64,000 nucleotides of DNA from Acidimicrobiia bacterium (GTDB lineage Bacteria; Actinomycetota; Acidimicrobiia; Spongiisociales; UBA5794): contig QJWC01000116.1 in the NCBI GenBank assembly GCA_003235475.1, positions 1 through 64,000 of the forward strand, read 5' to 3'. The notes below the pieces were generated by a model, which made no database searches, was not told where the DNA came from, and saw nothing but the letters and a program-made list of their open reading frames with translations. Position numbers and translations under genes: made by a program. Below, piece by piece: positions 1 to 64,000 of the stretch (the stretch's first letter is position 1; each line of letters begins with the position of its first letter).

Positions 1-1434
1 CCGGATCTCGAGCCGATCCTCGCCGACACCTACGGCATCATCGCTTATCAGGAACAGGTGATGCAGACGGCCCAGCGCATCGCCGGGTTCTCGATGATCG
101 ATGCCGACGGCCTCCGCAAGGCGATGGGCAAGAAGATCCCCTCGGTCATGAAGCAGCAGCAGAAGAAGTTCGTCGCTGGCTGCGTCGCGAACGGGTACAC
201 GGACGATCTCGCGCAGGACCTCTTCGGGTTCATCGAGCACTTCGCCGGTTACGGCTTCAACAAGAGCCATTCGGCTGCCTACGCATACATCGCGTATCAG
301 ACCGCGTGGCTCAAGGTTCACTTCCCGGCGGAGTACATGGCTGCCCTGCTGACGTCCGTCAAGTCGAACAAGGACAAGACAGCGCAGTACCTGCACGAGT
401 GCAGGATGATGGGAATCCCGGTGCTCGTCCCGGGTGTCAACGTGTCCGGCATCGACTTCATCGCGCACGAGGGCGCCATCACGTTCGGGCTGTCGGCGGT
501 GCGCAATGTCGGGGAGGCAGTCACGGACCTGATCGTCCAGGAACGCACGGCAAACGGACCGTTCACTTCGTTCTTCGACTTCCTCGACCGCGTCGACGTC
601 CAGGTGCTCAACAAGCGGACCATCGAGTCGATGATCAAGGCGGGGGCGTTCGACTCTCTCGGCTACAGCCGTCGCGGCCTGATCGAGGCCGCGTACAAGG
701 TGATCGACGAGACGATCGCTCGCAGGCGTGCGGAGGAGGCTGGCCAGTACAGCCTCTTCGGTGGCGGCACCGAGAGTGTGGCGGTCGGTACCGAGGAAGT
801 CCCCGAGCACGAGTGGGACAAGAAGGTGCGGCTGGCCTTCGAGAAGGAGATGCTCGGCCTGTACATCTCCGACCATCCGCTGTTCGGCCTCGAACGAGCC
901 CTCGAGACGATGACGGACAGCAGCGTCCCGGGATTGTGGGACAAGGAGGACCGCTCGCAAGCAACGGTTGCGGGAGTGATCGGTGCGCTCAACCGGAGGT
1001 ACACCCGCAACGGTGAGCCGATGGTCTACTTCTCAGTCGAGGACCTCCAAGGCTCGATCGAAGCGGTTGCCTTCCCGAAGGTGGTGGCGGAGTTCGGGCC
1101 GATGATCCGCGAGGACGCGGTCGTCGTGGTCAGGGGACGTGTCGATCATCGTGGTGACGATGTGAAGCTGATCGTTCAGGGCATCACCGAGCCCGACCTG
1201 TCGTCCGAGCGCAGCGTCCGCGTGAGGGTCCCGGCATCGCACCTTTCGCCGACTGTCGTCGACAGGCTCAAGCTGGTGCTCGCGAACCACCCGGGCACAT
1301 CACCGGTCTACATCCACATGGAAGGTGACAGCGGCGAGAGGGTCCTGCGTGTGGGGCCCGAGCACATGGTGAACCCCAGGTCGAGCCTCTTCGCAGAGTT
1401 ACAGGAGCTGTTCGGTCCCGCGTCCGTTTTCTAA
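1..1434 (+). CDS. dnaE: DNA polymerase III subunit alpha, C-terminal part (5' truncated by window edge)
   Basis: Frame is open from base 1 (PDLEPILADTYGIIAYQEQVMQTAQRIAGFSMIDADGLRKAMGKK), typical DnaE with HhH and C-terminal OB region. Confidence 0.95.
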   Translation, partial: PDLEPILADTYGIIAYQEQVMQTAQRIAGFSMIDADGLRKAMGKKIPSVMKQQQKKFVAGCVANGYTDDLAQDLFGFIEHFAGYGFNKSHSAAYAYIAYQTAWLKVHFPAEYMAALLTSVKSNKDKTAQYLHECRMMGIPVLVPGVNVSGIDFIAHEGAITFGLSAVRNVGEAVTDLIVQERTANGPFTSFFDFLDRVDVQVLNKRTIESMIKAGAFDSLGYSRRGLIEAAYKVIDETIARRRAEEAGQYSLFGGGTESVAVGTEEVPEHEWDKKVRLAFEKEMLGLYISDHPLFGLERALETMTDSSVPGLWDKEDRSQATVAGVIGALNRRYTRNGEPMVYFSVEDLQGSIEAVAFPKVVAEFGPMIREDAVVVVRGRVDHRGDDVKLIVQGITEPDLSSERSVRVRVPASHLSPTVVDRLKLVLANHPGTSPVYIHMEGDSGERVLRVGPEHMVNPRSSLFAELQELFGPASVF

Positions 1435-2462
1435 ACCTCCAACCCCGTACTGCGGACGAGGTCGGCGATCTCCACCAAGGACGTCGGCGGGGGAGTGACC
1501 CACGGGATGCGATACACGGGCACCTTGTGGCGAACCTCGAGCTCGGCTGCGGCCTCGGCTTGGCGATGGGCTTCAGCGCCCCAGTTCGACAGGTTGGCGG
1601 CGAGCGCTGCAAGCCTGTCCCTTCCGACTGCGACCGCCGGGGCCGGCGCATCATCCGCCCACTGTCGGGGCAACGCCCGGTTGAACAAGATCGCGGACGG
1701 TCGGATCCGCACGTCGTCGAGCTCCCTGAAGAATCGCTCGGTCTCGTGGATGGGCGTCGGATCAGCCGTCGTCGCGACAAGCGTGGTCGCCTCCCTGAGG
1801 TGGCGGTCGATGGTGCGAGCCCTCACAGAGAGCGTGTCATACATGGTGCGGAGGTCGAGGAGGAAGTCCGCGACATCTGACAACATCGGGCCGCCGAGCA
1901 CCGAATCGACGAGCCGGAGCATCGGCCGAGCCGTGATCCGATACAGAACGCTCCGACCGGGAACGCGGGATCCGGTGAGGAGGCGCAAGAGCTTGCCCGA
2001 GATGAGGTCGCGCGTTGCCGCAGGTGCTCGGTAGAAGTCGATACCCCCACCCGATGGCGGGGTGTCGACGACGACGACGTCGAAGCGCCCGGACTCGACG
2101 TACTCGGCCATGCGTTCGCCAGCCGCGAACGATTGCGCCGCGGGGAATCGATCGGCGATCGCGCGGAAATATGGGTTCACGAGGAGCCGGTCTGCCACCT
2201 CGGGTTGGGCGTATCGATGGATGATCGCCTCCCACGATGCCGACACGTCCAGCATCGCGGCGTGGAGATGTGCATCGCCGCGAACCGGTTGGGGGTCACT
2301 CCCGAGATGCTCGAGTCCGAGCGCGTCTGCAAGGCGGCGTGCCGGGTCGATCGTGATCACGAGCGCGGTGCGGCCGGCAGCAGCATGGGCGCTCGCGATG
2401 CCCGCGCTCAACGTGGTCTTGCCGACGCCGCCAGCCCCGGTCACGACGATCGTCCTGGTCAT
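1431..2462 (-). CDS. ArsA/Get3-like ATPase
   Basis: MTRTIVVTGAGGVGKTTLSAGIASAHAAAG... deviant Walker A of the ArsA/GET3 family; adjacent to second ArsA-like gene. Confidence 0.85.
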   Translation of the reverse strand: MTRTIVVTGAGGVGKTTLSAGIASAHAAAGRTALVITIDPARRLADALGLEHLGSDPQPVRGDAHLHAAMLDVSASWEAIIHRYAQPEVADRLLVNPYFRAIADRFPAAQSFAAGERMAEYVESGRFDVVVVDTPPSGGGIDFYRAPAATRDLISGKLLRLLTGSRVPGRSVLYRITARPMLRLVDSVLGGPMLSDVADFLLDLRTMYDTLSVRARTIDRHLREATTLVATTADPTPIHETERFFRELDDVRIRPSAILFNRALPRQWADDAPAPAVAVGRDRLAALAANLSNWGAEAHRQAEAAAELEVRHKVPVYRIPWVTPPPTSLVEIADLVRSTGLEV

Positions 2463-3331
2463 TCCGCCGCCGCCTGACCCGCGCCGAGTTCATCGGCGAT
2501 CAGCGTTGCGACCTCACCCGGTGTGTGAACACCTCTGAGGAACGGAAGTGCGATGTTCGGCGGGAGTTCTGAGATCCACCGACGCTGATATTCCTCGATC
2601 GACAGCTGCAGCCTCGCGGCGTCACGGAGCGAGCCTTCCGGGAGCGGCTCTATGTCTTCGGCGCCGAACCCGGCGTGCGGAACCACGCGGTTTGCGATCA
2701 CCGAAGGAGGCGCGGTCAGCTCCTCGGAATTGATCGCTTCGATCGCCCCACGCGTCTCAGCCGTCGCGAGCTCCGACGGCGTGGTGACGAGCATCACGCT
2801 GCACACGTCCGGGTCCGTGAGCGTGTCGACGAGGCGCTCTGCCTGTCGCCGCACGGTCCCAGACGGGGCAAGGCCAGCGATCGTGCCTGGCCCGTGCAGG
2901 TACGACTGGAACTGGCCGAGTGAAGGGGCGTCGACGATCACGGCGTCCCACCGGCCGGACCACGACTCGTAGATCGGCTTACCGATGCTGATGATCTCCC
3001 TGACGCCGGGAGCCGTCTCCACGAGCACGGAGAGCGCTCGGGCCAGCTGACGGGTCGGCGATCCTTGCGGGACGTGAAGTTGGAGTTTCAGATACTCGTC
3101 GAGGGCGCGTGCCCTGTCGATCTCCATGGCAAACAGCCCCGGTCGAACCTCGACGGGCGCGTATCCAAGGTCCGTCCGTCGCAGGTGCGAGGCGAGCCCG
3201 AGCCCTCCGCCCATGTCGACGCACAGGACGCGCTCGCCTGCCCTTGCGCGCACGAGGCCGATTGCCGCAGCGACGGCCGATTTGCCGGTGCCGCCCTTTC
3301 CGGACACGAAGATGAGCGGTTTGTGAAGCAC
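2459..3331 (-). CDS. ArsA/Get3-like ATPase (second member of pair)
   Basis: MLHKPLIFVSGKGGTGKSAVAAAIGLVRARAGERVLCVD; GTG start; 4-bp overlap with downstream partner; TAGCCT -10 6 nt upstream of start. Confidence 0.82.
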   Translation of the reverse strand: MLHKPLIFVSGKGGTGKSAVAAAIGLVRARAGERVLCVDMGGGLGLASHLRRTDLGYAPVEVRPGLFAMEIDRARALDEYLKLQLHVPQGSPTRQLARALSVLVETAPGVREIISIGKPIYESWSGRWDAVIVDAPSLGQFQSYLHGPGTIAGLAPSGTVRRQAERLVDTLTDPDVCSVMLVTTPSELATAETRGAIEAINSEELTAPPSVIANRVVPHAGFGAEDIEPLPEGSLRDAARLQLSIEEYQRRWISELPPNIALPFLRGVHTPGEVATLIADELGAGQAAAE

Positions 3332-3407
3332 GGTCTGAGGCTAGTTTCGGTACCGCAAGCGAAATATCAGGTGCCGACGTGGGGCACCGCTGGAGGAGGA
3401 GTCGCCC

Positions 3408-3620
3408 GTGGCCCAGCTCGACATGGATGCTTTCCTGAAACGGTTCGCCGATCGTGCAACCGCGGTGAAGGAACGAGGTGTGCCACCACTCGAAGGGGCG
3501 GCCCGCAAGAGGTTCATCGAGGCAGCGAACCAGGATTTCGTCGACTACTCACTCATCGCGAGCGCGAGCTGGTCGGTCGAGGACGAACGTCTGGTGCTTC
3601 GGATCCCGCTGTCAGGCTGA
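3408..3620 (+). CDS. small conserved-looking hypothetical protein (70 aa)
   Basis: RBS-like ggaggag upstream; compact ORF MAQLDMDAFLKRFADRATAVKERG...; ends 9 bp into the convergent thyX-like gene. Confidence 0.6.
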   Translation: MAQLDMDAFLKRFADRATAVKERGVPPLEGAARKRFIEAANQDFVDYSLIASASWSVEDERLVLRIPLSG

Positions 3621-5267
3621 CGGTTCGGCGATACCGAGGACCGCTCGCTTCGCTGCGGCCTTTCGCTCCGATTCGATGCGAGCCAGTTCGTAGTCCTCGT
3701 GATCCACATAGGACATCGAGTCTGCGATTCGTGAATGGCCCGCGACTTCGCGGATTTGGTCGTGCATGGCCTGGCATACGCGCCGGTAGTCGGGATGGCC
3801 ACCTTGTTGGGTTCGGAGTTCGAGCATGTGCATCGCCTCGCGGGCGTTCATCTTCATGGAGAAGCGGACGTTGTTCGCAAACGGCACGACGTATTGGGCG
3901 ACCGTCGGATCGATCTTCTCGCTGATCGACGCATGGAGGCGCCCGAGCCGCGCGATCGTACGGTCCCACACGTCGACCGCACCGATGTCGCCTATCGACG
4001 GAGGTGTGATGTAGCCATGTTCCGGGCTCAGCGTCTGCCATTCGAGCGTCATCATCCTGTGGCGCTGGAGGTCTCTGAAGATCCCGTAGTCGCACAGCAC
4101 GTCGAATCGGTAGAACGTCTCCTCGAAGGCGCGGCCGGGTTTGTGCCGCCTGTTGCTCCGCGAACCGACGTACGCGTCGAAAACGCGGGTGACCTCGTCC
4201 TCGGACATCGTCGATACGAGGTCACGGATCTGCGCCTCCGGCAGGTTGGATCCCGCGTACAGCGCTGCCGCAGCGACCTTTCGCTCGCCGTCCGGGTCGA
4301 AGTCGACGAGCGTCACGGTCGGCGCAGGAGCGGGCTGGGCTTCGAGCGAGGCTGCGAGCGCCTGCATCGCTGACGCGTTCGTCGCGAGGTACTCGGACCA
4401 TGCGCCGCCCCGGTCGGGAAGGTCGACCCGCTTCATGAACGACGGGATCACCTTGCGGAGTTCGCCGAGCATCTCCCGCCCGAACCACCTGACCTCTGAC
4501 AGCGGGTGGGCCTCCATGCGAAGAAGAAGGCCCTCGTACGCCTGGCCAGAGCCGAAGATCCCGACGTTCGACAGCGTCGACGCAGGAAGGAGTCCTCTGG
4601 CGTCGTCGCACGCCTTCGCCCTGATGGACGACTTCCACACGAAGTTCGAGTCGCCCTCTTGCTTCGGGAACAAGGTCTCGTAGTACGTCACGAGCTGTGC
4701 GACGACCTTGCTGTACGTGTCGAAGACAGCGGTCATCTCGTCGCGGTACACGGGGCCGATTCCGGCCTCGACGATCTCCGTGGGGATTTGGAACCGATAG
4801 CGGTCGCCGAGATGTTTGTCGTAGAAGATGTACCGCGTCGACTGCTCGAGGTAGGACGCGAGCCTTCCCCATTCGAGAACCTTGGTCAGGATGTTCGACG
4901 CCTGCTCGACTGCCAGATGTGCTCCTGCGAGCTGTGCAACCGAGTCGTCCCCGTACTGTGTGAACACACGGTCGTAGAGCTGCTCGGCACGAGCCACCCC
5001 CACCCTGTCCGCACCTTCCGGCTGGGATGCGATGGCGCCGATCCCGGCGTCCGCGTCGCCGACGAACTCGTCGAGAAAGAGTCTGCGAATCGATTTGTCA
5101 GACCTGCTGTAGCGGGAGAAGAGGGCTCCCTTGACGACCTCTGGCAGCCCTCGAAGCGCGAAGACCGGCGAATCGAGGTTCGTGAAGAACGGTGCGAGCA
5201 CAGCCTCTTCGTCCGGCGTGAACGCCTCGACGTAGAACGGGGGAGCGGGATAGGAATCGTGCGTCAC
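3612..5267 (-). CDS. double-domain FAD-dependent thymidylate synthase (ThyX)-like protein, 551 aa
   Basis: Two ThyX-like halves: EWGRLASYLEQSTRY (first) and LQRHRMMTLEWQTLSPEHGY (second); GTG start at 5267 (VTHDSYPAPPFYVEAF) chosen over the upstream extension. Confidence 0.8.
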   Translation of the reverse strand: MTHDSYPAPPFYVEAFTPDEEAVLAPFFTNLDSPVFALRGLPEVVKGALFSRYSRSDKSIRRLFLDEFVGDADAGIGAIASQPEGADRVGVARAEQLYDRVFTQYGDDSVAQLAGAHLAVEQASNILTKVLEWGRLASYLEQSTRYIFYDKHLGDRYRFQIPTEIVEAGIGPVYRDEMTAVFDTYSKVVAQLVTYYETLFPKQEGDSNFVWKSSIRAKACDDARGLLPASTLSNVGIFGSGQAYEGLLLRMEAHPLSEVRWFGREMLGELRKVIPSFMKRVDLPDRGGAWSEYLATNASAMQALAASLEAQPAPAPTVTLVDFDPDGERKVAAAALYAGSNLPEAQIRDLVSTMSEDEVTRVFDAYVGSRSNRRHKPGRAFEETFYRFDVLCDYGIFRDLQRHRMMTLEWQTLSPEHGYITPPSIGDIGAVDVWDRTIARLGRLHASISEKIDPTVAQYVVPFANNVRFSMKMNAREAMHMLELRTQQGGHPDYRRVCQAMHDQIREVAGHSRIADSMSYVDHEDYELARIESERKAAAKRAVLGIAEPSA

Positions 5268-5346
5268 GGGGCGTGTGTCCTCACGCGCCGCACCGTACAC
5301 ATGGCGCGTTCCGTGGGCAAAGCTCTGCCGCAGGTAGCCTCGACGC

Positions 5347-5616
5347 ATGGCGTTTCTCAGGTTCGCCCTCGGGGTGCTGATCGCGCTCGGCGTGGTGGTC
5401 GTTCTCGTTCCGGCGGTGGTGCTCATCGATCTCGTCGCTGGCGGAACGGGCCTCGGGCTCTGCCCGAATGGTCTCGGCACGTGCGACACCTCGGTGTTCA
5501 CCATCTCTGAGCTGGCGATGATCCTCGGCGTCGCCACCGGCGTGGTCGGCGCCGGAATCGCCGTGTGTGTTCGATCCCTCCGAGCCCTCGAGCGGCGGAC
5601 CCCGGCGGGCAGCTGA
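5347..5616 (+). CDS. small membrane protein (2 predicted TM)
   Basis: MAFLRFALGVLIALGVVVVLVPAVVLIDLVAGG...; TAGCCT 6 nt upstream of ATG. Confidence 0.55.
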   Translation: MAFLRFALGVLIALGVVVVLVPAVVLIDLVAGGTGLGLCPNGLGTCDTSVFTISELAMILGVATGVVGAGIAVCVRSLRALERRTPAGS

Positions 5617-5656
5617 GGCACTCCCCGGGGTGCCGGCGCGGGTACGCTCTTGCCCC

Positions 5657-6091
5657 ATGGAGTCATTCGAGGATCGAGAAGATTCGGTCGTTCTCCCGCT
5701 GCGGGATCGCATGCCCGACTACCTCGCGGTGTTCGGCATAGGGCTTGCGGCATGCGTCGCCGTGGGCGTGGTGATCTGGCTGATCTCGGACGTCACGCTC
5801 GCGTCGGCCGTCGGCTACACGACCATCCTCTACGGCGTCATCCTCGGACTCGCGGGCGGTGCGACGGGCGGTGGCTACACGAGCCTCGGCATGGGCGCGG
5901 TAGGGGCGATGTTCGGGTCACGCCGAACCGACGAATCCGCTGGAGGGCCCGGGAGTGGAGGGGCGAGTTTGGACCCTCACGAGCGCCTTCGCAGGGGCCT
6001 TCGGCCCGAAGCGAACCCGAGGGCCTTCTGGCAGGTCATCGCGGCCGTCTCCTACCTCGTCATCGGACTCGGAATCGTGAATCTGGGGTAG
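5657..6091 (+). CDS. membrane protein, unknown
   Basis: MESFEDREDSVVLPLRDRMPDYLAVFGIGLAACVAVGVVIWLI...; TACGCT 8 nt upstream of ATG. Confidence 0.6.
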   Translation: MESFEDREDSVVLPLRDRMPDYLAVFGIGLAACVAVGVVIWLISDVTLASAVGYTTILYGVILGLAGGATGGGYTSLGMGAVGAMFGSRRTDESAGGPGSGGASLDPHERLRRGLRPEANPRAFWQVIAAVSYLVIGLGIVNLG

Positions 6092-6098
6092 GGGCGCC

Positions 6099-6557
6099 TC
6101 ACGTCGAGGAGCCTCCGGCCAGCTCGGCCGTGAACTCCTCGGCGATCATGAACAAACCTTCGGATTGCGCGACCACAGTGTCCCCATCGATCATCGACGC
6201 CTCGATCACCAGCCGTCTGCCGCGGCGCTCTGTGACCTCGCCGCGCATGGTGAACGACCGAGAGGCCCTTGCTTGCTTTCGGTAGCGGATCTCGAGCTTG
6301 GCGGTGAACACCAGGACGCCGTGATCGAGCATCGCCGCCCATGCCGAGATCTCGTCGAGGGCCGTCGCGACCACGCCGCCGTGGAGCGTGTCGTCGAAGC
6401 CCGCGTACTCGGGTCGCGGGATGAACGGTGCCTCGACAGCGCCGTCACGATGCGCGAACCCGTCGAGCTGAAGACCGAGCGGGTTGTTGATTCCGCATCC
6501 GAAGCAGTCTCCGTAACGAGCCCTGAGTCGGTTCACATGGGCGATGTCGATGGTCAC
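6099..6557 (-). CDS. hotdog-fold (PaaI-like) thioesterase
   Basis: CFGCGINNPLGLQLDGF...FDDTLHGGVVATALDEISAWAA, typical hotdog thioesterase motifs; GTG start. Confidence 0.85.
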   Translation of the reverse strand: MTIDIAHVNRLRARYGDCFGCGINNPLGLQLDGFAHRDGAVEAPFIPRPEYAGFDDTLHGGVVATALDEISAWAAMLDHGVLVFTAKLEIRYRKQARASRSFTMRGEVTERRGRRLVIEASMIDGDTVVAQSEGLFMIAEEFTAELAGGSST

Positions 6558-6614
6558 GGGCGGTCCTCGTCGCGTCGCGTCAGCGTCGCACCCTACCGGT
6601 AGCATCGCCAGTCC

Positions 6615-7286
6615 ATGGCTTCGGATCCGAACGCACCCACCACCGAGGAGAAGCGAAACGCTCGCGTGATCCTCCGCAGGCTCATCAAGCGCTATCCGCA
6701 GATGAAGACAGCGCTCGAATACGAGAACGCCTGGCAACTGCTCGTGGCGACGGTGATGTCGGCCCAGACCACGGACGAGAACGTGAACAAGGTTGCGCCG
6801 ACGCTCTTCGAGAGGTATCCGACGCCTGAGGACCTTGCCGCCGCTAACCCCGAGGATGTCGAGGAGATCATCTTCTCGACGGGGTTCTACCGCCAGAAGA
6901 CGAAGAGCGTGATCGCCCTCTCCGCTGACCTCGTCGAGCGGTTCGGGGGCGAGGTGCCCCGTGATCTCGACGCGCTCACGGAGCTTCGCGGGGTCGGGCG
7001 GAAGACCGCGTCCGTGGTGCTCGCCGAAGTGTGGGGGACGCCTGCAATTGCCGTCGACACCCATGTCAGCCGGGTCACGAACCGGCTCGGCATCGTCGAT
7101 TCGAAGGATCCGGTCAACGCGGAGTTCCGGTTGCGCTCCCTGTACCTGAAGAAGGATTGGCCGGAGATCTCGATGCGGTTCATCCAGTTCGGCAGGGACG
7201 TGTGTGATGCCCGCAGGCCGCGCTGTTGGGAGTGCCCGCTACGTGATCGCTGTGCGTACGAACCAAAGGCCGTTCGCCCCTCGTGA
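6615..7286 (+). CDS. nth: endonuclease III
   Basis: HhH-GPD motif LRGVGRKTASVVLAEVWG...AVDTHVSRVTNRLG and FeS cluster CDARRPRCWECPLRDRC. Confidence 0.96.
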   Translation: MASDPNAPTTEEKRNARVILRRLIKRYPQMKTALEYENAWQLLVATVMSAQTTDENVNKVAPTLFERYPTPEDLAAANPEDVEEIIFSTGFYRQKTKSVIALSADLVERFGGEVPRDLDALTELRGVGRKTASVVLAEVWGTPAIAVDTHVSRVTNRLGIVDSKDPVNAEFRLRSLYLKKDWPEISMRFIQFGRDVCDARRPRCWECPLRDRCAYEPKAVRPS

Positions 7287-8638
7287 TCAAGGAGATCCGA
7301 TCCGCATTCGCTCGTCATCCGCGCGACCGTGCGATTGCGGCGTTGGCGGTTCCGGCGCTCGGAGCGCTCGCCATGGACCCTCTCGTGTCGATCATCGACA
7401 CCGCCTGGGTCGGAAGGCTCGGGACGAAGGAACTCGCGGCGCTTGCGATCGCCAGCGCCGTCTTCGCAGCCGTGTTTTCCGTCTTCAACTTCGTCCACCT
7501 CGCGGTCACGCCGCTCGTCGCGGGGGAGGTCGGGCGGGGGGACACCAGGAGGGCAGGAGCGGTCGCCACCGCAGGACTGCTCGTGTCGGTCCTTGTCGGT
7601 CTCGTCGTGGCGATCGTGGCCATCGCGCTCGCATCGGTCATCGCCAACGCGTTCGGCGCGGACGCCGGAGTGTCAGGAGATGCCGCGAGTTACCTGCGGG
7701 TGCGCTTCCTGGCCCTTCCGGCGATGCTCGTCGCACTCGTCGGGCACGGCATCTACCGGGGCCACTCCGACACGAGGACGCCGCTGCGGGTGGCCTTCGT
7801 GATGAACGCCATCAACGTGGTGCTCGATCCGCTGCTCATCTTCGGATTCGACCTCGGAGTCGTGGGTGCGGCATGGGCCACCGTCATCGCGCAGTATGTC
7901 GCGGCTGTCATGTTCGTTGTGATGATGTTCGTCACCCACAGGGAACGTCTCGGCATGACGACCGACCTCTCGAAGGCAAGGCCGCTCGGCGTCGGCGCGA
8001 TCCTCAGCGGCGGATGGCCGCTCATGATCCGCTCGGCTGCGCTGCTCACGGCGATCACGGCGTCGACGTTCGCGGCGACCCGCATCGGAACCGTCGAAGT
8101 GGCGGCGCACCAGATCGCGATGCAGGTGTGGTTGTTCCTCGCCTTCGTTCTCGACAGTTACGCGATCGCCGCACAGGCGATGGTTGGTACGGACCTCGGT
8201 GCCGGAAGGGTCGATGACGCCCGCTCGGTGTCCAACCGCCTTCTGGCGCTCGGTTTCATCACCGGTTCGATCATCTCGGTCGCGTGGATCGCCGCAAGTC
8301 CGTGGCTCGGCGCCGCCTTCGGCGCGGAGCCTCCTGTCGAATCCGTCCTACGCACGATCTATCCGATCGTGTGGGTGCTCCAGCCGATCACAGCCCTCGT
8401 CTATGTGTGGGACGGCATCGGCATCGGTGCAAGCGCATTCCGCTACTTGGCGGTGTCGATGGTCATCGCGGCCGTCGCGGCCGTCATGACGATGGCGGTC
8501 CTCGGCGATTCGCTCTTCGGCGTGTGGATGGGCCTTGCGGTTCTCAGCTGTGCGCGGCTGGGTTCGTTCCTGTGGTGGCACCGGACGGGGCCTTTGGCGC
8601 GCGAACGAGGTCCATTGCCCGCGTCTCGGGCAGTCTGA
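7283..8638 (+). CDS. MATE family efflux transporter (DinF-like)
   Basis: 12-TM protein beginning ALAVPALGALAMDPLVSIIDTAWVGRLGTKELAALAIA. Confidence 0.9.
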   Translation: MIKEIRSAFARHPRDRAIAALAVPALGALAMDPLVSIIDTAWVGRLGTKELAALAIASAVFAAVFSVFNFVHLAVTPLVAGEVGRGDTRRAGAVATAGLLVSVLVGLVVAIVAIALASVIANAFGADAGVSGDAASYLRVRFLALPAMLVALVGHGIYRGHSDTRTPLRVAFVMNAINVVLDPLLIFGFDLGVVGAAWATVIAQYVAAVMFVVMMFVTHRERLGMTTDLSKARPLGVGAILSGGWPLMIRSAALLTAITASTFAATRIGTVEVAAHQIAMQVWLFLAFVLDSYAIAAQAMVGTDLGAGRVDDARSVSNRLLALGFITGSIISVAWIAASPWLGAAFGAEPPVESVLRTIYPIVWVLQPITALVYVWDGIGIGASAFRYLAVSMVIAAVAAVMTMAVLGDSLFGVWMGLAVLSCARLGSFLWWHRTGPLARERGPLPASRAV

Positions 8639-9806
8639 GCACGAGGAAGATAGACGCGACCAGCCCGACGCTGAGCAGGGTCACGGTGAGCGGGAGCCCG
8701 ATCCTGTCGATCAGAACCGCACCGATCCCGAAACCTGAGATCGACCCCAAGATTGCAGCGTTGGTGATCCAAGCATTCGCGGTCGCGCGGACCCTGGTGG
8801 GGAACAGCTCTGAGCGGTGCGCACCGAAGCTGGGGGTCAGCATCGTCGCCCCGAGGGTGGCGAGGAAGATCGCCGCGGCCAGGAACCAGCCGTTTTCGAG
8901 CATGTAGAAGCCGATCCCGCCGATGCCCCCGAGCGTGAGGGCTGCGACGGTCGTCGGGCGGCGGCCGTAGGTGTCAGCCGCCCGCCCGCCAATGAGAAGT
9001 CCGACCGTCCCTATGCCCGAGAACACGATCAGGAGGAAGCGTGCTGCGCCGGTGTCCCAGGAGAGGTCGTGGATCATCCGCTCGAGCACGAAGTCGAACG
9101 CCGGGGACGAGAAGGCCGCAACGAAGAAGGACACGGCTGCGAGCGGCCAGAAGTGTTTCGAGAGTCCCATCCCGAGCGCCTTGAGGAACGGGATGCGCGG
9201 CGCGGGCACGAACGCACGGCTCTCCCCGAGGAAGCGGGACAGCAATGGCACGAAGAGGAGGCCGAGCGCGGCGAGTCCGAAGAGCACCCGCCACGCATTG
9301 TCGTTTCGTTCAGCGATGGGAAGGAGGAGCAGTCCGAGACCCACGCCGAGTGAACCGGCGAGGCCGAAAAGCCCGATTGCGAGCGCCCTGAGCCTCGGCT
9401 CGACTTGCTCGGCGATGAGGACGAGGGTCAGCGCGGCGAGTGCGACGAGGCACACCCGCACCAACGACTGGGAGACCGCGTAGGCAGCTGAACTCGGGAT
9501 GAGGGCTGTCGCGAGGCTCCCCAACAGCAGCAGCGTGTACGACGCGAGGATCGGACGACGCCGGCCCTTCGTGTCAGCGACGATTGCAAAGGCGACCCCC
9601 GCGAGCGACACGGCCCTGACGATGGCGAACAGCGCGCTCATCTGCCCTTCGGTCAACCCGAGGGCGTTTCGTGCAAACGGGAGCGTGTGTGCCATCTGGC
9701 TTCCGGCATACCCGGCGACGAAGGCGATGATGGCGGTGAGGAATATCACACGACGATCGCTCGTCGAGAAGTGTGGTCGCGCGTGCGCAGTGGCGGATGC
9801 CGTCAT
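8544..9806 (-). CDS. MFS transporter
   Basis: 12-TM protein with MFS loop motifs (ADTKGRRRPILASY, AADTYGRRPTTV). Confidence 0.88.
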   Translation of the reverse strand: MTASATAHARPHFSTSDRRVIFLTAIIAFVAGYAGSQMAHTLPFARNALGLTEGQMSALFAIVRAVSLAGVAFAIVADTKGRRRPILASYTLLLLGSLATALIPSSAAYAVSQSLVRVCLVALAALTLVLIAEQVEPRLRALAIGLFGLAGSLGVGLGLLLLPIAERNDNAWRVLFGLAALGLLFVPLLSRFLGESRAFVPAPRIPFLKALGMGLSKHFWPLAAVSFFVAAFSSPAFDFVLERMIHDLSWDTGAARFLLIVFSGIGTVGLLIGGRAADTYGRRPTTVAALTLGGIGGIGFYMLENGWFLAAAIFLATLGATMLTPSFGAHRSELFPTRVRATANAWITNAAILGSISGFGIGAVLIDRIGLPLTVTLLSVGLVASIFLVLRLPETRAMDLVRAPKAPSGATTGTNPAAHS

Positions 9807-9968
9807 GAAAAGGGGGTCCGTTCCGGGCGGTCGGGCGGCAAGACTATCAGTGGTGTCCGAGTTGTCCGATGCAGGCTGATCGGGCGGACACGTCGGGTCC
9901 CCGCCAATCGGGGGAACACGGTGAACGCTCCTACCGTTGGTACGGCGACCGACCCATCAAGGACGGAC

Positions 9969-10715
9969 ATGGAAGTCTCGATACTGGCAGCGCTCTTCGC
10001 AGGAGCCGCTTCGTTCCTTTCCCCGTGCGTCCTGCCCCTGCTCCCCGGGTACGTGTCCCTCATGTCCGGGTACGAGATGTCCGAGCTCGCGGACGGACAC
10101 GTCTCGCTTCGCCGCGTCGTCGGCCGAACGAGCTTGTTCGTCCTCGGCTTCACCGTGGTGTTCGTTGCGCTCGGTGCGACGGCCACGTCCCTTTCGAGTT
10201 TCCTCCAACAGAGCGTCTTCACGGTGATCGCCGGCTGGGTGATCATCGCGATGGGTCTCTTCATCGCGATCACAGCCGTCTGGACGTCTGCGTGGATGCT
10301 TCCGGTGATGAAGGATCGACGCATCGAGGCGTCCGGCGCGAAGAGGCTTGGTCTGTTCGGTCCTCCGCTCATGGGCGGTGCCTTCGCCTTCGGGTGGACA
10401 CCGTGCATCGGGCCCTTCCTGGCCTCGGCCCTCGTCCTTGGCGCACAGTCGGACACCGTCATCGAAGGCATGGTCGTCCTCTTCTTCTACAGCCTCGGCC
10501 TCGGCATCCCATTCCTCCTGACATCCCTGCTGCTCACGAAGGCCTTCTCGGCGTTCGGCGTGGTGAAGCGGTATCTCACCCAGATCACCGTGGTGTCCGG
10601 TCTTCTGCTCGCTGGTTTCGGGGTATTGATGGTGACGGGCAGGATCACGGATCTGTCCGCGTGGTTCTCGGACCTGTTGATCAGGCTCGGCCTCGATGAG
10701 CTCGCCGACGTGTAG
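9969..10715 (+). CDS. ccdA: cytochrome c biogenesis protein CcdA-like
   Basis: MEVSILAALFAGAASFLSPCVLPLLPGYVSLMSGYEM and FGWTPCIGPFLASAL. Confidence 0.92.
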   Translation: MEVSILAALFAGAASFLSPCVLPLLPGYVSLMSGYEMSELADGHVSLRRVVGRTSLFVLGFTVVFVALGATATSLSSFLQQSVFTVIAGWVIIAMGLFIAITAVWTSAWMLPVMKDRRIEASGAKRLGLFGPPLMGGAFAFGWTPCIGPFLASALVLGAQSDTVIEGMVVLFFYSLGLGIPFLLTSLLLTKAFSAFGVVKRYLTQITVVSGLLLAGFGVLMVTGRITDLSAWFSDLLIRLGLDELADV

Positions 10716-10734
10716 GCGGTAGCCTCGCCGCACG

Positions 10735-12216
10735 ATGCAGCCGTCCCTCACCCTTTCCCAGTTCTCTGAGCTCTCCGCGTCGCATTCGGTGGTGCCGCTC
10801 GCCGTCGAGGTCCTCGCAGACCGCCACACACCGGTGTCGGTCTTCGATACGCTCGTCGATGACGACGACGGGTTCCTCCTCGAATCCGTCGAGGGCGGGG
10901 AACGGTGGGCGCGGTGGTCCTTCATCGGATGGAATCCCGCATTCACGTTGTCGTCGACCGACGGTGTGACGACCGCGGACGCGCCGGTCGCGGTTCCTTC
11001 CGGCGATCCCCTCGAAGTCCTCGAAGCGATGGTCGACCGCTTCTCGGTCCCGGACCCGGACGACCTTGGGTTCCCGGGACCGGTGCCCCCGCTCCATTCG
11101 GGCCTCGTCGGGTATCTCGCGTACGATGCCGTGCGCTATATCGAGAGGCTCGATTCGGCACCGGTCGACGACCGCCACCTTCCAGAGATGCTGTGGCAGT
11201 TCGCGGGCGGCATCGCAGCATTCGACCGACTCAGGGAGACGATCACCCTCATATTCAATGTGTTCACGACAGGAGATGCGGACGCGGATTACAGAAGCGG
11301 TGTGGAATCCCTCGAGCGGGCGGTGGTTCAACTCGGGCTGGCGACGACGCGCCCTGTGCCGAACCGGCCGAGGTTCGATCGTCAGGTCGATGCGTCGGCT
11401 TCGATGACCGAACACGAGTTCATCGAGGTCGTGGACACCTGCATCGACCACATCAGGGAGGGCGACGCCTTCCAGATCGTGCCCTCCATCCGCTTCGAGG
11501 CAGAATTCTCGGGGAACGCGTTCGCTGTGTATCGAGCCCTCCGCCTCGTGAATCCCTCTCCCTATATGTTCTTCGTGCGCTCAGGCGATCTCGCCATTGC
11601 AGGTTCATCCCCGGAGCTCATGGCGAGGGTCAGGGATGGCAAGGCCTACTCGAGGCCCATCGCGGGCACCCGTCCCCGTGGCACGACGGTCGAAGAGGAC
11701 GAGGCGCTCGCCGGAGAACTCCTCGCAGATCCAAAGGAGCGGGCAGAACACGTGATGTTGATCGACCTCGCCAGGAACGACCTCGGGCGGGTGTGCGAGT
11801 TCGGCACGGTGTCGGTGGACGACCTGATGGTCATCGAGCGCTACAGCCACGTGATGCACATCGTCTCCGGCGTGTCAGGAACGATTGCCGACGGTGTCGG
11901 GCCCCTCGACGTTCTCCGCGCCACATTCCCCCACGGGACGGTGAGCGGCGCGCCGAAGGTGCGGGCGATGGAGATCATCGACTCGTTGGAGCCGATGCGC
12001 AGGGGGCCGTATGCGGGCGCCGTCGGGTACCTCGACTTCTCGGGCAACCTCGACACCGCGATCGCCCTCCGCACGTGCGTGACGAAGGGGACCTCGGCGT
12101 GGGTGCAAGCGGGAGCTGGCATCGTCGTCGACTCGCACCCGCCTTCGGAATATCGCGAGTGCGTCAACAAGGCCAAGGCGGTTCTCACCGCGATCGCCGC
12201 CTCGGACGAGATCTGA
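10735..12216 (+). CDS. trpE: anthranilate synthase component I
   Basis: Chorismate-binding domain: GSSPELMARVRDGKAYSRPIAGTRPRG...HVMLIDLARNDLGRVCEFGTV...HIVSGVSGTI. Confidence 0.95.
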   Translation: MQPSLTLSQFSELSASHSVVPLAVEVLADRHTPVSVFDTLVDDDDGFLLESVEGGERWARWSFIGWNPAFTLSSTDGVTTADAPVAVPSGDPLEVLEAMVDRFSVPDPDDLGFPGPVPPLHSGLVGYLAYDAVRYIERLDSAPVDDRHLPEMLWQFAGGIAAFDRLRETITLIFNVFTTGDADADYRSGVESLERAVVQLGLATTRPVPNRPRFDRQVDASASMTEHEFIEVVDTCIDHIREGDAFQIVPSIRFEAEFSGNAFAVYRALRLVNPSPYMFFVRSGDLAIAGSSPELMARVRDGKAYSRPIAGTRPRGTTVEEDEALAGELLADPKERAEHVMLIDLARNDLGRVCEFGTVSVDDLMVIERYSHVMHIVSGVSGTIADGVGPLDVLRATFPHGTVSGAPKVRAMEIIDSLEPMRRGPYAGAVGYLDFSGNLDTAIALRTCVTKGTSAWVQAGAGIVVDSHPPSEYRECVNKAKAVLTAIAASDEI

Positions 12217-12279
12217 GGTCTCACGACCTTCTCGCCTTTCCCTCAGCCTCGTCTCATCCTGCGCGGATACCGTCGCATC

Positions 12280-12684
12280 ATGGAGGCGACTCCCGCTGTG
12301 GTGCTGTCAGGAGCGGATGAGGCGACCCTCGCGCGGGCGCGGGCCCTGCTCGAGTCCGAAGGGTTCAGCGTCGACACGCCTGGGTCGCAGACCAAGAGGC
12401 TCGTGGCAGGCGAGGTGGTAATCGATCTCGATCGGCGCGAGGTCGTGGCGAACGACGGTCGCGTGATACGACCCACGACGAGCGAATTCGAGGTGCTCGC
12501 GTTCCTCGCCACGAATCAGGGGATCGTCCTTGGGAGGGGTCGCATCCTCGACGCGGCGCTCGACCAGCCTTTCACCGATCCTCGGACCATCGACACCCAC
12601 GTGATGCAGCTTCGGCGGACGATCCCGGGTCTGGTGATCGAGACCGTCAGGGGCGTGGGGTACCGCATTCCCGGCTCCGGTTGA
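12280..12684 (+). CDS. orphan OmpR/PhoB-type winged-helix DNA-binding protein (no receiver motif visible)
   Basis: RREVVANDGRVIRPTTSEFEVLAFLATNQGIVLGRGRILDAAL...TIDTHVMQLRRTIPGLVIETVRGVGYRI = Trans_reg_C-like. Confidence 0.8.
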   Translation: MEATPAVVLSGADEATLARARALLESEGFSVDTPGSQTKRLVAGEVVIDLDRREVVANDGRVIRPTTSEFEVLAFLATNQGIVLGRGRILDAALDQPFTDPRTIDTHVMQLRRTIPGLVIETVRGVGYRIPGSG

Positions 12685-12713
12685 TCGCCGCGTCGATGTC
12701 ATAGCATTGACGG

Positions 12714-13481
12714 ATGCTCGACGAGATCCTCACACGCACACGCACCCGTGCAGCGAACGCTGGGGCCAACCGCGCTGCGCTCGTCGAAGCGGCCTCGGCT
12801 GCTTCCCCTGTGCGAGCATTCGCCGAAGCCCTGAGGGTCCCAGGTCTTTCCGTGATCGCTGAGATCAAGCGCCGGTCGCCGTCCGCTGGCATCATCGATG
12901 CGGGGATTGACCCGGCGGCGCAGGCAGCGAAATACGAGTCCGGCGGCGCAGCGGCGCTGTCGGTGCTGACCGAGCCCTTCTTCTTCGATGGATCCCTCGA
13001 TGACTTGTCGGTTGCACGAGACGTGGTCTCGATTCCCGTGCTTCGGAAGGACTTCGTGCTCGATGAGGCCCAGGTGTGGGAGGCACGGGCCGCCGGCGCA
13101 GACGCCGTCTTGCTCATTGTCGCGGCGCTCGCGGCGGACCAGCTCGCCGACCTCGTCGCCGTGGCGGCGGAAGCCAGCCTCGATGCGCTCGTCGAGGTGC
13201 ACACCGAGGGCGAGGTCGTGATTGCCGTTGAGGCGGGTGCGTCGATCATCGGCGTGAACAACCGCGATCTCGCCACGTTCACGACGGATCTCGCCGTTGG
13301 TGAGCGACTTCGCGGGCTCATCCCTGACGGAGTGGTGACCGTCGCTGAGTCTGGCGTGACGAGCGTCGAAGGTGCGGTGCGCATGCGCGACGCGGGATAC
13401 GACGCGATCCTCGTCGGGGAAGCCGTGGTCCGCCACGAGGATCCAGCGGGGTTCATTGCGCAGTTGCGAGGTGAGGCGTGA
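12714..13481 (+). CDS. trpC: indole-3-glycerol-phosphate synthase
   Basis: SVIAEIKRRSPSAGIIDAGIDP...GVNNRDLATFTTDL. Confidence 0.96.
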   Translation: MLDEILTRTRTRAANAGANRAALVEAASAASPVRAFAEALRVPGLSVIAEIKRRSPSAGIIDAGIDPAAQAAKYESGGAAALSVLTEPFFFDGSLDDLSVARDVVSIPVLRKDFVLDEAQVWEARAAGADAVLLIVAALAADQLADLVAVAAEASLDALVEVHTEGEVVIAVEAGASIIGVNNRDLATFTTDLAVGERLRGLIPDGVVTVAESGVTSVEGAVRMRDAGYDAILVGEAVVRHEDPAGFIAQLRGEA

Positions 13482-14086
13482 CGTGGGTGAAGGTGTGCGG
13501 CCTTTCGACGCACGAGACGGTGCGCGCCGCTGAGGAGTCCGGCGCCGACGCCGTCGGCTTCGTTCTCGTACCTTCGTCGCCCCGCGTTGTGACCCTGGCA
13601 CTCGCCGGTGAGCTCATCGAGGCGTCGTCGGCCGACTCGTACGTGTTGACCCTCGATGTCGGTGTCGCCGAGGGCGTCGAGATCCTCCGCGAGTTGGATG
13701 CAACCGGTGTCCAACCCTATGGCGAAGGAAGGCGCGCGTTCGCCGAAGCGGCGCTCCATGCCGGTTTCAAGGTGCTGTATCCGATTCCCGTTTCGGGACA
13801 GACGCCACCGGACGCGAAGGCGGTACCGGCCGGCGCCGTGCCGTTGTTCGATCATTCCGATCCGGATGCGCTGGGCGGGACCGGTCGAACCTTCGCCTGG
13901 TCGGCGTTGAACGGCGCGCCGCAGCCGTACGTGGCCGCGGGAGGCCTGAGCCCTGACAATGTGAGAGACCTCGTTCGCTCCTTCGCGCCCTGGGGCGTCG
14001 ACGCATCGAGCGGACTGGAGATTTCCCCGGGTGTCAAGGACGTGCATACCATCCGCGCATTCGTGAAGGCGGCGAAGCAGGCATGA
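13478..14086 (+). CDS. trpF: phosphoribosylanthranilate isomerase
   Basis: [35 protein letters not shown]...[11 protein letters not shown]...GVDASSGLE. Confidence 0.92.
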
Positions 14087-15267
14087 AACTCGAACGACCG
14101 GACAGCGCAGGCAGGTTTGGCTCGTTTGGCGGCTCGTTCGCCCCTGAGACGCTGATGCCTGCGCTCACCGAGCTCGAGCGGGCCTTCACGGAGGCGTGGG
14201 GAGATCCCTCGTTCCGCGAGGAGCTCGACGGCCTCCTCGCATCCTTCGTAGGACGGCCGACGCCCGCCCACCGGGCCACCCGCTTGAGCGACCGGCTCGG
14301 CATCGATCTCTGGCTCAAGAGGGAGGACCTCGCACACACCGGTGCGCACAAGATCAACAACACCGTCGGCCAGGGGCTTCTCGCCAAGCGGATGGGGAAG
14401 CCACGGATCATCGCGGAGACGGGAGCTGGCCAGCACGGCGTCGCGACGGCGACCGCAGCCGCGCTTCTCGGCTTCGAATGCGCGGTGTACATGGGGGAGA
14501 AGGACATCGAGCGTCAGGCGCTCAACGTCTACCGCATGGAGCTGCTCGGTACCGAGGTGATCCCCGTGACGTCCGGTTCGGGCACCCTCAAGGATGCGGT
14601 TTCGGCTGCTCTCAGGGACTGGGTCGCCTCTGTCGAGAACACGCACTACATCATCGGTTCGGTTGTGGGGCCGCATCCCTTCCCATGGATGGTTCGGGAA
14701 TTCCAGAAAGTGATCGGAGAGGAACTCCAGGGCCAACTCGATGGCTCGAAAGGTCATCCGAGGCCCGATGTGATCGTCGCGCCGGTCGGCGGCGGGTCGA
14801 ACGCCATGGGGGTCTTCTACCCATACGTGGGAGATACGTCGGTTCGCTTGGTCGGCGTCGAGGCCGCTGGTCTCGGGATCGAAACGGGGCATCACGGAGC
14901 GTCGCTCGGTCACGGTTCGCCGGGGGTGCTGCACGGTGCGATGAGCTACATGCTCCAGGACGCCGAAGGGCAGGTGCTCGAAGCGCACTCGATCAGTGCG
15001 GGACTCGACTACCCAGGGGTCGGGCCAGAGCACAGCTACTTCAAGGATGCGGGGCTTGTCGAGTACGACAGCGTCTCGGACACCGAGGCGGTCGGGGCAC
15101 TTCACCTCCTTTCTTCGACCGAGGGCATCATCCCCGCGCTCGAGTCGGCCCACGCGCTGGCGTGGATCACGAGGGAAGCAGCCTCGCTATCGGGCAAGAC
15201 GGTGGTGTTGAACCTCTCCGGGAGAGGCGACAAGGACGTCCAGCAGGTGGCGGCGTTCGATGGCTGA
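14083..15267 (+). CDS. trpB: tryptophan synthase beta chain
   Basis: [43 protein letters not shown]. Confidence 0.97.
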
Positions 15268-16069
15268 CGGCAGGGCCGCTCTCACGGCGATGTTCGCAAG
15301 TGCTCGCTCGGAGGGCAGGGCGGTTCTGCTGCCGTATCTCACTGCCGGGCTCCCCGATCCAGATTCGTCTGTCGAGATCTTCGCTGCGATGGCGGCCGCC
15401 GGAGCGGATGGCTTCGAAATCGGAATCCCGTACTCGGACCCGCTCATGGACGGTCCAACGATCATGGAGGCTGGAGAGCGGGCCCTGAAGAGAGGGATGA
15501 CGGTCGACAGGTCGCTCGATGTGGTGCGTTCGGTCGTTGAGCGGACGGGAGTGCCGGTACTCGTCATGACGTACGTGAACCCGGTGCTCCATCGAGGCAT
15601 CGATGCATTCTTCGGCGCCGCGGCGGATGCAGGTGCGGCTGGCGTCATCCTCGCCGACCTCCCCGTCGACGAAGCAGTGCCGTTCGTGGACGCAGCAACC
15701 CGACAGGGTCTCGGCATGGTGCTCTTCGTCGCTCCGACGACGACCGCAGGGCGTCTCGAGAAGGTCGTGGCAGCGGATCCAGCCTTCGTGTACGCCATCG
15801 CCGAGGTCGGCGTGACGGGGGAGAGGGACCGCGCCTCTGTGAACACAGCGTCGTTGGCGGCGTCGCTTCGAGAGCGTTCCGATGTGCCGGTGGTGTTCGG
15901 CGTCGGGATCGCATCGCCCGATCAAGCACGACAGGCCGCAGCCGACGGCGACGGGGTGATCGTCGGAACCGCGATCGTCAGGCGCGTGCTCGACGCGGAC
16001 AGCGCCCGAGCAGCCATCGAGGAGCTCACGCCGTTCGTTCGCGATCTGGCATCAGCGGTACGGCGATGA
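15260..16069 (+). CDS. trpA: tryptophan synthase alpha chain
   Basis: [45 protein letters not shown]. Confidence 0.96.
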
Positions 16070-16085
16070 CGAGCGCCGCGGTTCG

Positions 16086-16534
16086 TACCGGGAGAGGGAC
16101 TCGAACCCGAAAGTACTGACCCGGGGTCTGGCGCAAGTTGTTGTCTCCGCGTTGCATTGAGTCGTGAGCGCAAGAGTGCGTCAGAGTGGGTGGAGAGCGT
16201 TCCCTCGGTGATTCTTGAGGGGAGCCTCGCGTGAGTACCGGGAGAGGGACTCGAACCCAAAAGCATTGACCCGGGGTTTCGCGCATGCCGGCGACGTCGC
16301 GGTCCAATGAGTCGTGGAGGTGACGTTGCCTTGTGGGGCCCCGAGGTCTCGTGCTCGGTGATTCCTGAGGGTGCCTCGCGGGGGTACCGGGAGAGGGACT
16401 CGAACCCAAAAGCATTGACCCAGGGTTTCGCGCGAGCCGATGTGTTCGCGTTGTGATGAGTCGTGAAAGCAAGAGTGCGTCGGCGTGGGTGGAGAGCGTT
16501 CCCTCGGTGATTCTTGAGGGGAGCCTCGCGTGGG
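16086..16534 (-). repeat. three ~150-bp tandem repeats, each containing the 3'-terminal 23 nt of the adjacent tRNA-Leu(CAA)
   Basis: taccgggagagggactcgaaccc occurs at 16086, 16236, 16385 and inside the tRNA at 16535 (spacing 150/149/150 bp); spacers share cggtgattc(t/c)tgagg, gcctcgcg, gagtcgtg and gaccc(g/a)gggt blocks. Confidence 0.9.
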
Positions 16535-16617
16535 TACCGGGAGAGGGACTCGAACCCTCACGAGCTTGCGCCCAGCGGATTTTGAGTCCGCCGCGTCTTC
16601 CATTCCGCCATCCCGGC
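16535..16617 (-). tRNA. tRNA-Leu (anticodon CAA)
   Basis: Minus strand GCCGGGATGGCGGAATGG...GCGGA-CTCAAAA-TCCGC...GAGGG-TTCGAGT-CCCTC-TCCCGGT-A; cloverleaf with long variable arm. Confidence 0.93.
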
Positions 16618-16665
16618 CGGTCGCGGCAGGATAGGGGCAGCGCCGCGAAGGTCTACTCTGGCCGC

Positions 16666-19281
16666 ATGCCGAAACTCGCGTTGCTCGATGGGTATTCGCT
16701 CGCCTATCGAGCGTTCTACGCCCTCCCGCCGGACCTCGCGACACCGTCGGGTCAGATCACGAACGCAGTCTTCGGCTTCACCTCGATGCTGATCAAGCTG
16801 ATGGACGATGAGGCGCCGGATGCGATCGCGGTGGCGTGGGACCGCAAGGAACCGACCTTCCGCGTTGCCGAGTATCCGGAATACAAGGCGAACCGCGAGG
16901 CGGCGCCAGACCTGTTCCGGTCGCAGGTACCGCTGATCCACGATGTGCTCGAGGCGATGAACATCCCTGAGATATCGGCGGCAGGTTTCGAGGCAGACGA
17001 TGTGATAGCGACGCTCGTGGAGAGTGCGAAGTCCTCGGACGTCGATGTCATCGTCGTCACCGGCGACCGTGACGCCTTCCAACTGTCGTCCGACGATGTG
17101 ACCATCGTGTACACGCGACGCGGGATATCAGACACGGTGCATGCAACCCCGGAATGGATCGAGGAGCGATACGGCATCAGCCCGTCGCGCTACGTCGAGT
17201 ATGCGGCCCTGAGAGGCGACTCCTCGGACAACCTGCCAGGCGTCCCTGGCGTAGGGGAGAAGACCGCTGCGAAGCTGATCAACGAATACGCATCGCTCGA
17301 GGAGCTCTACGCCCACCTCGATGCGATGACCCCGAAGCTGCGGGAGAACCTCGAGAACGCGAGGGAGCAGGTGTTCGTCAACGAGCGCCTCATGACCATG
17401 GTGAGAGACGTCCCACTCGACGGGGTCACACCGGAGAGCTTCGAGCTCGAACCGTTCGACAGGGACCGCGTGCGCGCGCTCTTCGACGACCTCGCCTTCC
17501 GCACGCTGTGGCAGCGGCTCGAAGAGCTCGGGGGCCTCGGCGAGAGGACGGAGGCCATCGAGGAGGTCGAGGTCATCACGGCAACGACCGCCGCCCAGGC
17601 GACCGGGGTGGGCAGCAATGGCATCGTCGCGTGCGAGCCTGTGTGGGATGACGAGGCGCTCGTCGGCTTTGTCGCATCCGGAGAACCGTGCGTGTTCGTG
17701 CCGCTGGAGCTGGCGGGCGACACGTTCGCCGAAGCGGTTGCGATCGCGGGGCACGACGTCAAACCGATGCTCAGGGCGCTGCTCGAAGCCCAGATGTCGC
17801 TACCGAAGGTGGCGTTCGACACGATGCTCGCGGCGTGGATCGTGAACCCGGCGCAGCGGGCCCCTTCGATCGACGACCTCGCGTACCGCCAGATCGGTTT
17901 CGACGTTGGAACGTCCGCAGACGGCGGGGCTGCGTCACCACAAAGGGCGTTCTCGTTCGAAGAGGAAGAAGGTCTCGATATCGAGGCTGCGGCGCGCCGC
18001 GCAGTCGCCGTGGAGCGGCTCATCGATCCGTTGAGGGCACAACTCGACGCCCGCGGCACCTCGGAGCTCTACGACGGTGTCGAGATCCCACTCATCGCGA
18101 TCCTTGCCGAGATGGAGGATGCGGGAATCGGAATCGATCGCGCCTTCCTCACATCGTTCGGCGAGGATCTCGCAAGGCGCATCGCGACGCTCCAGGAGGA
18201 CATCCACGCCCTTGCCGGACACGCGTTCAATGTGAACTCCACCCTCCAGCTTCGGCAGGTGCTCTTCGACGAGCTCGGGCTTCCCGTGATCAAGAAGACA
18301 CCGAAGGGCGCACCGTCCACCGATGCCTCTGTCCTCGAGAAGCTCGGTGATGAGCACGACATCGTCGCGAAGCTGCTCGAGTTCCGCGAGCTCGACAAGC
18401 TCCGTTCGACCTATGTCGAGTCGCTCCTCGGACTGGTCGATCCAGACGGCCGCGTGCGTGGCCGTTTCAATCAGACCGGGGCGGCCACCGGTCGGCTCTC
18501 CATGGAAGCCCCGAACCTCCAGAACATCCCGGCCCGCAGCGAGGAGGGAAGGGCGATACGCAAGGCTTTCGTGAGCGAGGAGGGCTCGAGCTTCCTCGTC
18601 GCTGACTACTCCCAGATCGAACTCCGCATCCTCGCCCACCTATCCGAGGATCCGGGGCTCGTCGAGGCGTTCGAGAACGACATCGACATCCACGCCGCGA
18701 CGGCGGCTCGGGTCAACGCCGTTCCGCTCGACGAGGTCACGGACGACATGCGCCGCACGTCGAAGATGATCAACTTCGGGCTGCTCTACGGGATGGAGGC
18801 GTATGGTCTCGCGCAACGGCTCGATATCTCCCGGAGCGAGGCTCAGCGCCACATCGACGAGTATTTCGTTCAGTTCCCGGATGTGCGTGCGTTCATGTCG
18901 GGCATCGTGGACGAGGCCCGATCGACTGGATTCACCACAACGATCCTCGGTCGTCGCCGATATCTCCCCGAACTCAATGCCAGGAGCACTCGGGAGCGCC
19001 AGATGGGGGAGCGGATGGCCCTCAACGCCCCGATTCAGGGATCCGCAGCCGACGTCATCAAAAAGGCGATGATCGTGCTCCACGGCGAGTTCGCATCCCA
19101 TACACTTGCGGCGTCGATGCTGCTGCAGATCCATGACGAGCTCGTGATCGAGGTCCGCGACGACGATCTCGACGCTGCCACGACCTTGACGAGGGATGTC
19201 ATGCAGGGCGTGGTGGAGCTGAAGGTGCCGCTGAAGGTGTCGTACGCAGTCGGCAAGACCCTCGCGGAGGCCGCTCACTAG
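16666..19281 (+). CDS. polA: DNA polymerase I
   Basis: MPKLALLDGYSLAYRAFYALP (5'-3' exo) and DYSQIELRILAHLSEDPGLVEAF, RRTSKMINFGLLYGMEAYGLAQRL, QIHDELVIEV; middle domain lacks obvious DEDD exonuclease motifs. Confidence 0.97.
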   Translation: MPKLALLDGYSLAYRAFYALPPDLATPSGQITNAVFGFTSMLIKLMDDEAPDAIAVAWDRKEPTFRVAEYPEYKANREAAPDLFRSQVPLIHDVLEAMNIPEISAAGFEADDVIATLVESAKSSDVDVIVVTGDRDAFQLSSDDVTIVYTRRGISDTVHATPEWIEERYGISPSRYVEYAALRGDSSDNLPGVPGVGEKTAAKLINEYASLEELYAHLDAMTPKLRENLENAREQVFVNERLMTMVRDVPLDGVTPESFELEPFDRDRVRALFDDLAFRTLWQRLEELGGLGERTEAIEEVEVITATTAAQATGVGSNGIVACEPVWDDEALVGFVASGEPCVFVPLELAGDTFAEAVAIAGHDVKPMLRALLEAQMSLPKVAFDTMLAAWIVNPAQRAPSIDDLAYRQIGFDVGTSADGGAASPQRAFSFEEEEGLDIEAAARRAVAVERLIDPLRAQLDARGTSELYDGVEIPLIAILAEMEDAGIGIDRAFLTSFGEDLARRIATLQEDIHALAGHAFNVNSTLQLRQVLFDELGLPVIKKTPKGAPSTDASVLEKLGDEHDIVAKLLEFRELDKLRSTYVESLLGLVDPDGRVRGRFNQTGAATGRLSMEAPNLQNIPARSEEGRAIRKAFVSEEGSSFLVADYSQIELRILAHLSEDPGLVEAFENDIDIHAATAARVNAVPLDEVTDDMRRTSKMINFGLLYGMEAYGLAQRLDISRSEAQRHIDEYFVQFPDVRAFMSGIVDEARSTGFTTTILGRRRYLPELNARSTRERQMGERMALNAPIQGSAADVIKKAMIVLHGEFASHTLAASMLLQIHDELVIEVRDDDLDAATTLTRDVMQGVVELKVPLKVSYAVGKTLAEAAH

Positions 19282-19400
19282 CCGAACCGCCGACCGCGAG
19301 TTGGTCCTTTGGTGCGCACCTTGATACCATGTCGATTGCTTCGTACGCCGTTTTCGCGCGCATCGAAGCGCAACCGTATTCCAAGGAGACCCACCCTTAC

Positions 19401-20975
19401 ATGCCCACCGACAACCAGCGCGACGCCGAACCGGGCGACGCGATGACCGAACCCGCCGACACCCAGGAACCATCAACCCCCGAGATGGCCGATGCTGTGG
19501 CCGCCGAGACCGCCGAGGTCGAGGCTGTCGCGGAAGAGGCGATCGAGGAAGCAGCTGAAGCCGCCGAGGAGGCAGCGGAGGCCCTGACCGACGCGTCGGT
19601 CGACGATGGCGAAACCGGTGATCAGGACGGGGATGGGCAGCCAACCTCCGAAGCAGACGCAGAGGAAGCTGAGGAGGCCGAGGAGACGCGACCGGCCCCA
19701 AGGGGCGACCGTCCTGCGATCAGCGCTCCCAAGACGATCGGCGATGTGCCGAACGACATGAGCGCTGACGATTTCGCAGCCGCGATCGAGCAAACGGTCT
19801 TCGAGTTCAAAGAAGGCGACATCGTCGCCGGCACCGTGGTCCGCGTCGATCCGGACGAGGTATTGGTCGACATCGGCTACAAGTCCGAAGGCGTCATCCC
19901 TCCGTACGAGCTCTCCGTTCGCAACAACTCGAACCCCTCCGAGATCGTGTCCGTCGGCGATGAGATCGAGGCATTGGTCCTCCAGAAGGAGGACGATCAA
20001 GGCCGTCTCGTCCTGTCGAAGAAGCGTGCCCAGTACGAGCGGGCGTGGGGACGCATCGAGAACGTGATGAACGAGGGCGGCACCGTCACGGGACACGTGA
20101 TCGAGGTGGTCAAGGGTGGCCTCATCGTCGATATCGGCCTTCGTGGGTTCCTTCCGGCATCGCTCGTCGACCTCCGTCGCGTTCGGGATCTCCAGCCATT
20201 CGTGGGCGAGCCGATCGAGGCGAAGGTCATCGAACTCGACCGTAACCGCAACAATGTGGTGCTTTCGCGCAGGGCGTACCTCGAAGAGGAGCAGGCCGAA
20301 CAGCGCCACGCCTTCCTCGACGACCTGAAGGAAGGCGACGTCCGGGAGGGTGTTGTCTCCAGCGTCGTGAACTTCGGCGCATTCGTCGACCTCGGGGGCA
20401 TGGACGGCCTCGTACACGTGTCAGAGCTGTCGTGGCGCCATGTGAACCATCCGGGCGAGATCGTGACGGTCGGTGACAAGGTGAGAGTCAAGGTTCTCGA
20501 CGTTGACCACGGCAAGGAGCGCATCTCGCTTTCGATCCGCCAAACGGCCGAGGATCCGTGGGAAACCTTCGCCCGTGACGCCTCCGTCGGGTCCGTCGTC
20601 GAGGGCAAGGTGACCAAGACCGTGCCCTTCGGAGCGTTCGTATCCGTGGGGGATGGAGTCGAGGGCCTGGTGCATGTGTCGGAAATCGCCGCGCATCACG
20701 TCGAGAGCCCGGAACTCGAACTGTCGATCGGGCAGGAAGTAAACGTAAAGGTCACCGAGATCGATGCCGACAGACGTCGAGTGAGCCTGTCCATAAAGCA
20801 GGCACTTCCGGAATGGGAGGAGCGCTCGTCGTGGAGCGAACGAAAGCCAACGCGTCCCCGTCGAAGGGAATTCGAACGTGAGGACGAAACACCCGATGCC
20901 CCAAGCTTTTCTGCAGACTCGTCTCTCGAGGCCATCCTGCAGGAGCTCAAGGAACGCGGTATCGGCCGTTCCTGA
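19401..20975 (+). CDS. rpsA: 30S ribosomal protein S1 (four S1 domains, acidic N-terminal extension)
   Basis: Repeated S1 motifs (GDIVAGTVVRVDPDEVLVDIGYKSEGVIP, GFLPASLVDLRRV, GAFVDLGGMDGLVHVSELSW, GAFVSVGDGVEGLVHVSEIA); start may be 19329 or 19401. Confidence 0.93.
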   Translation: MPTDNQRDAEPGDAMTEPADTQEPSTPEMADAVAAETAEVEAVAEEAIEEAAEAAEEAAEALTDASVDDGETGDQDGDGQPTSEADAEEAEEAEETRPAPRGDRPAISAPKTIGDVPNDMSADDFAAAIEQTVFEFKEGDIVAGTVVRVDPDEVLVDIGYKSEGVIPPYELSVRNNSNPSEIVSVGDEIEALVLQKEDDQGRLVLSKKRAQYERAWGRIENVMNEGGTVTGHVIEVVKGGLIVDIGLRGFLPASLVDLRRVRDLQPFVGEPIEAKVIELDRNRNNVVLSRRAYLEEEQAEQRHAFLDDLKEGDVREGVVSSVVNFGAFVDLGGMDGLVHVSELSWRHVNHPGEIVTVGDKVRVKVLDVDHGKERISLSIRQTAEDPWETFARDASVGSVVEGKVTKTVPFGAFVSVGDGVEGLVHVSEIAAHHVESPELELSIGQEVNVKVTEIDADRRRVSLSIKQALPEWEERSSWSERKPTRPRRREFEREDETPDAPSFSADSSLEAILQELKERGIGRS

Positions 20976-21090
20976 GCGCGAGATCCTTGACCCTCGTCGG
21001 GTCGATGTGGGAACCTTCGCCGACCGCGATCGAGATGCACACGCGCCTCGTACGCCGTTGTCGTCTTATTTCATGGGGAGGAGCGACTGA

Positions 21091-22080
21091 ATGGGCCGCC
21101 GAACACTTGTACTCGTCATCGCGGTCGCGCTCGCGGCGATCTCTGGTCTGGCCATCTGGCAATATTTGAGGGGCGTTGAGGGCGGCATCCGCTCCGACAT
21201 CTCCGAGGTGTCCGTTTTCCGGGCAATGGAGAACATCCCAGCGGGCACCCCTGGTGAGGAAGCTCGCGCCCTCATCGAGGAGAGCACCGCACTACGCGAA
21301 GCCGTCGCCTTCGACGGTTCGACCATCATCTGCACGGGTGCCGCAGGCGACAACGCCTCGGAAGACCCGGCGAAGTTCGGATGTCTCGGCAACCCGAATG
21401 ATCTGAATGTCGTGCTCAACGGCAACGTTGCCGCGGGGCCGATCGCCAAAGGTCAGCTCATCGCGTCCTCGTCCTTCGCGGACACAAGAGACCTGCAGCA
21501 GCGCCTCAAGGACGCGATCGCCCCAGGCAAGGTCGCGATCTCGATCGAGGCGACGGTTGCTGGCGCAAGCGGCGGGTTCATCCGTCCGGGTGACAATGTC
21601 AACATCCTCGCTTCGGCGACGCTTTCACCTTCGAGCTTCCTCGAGATCATCTCGAATGACGAGCTCAGGGACCTTCTCGTGACGATCGAAACCGATCCCA
21701 ACGCCGAACCGGTCGACCCGAACGCGCCCGACGAGGCGGCCGGACCGGACAACCTGGCGTCAGCAATCGCCGGTTCCTACGACGTCACGCAGACGATCCT
21801 CCAGAACGTCCAGGTGCTTGCCGTCGGCGAGGACACGCGTCCTGCGCCGCTCGAGTCCGGGCTCACGGCGGTCGCCGGTGTCTTCGTCTTCGAGGTCACG
21901 CCCCAGCAGGCAGAGCTGATCGAGTATGCACGCCAGTACACGACGATCTCACTGTCATTGCTCCCAGCAGGCGATTACGTGACATATGATTCGCAGCCGA
22001 TCGTGGTGGATGACATCTTCACCCTGCTCGATCGCATCGAAGCTGAACTGGGTCAGGTGAGTAGTGGCACAGGAAACTGA
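21091..22080 (+). CDS. cpaB: Flp pilus assembly protein CpaB/RcpC-like
   Basis: N-terminal TM then SAF-like and RcpC region (GKVAISIEATVAGASGGFIRPGDNVNILAS); first gene of Tad cluster. Confidence 0.82.
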   Translation: MGRRTLVLVIAVALAAISGLAIWQYLRGVEGGIRSDISEVSVFRAMENIPAGTPGEEARALIEESTALREAVAFDGSTIICTGAAGDNASEDPAKFGCLGNPNDLNVVLNGNVAAGPIAKGQLIASSSFADTRDLQQRLKDAIAPGKVAISIEATVAGASGGFIRPGDNVNILASATLSPSSFLEIISNDELRDLLVTIETDPNAEPVDPNAPDEAAGPDNLASAIAGSYDVTQTILQNVQVLAVGEDTRPAPLESGLTAVAGVFVFEVTPQQAELIEYARQYTTISLSLLPAGDYVTYDSQPIVVDDIFTLLDRIEAELGQVSSGTGN

Positions 22081-23257
22081 GAGCACGAGGTCGATTCTCG
22101 TAGTCGACACCGATACGGCGGCGATGGACGCCGCCGTATCGCTTCTCGACGGCCACAAGGTCTATCAGGCACGCAACGTCTCCGACGCGCAGCGTAAGCT
22201 GGTCGAGGAGGGGATCGAGCTCGCGATCATCGGGCCGGGCTTCGCCCATGAGGCTGGCGTCCACGAGGCGAGCCTCCTGCTCGACATCCAGCCGACGCTC
22301 CCGATCGTCCTCGTCGCGGACGGGCTCACCACCGACGTCCTCCGTGCGGCGATCCGCGTCGGTTTCAAGGATGTGGTCGACGCACCGTTGAATCAGTCGA
22401 AGGTCGATTCGATGTTGAAGCACATCGAGCGTGCCGCCGCCATCTCGTCCGGCGACATCCGCCCGAAGACGAAGATCGGCAAGGTCATCACCGTCATGTC
22501 TCCGAAGGGCGGCGCAGGCAAGACGATGACGTCCGCGAATGTCGGCCTGGCACTGGCGATGATGACGGACAGGCCCGAACGGGTCGTCATCATGGACGCG
22601 GACCTCCAGTTCGGCGACATCTGCATCTCGCTCCAGGTCGAACCCCAGCACACGATCGTCGACGCCGCCAGGGACATCGACAAGCTCGACGAGCCGTTGC
22701 TGGACTCCCTGCTCGCGACCCACACCTCGGGGATGCGGGTTCTCTCGGCGCCGCTCGAGCCTTCGTTGGCTGACGAGGTGTCCACCCAGGTCGTCGTGAA
22801 GACGCTCGGCATGCTCAAGCGGATGTTCGACTACGTCATCATCGACACGGCACCGTTCCTCGACGAGCCGGTGCTGTCCATCCTCGAGCGGTCGGACGTC
22901 GTGCTCCTCGTGGTGGACATGGACCTGCCAGCTGTCAAGAACGCAAAGCTCGCGCTCGACACGCTGAAACTCATCAAGTTCCCGTTCGAGAAGATGAAGC
23001 TGATCCTCAACAGGGTCAACTCGAAGGCGCGCCTCGACATCGGCGAGCTCGAGCGGTCGCTCGGTCTCGAGGTCCAAGCCGCGATCAGCTCCGACAAGCT
23101 CGTGCCGCGGGCCGTCAACGAGGGCGAGCCGGTCGTGAGCCTCTACCCGCGGTCGCGGGTCGCAAAGGACCTCCGCAACGTTGCCAGCCTCGTGGTCGAC
23201 GGGCATGTGGAGATCGAAGATCCCGAGGACGAACCCAAGCGCGGTTGGTTCCGCTGA
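22064..23257 (+). CDS. cpaE: CpaE/TadZ-like pilus assembly ATPase with N-terminal pseudo-receiver
   Basis: MSPKGGAGKTMTSANVGLALAMM...RVVIMDADLQFGDICISL; N-terminal receiver-like fold. Confidence 0.87.
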   Translation: MAQETESTRSILVVDTDTAAMDAAVSLLDGHKVYQARNVSDAQRKLVEEGIELAIIGPGFAHEAGVHEASLLLDIQPTLPIVLVADGLTTDVLRAAIRVGFKDVVDAPLNQSKVDSMLKHIERAAAISSGDIRPKTKIGKVITVMSPKGGAGKTMTSANVGLALAMMTDRPERVVIMDADLQFGDICISLQVEPQHTIVDAARDIDKLDEPLLDSLLATHTSGMRVLSAPLEPSLADEVSTQVVVKTLGMLKRMFDYVIIDTAPFLDEPVLSILERSDVVLLVVDMDLPAVKNAKLALDTLKLIKFPFEKMKLILNRVNSKARLDIGELERSLGLEVQAAISSDKLVPRAVNEGEPVVSLYPRSRVAKDLRNVASLVVDGHVEIEDPEDEPKRGWFR

Positions 23258-23293
23258 TCGAGCGCACGCCAGGGCGCAGGAAGGAACATACGC

Positions 23294-24643
23294 ATGAGCC
23301 TCGCAGACAGGGTCAAAGCCGCAAAGTCGGCCGACACGACAACTGAAACCCTCAGGGACGAAGTCCGGAGCGACCTCCGCCGCAAGCTGCACTACAAGGT
23401 GGTCGAGGGCCTCGGCCCGACGCTGTACAACGCGCAGATGTCAGACGCGGAGCTGAAGCTTCGCGTCATGGAGATGCTCGAGTGGGCGCTCGAACAGGAG
23501 CAGTCGGTCCCCCTCGCGCGCACCGACCGCCTTGCCCTTCTCCAGGAGATCGCCGACGACGTCCTCGGCTACGGGCCTATCGACCCGTACCTGGCGGACC
23601 CGGAAGTCACCGAGGTCATGGTCAACGGGCCGCACGCGGTCTGGGTCGAGCGCGCTGGTCGCATCTACAAGACCGAGACACGCTTCGTCGACGCAAACCA
23701 CCTCGAGCGAATCATCGAGAAGATCGTCGGCCAGGTGGGTCGCCGCATCGATGAGTCCACCCCGATGGTCGATGCCCGCCTGCCTGACGGCTCCCGCGTG
23801 AACGCCATCATCCACCCGCTCGCGATCGGCGGGCCGTATGTGACGATCCGAAAGTTCGCCGTCGATCCGTTCACCGTGGAAGACCTCGTCGCGAACGACT
23901 CCATGAGCGAGCAGGTGGCCGGCCTGTTGAAGCGGTGTGTCGAGGGCAAGCTCAACATCATCGTGTCGGGTGCGACGGGTTCCGGCAAGACGACGCTCCT
24001 CAACGTGCTGTCAAACTTCATCCCCGCGAACGAACGCATCATCACGGTTGAGGACGCGGCTGAGGTGCAGCTGAACCAGACACACGTCCTGACGCTCGAG
24101 TCGCGCCCGACCAACCTCGAGGGCAAGGGGGAGGTCACGATCCGCGACCTGGTGCGCAACACGCTGCGTATGCGTCCCGACCGCATCATCGTCGGTGAGG
24201 TTCGCGGCGGCGAGGCGCTCGACATGCTCCAGGCCATGAACACGGGTCACGACGGATCGCTCACGACGGTGCACTCCAACGCACCTCGCGACACCCTCGC
24301 TCGTATCGAGACGATGGTGCTGATGGCTGGCATGGACCTTCCAGTCCGTGCCATCCGTGAGCAGGTTGCGTCGGCGATCGATCTGATCGTCCACGTCCAC
24401 AGGCTCAGGGACGGCACGAGACGCGTGACGTACGTCACAGAGGTCGTCGGCATGGAGGGTGACATCATCACGCTCCAGGACCTCATGCTGTTCGACTACG
24501 GCATGGGCGTCGACGAGGACGGCAAGTATGTGGGCCGGCTGAAGGCCACGGGTATCCGACCTACGTTCTCCGAGCACCTCGAGAACTACGGCATCAACCT
24601 GCCAGCCGAGCTGTTCCATCCGGAGCCGTTCGCACGACGATGA
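23294..24643 (+). CDS. cpaF: CpaF/TadA secretion ATPase
   Basis: GATGSGKTTLLNVLSNFIPANERIITVEDAAEVQL...MRPDRIIVGEVRGGEALDMLQAMNTGHDGSLTTVHSNAPRD. Confidence 0.97.
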   Translation: MSLADRVKAAKSADTTTETLRDEVRSDLRRKLHYKVVEGLGPTLYNAQMSDAELKLRVMEMLEWALEQEQSVPLARTDRLALLQEIADDVLGYGPIDPYLADPEVTEVMVNGPHAVWVERAGRIYKTETRFVDANHLERIIEKIVGQVGRRIDESTPMVDARLPDGSRVNAIIHPLAIGGPYVTIRKFAVDPFTVEDLVANDSMSEQVAGLLKRCVEGKLNIIVSGATGSGKTTLLNVLSNFIPANERIITVEDAAEVQLNQTHVLTLESRPTNLEGKGEVTIRDLVRNTLRMRPDRIIVGEVRGGEALDMLQAMNTGHDGSLTTVHSNAPRDTLARIETMVLMAGMDLPVRAIREQVASAIDLIVHVHRLRDGTRRVTYVTEVVGMEGDIITLQDLMLFDYGMGVDEDGKYVGRLKATGIRPTFSEHLENYGINLPAELFHPEPFARR

Positions 24644-25689
24644 GACGCTTGGCCCCCCTCGGACTCGGATTGGGCCTTGTCGCCGCGGCATCTCCCGCCT
24701 CGGCACAGACTGCCGCGGAGCCAGCGGTCAGCTCATCACTGATGTTGATGCTGGCAGCAATAGGTGCCTCCGTGGCAGTGTTCCTGCTCGTGATCATCCT
24801 TCTCGGGAAGGGAAGGGCGGTCGGCACGGTTCAAGGTCGCCTTGGCGGCCCGCCCGGCTCGTCACCGACCGGGGGTCTCTTCGGAAAGGTTCCATTCCTG
24901 CGCCGTGCGGCACGGCAGGCCGAGAGCGCCGCGCATCAGCGCGGCGCGACGAGCATGATCGAGTCCGCGCTCGAGCAGGCGAACATCCCGCTCAAGGCCG
25001 GCGAAGCGATCATCGCGGCGCTCGGCGTCGCGATCATCGGGTTCGTGCTCGTGAGCGCGGTCACGCGGTCGTTCCTGTGGGGAGCGGCCGTCGGTGCGGT
25101 GGTGCTCGTGGGCTCGCTGATGTTCGTGAACAACGTCGCGGCACGTATGAAGAAGAAATTCGAGACGCAACTGCCTGACACGCTCAACTTGCTGGCCACG
25201 TCGCTCCGTGCCGGGTATTCCCTGCTTCAGGCGATCGAGGCCGTCGGCGAGGAAGCCCCAGAACCGACACGCAGGGAGTTCGGCAGGGCCATGGCCGAGA
25301 TCCGGCTCGGGCGCCCGATCAACGACGCCATGAGCGACATTGCCGAACGAATGGCGTCCCGTGACTTCGAATGGACCGTCATGGCGATGGCGATCCAGAG
25401 GGAGGTCGGCGGAAACCTGGCCGAAGTGCTCCAGACGACGGCCGAAACGATGGTGCAACGGAACCGCTTGCGCCGCGAGATGAAGGCACTCACCGCAGAG
25501 GGCCGCATCTCGGCGATCGTGCTTTCGATCATGCCCTTCGGCCTCTTTGGGTTCATCTGGTTCGCGAATCCCGAGTACATCCAGCCGCTCCTCAGCAACA
25601 CGATCGGCATCGTCGTCATCGGTGCGGGGATCCTGTTCATCGGAGTCGGCATCTTCTGGATGTCGCGCATTGTGAAGGTGGATGCCTGA
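24640..25689 (+). CDS. tadB: TadB-like T2SF membrane protein
   Basis: T2SF domain: LPDTLNLLATSLRAGYSLLQAIEAVGEEAPEPTRREFGRAMAEIRLG. Confidence 0.92.
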   Translation: MRRLAPLGLGLGLVAAASPASAQTAAEPAVSSSLMLMLAAIGASVAVFLLVIILLGKGRAVGTVQGRLGGPPGSSPTGGLFGKVPFLRRAARQAESAAHQRGATSMIESALEQANIPLKAGEAIIAALGVAIIGFVLVSAVTRSFLWGAAVGAVVLVGSLMFVNNVAARMKKKFETQLPDTLNLLATSLRAGYSLLQAIEAVGEEAPEPTRREFGRAMAEIRLGRPINDAMSDIAERMASRDFEWTVMAMAIQREVGGNLAEVLQTTAETMVQRNRLRREMKALTAEGRISAIVLSIMPFGLFGFIWFANPEYIQPLLSNTIGIVVIGAGILFIGVGIFWMSRIVKVDA

Positions 25690-26600
25690 TGTCGTTGCCC
25701 ATCTCTGATCTCATGTTCGTGGTCTTGTCGGTGAGCGTGACCGTTCTCGCCTTGGCGTACTACGTCGGTAACGGCGTGTTGAAGTCGCAGAAGCAGTCGG
25801 TGAGCCGTCTCGCGAGCCTCCAGACCCGCGACGACATCCTCGACCAGGACTTCTCGGCTCGAGCCGTCGCGCCGGTGATGCAGGGCCTCGGCCGCTTCGC
25901 CCTCCGATTCACGCCGACCGGCTGGGTCGAGAAATCCCAGAAGAAGTTGATCCACGCCGGGTGGTCTGAGCGACTCGACGGGAACTCGTGGGCCGCCATC
26001 CGCATCATCGCGATGATCGGCGGTGTCGTTCTCATGATCGTGGCCGTTCCCCTCATGGATCCGGGCATGATGAGGTGGTTCGTGGGGATCACATGTCTCG
26101 TCATCGGTTTCTACGGGCCAGAGGCTTCGCTCAACCGTGCGATCGACGACCGGCGCAAGAGCATGGAGCGACAGCTGCCTGACATCATCGACCTCCTCGT
26201 CATCTCGGTCGAGGCAGGCCTCGGGTTCGAAGCTGCGATGGGAAGGGTCGTGCAGAACGTTCCGGGCGACCTTGCGCAGGAGTTCCAGCGAACCCTCCAG
26301 GAGACCCGTGTCGGCGTGAGCCGGCATGAGGCGTTCCGGAACCTCTCGGAGCGAACAGATGTCGAGGACCTCCACTCGTTCATCCTTGCGATCATCCAGG
26401 CCGACCAGTTCGGTGTCTCGATCGCCCGCATGCTTCGCGTGCAGGCGGACGAGATGCGCGTGCGGCGGCGCCAGCGCATCCAGGAGAAGGCGTTTGCTGC
26501 TCCCGTCAAGATGATCTTCCCGATGTTGCTGTGCATCTTCCCCTCGATCTTCATCGTGATCGTGGGACCCGCAGCGATCAACATCAGCAGGGCTCTCTGA
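25689..26600 (+). CDS. tadC: TadC-like T2SF membrane protein
   Basis: RQLPDIIDLLVISVEAGLGFEAAMGRVVQNVPGDLAQEFQRTLQETRVG. Confidence 0.92.
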   Translation: MSLPISDLMFVVLSVSVTVLALAYYVGNGVLKSQKQSVSRLASLQTRDDILDQDFSARAVAPVMQGLGRFALRFTPTGWVEKSQKKLIHAGWSERLDGNSWAAIRIIAMIGGVVLMIVAVPLMDPGMMRWFVGITCLVIGFYGPEASLNRAIDDRRKSMERQLPDIIDLLVISVEAGLGFEAAMGRVVQNVPGDLAQEFQRTLQETRVGVSRHEAFRNLSERTDVEDLHSFILAIIQADQFGVSIARMLRVQADEMRVRRRQRIQEKAFAAPVKMIFPMLLCIFPSIFIVIVGPAAINISRAL

Positions 26601-26606
26601 TCCCAC

Positions 26607-27965
26607 GTGTCGGACGGCGGCACACCCGGACCACGCGGCCTTCGGTTGGTGCACATTGCGCCCCTTGTCCCGCTGCTCATCATTTCGGCAGTTGCGAGCA
26701 GGCACATCCTCGACAACTCCTTCCTGTGGCACATCAGAGCGGGATCCCACCAGATCGACATCGGCAGGGTCCTGACCGAGGATCCGTTCTCGTTCCGTAC
26801 GGTCGGTCAAGCGTGGCGAACACAGTCGTGGCTCGCTGAGCTGCTCTACGCGTGGCTCGAATCGCTCTTCGGCTCGCTCGCGTGGGTGAACTGGATGACC
26901 TTCGTCACCGCCGGCCTCGTCATGCTGTTCGCTGGAATCGCCGTCTACCGCAACGTGAAGTCTCCCGTCGTGACGGGTTTCGTCCTCGTGGTGACGGCAT
27001 GGCTCATGGGGCCGTTCGTGCAGCCGAGACCGGTGATCTTCTCGTTCCTCCTCCTGGCAATGCTCGTCGTCGTGTTGCAGCACCGCGAGACACTCGCGTG
27101 GGCGGTCATCCCGATCATCTGGTTGTGGGCAGGGATCCATGGGTCGTGGGTGCTCGGCGGTGCCCTCGTCTTCCTCGAGTGGATCCGGACGAAGGACCGC
27201 AAGCTGTTGTTCGCGGGCGCGGCTGCGGGGCTCGCGACGCTCGCGACGGCCCACGGGTTCGGTACCTGGGAGATCGTGCTCGACTTCTTCAGGTCCCGTG
27301 ATGCACTCGCTCTGATGGAGGAGTGGAAGGCTCCCGAGTTCGGCGACGTCGTCCAGGCGCCCTATTTCTTGGTCATGGTCGGACTGATCGTGGCCGGCAT
27401 CCGCGGGAAGGTTTCGATTCGCGATCTCATCGTGATCGTGCCGTTTCTGTTCTTCGGCCTGACATCGAGGCGCGCCGTCGTTCCCGCAGCCATCATCCTG
27501 ATTCCGTGGGCGGCGCTCTGCCTTCCCGAGCTCAAGCCGTCGAACCTCCGGTTCGGGAAGCCCCTCGTCGTGGCCGGGATGACGGCTCTGGCCGTCCTCG
27601 CAATATCCCCGATGTTCATCGCACCGCTTGGTGTGCTCGACAGCGAACGGTTCCCGAGCAGGGCGATCGTCGAGGCGATGGGCTCCGACAGGGCCTTCCA
27701 CGACGACGCGTCTGGCGGGTATCTGATCGCAGCCGAGTGGCCCGAGCGGCTCGTGTATGTCGATGATCGCGCGGAGCTCTTCGGTGTCGACGGCCTGAAG
27801 CCGTTCCACGACATCAGGGCTGGCAAGTACGCGGAGGAGTTCGAGAAGTGGGGCATCGACGTTGCCCTGGTTCGTCCCGACTGGGACCTCTACGACCGGC
27901 TGACCGAGGACGGCTGGACCATCAGGCTCGAGGACGAGTACTTCGCGGTCTTCGAACGCCCGTAG
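26607..27965 (+). CDS. multi-TM membrane protein, GT-C-glycosyltransferase-like architecture
   Basis: About 10 TM; N-terminal motif FLWHIRAGSHQIDIGRVLTEDPFSFRTVGQAWRTQSWLAELLYAW resembles GT-C-like proteins (xWWHLxxG...DPFSF...W...WLxE); soluble C-terminal tail. Confidence 0.6.
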   Translation: MSDGGTPGPRGLRLVHIAPLVPLLIISAVASRHILDNSFLWHIRAGSHQIDIGRVLTEDPFSFRTVGQAWRTQSWLAELLYAWLESLFGSLAWVNWMTFVTAGLVMLFAGIAVYRNVKSPVVTGFVLVVTAWLMGPFVQPRPVIFSFLLLAMLVVVLQHRETLAWAVIPIIWLWAGIHGSWVLGGALVFLEWIRTKDRKLLFAGAAAGLATLATAHGFGTWEIVLDFFRSRDALALMEEWKAPEFGDVVQAPYFLVMVGLIVAGIRGKVSIRDLIVIVPFLFFGLTSRRAVVPAAIILIPWAALCLPELKPSNLRFGKPLVVAGMTALAVLAISPMFIAPLGVLDSERFPSRAIVEAMGSDRAFHDDASGGYLIAAEWPERLVYVDDRAELFGVDGLKPFHDIRAGKYAEEFEKWGIDVALVRPDWDLYDRLTEDGWTIRLEDEYFAVFERP

Positions 27966-28052
27966 GGGGCATGGGTCGAATGACCCATCAAGTTTCCCCG
28001 AAAACTGCCGTTAAACGGGGTACGGATCGCCTTGTACGTAGGAGGTACAGAG

Positions 28053-28229
28053 ATGCTTCGTCTTTGGACGGCCTTCCAGAGCCGCATGGTACGAGATGAA
28101 GAGGGTGCCAGCATGGTGGAGTACGCCTTGCTCGTCGCGCTCATCGCAATCGTCGCAATCTTGGCAGTGACCGCAGTCGGTAAAGCTGTCTCGAGCAAGT
28201 TCGAAACCGTCAGCTCCTCGCTGGGTTAA
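28053..28229 (+). CDS. flp: Flp/Fap pilin, intact copy 1
   Basis: MLRLWTAFQSRMVRDEEGASMVEYALLVALIAIVAILAVTAVGKAVSSKFETVSSSLG; type IVb pilin G|ASMVEY processing motif; RBS ggaggt. Confidence 0.95.
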   Translation: MLRLWTAFQSRMVRDEEGASMVEYALLVALIAIVAILAVTAVGKAVSSKFETVSSSLG

Positions 28230-28392
28230 GAACTCGACACAAACAAGACCGGAGGGAGGGGTGCACTGCGCTCCTCCTTCCCGGCGTCTGCTCCGGAGAG
28301 GTCGCACGCTGAATGAGTCGCAAGACCTATGGGATCCTGCGGACGGGTGCGTAGATTCCGAAGTGGATCGCCTTTACCCAGGAGGTACAGAA

Positions 28393-28533
28393 ATGCTTCG
28401 TCTTTGGACGGCCTTCCAGAGCCGCATCGTACGGGATGAAGAGGGTGCCAGCATGGTGGAGTACGCCTTGCTCGTCGCACTCATCGCAATCGTCGCAATC
28501 CTGGCCATTACCGCCGTCGGTAAGGCCGTGTCC
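28393..28533 (+). pseudogene. Flp pilin copy 2, truncated C-terminus (no own stop; frame runs on into copy 3)
   Basis: MLRLWTAFQSRIVRDEEGASMVEYALLVALIAIVAILAITAVGKAVS then non-pilin VALLLSACGRR; RBS ggaggt. Confidence 0.75.
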
Positions 28534-28662
28534 GTTGCACTCCTCCTTTCCGCGTGTGGGCGTCGACGAGCCTCGTCGAATGAGCCGCCGGGCCTATGGG
28601 CACCTTGCGTCAACCTGCGTACATTGCAAGACGGATCGCCTTGTAAACCAGGAGGTAGAGAA

Positions 28663-28817
28663 ATGCTTCGTCTTTGGACGGCCTTCCAGAGCCGCATCGT
28701 ACGGGATGAAGAGGGTGCCAGCATGGTGGAGTACGCCTTGCTCGTCGCACTCATCGCAATCGTCGCAATCCTGGCCATTACCGCCGTCGGTAAGGCCGTG
28801 TCCAGTCACTCGGCTAA
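28663..28817 (+). pseudogene. Flp pilin copy 3, internal deletion shifts frame (expected SLG-stop at 28806-28817 is out of frame)
   Basis: 145 bp identical to copy 2, then gtgtccagtcactcggctaa; tcactcggctaa would encode SLG* in another frame. Confidence 0.75.
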
Positions 28818-28840
28818 CCCGGGTCGACACAAACCAACCG

Positions 28841-28878
28841 GAAGGGAGAGCGCTGGTCGCTCTCCCTTCTTCCTTTTC
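28841..28878 (+). terminator. intrinsic terminator after flp cluster
   Basis: Perfect 12-bp stem GAAGGGAGAGCG / CGCTCTCCCTTC, 5-nt loop, followed by ttcctttt. Confidence 0.88.
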
Positions 28879-28902
28879 AGGGCCGACCCGTTCAGGCGCG
28901 AG

Positions 28903-29553
28903 CTACCAGTCGCGGTCGAGTCCGAGCTTCATCGCTTCGACCACGGCTTGCGCCCTGTCGTTCACGCCGAGCTTCTCATAGATCGATGCAAGGTGGTTCT
29001 TGACGGTCTTCTGGGAGATGTACAGCTCGTCTGCGATGTCCCTGGTTCCTGAGATTCCCTGGACCAGGCATCGGAGCACGTCCCGCTCACGGTCGGTGAC
29101 GGTCTCGGCGCGAACAGAGAGCGTCGGAGCCCTGTAGCGGTCGAGAACGTCGTCCTCGGCCTCGAACAGGTTGACACCATCGTGGGCAGCGCGAATCGCT
29201 GCGGCGAGGTCCGGAAGCGGCAGGCCCTTCGACAGGAAACCCCGAGCGCCAGCGTCCCGGGCCGCCTTCTCGTATTCGTCGGCCGTGTGCATGGTGACGA
29301 CGAGCGTCGGTGGCGGATCCACGAGCTTCGCCACCGCAGCGAGGCCGGACATACCCGGCATTTCGACATCGACGAGCAGTACATCGGGCTCGTACGTCTC
29401 GACGCCGCGTGCGATGTCCGTTCCGTCGGTGAGCGTCGCGACGACGGAGATGTCGGGCAGGCTGTTGAGGGCCTGCCTGAGGCCGTCGAGCATCAACTGG
29501 TGATCGTCGGCTATGAGGACCTTCAGGGGAGTGTTCACGACGTTCCGCTCCAC
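28903..29553 (-). CDS. NarL/LuxR-family response regulator
   Basis: LKVLIADDHQLMLDGLRQALN...LLVDVEMPGMSGLAAV...VTDRERDVLRCLVQGISGTRDIADELYISQKTVKNHLASIYEKLGV. Confidence 0.96.
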   Translation of the reverse strand: MERNVVNTPLKVLIADDHQLMLDGLRQALNSLPDISVVATLTDGTDIARGVETYEPDVLLVDVEMPGMSGLAAVAKLVDPPPTLVVTMHTADEYEKAARDAGARGFLSKGLPLPDLAAAIRAAHDGVNLFEAEDDVLDRYRAPTLSVRAETVTDRERDVLRCLVQGISGTRDIADELYISQKTVKNHLASIYEKLGVNDRAQAVVEAMKLGLDRDW

Positions 29554-31040
29554 GACACGGAGACCGTTGTTCCCCTACCGGGGGCGGATGTCACATCGAA
29601 TTCGGCCCCGATGAGCTGTGCTCGTTCTTTCATGCCAACGAGACCGTAGCGATCGTCCGTTGCGGACGAGGGATCGAAGCCCCGACCGTTGTCGGTCACG
29701 GCGATCGTGCCGCCCTCCACGCCGACTCTCCCTGTGACCTCGATGACGGTGGCCCCAGCGTGTTCGACGGCGTTGCGGAAGGCCTCCGTGAGGAGCCCGG
29801 AGAGCTCGGCCGCGACGGCTGGACGAGGCGGCACTCGTTCCTCGATGTCGACGACGACGGTCGGTCCGTCCGCATCCACCTCGGCAACGAGGGAGTGGGC
29901 GCGCTCGACGAGGGACGTGGTGCGGTCAGCGCGCAGGTCCTGGACCCGCGCCCTCACGACGTCGACGAGCCGCGTGACATTGCTGCGGGTGGCCTCGAGC
30001 GTGCGCTGGTCCTCCTCGTTGAGGTGATCGCCCATCAGCAGCATGTCGAGTGTGAGCCCGACGCTCGCAATGGAAGGGGCGATGTCGTCGTGGAGCTCGC
30101 GGGCCAGACGGACGCGCTCGCGCTGGATCGTCAGCCCTGCGAGTTGCTGCACCATCTCGTCGTTTTCGATTGCAAGCCCCACCGGCACGATCGAAGCCTC
30201 GATCGCGGCCCGCTGGCTCGGTGAGAGGGGGCCCTCGTCCATCCAGAGGTCCAGCCTGGCGAGCTCGCCTGACGCAGTACCGATGACGAAAACCTCCGCT
30301 GGTTCGGACTCATGCGACCCGCCGCGATGGGCGAGGGTAACATTGCCCTTGCCGACGATCCGGCAGTCGGCCATCGGAAGCACGACGCCAATGTCACGGA
30401 GGGCGTTCTGGGCGGAGGCGACGGCGTTCACCTCCGGTGCGTTCGCAACCCTGAGGAGATCCTCGAGCAGCTCGTGCGTCTCCTCGAGCCGTGCGCGACG
30501 TCCCTCGGCCGTCTCGCGGGCAAGCGACAGGTCCTCGGCACGCTCGACCTCGGAGAGCAGGGCTCGTTGAACCTCGCTGAACGCGATGGCGGTGATGACG
30601 TAGATGGTGGGGAGCCGGATGTAGGCCTCGATGCTCACGGAGGACTCCGTCGACCACAACGCTGCGAAGAGCCCACCGATCGAGACGGCAGCGACCGGGA
30701 CCGCCGCTGCGGCCCCGCCGCCTATCGCAGCAAGGAAGATCGAGCCGACGGGCATGACGACGAACCCGCTCGCTGTGCCGTCCGTCAGTGCGATCGCGAT
30801 GGAGTAGAGCACGACGCTGAAGGCGAGCAAGGCCAAGCCGCGCCGCTGCGTCCCCGCGAAGGGGACATCGACGACGACAGCAACCGCCACGCCGACCGCC
30901 ACGAGGAGGATTGCGATCGACGCCGACGCGTCCACGGGTCCGGCGATGATCGTCGCGGCCGTTCCGAGCACGAATCCACCCACGTGGACCACGTTCGACG
31001 TGACCTTGAGCCGCTGCGCCCATTCACGTTTTCGTGTCAC
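29535..31040 (-). CDS. NarL-type sensor histidine kinase (HisKA_3), membrane N-terminus
   Basis: RVRLARELHDDIAPSIASVGLTLDMLLMGD...LTEAFRNAVEHAGA...VTDNGRGFDPSSATDDRYGLVGMKERAQLIGAEF; overlaps response regulator. Confidence 0.94.
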   Translation of the reverse strand: MTRKREWAQRLKVTSNVVHVGGFVLGTAATIIAGPVDASASIAILLVAVGVAVAVVVDVPFAGTQRRGLALLAFSVVLYSIAIALTDGTASGFVVMPVGSIFLAAIGGGAAAAVPVAAVSIGGLFAALWSTESSVSIEAYIRLPTIYVITAIAFSEVQRALLSEVERAEDLSLARETAEGRRARLEETHELLEDLLRVANAPEVNAVASAQNALRDIGVVLPMADCRIVGKGNVTLAHRGGSHESEPAEVFVIGTASGELARLDLWMDEGPLSPSQRAAIEASIVPVGLAIENDEMVQQLAGLTIQRERVRLARELHDDIAPSIASVGLTLDMLLMGDHLNEEDQRTLEATRSNVTRLVDVVRARVQDLRADRTTSLVERAHSLVAEVDADGPTVVVDIEERVPPRPAVAAELSGLLTEAFRNAVEHAGATVIEVTGRVGVEGGTIAVTDNGRGFDPSSATDDRYGLVGMKERAQLIGAEFDVTSAPGRGTTVSVSWSGTS

Positions 31041-31046
31041 GCCCGC

Positions 31047-31056
31047 AGGGTACAGT
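31047..31056. promoter_or_regulatory. overlapping divergent -10 elements (TACCCT on minus, TACAGT on plus)
   Basis: agggtacagt; TACCCT is 6 nt before the kinase GTG at 31040, TACAGT is 7 nt before the coaE ATG at 31064. Confidence 0.55.
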
Positions 31057-31063
31057 CGGCGCC

Positions 31064-31663
31064 ATGCAGGACGATGAATCCCACCGCGCAGGCGCGCGGG
31101 TGCTTGTGGGAGGGGGAATCGGCGCTGGCAAGTCCTCAGTCGTCGAGATGTTTCGGCGCGCCGGCTTCCACGTGATCATCGCCGACGACATCGGGCGAAC
31201 CGTTCTCCAGCCGGGCACCGAGGCCGTTGCGATCGTCGAGGAACGATGGCCGTCGGCGGTGAAGGACGGCGAACTCGACCGCGGCGCGCTCGCCACGATC
31301 GTGTTCAACGACCGCGGTGAGTTGGCCACGCTCGAGGCGATCACGCATCCGGAGATCAAGAGGGCGATCGATGCCGAGTGCGAGGCCCACCTCGACGACG
31401 ACATCGTCATCGAGACCCCGGTTGCGAATCTGATGGGGGATGCGGGTTTCCTCAAGGTTGCCGTGGTCGCTGCACCCGAGCTCCGCCTCGCGAGGTCAGT
31501 GACGCGCGGAGGCGCTCGGGCAGACGTCATGGCGCGCATGGGGATGCAGGCGTCTGACGCCGAGTGGTCCGATTGGGCCGATGTGGTGATCGACAACTCC
31601 GGTACCCCCGAGGAGCTCGAGTGGCGCGTCGTGCCGATCATCGAGGAAGTTCGCCGTGGCTGA
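31064..31663 (+). CDS. coaE: dephospho-CoA kinase
   Basis: [36 protein letters not shown] 7 nt after TACAGT. Confidence 0.87.
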
Positions 31664-33686
31664 GATGCGACCATTCGAGGTGGTGAGCGACTTCCAACCG
31701 AGCGGCGACCAGCCAGAGGCGATCGCAAAGCTCACGGAGGGCATCAGGAGGGGTGATCGCTTCCAGACACTGCTCGGGATCACCGGTTCGGGAAAGTCGG
31801 CAACGGTGGCGTGGACGATCGAGCAGGTGCAGCTCCCGACGCTCGTCCTCGCACCGAACAAGGCCCTTGCGGCGCAACTCGCGAACGAATACCGGCAGTT
31901 CTTCCCCAACAACCGCGTCGAGTACTTCGTGTCCTATTACGACTACTACCAGCCTGAGGCGTACATCGCGCAGTCGGACACCTACATCGAGAAGGAGTCG
32001 ACGATCAACGACGAGATCGACCGGCTCAGGCATGCCGCAACCGCGGCGCTCCTGACACGGCGCGATGTGATCATCGTCGCATCGGTCTCAGCCATCTACG
32101 GCCTCGGGTCGCCAGAGCACTACGAGGGACAGCTCCTGCGACTGGTCCGCGGTGTCGAGTTCCCGCTGTCGGAGTCCATCAAGAGGCTCGTGAACATCCA
32201 GTACGACCGCAACGAGGTCAACCTCACGAGAGGCACCTTCCGTGTCAGGGGCGACACCCTCGAGGTCTTCCCGAACTACGAGGAGACGATCACGCGCATC
32301 CAGTACTGGGGCGACGAGATCGAGCGCATCTCCCGCATGAACCCGGTGACCGGAGAGGTCATCGAGGAGATGTCCGAAGTGTTCGTGTATCCGGCGACGC
32401 ACTACGTCACGTCCAAGGAGATCATCGAGCGTGCGATAAGCGGGATCCAGGTCGAGCTCCAAGACCGGTTGGCGGCCCTCGAGCGCAAGGGAAAGCTGCT
32501 GGAGGCGCAGCGGTTGCGGATGAGGACCCACTACGACATCGAGATGATGAGGGAGGTCGGCTACTGCTCTGGCATCGAGAACTACTCGGTGTACCTCGAT
32601 GGGCGCGAGCCCGGTCAGGCGCCCTTCACCCTGCTCGACTACTTCCCGGACGACTTCCTGATGGTCCTCGACGAGAGCCACGTGACGGTGCCTCAGATCA
32701 ACGGCCAGTTCGCCGGCGACAAGTCGCGAAAGGACGTCCTCATCGAGCACGGCTTCCGTCTCCCGTCTGCGCTCGACAACCGGCCGCTGCGCTTCGACGA
32801 GTGGTACGACAAGGTCAACCAGGCCATCTTGCTCTCGGCAACGCCGAGCAACTGGGAGATGAGGGAATCGTCCCAGGTGGTCGAGCAGATCATCAGGCCG
32901 ACCGGGCTCATCGACCCTGAGGTCATCGTCAGGCCGACCAAGGGCCAGATCGACGACCTGGTCGGCGAGATCCAGTCGGCAGCAGAGAGCGACCAGCGCG
33001 TCCTCGTCACCACCTTGACGAAGAAGATGTCGGAGGATTTGACGGACTACCTCCTCGAGCTTGGGGTCCGCGCGCGGTACCTGCACTCCGACATCGACAC
33101 CCTCGAACGCGTCCAGATCCTCCGCGACCTGCGGCTGGGGGAGTACGACGTCCTCGTCGGCGTCAACCTCCTCCGGGAAGGCCTCGATCTCCCCGAGGTC
33201 GCGCTCGTGGCGATCCTTGACGCGGACAAGGAGGGCTTCCTCAGGTCCGGTACGAGCCTCATCCAGACGATCGGGCGTGCGGCACGAAACGTCGACGGCT
33301 CCGTGGTGATGTACGCGGACGAGGTGACCGATTCGATGAGGCGAGCCATCAGCGAAACCAACCGGCGCCGCATGAAGCAGCTCGAGTACAACGAAGAGCA
33401 CGGCATCGATCCGCAGACGATCCGCAAACGCGTGTCCGACATCCTGGAACTCGTGTCGTCCCGTGACGCGCCGTCGGTCGACCGCAGGGCGCGGGAACTC
33501 CGCAACCGCCAGCCACTCGACCTGACCACCCCGGATCTGAGGCGGCTGATCCAGAGCCTCGAGGACGAGATGCACGAGGCTGCCAAGGAGCTCCGGTTCG
33601 AGTACGCGGCGCGCCTGCGCGACGAGGTGAACGAACTTCGGAGGGAGCTGAAGGAACTCATGGACGGCGCGGTCCCCGCCCCGTAA
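31656..33686 (+). CDS. uvrB: excinuclease ABC subunit B
   Basis: [39 protein letters not shown]...[28 protein letters not shown]-terminal UVR motif. Confidence 0.98.
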
Positions 33687-33791
33687 TCGTGTCACACCCC
33701 TTCGGTACACTCGCTGCGCCTCGTGCGGGAGGGCTCCGAAGTCGAGAGCCCGATTCGCGAGGGGGCGCACAACGAGCGGAGTTTCGAGGAC

Positions 33792-36623
33792 ATGGCGAGT
33801 GACCAGATCGTCATACGGGGGGCGCGAGAGCACAACCTGAAGAACGTCGACGTCGAGCTCCCGCGCGACAGGCTGATCGTGTTCACAGGGCTCTCCGGCT
33901 CAGGCAAGTCGTCGTTGGCATTCGACACGATCTACGCAGAGGGCCAGCGCAGATATGTCGAATCCCTCTCTGCATACGCGCGCCAGTTCCTCGGACAGAT
34001 GGACAAGCCGGACGTCGACTTCATCGAGGGCCTTTCGCCTGCCATCTCGATCGATCAGAAGACCGCGAGTCGCAACCCTCGATCCACCGTCGGGACCGTC
34101 ACCGAGATCCACGACTACCTCAGGCTGCTCTTTGCGCGCATCGGGATTCCCCACTGCCCGAACGACGGGTCCCCCGTGTCCCGTCAGACGCCGCAGCAGA
34201 TCGTCGACCGCGTCCTCGAGCTCGACGACGACACCAAGTTCATGGTCCTCGCCCCGGTGGTCCGCGGCCGGAAGGGCGAGTACGACGCGTTGTTCCAGGA
34301 CCTCGTCAAAGCAGGGTTCTCGAGGGCGAGGGTCGACGGTGATCTGGTCGAGCTCACCGACCCCATCGAGCTCGCACGGTACGAGCAACACACCATCGAG
34401 GTGGTCGTCGACCGCCTGGTGCGCAAGGACGGCATCGAACGTCGGCTGACGGACTCGATCGAGACGGCGCTCGGCCTGGCTGACGGTGTGGCGATGATCG
34501 ACATCGTCGAGGGCCCCACCCTCTCCTTCTCCCAGGCGTTCGCGTGCGGCGAGTGCGGGCTGTCATTCGACGAGCTGCAGCCGCGCAACTTTTCGTTCAA
34601 CTCGCCGTACGGGGCGTGCCAGGACTGCACCGGGATCGGGACCAAGTTCCAGGTCGACGCCGACCTGGTCGTGCCCCAGCCGGACCTGTCGCTCGAAGAG
34701 GGCGCGATCGCCCCGTGGCGGGGCCGCCATCGTATGACGTACTACCAGAGGCTGATCGGGGCTGTGGCCAAGGCGCACCGCATCCCGATGTCGAAGCCGT
34801 GGAGAGAGCTCACCGACCAGCACAAGGACATCCTGCTCAACGGCGGGCCGAAGGCGAGCTACACGATCGTGTACGAGAACCGGTTCGGGCGGCAGCGGTC
34901 GTACGACGCCGCGTATGAGGGCGCCCTGCCGTGGCTCGAGCGTCGGTATGCCGACTCGGAATCCGACGGGGCGAGGGCTTCATACCAGCAGTACATGCGT
35001 GAGATCCCGTGCTCGTTGTGCAAAGGGGGCCGCCTCAACTCGATCAGCCTCGCCGTCACGATCGACGGCCTGAGCATCGCTGATGTGTCGCGGCGGAGCC
35101 TCGCCGCTGCTCTCGACTTCCTCGAGGGTCTCGACCTGTCCGACCGCGACGCCACCATCGCGGGGCCGATCGTCAAGGAGATCGGTGAGCGGCTTCGGTT
35201 CCTGGTGGCGGTCGGCCTCGACTACCTCACGCTCGCTCGTGGCGCGGCGACCCTCGCCGGGGGAGAAGCACAGCGGATCAGGCTCGCGACCCAGATCGGA
35301 TCTGGCCTGGTCGGCGTGCTCTACATCCTCGACGAACCGTCGATCGGCCTGCATCAGCGGGACAACCAGCGACTCATCGAGACACTGCTTCGACTGCGGG
35401 ACCTCGGGAACACCCTCATTGTCGTGGAACACGACGAGGACACCATCAGGATCGCCGATCATGTCGTGGACATCGGCCCGGGCGCCGGCGAGCACGGGGG
35501 ACGGATCGTCGCTGAGGGATCGGTCGACGACCTCGTGGGGGCTTCCGAGTCGATCACTGGGAAGTACCTGTCCGGTGAGCGCCGCATCGAGGTGCCCGGG
35601 AAGAGGCGAAACGGCCGCAAGGAATCGATCGACGTCTTCGGGGCAGCCGAAAACAACCTCGCGGACATCGACGTCTCGTTCCCGCTCGGGAGATTCATCG
35701 CCGTCACCGGAGTCTCCGGCAGCGGAAAGTCATCTTTGGTGCAACAGATCCTGAGCAAGGCGCTGCATGGGTCGTTGCACGGCTCGCGTTCTCTCCCCGG
35801 CAGGCACAGCCGCATCGAGGGCCTCGAACACATCGACAAGGTGATCAACATCGATCAATCACCGATCGGCCGCACCCCTCGCTCGAACCCCGTTACCTAT
35901 ACGAAGGCTTTCGACGCAATCAGGCAGCTCTTCGCGGCGACGCCGGACGCGCGCATGCGCGGGTACAAGCCAGGGCGATTCTCGTTCAACGTGGCTGGCG
36001 GGCGTTGCGAGACGTGCAAAGGCGACGGCACCCTCAAGATCGAGATGCACTTCCTCCCTGACGTGTACGTGCCTTGTGACACGTGCGGGGGTCTGCGGTA
36101 CAACCGCGACACGCTCGAGGTGCAATTCAAGGGCCATTCCATCGCCGACGTGCTCGACATGTCGATCGAGGACGCCCTCGTGTTCTTCGAGCACCAGCCG
36201 AGGATCGCAAGGGTGCTCGGCACGCTCTACGACGTCGGCCTCGGGTACGTGCGCCTCGGCCAGCCGGCGCCGACACTGTCGGGCGGGGAGGCGCAGCGGG
36301 TCAAGCTCGCGTCCGAACTCGGCAAACGTTCCACGGGCCGGACCTTCTACATCCTCGACGAACCGACGACGGGTCTCCATTTCGAGGACATCAGGAAGCT
36401 GCTCGGCGTGCTCCAACGCCTCGTCGACAATGGCAACACCGTCGTCGTCATCGAGCACAACCTCGATGTCGTGAAGTCGGTCGATTGGGTGATCGACCTC
36501 GGACCTGATGGGGGTGACGGCGGCGGCCGGATCGTGGCGACCGGTACGCCAGAGGACATCGCCGACGTGCCCGAGTCCTACACGGGCAAGTTCCTGAGGG
36601 ATGTGCTCGTCAGTGGTGGCTGA
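33792..36623 (+). CDS. uvrA: excinuclease ABC subunit A
   Basis: [62 protein letters not shown]; possible upstream GTG start at 33723 behind TACACT. Confidence 0.98.
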
Positions 36624-37338
36624 CAGTTGGGATGTGAGAGCATCGTGGTGGCGGTCCGAGGTTGCTGACGACCCTGTCTACCGGAACGACATCGAGCCGC
36701 TGTTCGTCGAGCTGATCCCCACGACCGGACTGGCCGTTGATCTCGGCTGTGGTGAGGGGCAGACGATGCGATCGCTCGGGGGCCGGGCCGTCGGGGTCGA
36801 TCTCTCGCGTTCGCTCCTGGTCGAAGCTGCGAGGACGCATCCGGTCATCGCATGCAGGCTTCCGGATCTATCCGCAGTCAGGGCTGCATCCTTCGACATC
36901 GCCTACACGATCTATGTGCTCGAACTCCTGGCGGACCACGAGCAGTTCTTCGAGGAGACCGCGAGGGTGGTCAGGCAGGACGGCTGTCTCGTCGTCATCA
37001 TGAACCACCCCGCATACACGGCGCCCGGCGCGGGTCCCATCCTGGACGACGACGGCGAGACCCTCTGGCGCTGGGGCCGGTACTTCGGACATGGGACCAC
37101 AGAGGAGCCAGCCGGGGATGAGCCGGTCACCTTCCACCACCGCCCCCTGGACGACCTCCTGACGGCGGCAGCCGGTTCGGGCTGGGTTCTCGATCAGATG
37201 CACGAGCGAGGCCTCTCGGACGAGACGGTCCGACGCATTCCGGGGTATGTCGGACAGCAGCACGTCCCTCGGATCCTGGGTATCCGGTGGACGCGAGGCC
37301 ACCGTGGCGATCGTGCCTGGTCGGTACCATCGGCATAA
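36601..37338 (+). CDS. class I SAM-dependent methyltransferase
   Basis: [34 protein letters not shown]; true start may be GTG at 36613 or 36616. Confidence 0.82.
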
Positions 37339-39176
37339 TGCTCAAGAGGCCAGCGCCGTCGTCGATTCCGGACTCGCCAGGTGTCTACATCTTCAGGGAT
37401 GCCGAGGGCCGAGCCCTGTACGTGGGGAAGGCGAAGTCACTCAGGAAGCGCACTGCGAACTACTTCGCGAGGGATCTCTCACCTCGCACCAGGATGATGG
37501 TGGACACGGCTGCCGACCTCGAGTGGATCGTGACGGACTCCGAGGTCGCGGCGCTGATGCTCGAGTACTCGGTCGTTCAGGAACACCAGCCGATGTTCAA
37601 CGTGCGCCTCAAGGACGACAAGTCGTTCCCGTACCTTGCGATCACGAGGAACGAGGAGTGGCCCCGCGCCGTCGTGATGCGCGGCAAGAAGCGGAAGGGC
37701 GTGCAGTACTTCGGCCCGTATGCGAGGGCCTACTCGATACGCCAGACGCTCGACTCGCTGCTTCGCCCATTCCCGATACGCACGTGTACCAATGCCAAGT
37801 TCAACCGCCACGAGGCCTCTGGTCGTCCGTGTCTGTTGTTCCACATCGAGAAGTGCGCCGGCCCATGTGTGGGGGAGGTCGACCGCGGCACCTACGACAG
37901 GCATGTCGACGGGTTGGCGTCGTTCCTCTCGGGCGGGAGCGACGAGTTGATCGCGGACCTTCGCTCGGCGATGAGCGCGGCAGCCGACGCGCAGGAGTAC
38001 GAGCGCGCGGCCAGGCTGAGGGATGAGATCGGGGCGATGCACACCGCACTCGAACGCCAGGAGCTCGTGACCGAGAAGCGTGAAGACTTCGATGTGCTCG
38101 CGTGTGTCGAGGACGACCTCGAGTTCGTGTTGGTGATCCTCAATGTGCGTCAAGGACGTGTGACGGGCCGCAAGACGACCGTTGTCGACAGGGTCGAGGA
38201 TCTCACGACAGCGGAGTTCATGGAGCGCATGATCGGGCAGGTGTACGGGTCCGAGGATCCGCCGAAGGAGGTGCTCGTCCAGGAACTCCCGGAGAATCCA
38301 GAAGTCCTCACGGAGTGGTTGGCGCTTCGCCGTGGTTCCTCGGTGTCGCTTCGGGTCCCGAAACGTGGCACCAAGCGCAGGATCATGGAGACGGCGTCGG
38401 CCAATGCCGACGAAGAGTTCGCTCGCCATCGGCTGAAGCGGCACAGCGACCACAATGCCAGAGCGAGGGCCCTGCGTTCGCTCCAGCAGACGCTCGGTCT
38501 CCCGACCTCACCGCTGAGGATCGAGTGCTACGACATCTCGACGATCCAGGGCCGCCACACCGTGGCGTCGATGGTGGTGTTCGAGGACGGGCTGCCGAAG
38601 AAGAGCGACTACCGCCGCTTCCGTATCAAGACGATCGACGGACAGGATGACTTTGCTTCCATGGAGGAGGTGCTGCGGCGGCGCTTCGGCGCGTATCTCG
38701 CTGAGCGAGCGCAAGGACCGGCTGAGGGCCAGAAGTTCGCGTACCCGCCTTCGCTCGTCGTGATCGACGGCGGGAAGGGCCAACTCGGCCGGGCCGTGAA
38801 GGTGCTGTCCGAGTTCGATCTGGACATACCCGTTGTCGGGCTCGCGAAGAAGCTCGAAGAGGTGTTCGTTCCGGGGAGGTCCGATCCGATCGTCATCGAC
38901 CGCGGTGAGGAGTCGCTCTATCTCCTCCAGCGAGTCAGGGACGAGGCACACCGTTTCGCGATCACGTATCACCGGAAGGTGCGGTCGAAGTCGATGATCG
39001 ACTCCATCCTCGACGATGTGCCGGGCGTCGGGTCTGGCCGAAAGAAGGCCCTCGTTCGGACGTTCGGGTCGGTCAAGAAGATGCGTTCGGCATCGGTTGA
39101 CGATCTCGCCAAGGTGGTTCCGGATAAGGTGGCGGCGTCACTGTACGAAGCGCTCCACGAGGTACCACGGTCGTGA
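37338..39176 (+). CDS. uvrC: excinuclease ABC subunit C
   Basis: GIY-YIG: PDSPGVYIFRDAEGRALYVGKAKSLRKRTANYF; RNase H-like and HhH C-terminus. Confidence 0.98.
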   Translation: MLKRPAPSSIPDSPGVYIFRDAEGRALYVGKAKSLRKRTANYFARDLSPRTRMMVDTAADLEWIVTDSEVAALMLEYSVVQEHQPMFNVRLKDDKSFPYLAITRNEEWPRAVVMRGKKRKGVQYFGPYARAYSIRQTLDSLLRPFPIRTCTNAKFNRHEASGRPCLLFHIEKCAGPCVGEVDRGTYDRHVDGLASFLSGGSDELIADLRSAMSAAADAQEYERAARLRDEIGAMHTALERQELVTEKREDFDVLACVEDDLEFVLVILNVRQGRVTGRKTTVVDRVEDLTTAEFMERMIGQVYGSEDPPKEVLVQELPENPEVLTEWLALRRGSSVSLRVPKRGTKRRIMETASANADEEFARHRLKRHSDHNARARALRSLQQTLGLPTSPLRIECYDISTIQGRHTVASMVVFEDGLPKKSDYRRFRIKTIDGQDDFASMEEVLRRRFGAYLAERAQGPAEGQKFAYPPSLVVIDGGKGQLGRAVKVLSEFDLDIPVVGLAKKLEEVFVPGRSDPIVIDRGEESLYLLQRVRDEAHRFAITYHRKVRSKSMIDSILDDVPGVGSGRKKALVRTFGSVKKMRSASVDDLAKVVPDKVAASLYEALHEVPRS

Positions 39177-40045
39177 TCGGCAACAACGAAGACGTCCACG
39201 TCGTCATCATCACAGGGTTGTCCGGCGCTGGCCGATCGCAAGCCGCCAAGGTGTTGGAGGACATCGGCTACTTCGTCGTCGACAACCTTCCCGTCGCCAT
39301 GATCGGGAAGCTGATGGACACGCTCGGAGTGGTCGAGGGAGAGCGACAGCGACTGGCGATCGTCGCCGATACTCGCACCCGCATGAACGCCGAGATCCTC
39401 GAGAACGCCCTCGTCGATCTGCGCCGTGAAGGCATCCCCACCACCGTGCTGTTCCTCGACGCGGACGACGCGGTGCTCCACAGGCGATTCAAAGAGACGA
39501 GGAGGCCCCACCCCGTTGATGCAGCCTCGCTCGCTGAGTCGATCGCAGTCGAACGCGCCGCGTTCGAGGACGTCCGGGCGAGCGCCGATGTCATCGTCGA
39601 CACCACCCAGCTCTCGGTGCATCAGCTGCGAGACCGCCTCCGGGAGGCGTTCTCAGACGCAGACTCGCGCACGTCGATGAGGGTCGTCGTCACATCGTTC
39701 GGATTCAAGAGGGGAGCCCCATCGGTCGTCGACCTGATGTTCGACGTGCGATTCCTCCCGAACCCACATTGGGATCCCGACCTCCGGCCCCTCACTGGGC
39801 TCGACGAGCCGGTGAGGGCTTTCGTCTTCGACCAGCCACAGGCTGCGGAGTTCCTCGAGCGCGTCACGGACCTCCTCGACTTCCTGCTCCCGCAGTACGA
39901 GCTCGAGGGCAAGTCGTATCTGACGATCGGCATCGGCTGCACCGGCGGCCGGCACCGAAGCGTCGCGATGGCCGATGCGATCGGGAAGCACCTCGCGGCG
40001 AACGGCGTGGACAGCTCCGTCAACCACAGGGACCTCGAAGCCTGA
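39173..40045 (+). CDS. rapZ: RNase adapter protein RapZ / YvcJ-like nucleotide-binding protein
   Basis: VVIITGLSGAGRSQAAKVLEDIGYFVVDNLPVAMI...SFGFKRGAPSVVDLMFDVRFLPNPHW...IGIGCTGGRHRSVAMAD. Confidence 0.97.
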   Translation: MIGNNEDVHVVIITGLSGAGRSQAAKVLEDIGYFVVDNLPVAMIGKLMDTLGVVEGERQRLAIVADTRTRMNAEILENALVDLRREGIPTTVLFLDADDAVLHRRFKETRRPHPVDAASLAESIAVERAAFEDVRASADVIVDTTQLSVHQLRDRLREAFSDADSRTSMRVVVTSFGFKRGAPSVVDLMFDVRFLPNPHWDPDLRPLTGLDEPVRAFVFDQPQAAEFLERVTDLLDFLLPQYELEGKSYLTIGIGCTGGRHRSVAMADAIGKHLAANGVDSSVNHRDLEA

Positions 40046-41028
40046 TGCGACCGATGTCGACAGAGCCGGCGCCCCTCCGCCAACGGACCACATCTGCTGT
40101 CGATGGCCCTCACGTCGTGGCAATCGGGGGAGGGCACGGCCTGTCGAATGCCCTCCGCGCCGCGACCTCATATGCCGGTCGGGTCGACGCTGTCGTGTCC
40201 GTCACCGACGATGGGGGCTCGAGCGGTCGCCTGGTCCCGCACCTCGACATCCCGCCCCCCGGTGACATCCGGAAATGCCTCCTCGCGCTCGCACCGTCGG
40301 AGTCGCCGTGGACGAAGCTCTTCGACTACCGGTTCGATGAGTCAGACGTTGCGGGACACTCGCTCGGCAACCTGATCCTTGCCGCTCTCGCGGACATCGA
40401 AGGATCGTTCGAGAACGCCCTCGTCATGGCCGAGCGCCTACTGCGGACCTCGGGGAGCGTGATTCCTGCGTGCAGGGACCACCTCAAGCTGGTGGCAGAG
40501 TCAGACGATTCGCGGCTCGACGGACAGGTCACGATCGGGAAGCACCGCGGGAGGATCGATTCGGTCTGGGTCGAGCCGCTGTCAGCGGCAGCGACGCCCC
40601 ACGCCGTTGACGTCATCGAGTCTGCTGACCAGATCCTCCTCGGCCCTGGGAGCCTCATCACGTCGACGGTTGCAGCGATGCGCGTACCCGGCATCACGGA
40701 GGCAATCAACCGTTCGGGCGCGAGGGTCGACTACATCGCAAACCTCATCACCCAGGACGGTGAGACGTATGAAATGGACGGTATCGACCACCTGGACGCG
40801 CTCCTCCGCCTGACAGGAGTGCGCCCTCCCGCTGCTATCGTCGCGAACGAACACGAGTTCAAGGTACCCCCACCGCACCGGGCCATCGAGTTCGACCCCG
40901 ACCTGACGGCGACCTACGGTGCCGACCTCGTTTCGGCCGATTTGGTCGACACGAGCAGCACTTGGCCGAGCCACGATCCGGTGAAGCTGGGGCTTGTGCT
41001 TTCATCGATGGCCCGCACGGGCGGGTAG
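40045..41028 (+). CDS. yvcK: YvcK family gluconeogenesis factor
   Basis: [41 protein letters not shown]...[13 protein letters not shown]. Confidence 0.95.
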
Positions 41029-41038
41029 GAGAGAATCC

Positions 41039-42121
41039 ATGAAGATCGCCATCAACGGGTTCGGCCGGATCGGCCGGAACTTCTTCCGGGCAGCGAAGGG
41101 CACCAGTGTCACATCGGACGTCCGCAAAGCGCTGTACGGCATCGATGTCACCGACGTCGAAGCAATCCAAGAGACCTGGAAGGAGATCGCCTCTGCGCTC
41201 AAGGGCTTCGACATCGTGGCGATCAACGACCTCGGCGATGTCGAGGCGAACGCGAACCTCCTGAGATACGACACGGTTCACGGGCGGTACCCGGGATCCG
41301 TCGAGGTCGTCGACGGCGACATGGTGGTCGATGGGGATCGTTTCAAGGTGTTCGCGGAGCGAGACCCGGCGAACCTGCCGTGGGGAGAACTCGGTGTGGA
41401 CGTCGTGATCGAATCGACGGGCGTGTTCAGGACCCGAGACGCAGCCGCAAAGCACCTCGAGGCGGGAGCGAAGCACGTCATTGTCTCGGCACCGATGGGT
41501 GATGCCGATCTGTCGATCGTGCTTGGCGTCAACGATGCCGATCTGGACGTCGAGGAGCACCGCGTCATTTCGAATGCATCGTGCACGACGAACTGCGTAG
41601 CGCCGATGGTCAAGGTGATCGACGAGGCCTTCGGCATCCAGAACGGCGCGTTCACGACATGCCACGCGTACACGAACGACCAGAGCCTTTCGGACGTTCT
41701 CCACAAGGACCCTCGTCGGGCGCGTGCCGCTGCGCAGAACATCATCCCCGCATCGACCGGCGCCGCCACGGCGGTCGGGAAGGTGCTGCCGAACATGCAG
41801 GGCAAGTTGCTCGGCACGGCGCTTCGGGTTCCCGTGATCGACGGTTCGATCACGGACCTCGTGGTCAACGTCGGCCGCGAGACGACCGTCGACGAGGTCA
41901 ACGGAGCGCTCAAAGCGGCAGCAGAGGGCGAACTCGCCGGGATCATGCGGTACACGGAAGACCCGATCGTTTCTTCGGACATCGTCGGTGACCCGCACTC
42001 GTGCATCGTGGACGGTGCATCGACGATGGTGTCCGGTTCGCTCGTGAAGGTGTTCGGCTGGTACGACAACGAGTGGGGATACTCGAGTCGCCTCGTGGAC
42101 CTCGCCCGCAAGCTTGCCTGA
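41039..42121 (+). CDS. gap: glyceraldehyde-3-phosphate dehydrogenase (with N-terminal insertion)
   Basis: [18 protein letters not shown] ... IVAINDL ... [26 protein letters not shown]. Confidence 0.97.
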
Positions 42122-43322
42122 CCCGATCCGCGTCCGGGGGCTCGACGACATCGACCTCACCGGTCGAACGGCCTTCATCCGATCCGACCTGAACGTCCCG
42201 ATCGAGGGTGGCGTCGTGTCGGATACGTTCCGGATCGTCGCGAGCCTTCCCACGATCGAAGAAGTGAGGCAGCGGGCGTCGCGCGTGGTCGTCGCAAGCC
42301 ACCTGGGACGACCCGACGGCTATGACGAGCGCCTGTCGATGCGTCCGGTCAGCCGCGCACTCGGCGACATCGGTGGTTTCGAGGTCGTGCAGGCCCCCGC
42401 GGTGGTCGGAATGTCGGTCGCCGATGCGATCCACGGCGCCCCTGAGGGCGCGGTGGTCGTGCTCGAGAACACACGATTCGAGGCAGGCGAGACGACGAAC
42501 GACGCGAACCTTGCTGACGCGATGGCCTCGCTCGCAGACGTCGCGATCAATGATGCGTTCGGGACGGCGCATCGGGCCCATGCCTCGAACGTCGGTGTCG
42601 CTGAGAGGCTGCCGTCGGCTGCTGGAAGGCTTCTCGCATCCGAGATCGAAGCGTTCGATCGCGTGCTCACCAGCACAGACCGGCCGTACGTCGTGATCAT
42701 GGGCGGTGCGAAAGTGTCTGACAAGCTCGGGGTCATCCGAAACCTCTTGCCACGGGTCGACTTGATGCTGATCGGCGGTGGCATGTGCTTCACGCTGCTC
42801 AAGGCAGCCGGCTTCGCGGTCGGCGACTCGCTCGTCGAGGACTCCATGTTGCCGGAGGTCGCAGACCTGCTGTCGTCCGTGCACGGGGACAAGATCGCCC
42901 TCCCGACGGACCTCATCGTGGCTGATGCCTTCGCAAGCGACGCGAACCACGAGGTCCGGAGTGCGTCGGACATCGATCGGGGGACGCTCGGCCTCGACAT
43001 CGGGCCGGACACGCGGGCTGCGTTTGCCGGGGCGGCCAGAGAGGCGGAGATCGTCTTCTGGAACGGCCCGATGGGCGTATTCGAGTGGGAGGCATTCCGA
43101 GCTGGCACGGAGGCAATCGCAGAGGCCGTCGCGGAGTCCAACGGCTATACCGTTGTCGGAGGCGGCGACAGCGCCGCGGCGCTCCGGCTGCTCGGGCGGG
43201 AACACGACGTGTCGCATCTCTCGTCTGGTGGGGGAGCGGGCCTCGCAATGCTCGAAGGGGCGAAACTGCCGGGCATCACCGTGCTCGAGTTGAATACCGG
43301 AGGAGACACTGATGGGGAGTGA
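42114..43322 (+). CDS. pgk: phosphoglycerate kinase
   Basis: [34 protein letters not shown]...[11 protein letters not shown]. Confidence 0.97.
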
Positions 43323-44088
43323 CGTGCGCAAGAACCTGATCGCTGGCAACTGGAAGATGCATGCGACGCACCTCGATGCGATCCAGATGGTGCAGAAGCT
43401 GAGCTATCGCCTCGACCACGGCGACTACGAGCGCGTCGAGGTGCTTGTGTGCCCGCCGTTCACGTCGCTTCGGTCGGTGCAGACCGTCATCGAGACCGAC
43501 CATCTCTCGATCAAGCTCGGGGCGCAGAACGTCAACCCGAACGACCAGGGTGCGTTCACCGGCGAAATCTCGCCAGCGATGCTCGCCAAGCTCTCCGTGT
43601 CCTATGTCATCGTCGGTCATTCGGAGCGACGTCAGCTGTTCGGCGAATCCGACGCCTTCATCAATCAGAAGATGCGTTCGGTGTTCGATGCAGGCATGAC
43701 GCCGATCCTGTGTGTGGGCGAAACCGAAGCCGAGCGCGATGAGGGGAGTGCGATGGATCGCGTCGGATCGCAGGTCGCCGCCGGCATCGCCGGACTCTCG
43801 GATGAAGAGCTCGGGAGACTCGTCGTCGCGTACGAGCCCATCTGGGCGATAGGGACGGGCAAGACTGCGAGCGCCGACGACGCAGATGAGATGTGCGGTT
43901 TCGTCAGGTCGCAGGTCGGCGCTGCTTCGTCGGAGGCGGCCGAGCGCACGAGAGTGCTGTACGGGGGGTCTGTGAATCCCGGAAACATTGCCGGGCTCAT
44001 GGCCAAGCGCGACATCGACGGGGGGCTCGTGGGTGGCGCATCACTCGATCCGGACCAGTTCGCTTCTGTCGTCCGATACTGGATGTAG
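43312..44088 (+). CDS. tpiA: triosephosphate isomerase
   Basis: NLIAGNWKMHATHLDAIQMV...YVIVGHSERRQLFGE...VAYEPIWAIGTGKTA. Confidence 0.98.
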   Translation: MGSDVRKNLIAGNWKMHATHLDAIQMVQKLSYRLDHGDYERVEVLVCPPFTSLRSVQTVIETDHLSIKLGAQNVNPNDQGAFTGEISPAMLAKLSVSYVIVGHSERRQLFGESDAFINQKMRSVFDAGMTPILCVGETEAERDEGSAMDRVGSQVAAGIAGLSDEELGRLVVAYEPIWAIGTGKTASADDADEMCGFVRSQVGAASSEAAERTRVLYGGSVNPGNIAGLMAKRDIDGGLVGGASLDPDQFASVVRYWM

Positions 44089-44116
44089 GCGCCGCCCTGG
44101 CGCATAGAGTGGCCGT

Positions 44117-44500
44117 ATGACCTTGTACGAGCTTCACTGCGAGTTCGACGTCACGCGTCGCATCGGATGGTCGGACGACGATCTCGGCGATCACATCGAT
44201 GAGGTCTACGAGACACTCCATCAGGGCAAGGACGTCGTCGGCATCGATTCGCGAGCGGACCTCGACACCGGCATGACCGAGATCACGGTGCGGTTCCGCG
44301 ATTGGATAACCGACGACCCCGAACACGTCGGCCGCGTCATCCTCGGTGCTGCCATCTCTTCGTCCGGGGCGGAGCACGAAGGCCTGCTTCCGATCGGGCG
44401 GGCCGCCGGCGCGGGTGTGGGAGCGATGCGCTACCGCGGGATCAAGCTCCCTCACTGGAAGCTTCGCGCCGCATCCGCTGCACCCGTGGCCGACGAGTGA
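44117..44500 (+). CDS. hypothetical protein (127 aa)
   Basis: Compact ORF MTLYELHCEFDVTRRIGWSDDDLGDHIDEVYETLHQGKDVVGID..., TAGAGT 6 nt upstream of ATG. Confidence 0.6.
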   Translation: MTLYELHCEFDVTRRIGWSDDDLGDHIDEVYETLHQGKDVVGIDSRADLDTGMTEITVRFRDWITDDPEHVGRVILGAAISSSGAEHEGLLPIGRAAGAGVGAMRYRGIKLPHWKLRAASAAPVADE

Positions 44501-44518
44501 TCCGGTAGCCTGCGCGCC

Positions 44519-45271
44519 ATGGGACAGTCGTCGACGCTCGTCTTGCTCCGTCACGGCGAGAGCGTGTGGAACCTCGAGAACATCTTCACAGGGTGGACCG
44601 ACGTGCCGCTCTCCCCGAAAGGGGAGGCAGAAGCCCGCTCAGCAGGTCAGCTCCTCGAGGAGGCCGGCATCGAGCCCGATGTGGTCCACACTTCGCTCCT
44701 CCGGCGGGCGATCAACACGGCGAACCTGACGCTTGACGCGATGGACCGGGGCTGGATTCCGGTGCGTCGTCACTGGCGCCTCAACGAACGCCACTACGGC
44801 GACCTCCAGGGACGCAACAAGAGCCAGACAGCAGAGGAGTTCGGCGCGGAGCAGGTCCACGTGTGGCGCCGGTCCTACTCGACGGCGCCCCCGCCGGTCG
44901 CGGTCGACGACGACCGACATCCGGCGAACGACCCTCGCTATGCGCATCTCGCTCCCGAGCAATTGCCTGCGACGGAGTGCCTCGCCGATGTTGTCGAACG
45001 GATGCTGCCGTATTGGTATGACGCCATCGTTCCGGACCTCCGCGCTGGTTCGTCCGTCCTCGTCGCTGCGCACGGGAACTCCCTTCGGGCCCTCGTGAAG
45101 CACCTCGACGGCGTCAGCGACGAGGAGATCCCGGGGCTCAATATCCCCACGGGCATCCCTCTCCGCTACGTGTTCGACTCCAACCTTAAGGTTTTAGGCC
45201 GCGGGTATCTCGGGGATCCACTGGCGGCAGAGGAAGCTGCGGCACGGGTTGCAGCTCAGGCAAGCGGCTGA
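44519..45271 (+). CDS. gpmA: 2,3-bisphosphoglycerate-dependent phosphoglycerate mutase
   Basis: [33 protein letters not shown]...[26 protein letters not shown]. Confidence 0.97.
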
Positions 45272-45281
45272 CGTCTTCGCA

Positions 45282-45301
45282 CCTTAACGCGATAGTTAAG
45301 G
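45282..45301. repeat. perfect inverted repeat CCTTAAC-N6-GTTAAGG
   Basis: ccttaacgcgatagttaagg, immediately upstream of the TTGAAT -35. Confidence 0.8.
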
Positions 45302-45306
45302 AAACC

Positions 45307-45335
45307 TTGAATATTTCATATGGGCTCGCCATACT
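45307..45335 (+). promoter_or_regulatory. sigma70-type promoter candidate TTGAAT-N17-CATACT upstream of secG leader
   Basis: TTGAAT at 45307-45312, CATACT at 45330-45335. Confidence 0.6.
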
Positions 45336-45679
45336 GTGCCTACGCGCGGTGGGGGACGTTTCCCGCCGGGCGAAGATGGAACACGAGGCGAGGGAGCGTG
45401 TGCCATGGTGGTGGCTCCGAAGCGGTCAGGACACGCATTGTTCGAGCGTGTCATCGGACGCTGGTGGAGTGCCGCCGCGGTTGATGCAGATCTGCCATCG
45501 ATCCCGACTCCATGTCCACGGCGGTTGCTGTGCATCGGCTGATCCCAGCACGATCGCACCGCGGCCATCAGGACCGGATCGGGGCGACAACAGTTGCAGT
45601 AGCGCGCTCCACTCGCCATACTTCCGCCATATCGGACCCGTCTCGTTCGCGGGTCTTGGTGCGAGAAAGGGTTCGTACA

Positions 45680-45916
45680 TTGGTTGATGGAATCGTTGCG
45701 GTTCTCCATCTACTCGTTTCGCTGGCATTGACCTTCCTTGTTCTGCTTCACGCGGGCAGGGGAGGCGGCATGGGTGACATGTTCGGCGGTGGCATGAGTA
45801 GTGGGAACGTGGGTGGCTCGACTGTGGTCGAGCGGAACCTCGACCGCCTCACGGTGGCGCTTGCGATTTCATTTGCCGTGACCACGTTCGTTTTGACGTG
45901 GTTGCTCGCAACCTGA
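45680..45916 (+). CDS. secG: preprotein translocase subunit SecG
   Basis: LVDGIVAVLHLLVSLALTFLVLLHAGRGGGMGDMFGGGMSSGNVGGSTVVERNLDRLTVALAISFAVTTFVLTWLL; TTG start inferred. Confidence 0.85.
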   Translation: MVDGIVAVLHLLVSLALTFLVLLHAGRGGGMGDMFGGGMSSGNVGGSTVVERNLDRLTVALAISFAVTTFVLTWLLAT

Positions 45917-45969
45917 CCTGGCGGTCGGGCACCCGTCTCCGAACCCAGCGCTGATCAAGGAGGCAAATT

Positions 45970-47763
45970 TTGAATCGATTGTGGCGAAGCCGCTCGGTCG
46001 CGTTCATGGTCCTTCTCATTGCATTCGCTCTTGTAGCGGCCGCTTGCTCGTCTGACGACGGCACGGGCAATGAGACGACCACGACAACGACCGTGGCGCC
46101 AGACACAACTACGACTGCGCCGCCAGAGACGACGACCACCACGGAGCCGAAGCTCGAGCATCCGTACGGTGGTGAAGCGATCGTCGCTGACGACCAGGAG
46201 CCCCCGACGCTGAACACGTTCGTTCCCGGTGGTGACAACTTCATTGTGTCGCTCATCGGAAACGCGTACTTCGTCGGTGTGCAGAAGATCGACGGCTACA
46301 CGCTGGCTCTGATTCCAGACGTCGTCGAATCGCTGCCGACGGTTTCCAACGGTGGCGTTGTCGTCAATGACGATGGCACGATGACCGTGTCCTACCAGAT
46401 CCGCGACGAAGCGGTTTGGGAGGATGGAACTCCGATCTCCGGTGACGACTTCCAGTTCACGCTCGACACCATCCTGAACCCCGATCTTCCGATCGACAAG
46501 ACCACGTACGAGGATGTCGTCAGCTCTGACGCTGGCGCGAAGACATTCACGTACACCCTCGCGGCACCGACGGCGATCTACGAATTGCTGTTCGGCGTCA
46601 TCCTGCCGAAGCACCAGGTCGAGGGCTCGGACTTTGTCAACGACTGGAACGACACGATGTGGCTCTCTGGAGGGCCCTTCAAGTTCGACACGTGGGCAAA
46701 GGGTGAGTTCGTGCACCTGGTCAGGAATGACAACTACTGGGGCATCGACGAAGAAACCGGGCAGACGCTGCCCTATCTCGACGAGGTGACCTTCAAGTTC
46801 ATTCCGGAGACCGAGTCGATCCTCAACGCCTTCAAGGCACGCGAGGTCGATGCGATCAACCCGGCTCCAAGCACGGAGATCATCAACACGCTGCAGGCCC
46901 TCGAGCCTGAGGGTGCACGCGTCGAGGTGCTCGCCGGTTCGATCTGGGAGCATGTGAACTTCCAGTTCGGTCCTGGCCGTCTCGACCGGAACCCGAACAG
47001 CTGTAACGACAACTACAACATGCGCCTTGCGGTTGCCCAGGCCATCGACAAGACCGTCCTCACGGACGAGATCCTTGCCGGCCAGGTCGCACCGCTCTCG
47101 TCGTTCGTGGACGCGTTCTCGCCGACACTGTCGACGAAGGCGTGGGATCAGTACTCGTACGATCCTGCCGCTGCAGCCGCGTCGTATGCCGCTGCTGTTG
47201 CTGAAACCGGCAAGGAGTGCTCGGTTGTCTTCTCCACGACGTCGAACAACGACGGTCGTGTGAAGATGTCAGAGCTCTTCGTCGGCATGTTCGAAGCTGC
47301 GGGTATCCCGTACGAGAACGACCTCGAAGACAGCTCGCTGTTCTTCGGTGAGACGCTCGACAACGGTACGTGGGACTTCGGCGAATGGGCATGGGTTGGC
47401 GGTGCAGGCCTTGCGGCTCTCATCAGCAACTACGACCTGTTCGATCCGGAGGCACCGCCACCGGACGGCGGTAACTACTACCGCTGGGGCACGGAAGACA
47501 GTTCTGTCATCGATGACGCCACGGCTCGCTTTGCCGAGGTGCGCGATGAGATGAACGCGACCGTGGACGACCAAGAGCTTGTTGCCCTGATCCAGGAAGG
47601 CGAGAACATCATCGCCGACAACCTGGTCATCATTCCGCTGTACGCCCGTCTCGCGACGGCAGCAGTGTGGGAGGATGAGATCGGGAACTACAAGCACAAC
47701 CCGACCAACGGTGGACACACGTGGAACATTGGCTATTGGTACCGAGTTGATCTCGAGGGCTAA
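45970..47763 (+). CDS. ABC transporter substrate-binding lipoprotein (family 5, peptide/oligopeptide type)
   Basis: Lipobox LVAAACSSDD, Thr-rich linker, SBP_bac_5-like body; TTG start with aaggaggc RBS; followed by permease/ATPase genes. Confidence 0.92.
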   Translation: MNRLWRSRSVAFMVLLIAFALVAAACSSDDGTGNETTTTTTVAPDTTTTAPPETTTTTEPKLEHPYGGEAIVADDQEPPTLNTFVPGGDNFIVSLIGNAYFVGVQKIDGYTLALIPDVVESLPTVSNGGVVVNDDGTMTVSYQIRDEAVWEDGTPISGDDFQFTLDTILNPDLPIDKTTYEDVVSSDAGAKTFTYTLAAPTAIYELLFGVILPKHQVEGSDFVNDWNDTMWLSGGPFKFDTWAKGEFVHLVRNDNYWGIDEETGQTLPYLDEVTFKFIPETESILNAFKAREVDAINPAPSTEIINTLQALEPEGARVEVLAGSIWEHVNFQFGPGRLDRNPNSCNDNYNMRLAVAQAIDKTVLTDEILAGQVAPLSSFVDAFSPTLSTKAWDQYSYDPAAAAASYAAAVAETGKECSVVFSTTSNNDGRVKMSELFVGMFEAAGIPYENDLEDSSLFFGETLDNGTWDFGEWAWVGGAGLAALISNYDLFDPEAPPPDGGNYYRWGTEDSSVIDDATARFAEVRDEMNATVDDQELVALIQEGENIIADNLVIIPLYARLATAAVWEDEIGNYKHNPTNGGHTWNIGYWYRVDLEG

Positions 47764-47790
47764 ATAGCGTTTCAATCGTGAAACACAGGG

Positions 47791-47818
47791 AGAGGGGGCC
47801 CCGCTCGGGGCTCCCTCT
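47791..47818 (+). terminator. strong stem-loop between substrate-binding and permease genes (attenuator/processing hairpin)
   Basis: agagggggcccc-gctc-ggggctccctct, 12-bp stem with one G-T pair, no T tract. Confidence 0.65.
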
Positions 47819-47929
47819 CTCGTTGTGGAACCGCCCAGATCTCCGCTGCTGTGGAATCGGCGCATTCGCAATGGCTGATCGGCCGGATTCCGGTATAGTT
47901 GCAGCACCCCGACGAGCCGGAGGCACCTG

Positions 47930-49078
47930 ATGCTCGCTTATATCACCCGTCGCCTTGTGTACGGGCTTGTGACGCTCCTTGCACTCAGCATGATCGTCTT
48001 CAGCCTTCTCCAAGCGTCCGGTGGGGGCCCGCTCGACCGGCTGAAGTTGAATCCGCGCATGCAGGATCTCATCGCACAGCTGACGAAGGACTGGGGCCTC
48101 GACCAACCACTGTGGCGGCAGTACCTCACGTGGCTGTGGAACTACGTCACGCCGAACGACTTCTCGCCGCTGTGGGTACCGCTCGTCGCGATCGCCATCG
48201 CCGCGGGTGTGACCTTCGCGATCGTGAAGCTGGTCAAGTATCAGTGGAAGGGTGCCGCCATCCTTGCCGTGTGGGTACTCGCCGTGTACGGCGCGGTCAC
48301 GAACATGACGATCCGTTTCAACTGGGGCATCTCGTTCCAGGGATTCGGCGACGTGTGGGACCTCGTATTTTCGAGGGTCGGGGCAACGTTCCGGCTCGGG
48401 TTCACCGCCCTCGCCATCGCGTTGATCATCGGTATACCGCTCGGGATCTACCAGGCGATTCGACAGTATTCCTTCTTCGACCAGCTCGGGACGATGGGCG
48501 CATTCCTGATGTTCTCGACACCGATCTTCATCATCGGCGTCGGGCTCCAGATCATTCTCGCCCTCTATCTCGAGAAGTGGACAGGCGTCAAGCTCTTCTT
48601 CGTCACCGGGATGAACGACCCCGGGTACGCCAACCTGTCGCTCATCCAGCGGATCATCGACACGATCCAGCACCTGGCTCTACCCGCGATATCGATCGCG
48701 CTGATTTCCCTCGCTGGGTATTCGAGGTTCCAGCGTGCGTCGATGCTCGAGGTCTTGCACAGCGACTACCTCCGCACCGCAAAGGCAAAGGGCCTGCCGC
48801 GCCGCAAGGTCGTCGTCAAGCATGCCCTTCGAAATGCGATGATCCCCATCGTCACGCTGGTGTCCCTCGACATCGCGTTCATGATCGGCGGTGCGATCAT
48901 CACCGAGTCGATCTTCGGGTGGCCCGGCGTGGGACGCCTGTACATCACGGCCATTGCAGGCATCGACTACCCGGTCGTGATGGCCATCGTGATGGTGATC
49001 GGCATCGGCATCGTCGCGATGAACATCATCGCCGACATCTTGTACGGGGTGATGGACCCAAGGGTTCGGTATGACTGA
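47930..49078 (+). CDS. peptide ABC transporter permease (DppB-like)
   Basis: MLAYITRRLVYGLVTLLALSMIVF...; EAA-like LRTAKAKGLPRRKVVVKHALRNAMIPI. Confidence 0.94.
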   Translation: MLAYITRRLVYGLVTLLALSMIVFSLLQASGGGPLDRLKLNPRMQDLIAQLTKDWGLDQPLWRQYLTWLWNYVTPNDFSPLWVPLVAIAIAAGVTFAIVKLVKYQWKGAAILAVWVLAVYGAVTNMTIRFNWGISFQGFGDVWDLVFSRVGATFRLGFTALAIALIIGIPLGIYQAIRQYSFFDQLGTMGAFLMFSTPIFIIGVGLQIILALYLEKWTGVKLFFVTGMNDPGYANLSLIQRIIDTIQHLALPAISIALISLAGYSRFQRASMLEVLHSDYLRTAKAKGLPRRKVVVKHALRNAMIPIVTLVSLDIAFMIGGAIITESIFGWPGVGRLYITAIAGIDYPVVMAIVMVIGIGIVAMNIIADILYGVMDPRVRYD

Positions 49079-50123
49079 TCCCGGTCAGGGAGCACCGCTG
49101 AGTCCGGACGTACTGGACGAAGCCGAAGGGATATCAGTCGAACCCATAACACAGTGGGACCTGTTTTCCACGCGTCTCCGTCGGCATCGGCTCGCAATGC
49201 TGGCGACCTTCTTCGTGGCCTTCATCGTGGTCGTGGTGCTGGTCGCGCCCCTCATGCAGAACGCAGGGTGGATCGACAATCCCACCAAGGGCCTCGTCGA
49301 CGGCGCCGGTCGAATACTCGCCAACATCGAGCCACGTGCCAGCAACGATGGAGTGTTCTACGAGCAAATCGTCGATGGGGTCGAGCAGACCTTCGAAGCA
49401 TCGCCCACTGCGATGCTGTTCGGCACCGACTCGCTCGGCCGATCCGTGTTCTCCCGCCTCATCTTCGGTGGCCGAGCATCGCTGATCGTCGGGGCGGTAG
49501 CGGGCCTCATCGTGGCCTCGATGGGCACCCTCGTGGGTTCGCTCGCCGGGTATTACCCGGGCGGTGTTGACCAATCACTGATGCGTTTCACGGACCTCGT
49601 CCTCGGCCTTCCGCTCCTTCCGGTTGCGATCGTCGTCGGACGGCTTCTTCCCGAGCTCACCTTCTTACCGCTCTGGGTCAAGTCGGGACCGTTCGGCATC
49701 GCGATCCTGCTCGGGGCCCTGTCGTGGGGCGGCCTCGCACGCATCGTGCGCGCCGAGTTCCTCTCCCTGCGCGAGAAAGAATTCGTCGAGGCCGCACGCG
49801 CCGCAGGGGCGAACGACCGGCGGATCGTGTTCCGGCACATCCTTCCGAACGCAATGAGCCCGATCATCGTCCAGACAACCCTCATCATCGGCGCAGCCAT
49901 CGTTGTCGAGGCAGCGCTTTCCTTCCTCGGATTCGGTGTCCGTCCGCCAACGCCGACCTGGGGAGCCATGGTTGCCGAGGGCGGCCGGCAGGCTGTTCGC
50001 GGCTTCTGGTGGGAGATCGTGTTCGCAGGCTTCGCTCTCGTCTCCACCGTCCTCGCCATCAACTTCCTGGGTGACGGTCTCCGAGACGCCCTGGATCCGA
50101 CGCAGACGATCGAGCGAAAGTAG
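49071..50123 (+). CDS. peptide ABC transporter permease (DppC-like)
   Basis: FGTDSLGRSVFSRLIFGGRASLIVGAVAG...FVEAARAAGANDRRIVFRHILPNAMSPIIV. Confidence 0.95.
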   Translation: MTDPGQGAPLSPDVLDEAEGISVEPITQWDLFSTRLRRHRLAMLATFFVAFIVVVVLVAPLMQNAGWIDNPTKGLVDGAGRILANIEPRASNDGVFYEQIVDGVEQTFEASPTAMLFGTDSLGRSVFSRLIFGGRASLIVGAVAGLIVASMGTLVGSLAGYYPGGVDQSLMRFTDLVLGLPLLPVAIVVGRLLPELTFLPLWVKSGPFGIAILLGALSWGGLARIVRAEFLSLREKEFVEAARAAGANDRRIVFRHILPNAMSPIIVQTTLIIGAAIVVEAALSFLGFGVRPPTPTWGAMVAEGGRQAVRGFWWEIVFAGFALVSTVLAINFLGDGLRDALDPTQTIERK

Positions 50124-50130
50124 AGAAGGC

Positions 50131-51165
50131 GTGACGCAGCCACTCCTGAGGGTCACGGACCTTCGCACGTACTTCTCGACCGAAGAAGGTGTTGTCCGTG
50201 CCGTCGACGGCATCTCGTTCGACCTGCAGCCGGGCGAACGAAGGGGAGTTGTCGGCGAGTCCGGTTCCGGGAAGTCCGTGACCGCGATGTCCATCATGCG
50301 GCTGATCGAACCTCCCGCCGGTGAGATCGTCACCGGGAGGATCGAGTACAAGGGAGCAAACCTCCTCGAGATGGCGGAGGACGAGATGCAGGCGGTCCGC
50401 GGTGGCCAGATCGCGATGATCTTCCAGGATCCCATGACCGCGCTCAATCCGGTCTACACGATCGGTGACCAGCTCATGGAGACGATCACACTGCATCAGA
50501 AGGTCTCGAAGCGCGAGGCCCGGGACATCGCGATGCAAGCGCTCGCGGATGTGCAGATCCCGAACCCAGTCGCTCGCCTCGAGGAATACCCGCATCAGTT
50601 CTCGGGAGGTATGCGGCAGCGGGTGATGATCGCGATGGGGTTGTCGTGCAATCCCGACATTCTGATTGCCGACGAACCGACCACCGCACTCGACGTCACG
50701 ACGCAGGCCAAGATCATGGACCTGATGCTCGGCCTCGCGGACGAGCGCAACACTGCGGTGCTCCTCATCACCCACGACCTCGGCGTCGTCGCAGGATTCT
50801 GCGACACGATTCAGGTGATGTACGCGGGGGGGATCGTGGAGTCGGGGTCGGGTGACGAAATCTTCCACAACCCCCAGCATCCGTACACGTGGGGGTTGCT
50901 CGGTTCGATGACGAGGCTGGACCAGGCACAGCAGGTGCGCCTGCACTCGATTGCGGGGGCGCCGCCTTCCGTGATCGACCTTCCCGTCGGCTGCCGCTTC
51001 CGTCCGCGTTGCGAGTTCGCGCAGGACATCTGTGGACGAGTGCTTCCACCGTTGGTCGAGACGGGAGCCGGAAGATCCGTTGCCTGCCACTTCGCCGAGG
51101 AACTCGACCTGAAGGCGATCGACGTGCGTCACCGTGAGACAGAAGCCGAGGAGGTGATCTCGTGA
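50131..51165 (+). CDS. peptide ABC transporter ATP-binding protein (DppD-like)
   Basis: [56 protein letters not shown] start. Confidence 0.95.
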
Positions 51166-52232
51166 CCGACACGATGGATCAAGCCGCACAGCCATCATCG
51201 GTCAGCGTGGGAGACCTTCCGGCCGACGTGATCATGAGGGTGAACCACCTCGTGAAGGAGTTCCCGATCCGGAAGGGTGTGTTCTTCAAGAAACAGGTCG
51301 GCGCTGTCAAGGCCGTGACCGACATCTCGTTCGAGGTGAAGTCGGGCGAGACTCTGGGCCTGGTCGGCGAATCGGGATGCGGGAAGTCGACGACTGCTCG
51401 CTCCGTGATGCGGCTCCTCGAGCCGACGTCCGGAGACGTGTGGTTCCGATCGAAGACCAGGAACAAGGTCGTCAACGTCGCAACCGCCGGCAAGGAAGAG
51501 TTGCGGGGAGTTCGCGAGGACATCCAGATCGTGTTCCAGGACCCGTATGCCTCTTTGAACCCGAGGATGACGGTCGCGTCGATCATCGCCGAGCCCCTCG
51601 TCGTCCACGGGAAGGGCGACAAGCAGGAGCGTCTGGACAAGGTGAAGTCACTGCTGAAGGTCGTAGGCCTCCAGCCGGAGCACGCAAACCGGTATCCGCA
51701 TGAGTTCTCGGGTGGTCAGCGGCAGCGCATCGGGATTGCGAGGGCCTTGGCGCTGAATCCGTCATTCGTCGTCCTCGACGAGCCGGTCTCCGCGCTCGAC
51801 GTGTCGATCCAGGCGCAGGTTCTCAACCTACTGGACGATCTCCAGAGCGAGTTCGGATTGACGTACCTGTTCATCGCCCACGACCTTTCGGTCGTGCGGC
51901 ACATCTCGGACCGTGTGGCCGTGATGTATCTCGGACGGATGGTCGAGATGGCGGATCGCGATGCGCTCTACGACCGTCCGATGCACCCGTACACGCACGC
52001 CCTTTTGTCCGCGGTTCCCATTCCTGACCCCAAGGTCGAGGCGACCCGCGAGAGAATCCTGCTCGAGGGCGACATTCCGTCTCCGATCAACCCGCCGTCC
52101 GGGTGCCGCTTCCACACGAGGTGCCCGATCGCGCAGATGGGCAAGTGCGATGTGGACGAGCCGCAGCTCCTGGAGCTCGAGCCAGGGCATTGGGTCGCGT
52201 GCCACTTCCCGGAGATCAAGCAGGTCATCTGA
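51162..52232 (+). CDS. peptide ABC transporter ATP-binding protein (DppF-like)
   Basis: [54 protein letters not shown]. Confidence 0.95.
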
Positions 52233-52303
52233 ACCGCTCGGCATCGGCCGTGTCGCATGATCCTTGCGAGGGGGCGGTCGGTATACTCCCGGCTTCTCAC
52301 CAC

Positions 52304-52388
52304 GTCGGAGTGGCGGAATTGGTAGACGCGCTAGGTTGAGGGCCTAGTGGGCGAATAGCCCGTGGAAGTTCGAGTCTTCTCTCCGACA
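52304..52388 (+). tRNA. tRNA-Leu (anticodon GAG)
   Basis: gtcggagtggcggaattggtagacgcgctagg-ttgaggg-cctag...gttcgagtcttctctccgaca; acceptor GTCGGAG/CTCCGAC. Confidence 0.95.
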
Positions 52389-52426
52389 CCCAATACCGGG
52401 GACACCTGTCGCTAGGCTGGCCGACC

Positions 52427-53323
52427 ATGACGCTTGACGCCCTTCGGACGCCTCCCGATAGGTTCGCTGACCTTCCCGACTGGCCCTATGAGCCGCGCTA
52501 CCTCGACGATCTCTCGGGTTACGAGGGGCTCCGGATGCACTACGTCGACGAAGGTCCGGCCGATGCCCCCGTGATGCTCTGCCTCCATGGCGAGCCGACG
52601 TGGTCGTACCTCTATCGACGGATGATTCCCGTCTTCCTCGACGCGGGATACAGGGTGGTCGCTCCTGACTTCTTCGGGTTCGGCCGTTCCGACAAGCCCG
52701 TCGAGGATGCGGTGTACACATTTGACTTCCACCGCGATTCGCTGCTGCGGTTCATCGAGCGGCTCGACCTGAGCGACGTGACGCTCGTCGTCCAGGACTG
52801 GGGCGGCATCCTCGGGCTGACAGTGCCCGTTGACCACCCAGCACGCATCTCGGGGCTCTTGATCATGAACACGGCATTCGGCGTGGGCGCCACTCCGACC
52901 GACGGATTCATCGCTTGGAGAGACTACGTCGCGCACACCGCGGACCTCGCCGTAGACCGGCTCATGGCTCGAAGTGTCGGCCATCTGACGGCGCAAGAGG
53001 CCGCCGCATACGAGGCACCCTTCCCGTCTGCGGAGTACAAGGCCGGAGTGAGGACATTCCCCGCATTGGTTCCCACCGACACGTCAATGGCTGGTGTGGA
53101 GGTGTCGCGTCGCGCAGTTCGTTGGTGGTCCGCCGAGTTCTCGGGACGCTCCTTCATGGCCATCGGGATGCAGGATCCCGTGCTCGGGCCGCCTGTGATG
53201 GAGAGGATGCACAGCGTCATCCGCGGTTGCCCCGAACCGTTGCGCATCGAAGAGGGAGGGCACTTCCTCCAGGAGTGGGGCGGCCAGGTTGCGCACGCAG
53301 CCCTGGATGCCTGGGCGACGTAG
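52427..53323 (+). CDS. haloalkane dehalogenase, DhlA-like (alpha/beta hydrolase)
   Basis: HGEPTWSYLYRRMIPVF, VAPDFFGFGRSDKPV, VVQDWGGILGL (nucleophile Asp + halide Trp), AIGMQDPVLGP, EEGGHFLQEWG. Confidence 0.85.
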   Translation: MTLDALRTPPDRFADLPDWPYEPRYLDDLSGYEGLRMHYVDEGPADAPVMLCLHGEPTWSYLYRRMIPVFLDAGYRVVAPDFFGFGRSDKPVEDAVYTFDFHRDSLLRFIERLDLSDVTLVVQDWGGILGLTVPVDHPARISGLLIMNTAFGVGATPTDGFIAWRDYVAHTADLAVDRLMARSVGHLTAQEAAAYEAPFPSAEYKAGVRTFPALVPTDTSMAGVEVSRRAVRWWSAEFSGRSFMAIGMQDPVLGPPVMERMHSVIRGCPEPLRIEEGGHFLQEWGGQVAHAALDAWAT

Positions 53324-53395
53324 CGACCCCGCAAGACCAGGAATGGGATCGGGGGCAGTGTGTGTGCCCCCGAACCCACGCCGCATGTTCCTCTT

Positions 53396-54100
53396 TCAAG
53401 CCGGTCCCGGGCTGCCCTTCGCCTGGCAGGTGTCGAACCAACGGTCGAGTCCGGCGTACGCCTCGTCGAAGTCGATGCTCGGAAGCTCGAGGCCCTCGGC
53501 GACGATCTCGACGGTCGCCGTGAACGCGGCGTCGCGCGATGTCGAGCTGCCCCGACAGACATACCCGTCGCCGCGGCTGTTCCAAGAGTTACGGGAGAGT
53601 GTTCCGACACCCGTCCACGTGGCGGTGACCGTGACGGTGACAGGCACGAATTCAGCTCCAGGGCCCTCGCCTTCGTCGTGCTGGATGGACGCCTCGCCCG
53701 CTGTGACGATCTCTTCCAAGGGTGGTTCCGCTCCCTCGCCTTCGCCTTCGACCGAGACGTAGCACTCCCCGGCAAGCGTCGTCGCGACCGTGAGGCCGGT
53801 CAGTTGCCGATCCAGAGTCACGTCTGTCTCGTCGCTGGCGTAGCAGGACAGGTATCCGGTCTCGGAGTATGAGTCGAGGTAGAACGACACGCCGCTCCAT
53901 GCGTCCGAGTATTCCTGGTCCGTGAATTCCCAGCTCCCGGCCTCGAGGGCCGCGAACAGGAACCCAGATTCTGTCTCCTGTTCGAGGTACGCGTGTGCGG
54001 ACTCCGATTCCGATGAATATGCAGCCGGTGGCGCGGCTGCCGCTACTGCGGGCAACATGGACAGCGCGAACACCGAGGCGATAACGATCAGTTTCCTCAT
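53396..54100 (-). CDS. secreted protein of unknown function
   Basis: MRKLIVIASVFALSMLPAVAAAAPPAAYSSESES... signal peptide; ggagag RBS; no recognised domain. Confidence 0.65.
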   Translation of the reverse strand: MRKLIVIASVFALSMLPAVAAAAPPAAYSSESESAHAYLEQETESGFLFAALEAGSWEFTDQEYSDAWSGVSFYLDSYSETGYLSCYASDETDVTLDRQLTGLTVATTLAGECYVSVEGEGEGAEPPLEEIVTAGEASIQHDEGEGPGAEFVPVTVTVTATWTGVGTLSRNSWNSRGDGYVCRGSSTSRDAAFTATVEIVAEGLELPSIDFDEAYAGLDRWFDTCQAKGSPGPA

Positions 54101-54272
54101 GGTTTCTCTCCCATCTCCCGCCGCGAGGGCGGGTAGGTGCATCCGCTCCATCCCCGGGGAGGACTTACCATCCAGACGCCGCAGACCAGGATGCACGCTG
54201 ACACCGGTGCGAGGTGTTGTCGCGGCCCTGCCGATGAGTCAGCACAGTGTCCCGACGGCACGCACCTTGCTG

Positions 54273-54301
54273 TTGCGTGGGTCGGATCCCTGTCATACGA
54301 T
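54273..54301 (+). promoter_or_regulatory. sigma70-type promoter candidate TTGCGT-N17-TACGAT
   Basis: TTGCGT 54273-54278, TACGAT 54296-54301, upstream of the propeller lipoprotein gene. Confidence 0.5.
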
Positions 54302-54399
54302 TTGGGCTCTCCGCACCTTCCGTTGCAGGGCGTGATTGGTGACAGGCCACGCCCTCCCAATCGTTGACCCTTCTCGCATCTCCCAGAGAGAGGTACCCG

Positions 54400-55449
54400 A
54401 TGAGCCGTGCATCCCACTCCACGGAACGACCGTTGGTTCCCATCCAACGAAAGCGGCGCGCAGGACCTCTCGCGATTGTCGTCGCGCTCATACTGCAGGG
54501 CTGCGGTTCGGGCGCGGCACCAGTCCCCTCATCGACGTCCAACCCCGCCTCCGGAGCGACGTCGTCGACGGAAGTTCCTCTGTCGGAACAGACATGGATT
54601 GTCTATCAGGCGGAGTTCTCCGGCGCCGTGGACCTGGGTCTCGTCCATCCCGATGGGACCGGCGATCACCGCATTCCGGGCGGGCCAGGGAACCGCTGGC
54701 ATCCCAATTGGTCACCTGACGGAACGTACGTCGCCTATGACTGGACCCTCCAGAGCGGAGTGTCCCAGATCGCGCTCGTCGATCTCGATGGATCGGAGGA
54801 CGTGACGCTGCTGACCTGCACCGGGACGTGTCTGGGAAACGGTGGCCCTGCGTGGTCTCCCGACGGAGCACTCATTGGATTTGACGGTGCCGAGTCCGCG
54901 ACTGCCGAACACGGCGGTGACCTGTGTTACCTGGCACTCCTGAGGGTCGGGACAACCGATGTCACGCGATTCCTCGAACACCCGGGATGCACCATCCAGG
55001 ACTCGTATCTACAGTTCTCGCCAAATGGCCAGCGCGTTGTCTTTCAGCGTTCCGGGCCGGAGGGACAGGCCGTGTTCACGGCGTCGATTGACGGGAGCGA
55101 CGAGTTACAGCTGACGGACTGGAGTTTGTGGGCGCGACCCGACTGGTCGCCCGATGGTGAGTGGATCGTCTTCCAGGACCGCGAGGCGGAATTGCACCCC
55201 GGAGAGATCGTGAGCATCTTCCGGGTGCGCTCCGACGGCAGTGGGCTCGAGCAGCTCACGGCACCGGAGCAGGGTCTCATCGACCTCTATCCACGTTTCC
55301 TTCGAGATGGGAGCGCGATCGTCTTCAGCCGATGCCGTCGAGCGGGGGGCTGCCAGGTCAGGCTCATCGACCCGGACGGCAGGAACGACCGCGAACTCTT
55401 TGCCACCGAATCTGAAACCGTGCATGTCGATTGGCAGCCGACGCCGTAG
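54400..55449 (+). CDS. TolB/PD40-type beta-propeller lipoprotein
   Basis: Lipobox-like LILQGCGSG; repeated PxWSPDGxxIxFxS-type blades (NWSPDGTYVAYDW, AWSPDGALIGFDG, DWSPDGEWIVFQD). Confidence 0.8.
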   Translation: MSRASHSTERPLVPIQRKRRAGPLAIVVALILQGCGSGAAPVPSSTSNPASGATSSTEVPLSEQTWIVYQAEFSGAVDLGLVHPDGTGDHRIPGGPGNRWHPNWSPDGTYVAYDWTLQSGVSQIALVDLDGSEDVTLLTCTGTCLGNGGPAWSPDGALIGFDGAESATAEHGGDLCYLALLRVGTTDVTRFLEHPGCTIQDSYLQFSPNGQRVVFQRSGPEGQAVFTASIDGSDELQLTDWSLWARPDWSPDGEWIVFQDREAELHPGEIVSIFRVRSDGSGLEQLTAPEQGLIDLYPRFLRDGSAIVFSRCRRAGGCQVRLIDPDGRNDRELFATESETVHVDWQPTP

Positions 55450-55535
55450 TCGGTTCTGCTCTGTTCGATTCACCCCACGGTTGTGTCTTACGATCGCCCA
55501 TGTCGCCGCCTTAAGGGGTGAGGAGTTTGTGAACG

Positions 55536-56003
55536 ATGGTTGCCAAGACCGACGTCACAGTTGAATTCGAGAGCTTCGTCGCCGAGGTGGGCCCACGTCT
55601 TCGTGACTGCCTCACGGCGAGGTTCGGTCGTGAGGCAGGATCGGAGGCTGCATCGGATGCCCTGTCGTATGCATGGGAGCATTGGGATCGGGTCTCGCGA
55701 ATGGACAACCCTGCGGGGTACCTGTTCGCTGTTGCGAGGGGAAGGGTCCGTCGAGAGCGTGGCCGACGATTCGTGCGACTCGAGCAGGTCGACGAGCGGC
55801 GTACCCCGTGGGTGGAACCCGGCCTTCCGGCGGCACTGGAACGTCTCTCACCAAAGCAGAGGACGGTCGTCATGCTGGTGCACAGTTTCGGGTGGACGAT
55901 GGGTGAGGTCGCTGAGGTTCTCGGGGTTGCGAAAGGGACGATCCAGTCCCACGAGCGGAGGGCGATGTCTCGTCTTCGGAAGGAACTGGGGGTCGAACAA
56001 TGA
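55536..56003 (+). CDS. ECF-type RNA polymerase sigma factor
   Basis: Region 2 DALSYAWEHWDRVSRMDNPAGYLFAVARGRVRRERGRR and region 4 LSPKQRTVVMLVHSFGWTMGEVAEVLGVAKGTIQSHERRAMSRLRKEL. Confidence 0.88.
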   Translation: MVAKTDVTVEFESFVAEVGPRLRDCLTARFGREAGSEAASDALSYAWEHWDRVSRMDNPAGYLFAVARGRVRRERGRRFVRLEQVDERRTPWVEPGLPAALERLSPKQRTVVMLVHSFGWTMGEVAEVLGVAKGTIQSHERRAMSRLRKELGVEQ

Positions 56004-57061
56004 CGAGAGACATTCCGAGCCAGCTCGCCGCGTATGGCGCACAGCTCAACGATGGTGCTCCGCCCGTGACCGTCGAGTACCGACAGCTCGAACCGGAGAC
56101 ACTCGTGGATGCAGAAGAGACCCTCGCGCGACAGGGGTGGCCCGGCATGCGGGTCGCGGCGGCGTTCGCGATCGTGTTGCTGATCGGGCTGACGCAGGTG
56201 ATATTCCGCACGGGCGACGCTGACGATGTGAGTTCTGCTGGTATCGGGCAGGAGCCCGATCTCGGCGTGTTTGAACCGCTTCGGGGATGGATCGTCTACC
56301 CGGTCTCCGGGTGGCATCTGGAGGCAGTGGATCCGGACGATCCGACGAGTCGGTACGTCTTGGATGTCCCGAAGGAGGCGTCGCGCGGGGTTCCGATCGG
56401 CTGGTCGGCCGACGGATCGCGTCTTGCACTCGAGGATGAGGATGGGGGGCACGAATTCGTGATCGACCGGAACGGCGAGATCAGCGCCCGCGTGACGACC
56501 GGTGGATGCTGCATGTTCGTCCACTCGAACGCGATGGCGCCCGACGGCGGCTTGAGCCCGGGATTGGTCTGGTCGCCGGACGGGTCGGCGTACGCAGTGG
56601 TCCGTGAGGCGGGCGAGGGCGTTTCGATCCTTGTCGTCGAGGCCGCCACTGGCACGGCGGGGAGGCCCGACGGTCAAGAGTTCGCTGGATTCGCTCTCAT
56701 ACGCCACGTGGCCTGGTCCCCGAACGGTAGGCACCTCGTCGTGACCGGCAGCGAGACCAGCCCGATTTCCGCTGCGGGAGAGCCCCTCGCGGACTACAAC
56801 CCAGCCGCATTGCCACTACCGGCCAACCTCTACGTCTTGGATGTTGACGGCGAGGGGCGACGAACCGAGGTCGCGTCCGGTTACTTCATGGCTGCCGCCT
56901 GGTCGCCCGACGGGAAACGTATCGCGGCGCTGGAATGGCCTGACCGGAAGCATGCCAGACGAATCGTCGTGATGGACAGCGACGGCGCGGACCTTCGGGT
57001 CCTTCCGGGCGTTACCCCGAGGGGAGACTTCACGGGAATCACGTGGCACCCCGTGCCCTAG
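56000..57061 (+). CDS. single-pass membrane protein with extracytoplasmic beta-propeller; putative anti-sigma/sensor
   Basis: Short N-terminal cytoplasmic segment, TM MRVAAAFAIVLLIGLTQVIF, then WSPDG repeats; 4-bp overlap with ECF sigma gene. Confidence 0.72.
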   Translation: MTRDIPSQLAAYGAQLNDGAPPVTVEYRQLEPETLVDAEETLARQGWPGMRVAAAFAIVLLIGLTQVIFRTGDADDVSSAGIGQEPDLGVFEPLRGWIVYPVSGWHLEAVDPDDPTSRYVLDVPKEASRGVPIGWSADGSRLALEDEDGGHEFVIDRNGEISARVTTGGCCMFVHSNAMAPDGGLSPGLVWSPDGSAYAVVREAGEGVSILVVEAATGTAGRPDGQEFAGFALIRHVAWSPNGRHLVVTGSETSPISAAGEPLADYNPAALPLPANLYVLDVDGEGRRTEVASGYFMAAAWSPDGKRIAALEWPDRKHARRIVVMDSDGADLRVLPGVTPRGDFTGITWHPVP

Positions 57062-57092
57062 CACCCGCGTGATCGCGTGAGGCCGGAGTCGC

Positions 57093-57461
57093 TCAGTCCG
57101 CTTCGCGGTGCTCTTCGCCCCGCGGAACGCGTCGGTCGCGTCGCTTGGCCGCGCGCTTCCTCGTCCGAAGGTTGAAGTACGTTGCGATGAGGCCGACGCC
57201 CGTGAGCAGATAGACCACCGTGAAAAGCTTTGTGAACGTGGTGGTCGGCGTGAGATCGCCGAAACCCACAGTCGTCACCGCGACCACGCTGAAGTACAGG
57301 GAGTCGACAACCGACCAGTCCTCGACCGTCGAGTAGACGATCGTTGCAACCAGGATCATCAACAACGCGGCGATCGTGATCAGCTTGTATGCATGGTGGT
57401 CGAACGCCTCAACTGACTGGCGCCTCGTCGGTTCGTGTGATTTGCTCATGGAGTGCGACAT
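57093..57461 (-). CDS. two-TM potassium channel-like protein
   Basis: Selectivity filter VVAVTTVGFGDLTPTT between two TM helices. Confidence 0.88.
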   Translation of the reverse strand: MSHSMSKSHEPTRRQSVEAFDHHAYKLITIAALLMILVATIVYSTVEDWSVVDSLYFSVVAVTTVGFGDLTPTTTFTKLFTVVYLLTGVGLIATYFNLRTRKRAAKRRDRRVPRGEEHREAD

Positions 57462-59944
57462 TACGCGACCTCGGCGGCGATCGCGGCGAGGCCGCGTCGT
57501 ATGTCCGGTACGTCGGAGAGGAGCCCATCGTGCGGATCAGATGCGAGCGACGCGAGGCGCTTGGGCATCGTGAGGATCGTGTACTTCCCGGGGTCGAGTC
57601 TCTTCGTCACTTCCGACCAGCGCAACGGAGCTGACACGGTCGCCCCCGGCACCGGACGGACGCTGTAAGGGCCGACGATGAGCTTTCCCCTTCCGTTCTG
57701 GAGGAAGTCGATATAGACCTTCCCGTCGCGCCCGGCGGGGTTGCGCACGGTGGTGGCGATGTCCCTGGTCTTGGTCTCCACGACTCGCGCGATCAGCTCG
57801 CCGAGCATCTTCTGCTGGGCATACCCAACCGAGCGCCCGAGGGGGATCAGCACGTGGAGCCCGGTCTTGCCGCTCGTCTTCGGGTATGACGGGATGTCCA
57901 TCCGGTCGCACACCTTCTTGATCTCCTTCGCCACATCCACGACGTCTGTGAAGGGGGCACCCTTCGGGTCGAGGTCGAGGATGCACCAGTCCGGCGCGTC
58001 GAGGCTGTCGAGGCGGCTCGCCCACACATGGATCGGAATCGATGCGAGGTTCGCGAGGTAACGCAGGCCCTCGACGTCGTCGATCAGGAAGTATGTGTTG
58101 CCCTTGCCGTCTTCGTCGCCGATCCACTCCGTGCGTATCCAGTCGGGTACGAACTCGGGTGCGTTCTTCTGGAAGAAGGATTTGCCGTCGATCCCGTCCG
58201 GGTAGCGGTCGAGCACGAGTGGCCGACCCGCGAGGTAGGGGAGGAGGTTGTCGGCCACCGCCGTGTAATAGCCGATCAGGTCGCCCTTCGTGTAGCCCTC
58301 TTCCGGCCAGAACACCTTGTCGACGTTGGTCGGCTCTGATGTCCGCGCATCGATGACGGCGGGCGGCGGCGGGTCGGAGGACGACGGTGCTTCGAGCACA
58401 TCATCGAGGTCCAGGTCGCCCCACGACTCGAGCACCGGCTGGCGGAGGAGGCCGTCATCCGTGATCTCCTTGAACCGCACGACCGCGCTCAGGGATGGCT
58501 CGACCCATGTGTGTTCCGATCCTGTCGGAGGCTCCCCAGCGACGCGGGGTGCGCTGACCGTTGCATTGGACAGAACCCCACCGAGTGTGGTCAGGTCGGA
58601 ATCGGAGATACCCGAGCCGACCCTCCCGGTGTACGTGAGGGTGCCGTCCGACATTCTTGCGAGGTGAAGCGCACCGACGCCATGCCGCGATCCCTTGGGC
58701 GCCGTGTAGCCGACGATGGCGAATGACGCGGTGTGCTCCGCCTTCACCTTCTGCCAGGCCGATGACCGTCCAGCGAGGTACTTCGACGACGCGTCCTTGG
58801 CCACGATGCCTTCGAGACCCATGGCCTGCACCTGGGCGAACATCGCCTCGCCCATGGTCTCGATGTGGTCTGCATATCGGAGGGGGCCGAGCTTCGGGAC
58901 GATGCGTGAGAGCAGCTCTTTGCGAGATCGGAGGGCAAGCGGCCTGACATCACGGCCCTCGAGCGAGATGAGATCGAATACGAACATCGTTGCGGGCAAC
59001 GTGGCCGCGGCCCGGGCGATGTCGTGCCGGTTGCCAAGACGTCCCCGTCGCTGGAGGAGGCCGAACTGGGGCTTTCCGTCGTCATCGAGGACAGCGATCT
59101 CCCCGTCGATGACGAGGTCGTCATATGGGAGGCGCCGGATTGCCGAGACGATCTCAGGGAAGATGGCGGTGGCATCGAGCCCGCTCCGGTACTGCAGGGC
59201 GACGTTGCGGCCGTGCTTCCGTGCGACGAGGCGATACCCGTCGTATTTGATCTCAAACAGCCACCCTGCCCTAGTGAACGGAGCGTCGGCGGTCTCGGCG
59301 AGCATCACCTCGATCTTGTCGGGCAGATCCTTGATCCTCGGGGCTTCGAGATCGTCAAGGGCGGCAATCACCCGAGCGGCGTCCTCGGCACCGTGTGCGA
59401 GGTCCTCGACCGTTCGGCCGGTCAGGATCGAGGCTTCCGACGGCGGGTCCTCGCCATCGGGGCGCACCCATCCGTCGCGGTGCTTGATGAGCAGCCAGTC
59501 CGAGTTCTTCATGTGGACGAGGGTCCATTGGCCGTTGAGCTTGTAGCCCGAGAGGGTGAAGAGCAGTTTTCCCTTGGCGATGCCCTCGTCGGGATCCTCG
59601 TCCCAGGTGAGCGCACCCCTGTCCCACACGATCATCTCGCCGCCGCCGTACTCGTCCTTCGGTATGACGCCTTCGAAGTCGGCGTAGTCGAGAGGATGGT
59701 CCTCCGTGTGGGCAGCGAAGCGCTTGACGGCGGGGTCGAACGAGACGCCCTGGGGCACCGCCCATGACATGAGCACGCCGTCGTGCTCGAGGCGAAGGTC
59801 GTAGTGGAGGCGGGTCGCCGCGTGCTTCTGGACGACGAAGATGCCCTGTCCGTACGTGGAAGCCTCGCCGAACGGCTCTGGCGTCCTGGAGCGATCGCGC
59901 TTGCGGCGATAGTCGGTGAGGCGATCGGTGGGCGGATCGGGCAT
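57461..59944 (-). CDS. ligD: multidomain NHEJ DNA ligase D (phosphoesterase-ligase-polymerase order)
   Basis: FVVQKHAATRLHYDLRLEHDGVLMSWAVPQG (PE), LFEIKYDGYRLVARKHG (ligase nucleotidyl Lys), NVDKVFWPEEGYTKGDLIGYY...FFQKNAP (Pol). Confidence 0.96.
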   Translation of the reverse strand: MPDPPTDRLTDYRRKRDRSRTPEPFGEASTYGQGIFVVQKHAATRLHYDLRLEHDGVLMSWAVPQGVSFDPAVKRFAAHTEDHPLDYADFEGVIPKDEYGGGEMIVWDRGALTWDEDPDEGIAKGKLLFTLSGYKLNGQWTLVHMKNSDWLLIKHRDGWVRPDGEDPPSEASILTGRTVEDLAHGAEDAARVIAALDDLEAPRIKDLPDKIEVMLAETADAPFTRAGWLFEIKYDGYRLVARKHGRNVALQYRSGLDATAIFPEIVSAIRRLPYDDLVIDGEIAVLDDDGKPQFGLLQRRGRLGNRHDIARAAATLPATMFVFDLISLEGRDVRPLALRSRKELLSRIVPKLGPLRYADHIETMGEAMFAQVQAMGLEGIVAKDASSKYLAGRSSAWQKVKAEHTASFAIVGYTAPKGSRHGVGALHLARMSDGTLTYTGRVGSGISDSDLTTLGGVLSNATVSAPRVAGEPPTGSEHTWVEPSLSAVVRFKEITDDGLLRQPVLESWGDLDLDDVLEAPSSSDPPPPAVIDARTSEPTNVDKVFWPEEGYTKGDLIGYYTAVADNLLPYLAGRPLVLDRYPDGIDGKSFFQKNAPEFVPDWIRTEWIGDEDGKGNTYFLIDDVEGLRYLANLASIPIHVWASRLDSLDAPDWCILDLDPKGAPFTDVVDVAKEIKKVCDRMDIPSYPKTSGKTGLHVLIPLGRSVGYAQQKMLGELIARVVETKTRDIATTVRNPAGRDGKVYIDFLQNGRGKLIVGPYSVRPVPGATVSAPLRWSEVTKRLDPGKYTILTMPKRLASLASDPHDGLLSDVPDIRRGLAAIAAEVA

Positions 59945-60019
59945 GCGGGCGATGCTAGGTGCCTACCCTTTCGGCTTTTCGCGATCTGTGGTACAAATGA
60001 TCCCTTCAGGAGGCACTTC

Positions 60020-60820
60020 ATGGCGCGACCAATAGCGACTGGGACCATCAGCTTCGGACTGGTTTCGATACCCATTCGAATGTTCAGCACGAGCGAGTCC
60101 GAGGCGAGGATCGCCCTCAACTCGATCCACGAGTCGTGCGGAACCCGGATCAAGCAGCAGTTCTACTGCCCCACGGACGAGCGGGTTGTTACGAGGGACG
60201 AGCTCATCAAGGGCTACCAGTTCGCAAAGGACCAGTACGTCACCTTCAAAGCGGATGAGCTGAAAGCGATGGAGCTCGCACCCACGCACTCCATCGACAT
60301 CAAGGAGTTCGTGCCCCTCGAGCAGGTGGACCCGATCTATTACGAGAAGGCGTACTACCTCGGCCCCGACACCAACGGTGCCAAGCCGTACTCGCTGCTC
60401 TCGGAGGCGATGCGCCAGACCGGCAGGGCGGCGCTCGCACGCTATGCGGCACGTGGCAAGGACTACCTCGTGCTTCTGCGGCCGTTCGAGGACGGGATCA
60501 TCATGCAGCAGCTCCGGTACCCGGACGAGATCCGGGCGTTCGATGGCGTCGAGCTGGGGGACGTCCAGATCGACGAGAAGGAGCTCGACCTCGCGAAGCA
60601 GCTCGTCGACCAGATCGCCAGCGATGAATTCCATCCGGACGAATATGAGGACGGCGTCAAGGTGCAGATGCTCGCAGCCATCGAGCAGAAGATCGCCGGC
60701 CAGGAGATGACCTTCGCGCCCAAAGAGGAACCCAAGGCTCAGGTCATCGACATCATGGAAGCGCTCAAGGCGAGCCTCGAGGAGGGCGCGAGCGACGAGA
60801 AGGCGCGCAAGCAGGCGTAG
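60020..60820 (+). CDS. ku: Ku DNA end-binding protein
   Basis: MARPIATGTISFGLVSIPIRMFSTSES...; divergent to ligD. Confidence 0.96.
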   Translation: MARPIATGTISFGLVSIPIRMFSTSESEARIALNSIHESCGTRIKQQFYCPTDERVVTRDELIKGYQFAKDQYVTFKADELKAMELAPTHSIDIKEFVPLEQVDPIYYEKAYYLGPDTNGAKPYSLLSEAMRQTGRAALARYAARGKDYLVLLRPFEDGIIMQQLRYPDEIRAFDGVELGDVQIDEKELDLAKQLVDQIASDEFHPDEYEDGVKVQMLAAIEQKIAGQEMTFAPKEEPKAQVIDIMEALKASLEEGASDEKARKQA

Positions 60821-60849
60821 CGTCCTGCGCTGCAGGCGAGGGAGTGGAA

Positions 60850-61035
60850 ATGGCAACGACCAAGCAGTGGCCGACGTGGATGATCGTGGTGGCATTCCTC
60901 ATCTTGATCCCACCGATCGTGTGGGCGCTCAACCTCGTGATAGGACTTGCCACTGCAATGACCATCGGCGGCATGCTGCTCGTCGTGGCGATCGTGTGGT
61001 TGTTCGTCTGGCTGAGAGGGCGCGTCGAAGCCTGA
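60850..61035 (+). CDS. small membrane protein (two TM)
   Basis: MATTKQWPTWMIVVAFLILIPPIVWALNLVIGLATAMTIGGMLLVVAIVWLFVWLRG; RBS-like gagggag. Confidence 0.55.
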   Translation: MATTKQWPTWMIVVAFLILIPPIVWALNLVIGLATAMTIGGMLLVVAIVWLFVWLRGRVEA

Positions 61036-61048
61036 GGCAGCGTGACCG

Positions 61049-63016
61049 TCAGACGACGCCTGAAACCAGCAGCAGCATCATCAGGACCACGAGGTAGAGG
61101 ATCGTTCCCCCTCCGACGACGACCCCTCGAATGAACGCGGGGATAGATGACTTCCCGAACGCGAAGTACGCCATCACGCCGACGATCGGGACGAGCAGGA
61201 TCACGAGGAACCAGAGGATGAACATCCCTTTGGACATCTCGTCCTGGCGTCGGACCATGTCCCATATGGCAAGCGCGATCCATGCACCCACGAGCGCGAG
61301 TGGCAGGAAGTAGGCCCACAGGCTCATGACGAAGGTCCAGAAGGTGGGCTGTGTGACGGGTACTCCTGACACGAAGATCTCCTTGCTCCGGATCTCGACG
61401 CCCGCCGGGAGAGCTGGCGTCTCGATCGCGTCCAGATCGGGTTTCACGAAGACGTTGAACGCTGGTTGAACTGTTGCCGAGGCGGACGACGGCATCACTT
61501 CCTGCGGATCGGGGGCTGGCCAGTCGCGGTGGTCGCCTCCCTCGGGGAAGCCGGCCGCGCTGTCCGCGAATACGCCTGCGAGGTAGAGCGGGGTGGCGAG
61601 GTCGAGTTGGAACGGCAGGTTGATGCCCGAACATGAGTGGTAGAGCGTCAGCAGCGGGGGAGTGGCCCAACTGTCGATGAGGTTGCCCTCGAAGCAGTTC
61701 CCCTGGCTCGGCGGCCCGACGAGGCCGAGGTCAGCGGCGCCCGACCCGGTGACGGTGTTGTTCCTCACGATGTTGTTCTTCGCAAGCCAGATGGTGTCGT
61801 CCGGCAGGAGGTTCGTGACGATGCCCCAGCGGTCGTGGTTGACGACGAGGTTCTTCTCTGCGATGTCGCCCTCTCCGCCTGCGAGGATGATGCCCTGCCC
61901 GATCGCGAGCCGTGCGAAGCCCTTCGTTGGGACGTCGTACCCGTTGTTGTCCATGACGAGGTTTCCGCCGATGTACACCTCGCGGTGCGGCGGGTAGAGC
62001 TCAGAGTCGAGAGAGTTGGGCGCGACGCCTCCCATGTTGCCGACGAACTCGTTGTTGATCAGGTAGAGATCCCCGCCTGCATTCGTTCCGGAGTATCCGA
62101 GGCCGTTCTCGAACGACACAGAGTTCTGGATGATGGCGTTGCACGGATAGCACTGGCCGATGTACAGACCGCTGTCGTGGTTCCCCTTCGCGTAGACGTG
62201 GTCGAACAGGCCGTCGACGGAGTCGAACGCGTAGATCCCGTAGTCACCGTTGTTGTAGGCGGTCACGTACGAAGCGCGATACCCGGTGACGCCCGTCCAG
62301 TAGAACCCGTTGACCTCGTAGTTGCGCGCCGACATGTTCTCGATGGCAACGGCATCAGCTACGACATGGAACCCGTTGGACAGCTCGAAGCCCCCATCGA
62401 CGATCGTCTCGTTCCGATCCTCACCGCGGATGACGAGGGACGGCGTGCGAACTGTGACGCCCTCGTGGTACACGCCCTTACGGATGAAGACGAGGTCGCC
62501 TGGCGAGGTCGCGTCGACGCCTTCCTGGATCGTGGCGTAGTCGTCAGGGATCGTGATCGTGTTGCCGGACCACGCGTCGACCGGCTCGACGTCGTTCGCC
62601 TCGGGGATCTCGTAGTCGGGCACGTCTCCCACGACGATGTAACCGGCCATTCCGCCGCCCTCGGCGTCACCGTGGAAGGAGCAGAAGTAGGGGTAGACGC
62701 CCGGCTCGACGAAGGTTCGCTCGTAGCGGTCGTTGCGCTCCATCACCGTGTCGGACTGCCAGGTACCGTCTGCGGCGAAGACATTGTGGGGGTTGTCGCC
62801 GACCATCTTCCACTCGACGGTGTCGCCCGGATCGATCTTGACCACGCTTTCGTAGAAGGCGTCGTCGTAACCGAAGATCTCGACCGCATCGGGGTTGGCA
62901 GTGGGTGGCGCCCCGGAGTCGCCGCATGCCGCCACGAGGGTCGACAGCGCAGCGACGCCAACGATCCACAGGCCGACGTGAATCCGGTGTGTCCGTTGGG
63001 CTCCCACGGCGGTCAC
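61049..63016 (-). CDS. lipoprotein with cupredoxin domain, NosD-like right-handed beta-helix and C-terminal PLDc_N-like membrane tail
   Basis: Lipobox TLVAACGDSG; cupredoxin PHNVFAADG...YPYFCSFHGDAEGGGMAGYIVV; IPDDYATIQEGVDATSPGDLVFIRKGVYHEGVTV beta-helix; C-terminal TM pair; GTG start. Confidence 0.78.
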   Translation of the reverse strand: MTAVGAQRTHRIHVGLWIVGVAALSTLVAACGDSGAPPTANPDAVEIFGYDDAFYESVVKIDPGDTVEWKMVGDNPHNVFAADGTWQSDTVMERNDRYERTFVEPGVYPYFCSFHGDAEGGGMAGYIVVGDVPDYEIPEANDVEPVDAWSGNTITIPDDYATIQEGVDATSPGDLVFIRKGVYHEGVTVRTPSLVIRGEDRNETIVDGGFELSNGFHVVADAVAIENMSARNYEVNGFYWTGVTGYRASYVTAYNNGDYGIYAFDSVDGLFDHVYAKGNHDSGLYIGQCYPCNAIIQNSVSFENGLGYSGTNAGGDLYLINNEFVGNMGGVAPNSLDSELYPPHREVYIGGNLVMDNNGYDVPTKGFARLAIGQGIILAGGEGDIAEKNLVVNHDRWGIVTNLLPDDTIWLAKNNIVRNNTVTGSGAADLGLVGPPSQGNCFEGNLIDSWATPPLLTLYHSCSGINLPFQLDLATPLYLAGVFADSAAGFPEGGDHRDWPAPDPQEVMPSSASATVQPAFNVFVKPDLDAIETPALPAGVEIRSKEIFVSGVPVTQPTFWTFVMSLWAYFLPLALVGAWIALAIWDMVRRQDEMSKGMFILWFLVILLVPIVGVMAYFAFGKSSIPAFIRGVVVGGGTILYLVVLMMLLLVSGVV

Positions 63017-63157
63017 CCTAGCCACGCATGGCCGCGAACGAGGGTCGGGGTCGTCGTCTTGCGGGGTGTCGATTGCGGGCTGATACCCGTATCCTTCGGG
63101 GACTTCACTGCCTTGGCAGAAAGACGGATTCCCAAGGCGGAAATCCGGGTGGAAGAG

Positions 63158-63186
63158 TTGCACTAACGCCTGCGTTCGTGTACGGT
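63158..63186 (+). promoter_or_regulatory. rRNA operon promoter candidate TTGCAC-N17-TACGGT
   Basis: Exact 17-nt spacing; ~385 nt before 16S. Confidence 0.45.
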
Positions 63187-63296
63187 TCCATCTCCGTCGG
63201 TCACCGACCGACCGCTGTCGCTTGCTCTGAGCGACGGTACACTGTGAGGCCCCTGGGCGCATGAATCGCTGTATGCGATGCGCTCTGGAACCGGGC

Positions 63297-63316
63297 TCCT
63301 TGACAACTGAACAGTG
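63297..63316 (+). promoter_or_regulatory. rRNA leader boxA-like/antitermination-type sequence
   Basis: ctccttgacaactgaacagt resembles the tctttgaaaactgaacag-type motif of rRNA leaders. Confidence 0.4.
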
Positions 63317-63350
63317 CGTCGATCGTGCGCCGAAAGGCGAACGATCGAGA

Positions 63351-63379
63351 TTGACAGGCGTCTGTCGCACGGCCATTCA
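63351..63379 (+). promoter_or_regulatory. rRNA leader-proximal promoter candidate TTGACA-N17-CATTCA
   Basis: Consensus -35, weak -10; ~190 nt before 16S. Confidence 0.4.
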
Positions 63380-63570
63380 TTCTGGGCGGTCGAACGGCAG
63401 ACGTAGCAACGTCCATCAGACCGACCGCTTCGGCGGAAGGAACGATGGTCGTACAAGCCAACGGTCATGCCGTGAAGGGAACCCCGTTCCTGGTATGACC
63501 GCATCCTTTTGAGGGATGAAAAACTCCTGGTCCGCGGACCTCGCGGACACAGGATCGTTCTCATCGAAGA

Positions 63571-64000
<430 letters not shown>

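Follow-up and report, generated by a model that had tools for sequence, protein, structure and literature searches.

The window analysed here is a 64,000-nucleotide stretch of an Acidimicrobiia genome (contig QJWC01000116.1, positions 1 to 64,000); a comparison of polA places it closest to metagenome assemblies of that class. In it, a tRNA-Leu(CAA) gene on the minus strand faces trpA across a gap of 463 nt, 449 of which are occupied by a tandem array in which a backbone and a copy of the 3' end of the tRNA, here called the tail, alternate three times:

16533-16617, minus strand: tRNA-Leu(CAA), the anchor gene (ARAGORN; Rfam tRNA score 56.7 bits), the mature part ending at about 16535
16535-16557, minus strand: the tail within the tRNA gene, GGGTTCGAGTCCCTCTCCCGGTA, from T-arm position ~52 to A73 (exact match search)
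16408-16534, minus strand: backbone of unit 1, 127 nt, with the motifs GAATCACCGA, CACGACTCA and GGTCAATGCTTTTGG; models R1 and R2 group it with homologues behind other tRNAs
16385-16407, minus strand: tail copy 1, identical to the tRNA at 23 of 23 positions (exact match search)
16259-16384, minus strand: backbone of unit 2, 126 nt, 31% different from unit 1 (sequence comparison)
16236-16258, minus strand: tail copy 2, 23 of 23 positions identical to the tRNA (exact match search)
16109-16235, minus strand: backbone of unit 3, 127 nt, 15% different from unit 1 (sequence comparison)
16086-16108, minus strand: tail copy 3, 23 of 23 positions identical to the tRNA, the last copy, adjoining non-repeat downstream DNA (exact match search)
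16070-16085, no strand assigned: 16 nt of non-repeat DNA separating the last tail from the trpA stop, the counterpart of a 20-90 nt gap in array-free relatives (sequence)

The original prediction of three further exact copies of the 23-nt tail is borne out, the units measuring 150, 149 and 150 nt. Its ranking of copies 1 and 3 as closest and copy 2 as diverged likewise holds, units 2 and 3 differing by 36% in their backbones. It had the repeats filling the whole gap to the trpA stop; the array does take up most of this gap, with the 16 non-repeat nucleotides left over. A search of the whole 2.1-Mb genome excludes a chance origin of the tail copies: at up to three mismatches the 23-mer found no further match, and its reversed-pattern control scored 0. 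A protein-coding, tpr-like repeat was also rejected, as the 149-nt middle unit breaks the reading frame and the lengths of homologous units ignore multiples of three.

Ten relatives share the facing arrangement of trpA and tRNA-Leu(CAA), in most cases with polA at the far side of it, and none has an array there. The gap in these syntenic relatives is 20-90 nt as against 463 nt in the window, which shows the Leu(CAA) array to be an insertion; three units of backbone plus tail were added between the tRNA gene and its old downstream neighbour. In G001, a genome of the same genus, tRNA-Leu(CAA) lies elsewhere and carries no array. A cluster of Glu and His arrays is not common to G047 and G048 and hence offered no comparison with an empty site.

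The repeat is not peculiar to this tRNA. A family-wide search matched the unit at several places in two genomes of another genus, and these matches are tandem arrays of 145-154-nt units behind tRNA-Ser(GCT), Ser(CGA), Val(TAC), Val(GAC), Glu(TTC) and His(GTG); further arrays or units lie behind Met, Lys and Thr(GGT) and at island-displaced 3' fragments of Ile(GAT) and Val(CAC). The window's own genome holds the same ~125-nt backbone family behind Met(CAT), Ser(GCT) and Ser(CGA), in units of 151, 149 and 147 nt, respectively. The matches of R1 and R2, together with tail scans, place units behind Leu, Ser(GCT), Ser(CGA), Met, Val(TAC), Val(GAC), Glu, His, Thr and Lys, with the motifs GAATCACCGA or GACCCACCGA, CACGACTCATTG and GGTCGAGACTTTTGG recurring across tRNAs. 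Across three genomes, homologous backbones are thereby shown for nine or more different tRNAs, making the Leu(CAA) array, on sequence grounds, one locus of a short (~125 nt) non-coding tRNA-associated repeat family. At L179 (1-600) and L180 (1300-2000) of G045, the 3' fragments of tRNA-Ile(GAT) and tRNA-Val(CAC) are accompanied by a repeat unit, with apparent island ends before them; the repeats at these two places seem to predate the islands by which the tRNA genes were split.

Same-strand repeats of the tail occur behind 8 of 44, 10 of 57 and 8 of 41 tRNAs in three genomes (reverse-complement control 0), counts that take in integrase-type islands with anticodon-loop attachment and a few chance or neighbouring matches, among them two Met matches at 484-502 nt that are the neighbouring Glu array. 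When compared with all tRNA tails of the same genome, the tail in every array of the family matched the local tRNA best, an outcome favoured by the fact that most of the repeats tested had been found through tail similarity. Nevertheless, the units recovered with the tail-free model R1 also carry the local tail, save for two decayed tails (Lys, L181; Val-CAC, L180). Every intact unit is thus shown to end in the tail of its own tRNA.

The family is patchy and fast-diverging. A junction motif, GGTCRANNCTTNNGG(N)TTCRA, gave 20 matches, spread over 6 out of 138 genomes from the order; 19 of the 20 lie in repeats of this family (reversed control 0). It accompanies real units in five genomes (G000, G006, G045, G046 and G048), representing three genera of one family; the match in the sixth genome is probably due to chance. 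R2 and the junction pattern widened the range to G006 and G048, and no units were found in G047, which belongs to the same genus as G045. R1 found nothing more in 395 genomes of the class, a negative that carries little weight because this insensitive model failed to recover three loci that the tail scan detected in the window's own genome; a confinement to three genomes, as suggested by R1 alone, gave way to the wider range from R2 and the junction pattern. Phages and plasmids gave no match to the repeat, and viral contigs gave no tail matches and 12 short pattern matches.

Backbones and tails have different histories. A tree of the backbones places His and Ile units within the Val(GAC) units (support 96/85) and joins Val(TAC) with Glu (95/95), in both cases with different tails, and it groups Lys with Met. 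The tree shows that backbones have moved between tRNAs, the tail changing along with the tRNA. Arrays also persist by descent, since the two kinds of Val(GAC) unit are orthologous, with their order kept, between two species. Across nine arrays, the tails differ from their own tRNA at 9 of 420 positions (2.1%), as against 429 of 1662 positions (26%) among the backbones. In the Val(GAC) arrays of the two species, orthologous units are 21% different and all five tail copies are unchanged (P ~3e-5). Something must maintain the tails, be it selection or correction through recombination with the tRNA, because a duplication made once would decay like the backbone. Within arrays, near-identical neighbouring units and an A-B-A order of units are found.

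Several other tail repeats were encountered in these genomes. Behind tRNA-Glu(CTC) (1122-1197 of L238, contig C75 of the window's own genome) lie two 94-nt tandem units with a different backbone, which repeat the 3' part of the tRNA from near the variable loop and so represent a second, unrelated type of tail repeat in the same genome. Tail-anchored units of 160 and 159 nt stand behind tRNA-Leu(CAA) in L140 (G017, 1380-1882) and in L098 (G026) and L100 (G025), with backbones unrelated to those of the window. More tail repeats were seen in L298 (G008, 1326-1401), L269 (G046, 1511-1585) and L319 and L320 (G048), where they lie behind Ala(CGC) (166 nt), Thr(TGT) (113 nt), Thr(CGT) (171 and 363 nt), Ser(CGA) (355 nt) and Ser(GGA) (116 nt). 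Very short islands of 263-953 nt, which leave no room for an integrase gene and whose flanking repeats start in the anticodon region and extend to the 3' end of the tRNA, were observed in the window's own genome (L232 at Arg(ACG), L226 at Val(CAC)) and in G045 (L252, L251 and L260). Lastly, a weak match to RNase P class A RNA (L137, 1729-1970, contig C14 of G045; 51.6 bits against a gathering score of 100, E 2e-13) lies inside a cluster of ~13 tRNA genes that includes two arrays.

The account that covers most of the facts, and our best reading, combines insertion, duplication and recombination between tails. We lean towards the view that short tRNA-targeted elements enter at the 3' ends of tRNA genes, that each insertion copies the tRNA sequence between T-arm and 3' end, and that the units then amplify. 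The backbone would insert just 3' of the mature tRNA end; on insertion, the tRNA sequence beginning at T-arm position ~52/53 and closing at the 3' end would be duplicated, leaving the tRNA intact and giving the new unit a freshly copied local tail at its end. The array would then grow and shrink through recombination between the ~22-nt tails, as the A-B-A patterns and near-identical neighbours suggest, and the tails would stay matched either through a recombination or insertion reaction that concentrates on them or through selection. The enzyme would most likely be a recombinase acting in trans and reading the T-arm; the conserved GGTCGANACTTTTGG end that adjoins it may form part of the recognised site. 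Transcripts would pass from the tRNA into the array, and effects on the host would probably be small. Insertion with target duplication, recombinational amplification and a T-arm-reading recombinase are what we infer; our searches for the repeat family found no transposition event, integrase gene or autonomous element, and inspection found no terminal inverted repeats at the backbone ends. At a few loci (Thr, Met with its terminator, L262 and L267), the copied stretch reaches further downstream, which looks more like tandem duplication than insertion.

The original prediction suggested several processed small RNAs or decoys. In this reading, that of a functional small-RNA array, the tRNA transcript would continue through the units and be processed, in the manner of RtT, into excised RNAs or decoys for tRNA-processing enzymes, with tails and motifs under selection. 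We now consider this unlikely. The roughly twelvefold greater conservation of tails over backbones would suit it, as would the three linear motifs common to units behind different tRNAs. Co-transcription of tRNA and array is itself likely, and is plausible only because no terminator-like site separates tRNA-Leu(CAA) from the array; in the Val(GAC) array of G045, a terminator-like hairpin was seen by eye 3' of the array. Some units do fold well (z -3.8 for Ser(GCT) and -3.7 for Val(GAC) of G46), and the Ser, Val(GAC) and His subfamilies fold better than shuffles. The units of the window, however, fold like shuffled sequences (z 0.44, -0.38 and 0.08), RNAalifold returned no consensus structure for 15 or 31 units, and the unit lengths and sequences diverge fast within a very patchy distribution. 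Support for a stem with a conserved GACTCA loop is marginal, and pairing in the HP2 stem is barely higher than in shuffles (58.3 versus 54.8% of cells). A conserved two-hairpin RNA, drawn by eye from Ser, His and Thr units, was abandoned when RNAalifold returned nothing and its best stem proved statistically weak. A tRNA-like refolding of backbone and tail was likewise set aside, being possible for Leu (CCGGG with CCCGG) and failing for other tRNAs.

The alternative raised in the original prediction, a scar of repeated integration at the tRNA 3' end, fits better than small RNAs, though not in its classical form. Tyrosine integrases of the T-loop type use cores that begin in the T-arm and extend to the 3' end of the tRNA. 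Such an enzyme could have integrated minimal elements without cargo one after another, site-specifically, with attachment cores equal to the tRNA tail on either side of each unit; in favour of this, the T-arm is a natural palindromic core, and short islands of the anticodon-loop type occur in the same genomes at Arg(ACG), Val(CAC), Pro(GGG) and Ala(CGC). Yet a classical element brings its own tail and would tie one lineage to one tRNA, whereas here close backbones bear different local tails. The units are also too small for any integrase: the 126-127-nt backbones hold none, and homologous units are 131-142 nt (10-12 nt of tail included) with indels that do not come in threes. A classical integrase island is not what we see: the units fall well below the length of one, the start of the repeat lies in the T-arm instead of at the anticodon, and the copied tail changes with the target tRNA. 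We hold serial integration of this kind to be improbable. Pure local tandem duplication, by slippage or unequal crossing-over seeded by T-arm-like sequences and with gene conversion keeping the tails alike, accords with the identical neighbours and A-B-A order, with the downstream sequence copied at L262 and L267 and with unrelated backbones in the same layout (Leu(CAA) of G017 and of G025/G026, and Glu(CTC)), but it is already hard to keep as a full account and seems to us very unlikely, explaining neither the homologous backbones behind different tRNAs in different genomes nor the last tail adjoining old downstream sequence.

Insertion with duplication of the tRNA end thus remains our preferred reading, and other known systems resemble its parts. 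Islands made by tRNA-targeting tyrosine integrases, whether of the T-loop or the anticodon-loop type, also have direct repeats of the tRNA 3' end flanking the insert, but the units described here are ~150 nt long, carry no gene and have a core that follows the target tRNA. In CRISPR arrays and casposons, a target segment is duplicated at each insertion, as would be the case here, and casposons use tRNA genes as targets. Casposases, which are homologous to Cas1, insert at specific sites (PMC6614799). The target duplication made by CRISPR and casposon insertion was the reason for looking for Cas1 (PF01867); the protein was absent from nine genomes including G000, G045 and G046, which are 60-95% complete and in which a very divergent Cas1 could escape, and present in 9 of 14 control genomes. 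The layout and the array-free loci are consistent with one target duplication per insertion, and the maintenance of tails shows that later processes act too. In contrast to both systems, the inserted DNA is one homologous family rather than varied spacers, and inspection revealed no terminal inverted repeats. REP and BIME elements are similarly short, non-coding and dispersed between genes, and rtT-like members have been noted among BIMEs (PMC2965389); however, all well-placed copies of the present family are tied to tRNA genes, and they are not palindromic.

The nearest known thing to the Acidimicrobiia repeats is E. coli RtT (RF00391), whose tandem units of 168-178 nt lie downstream of a tRNA and each end in that tRNA's 3' end. 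The resemblance to tyrT/rtT noted at the outset stands for the architecture, which we tested directly, and falls for the backbone: the RF00391 covariance model matched neither the window region (E<=1) nor the loci of six relatives (E<=0.1), while positive controls from E. coli scored 133-138 bits, and membership of RtT was rejected. RtT also follows its local tRNA, because the 178-nt units of the E. coli K-12 tyrT array, which closes with a tail, end in the tRNA-Tyr tail and a 168-nt unit behind proK of E. coli CKJ_1000_3.1 ends in the tRNA-Pro tail. At this proK locus (L209, 2848-3200), RtT repeats the tRNA-Pro tail plus the following terminator. RtT occurs in 4711 of 5426 E. coli genomes, at 1-14 places per genome (median 3). 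The literature, as far as it was covered, yielded no statement that the RtT tail follows the local tRNA. RtT differs in holding a T-arm copy in inverted orientation (GAGGATGAGAACCTCC in proK; GGGGAAGGATGAGAAGCTTC and near variants in tyrT) that follows the local tRNA, with complement scores of 13.5 and 12.0 against its own tail versus 6.0 and 8.5 against the other; no such copy complementary to the local tail was found in 15 arrays of the Acidimicrobiia family (permutation p 0.60). The RtT tail, moreover, begins in the T-loop and that of the Acidimicrobiia family in the T-stem. The two are therefore alike in layout and are not the same family.

It is tempting to speculate that both are selfish or semi-selfish, protein-less, tRNA-targeted elements that re-copy and keep the tail of the tRNA on which they land, having arisen independently in Acidimicrobiia and enterobacteria and moving by an undescribed recombinase or by an RNA/cDNA route that uses the processed tRNA 3' trailer. 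We offer this only as a tentative possibility, one that is rather doubtful as it stands. What is new is that tail-copying repeats form a family that follows tRNAs and carries the local tail each time. Which enzyme reads the T-arm, and why the tail copies match the tRNA while the spacers drift, are questions that follow from this. Treatments of E. coli rtT have so far centred on the tyrT operon and on a small RNA; the same layout with an unrelated backbone in another phylum, and with the local tail in both, points away from a single RNA gene and towards a general process that acts on the 3' ends of tRNAs. The origin of rtT thereby becomes testable, through the birth and loss of arrays between close strains.
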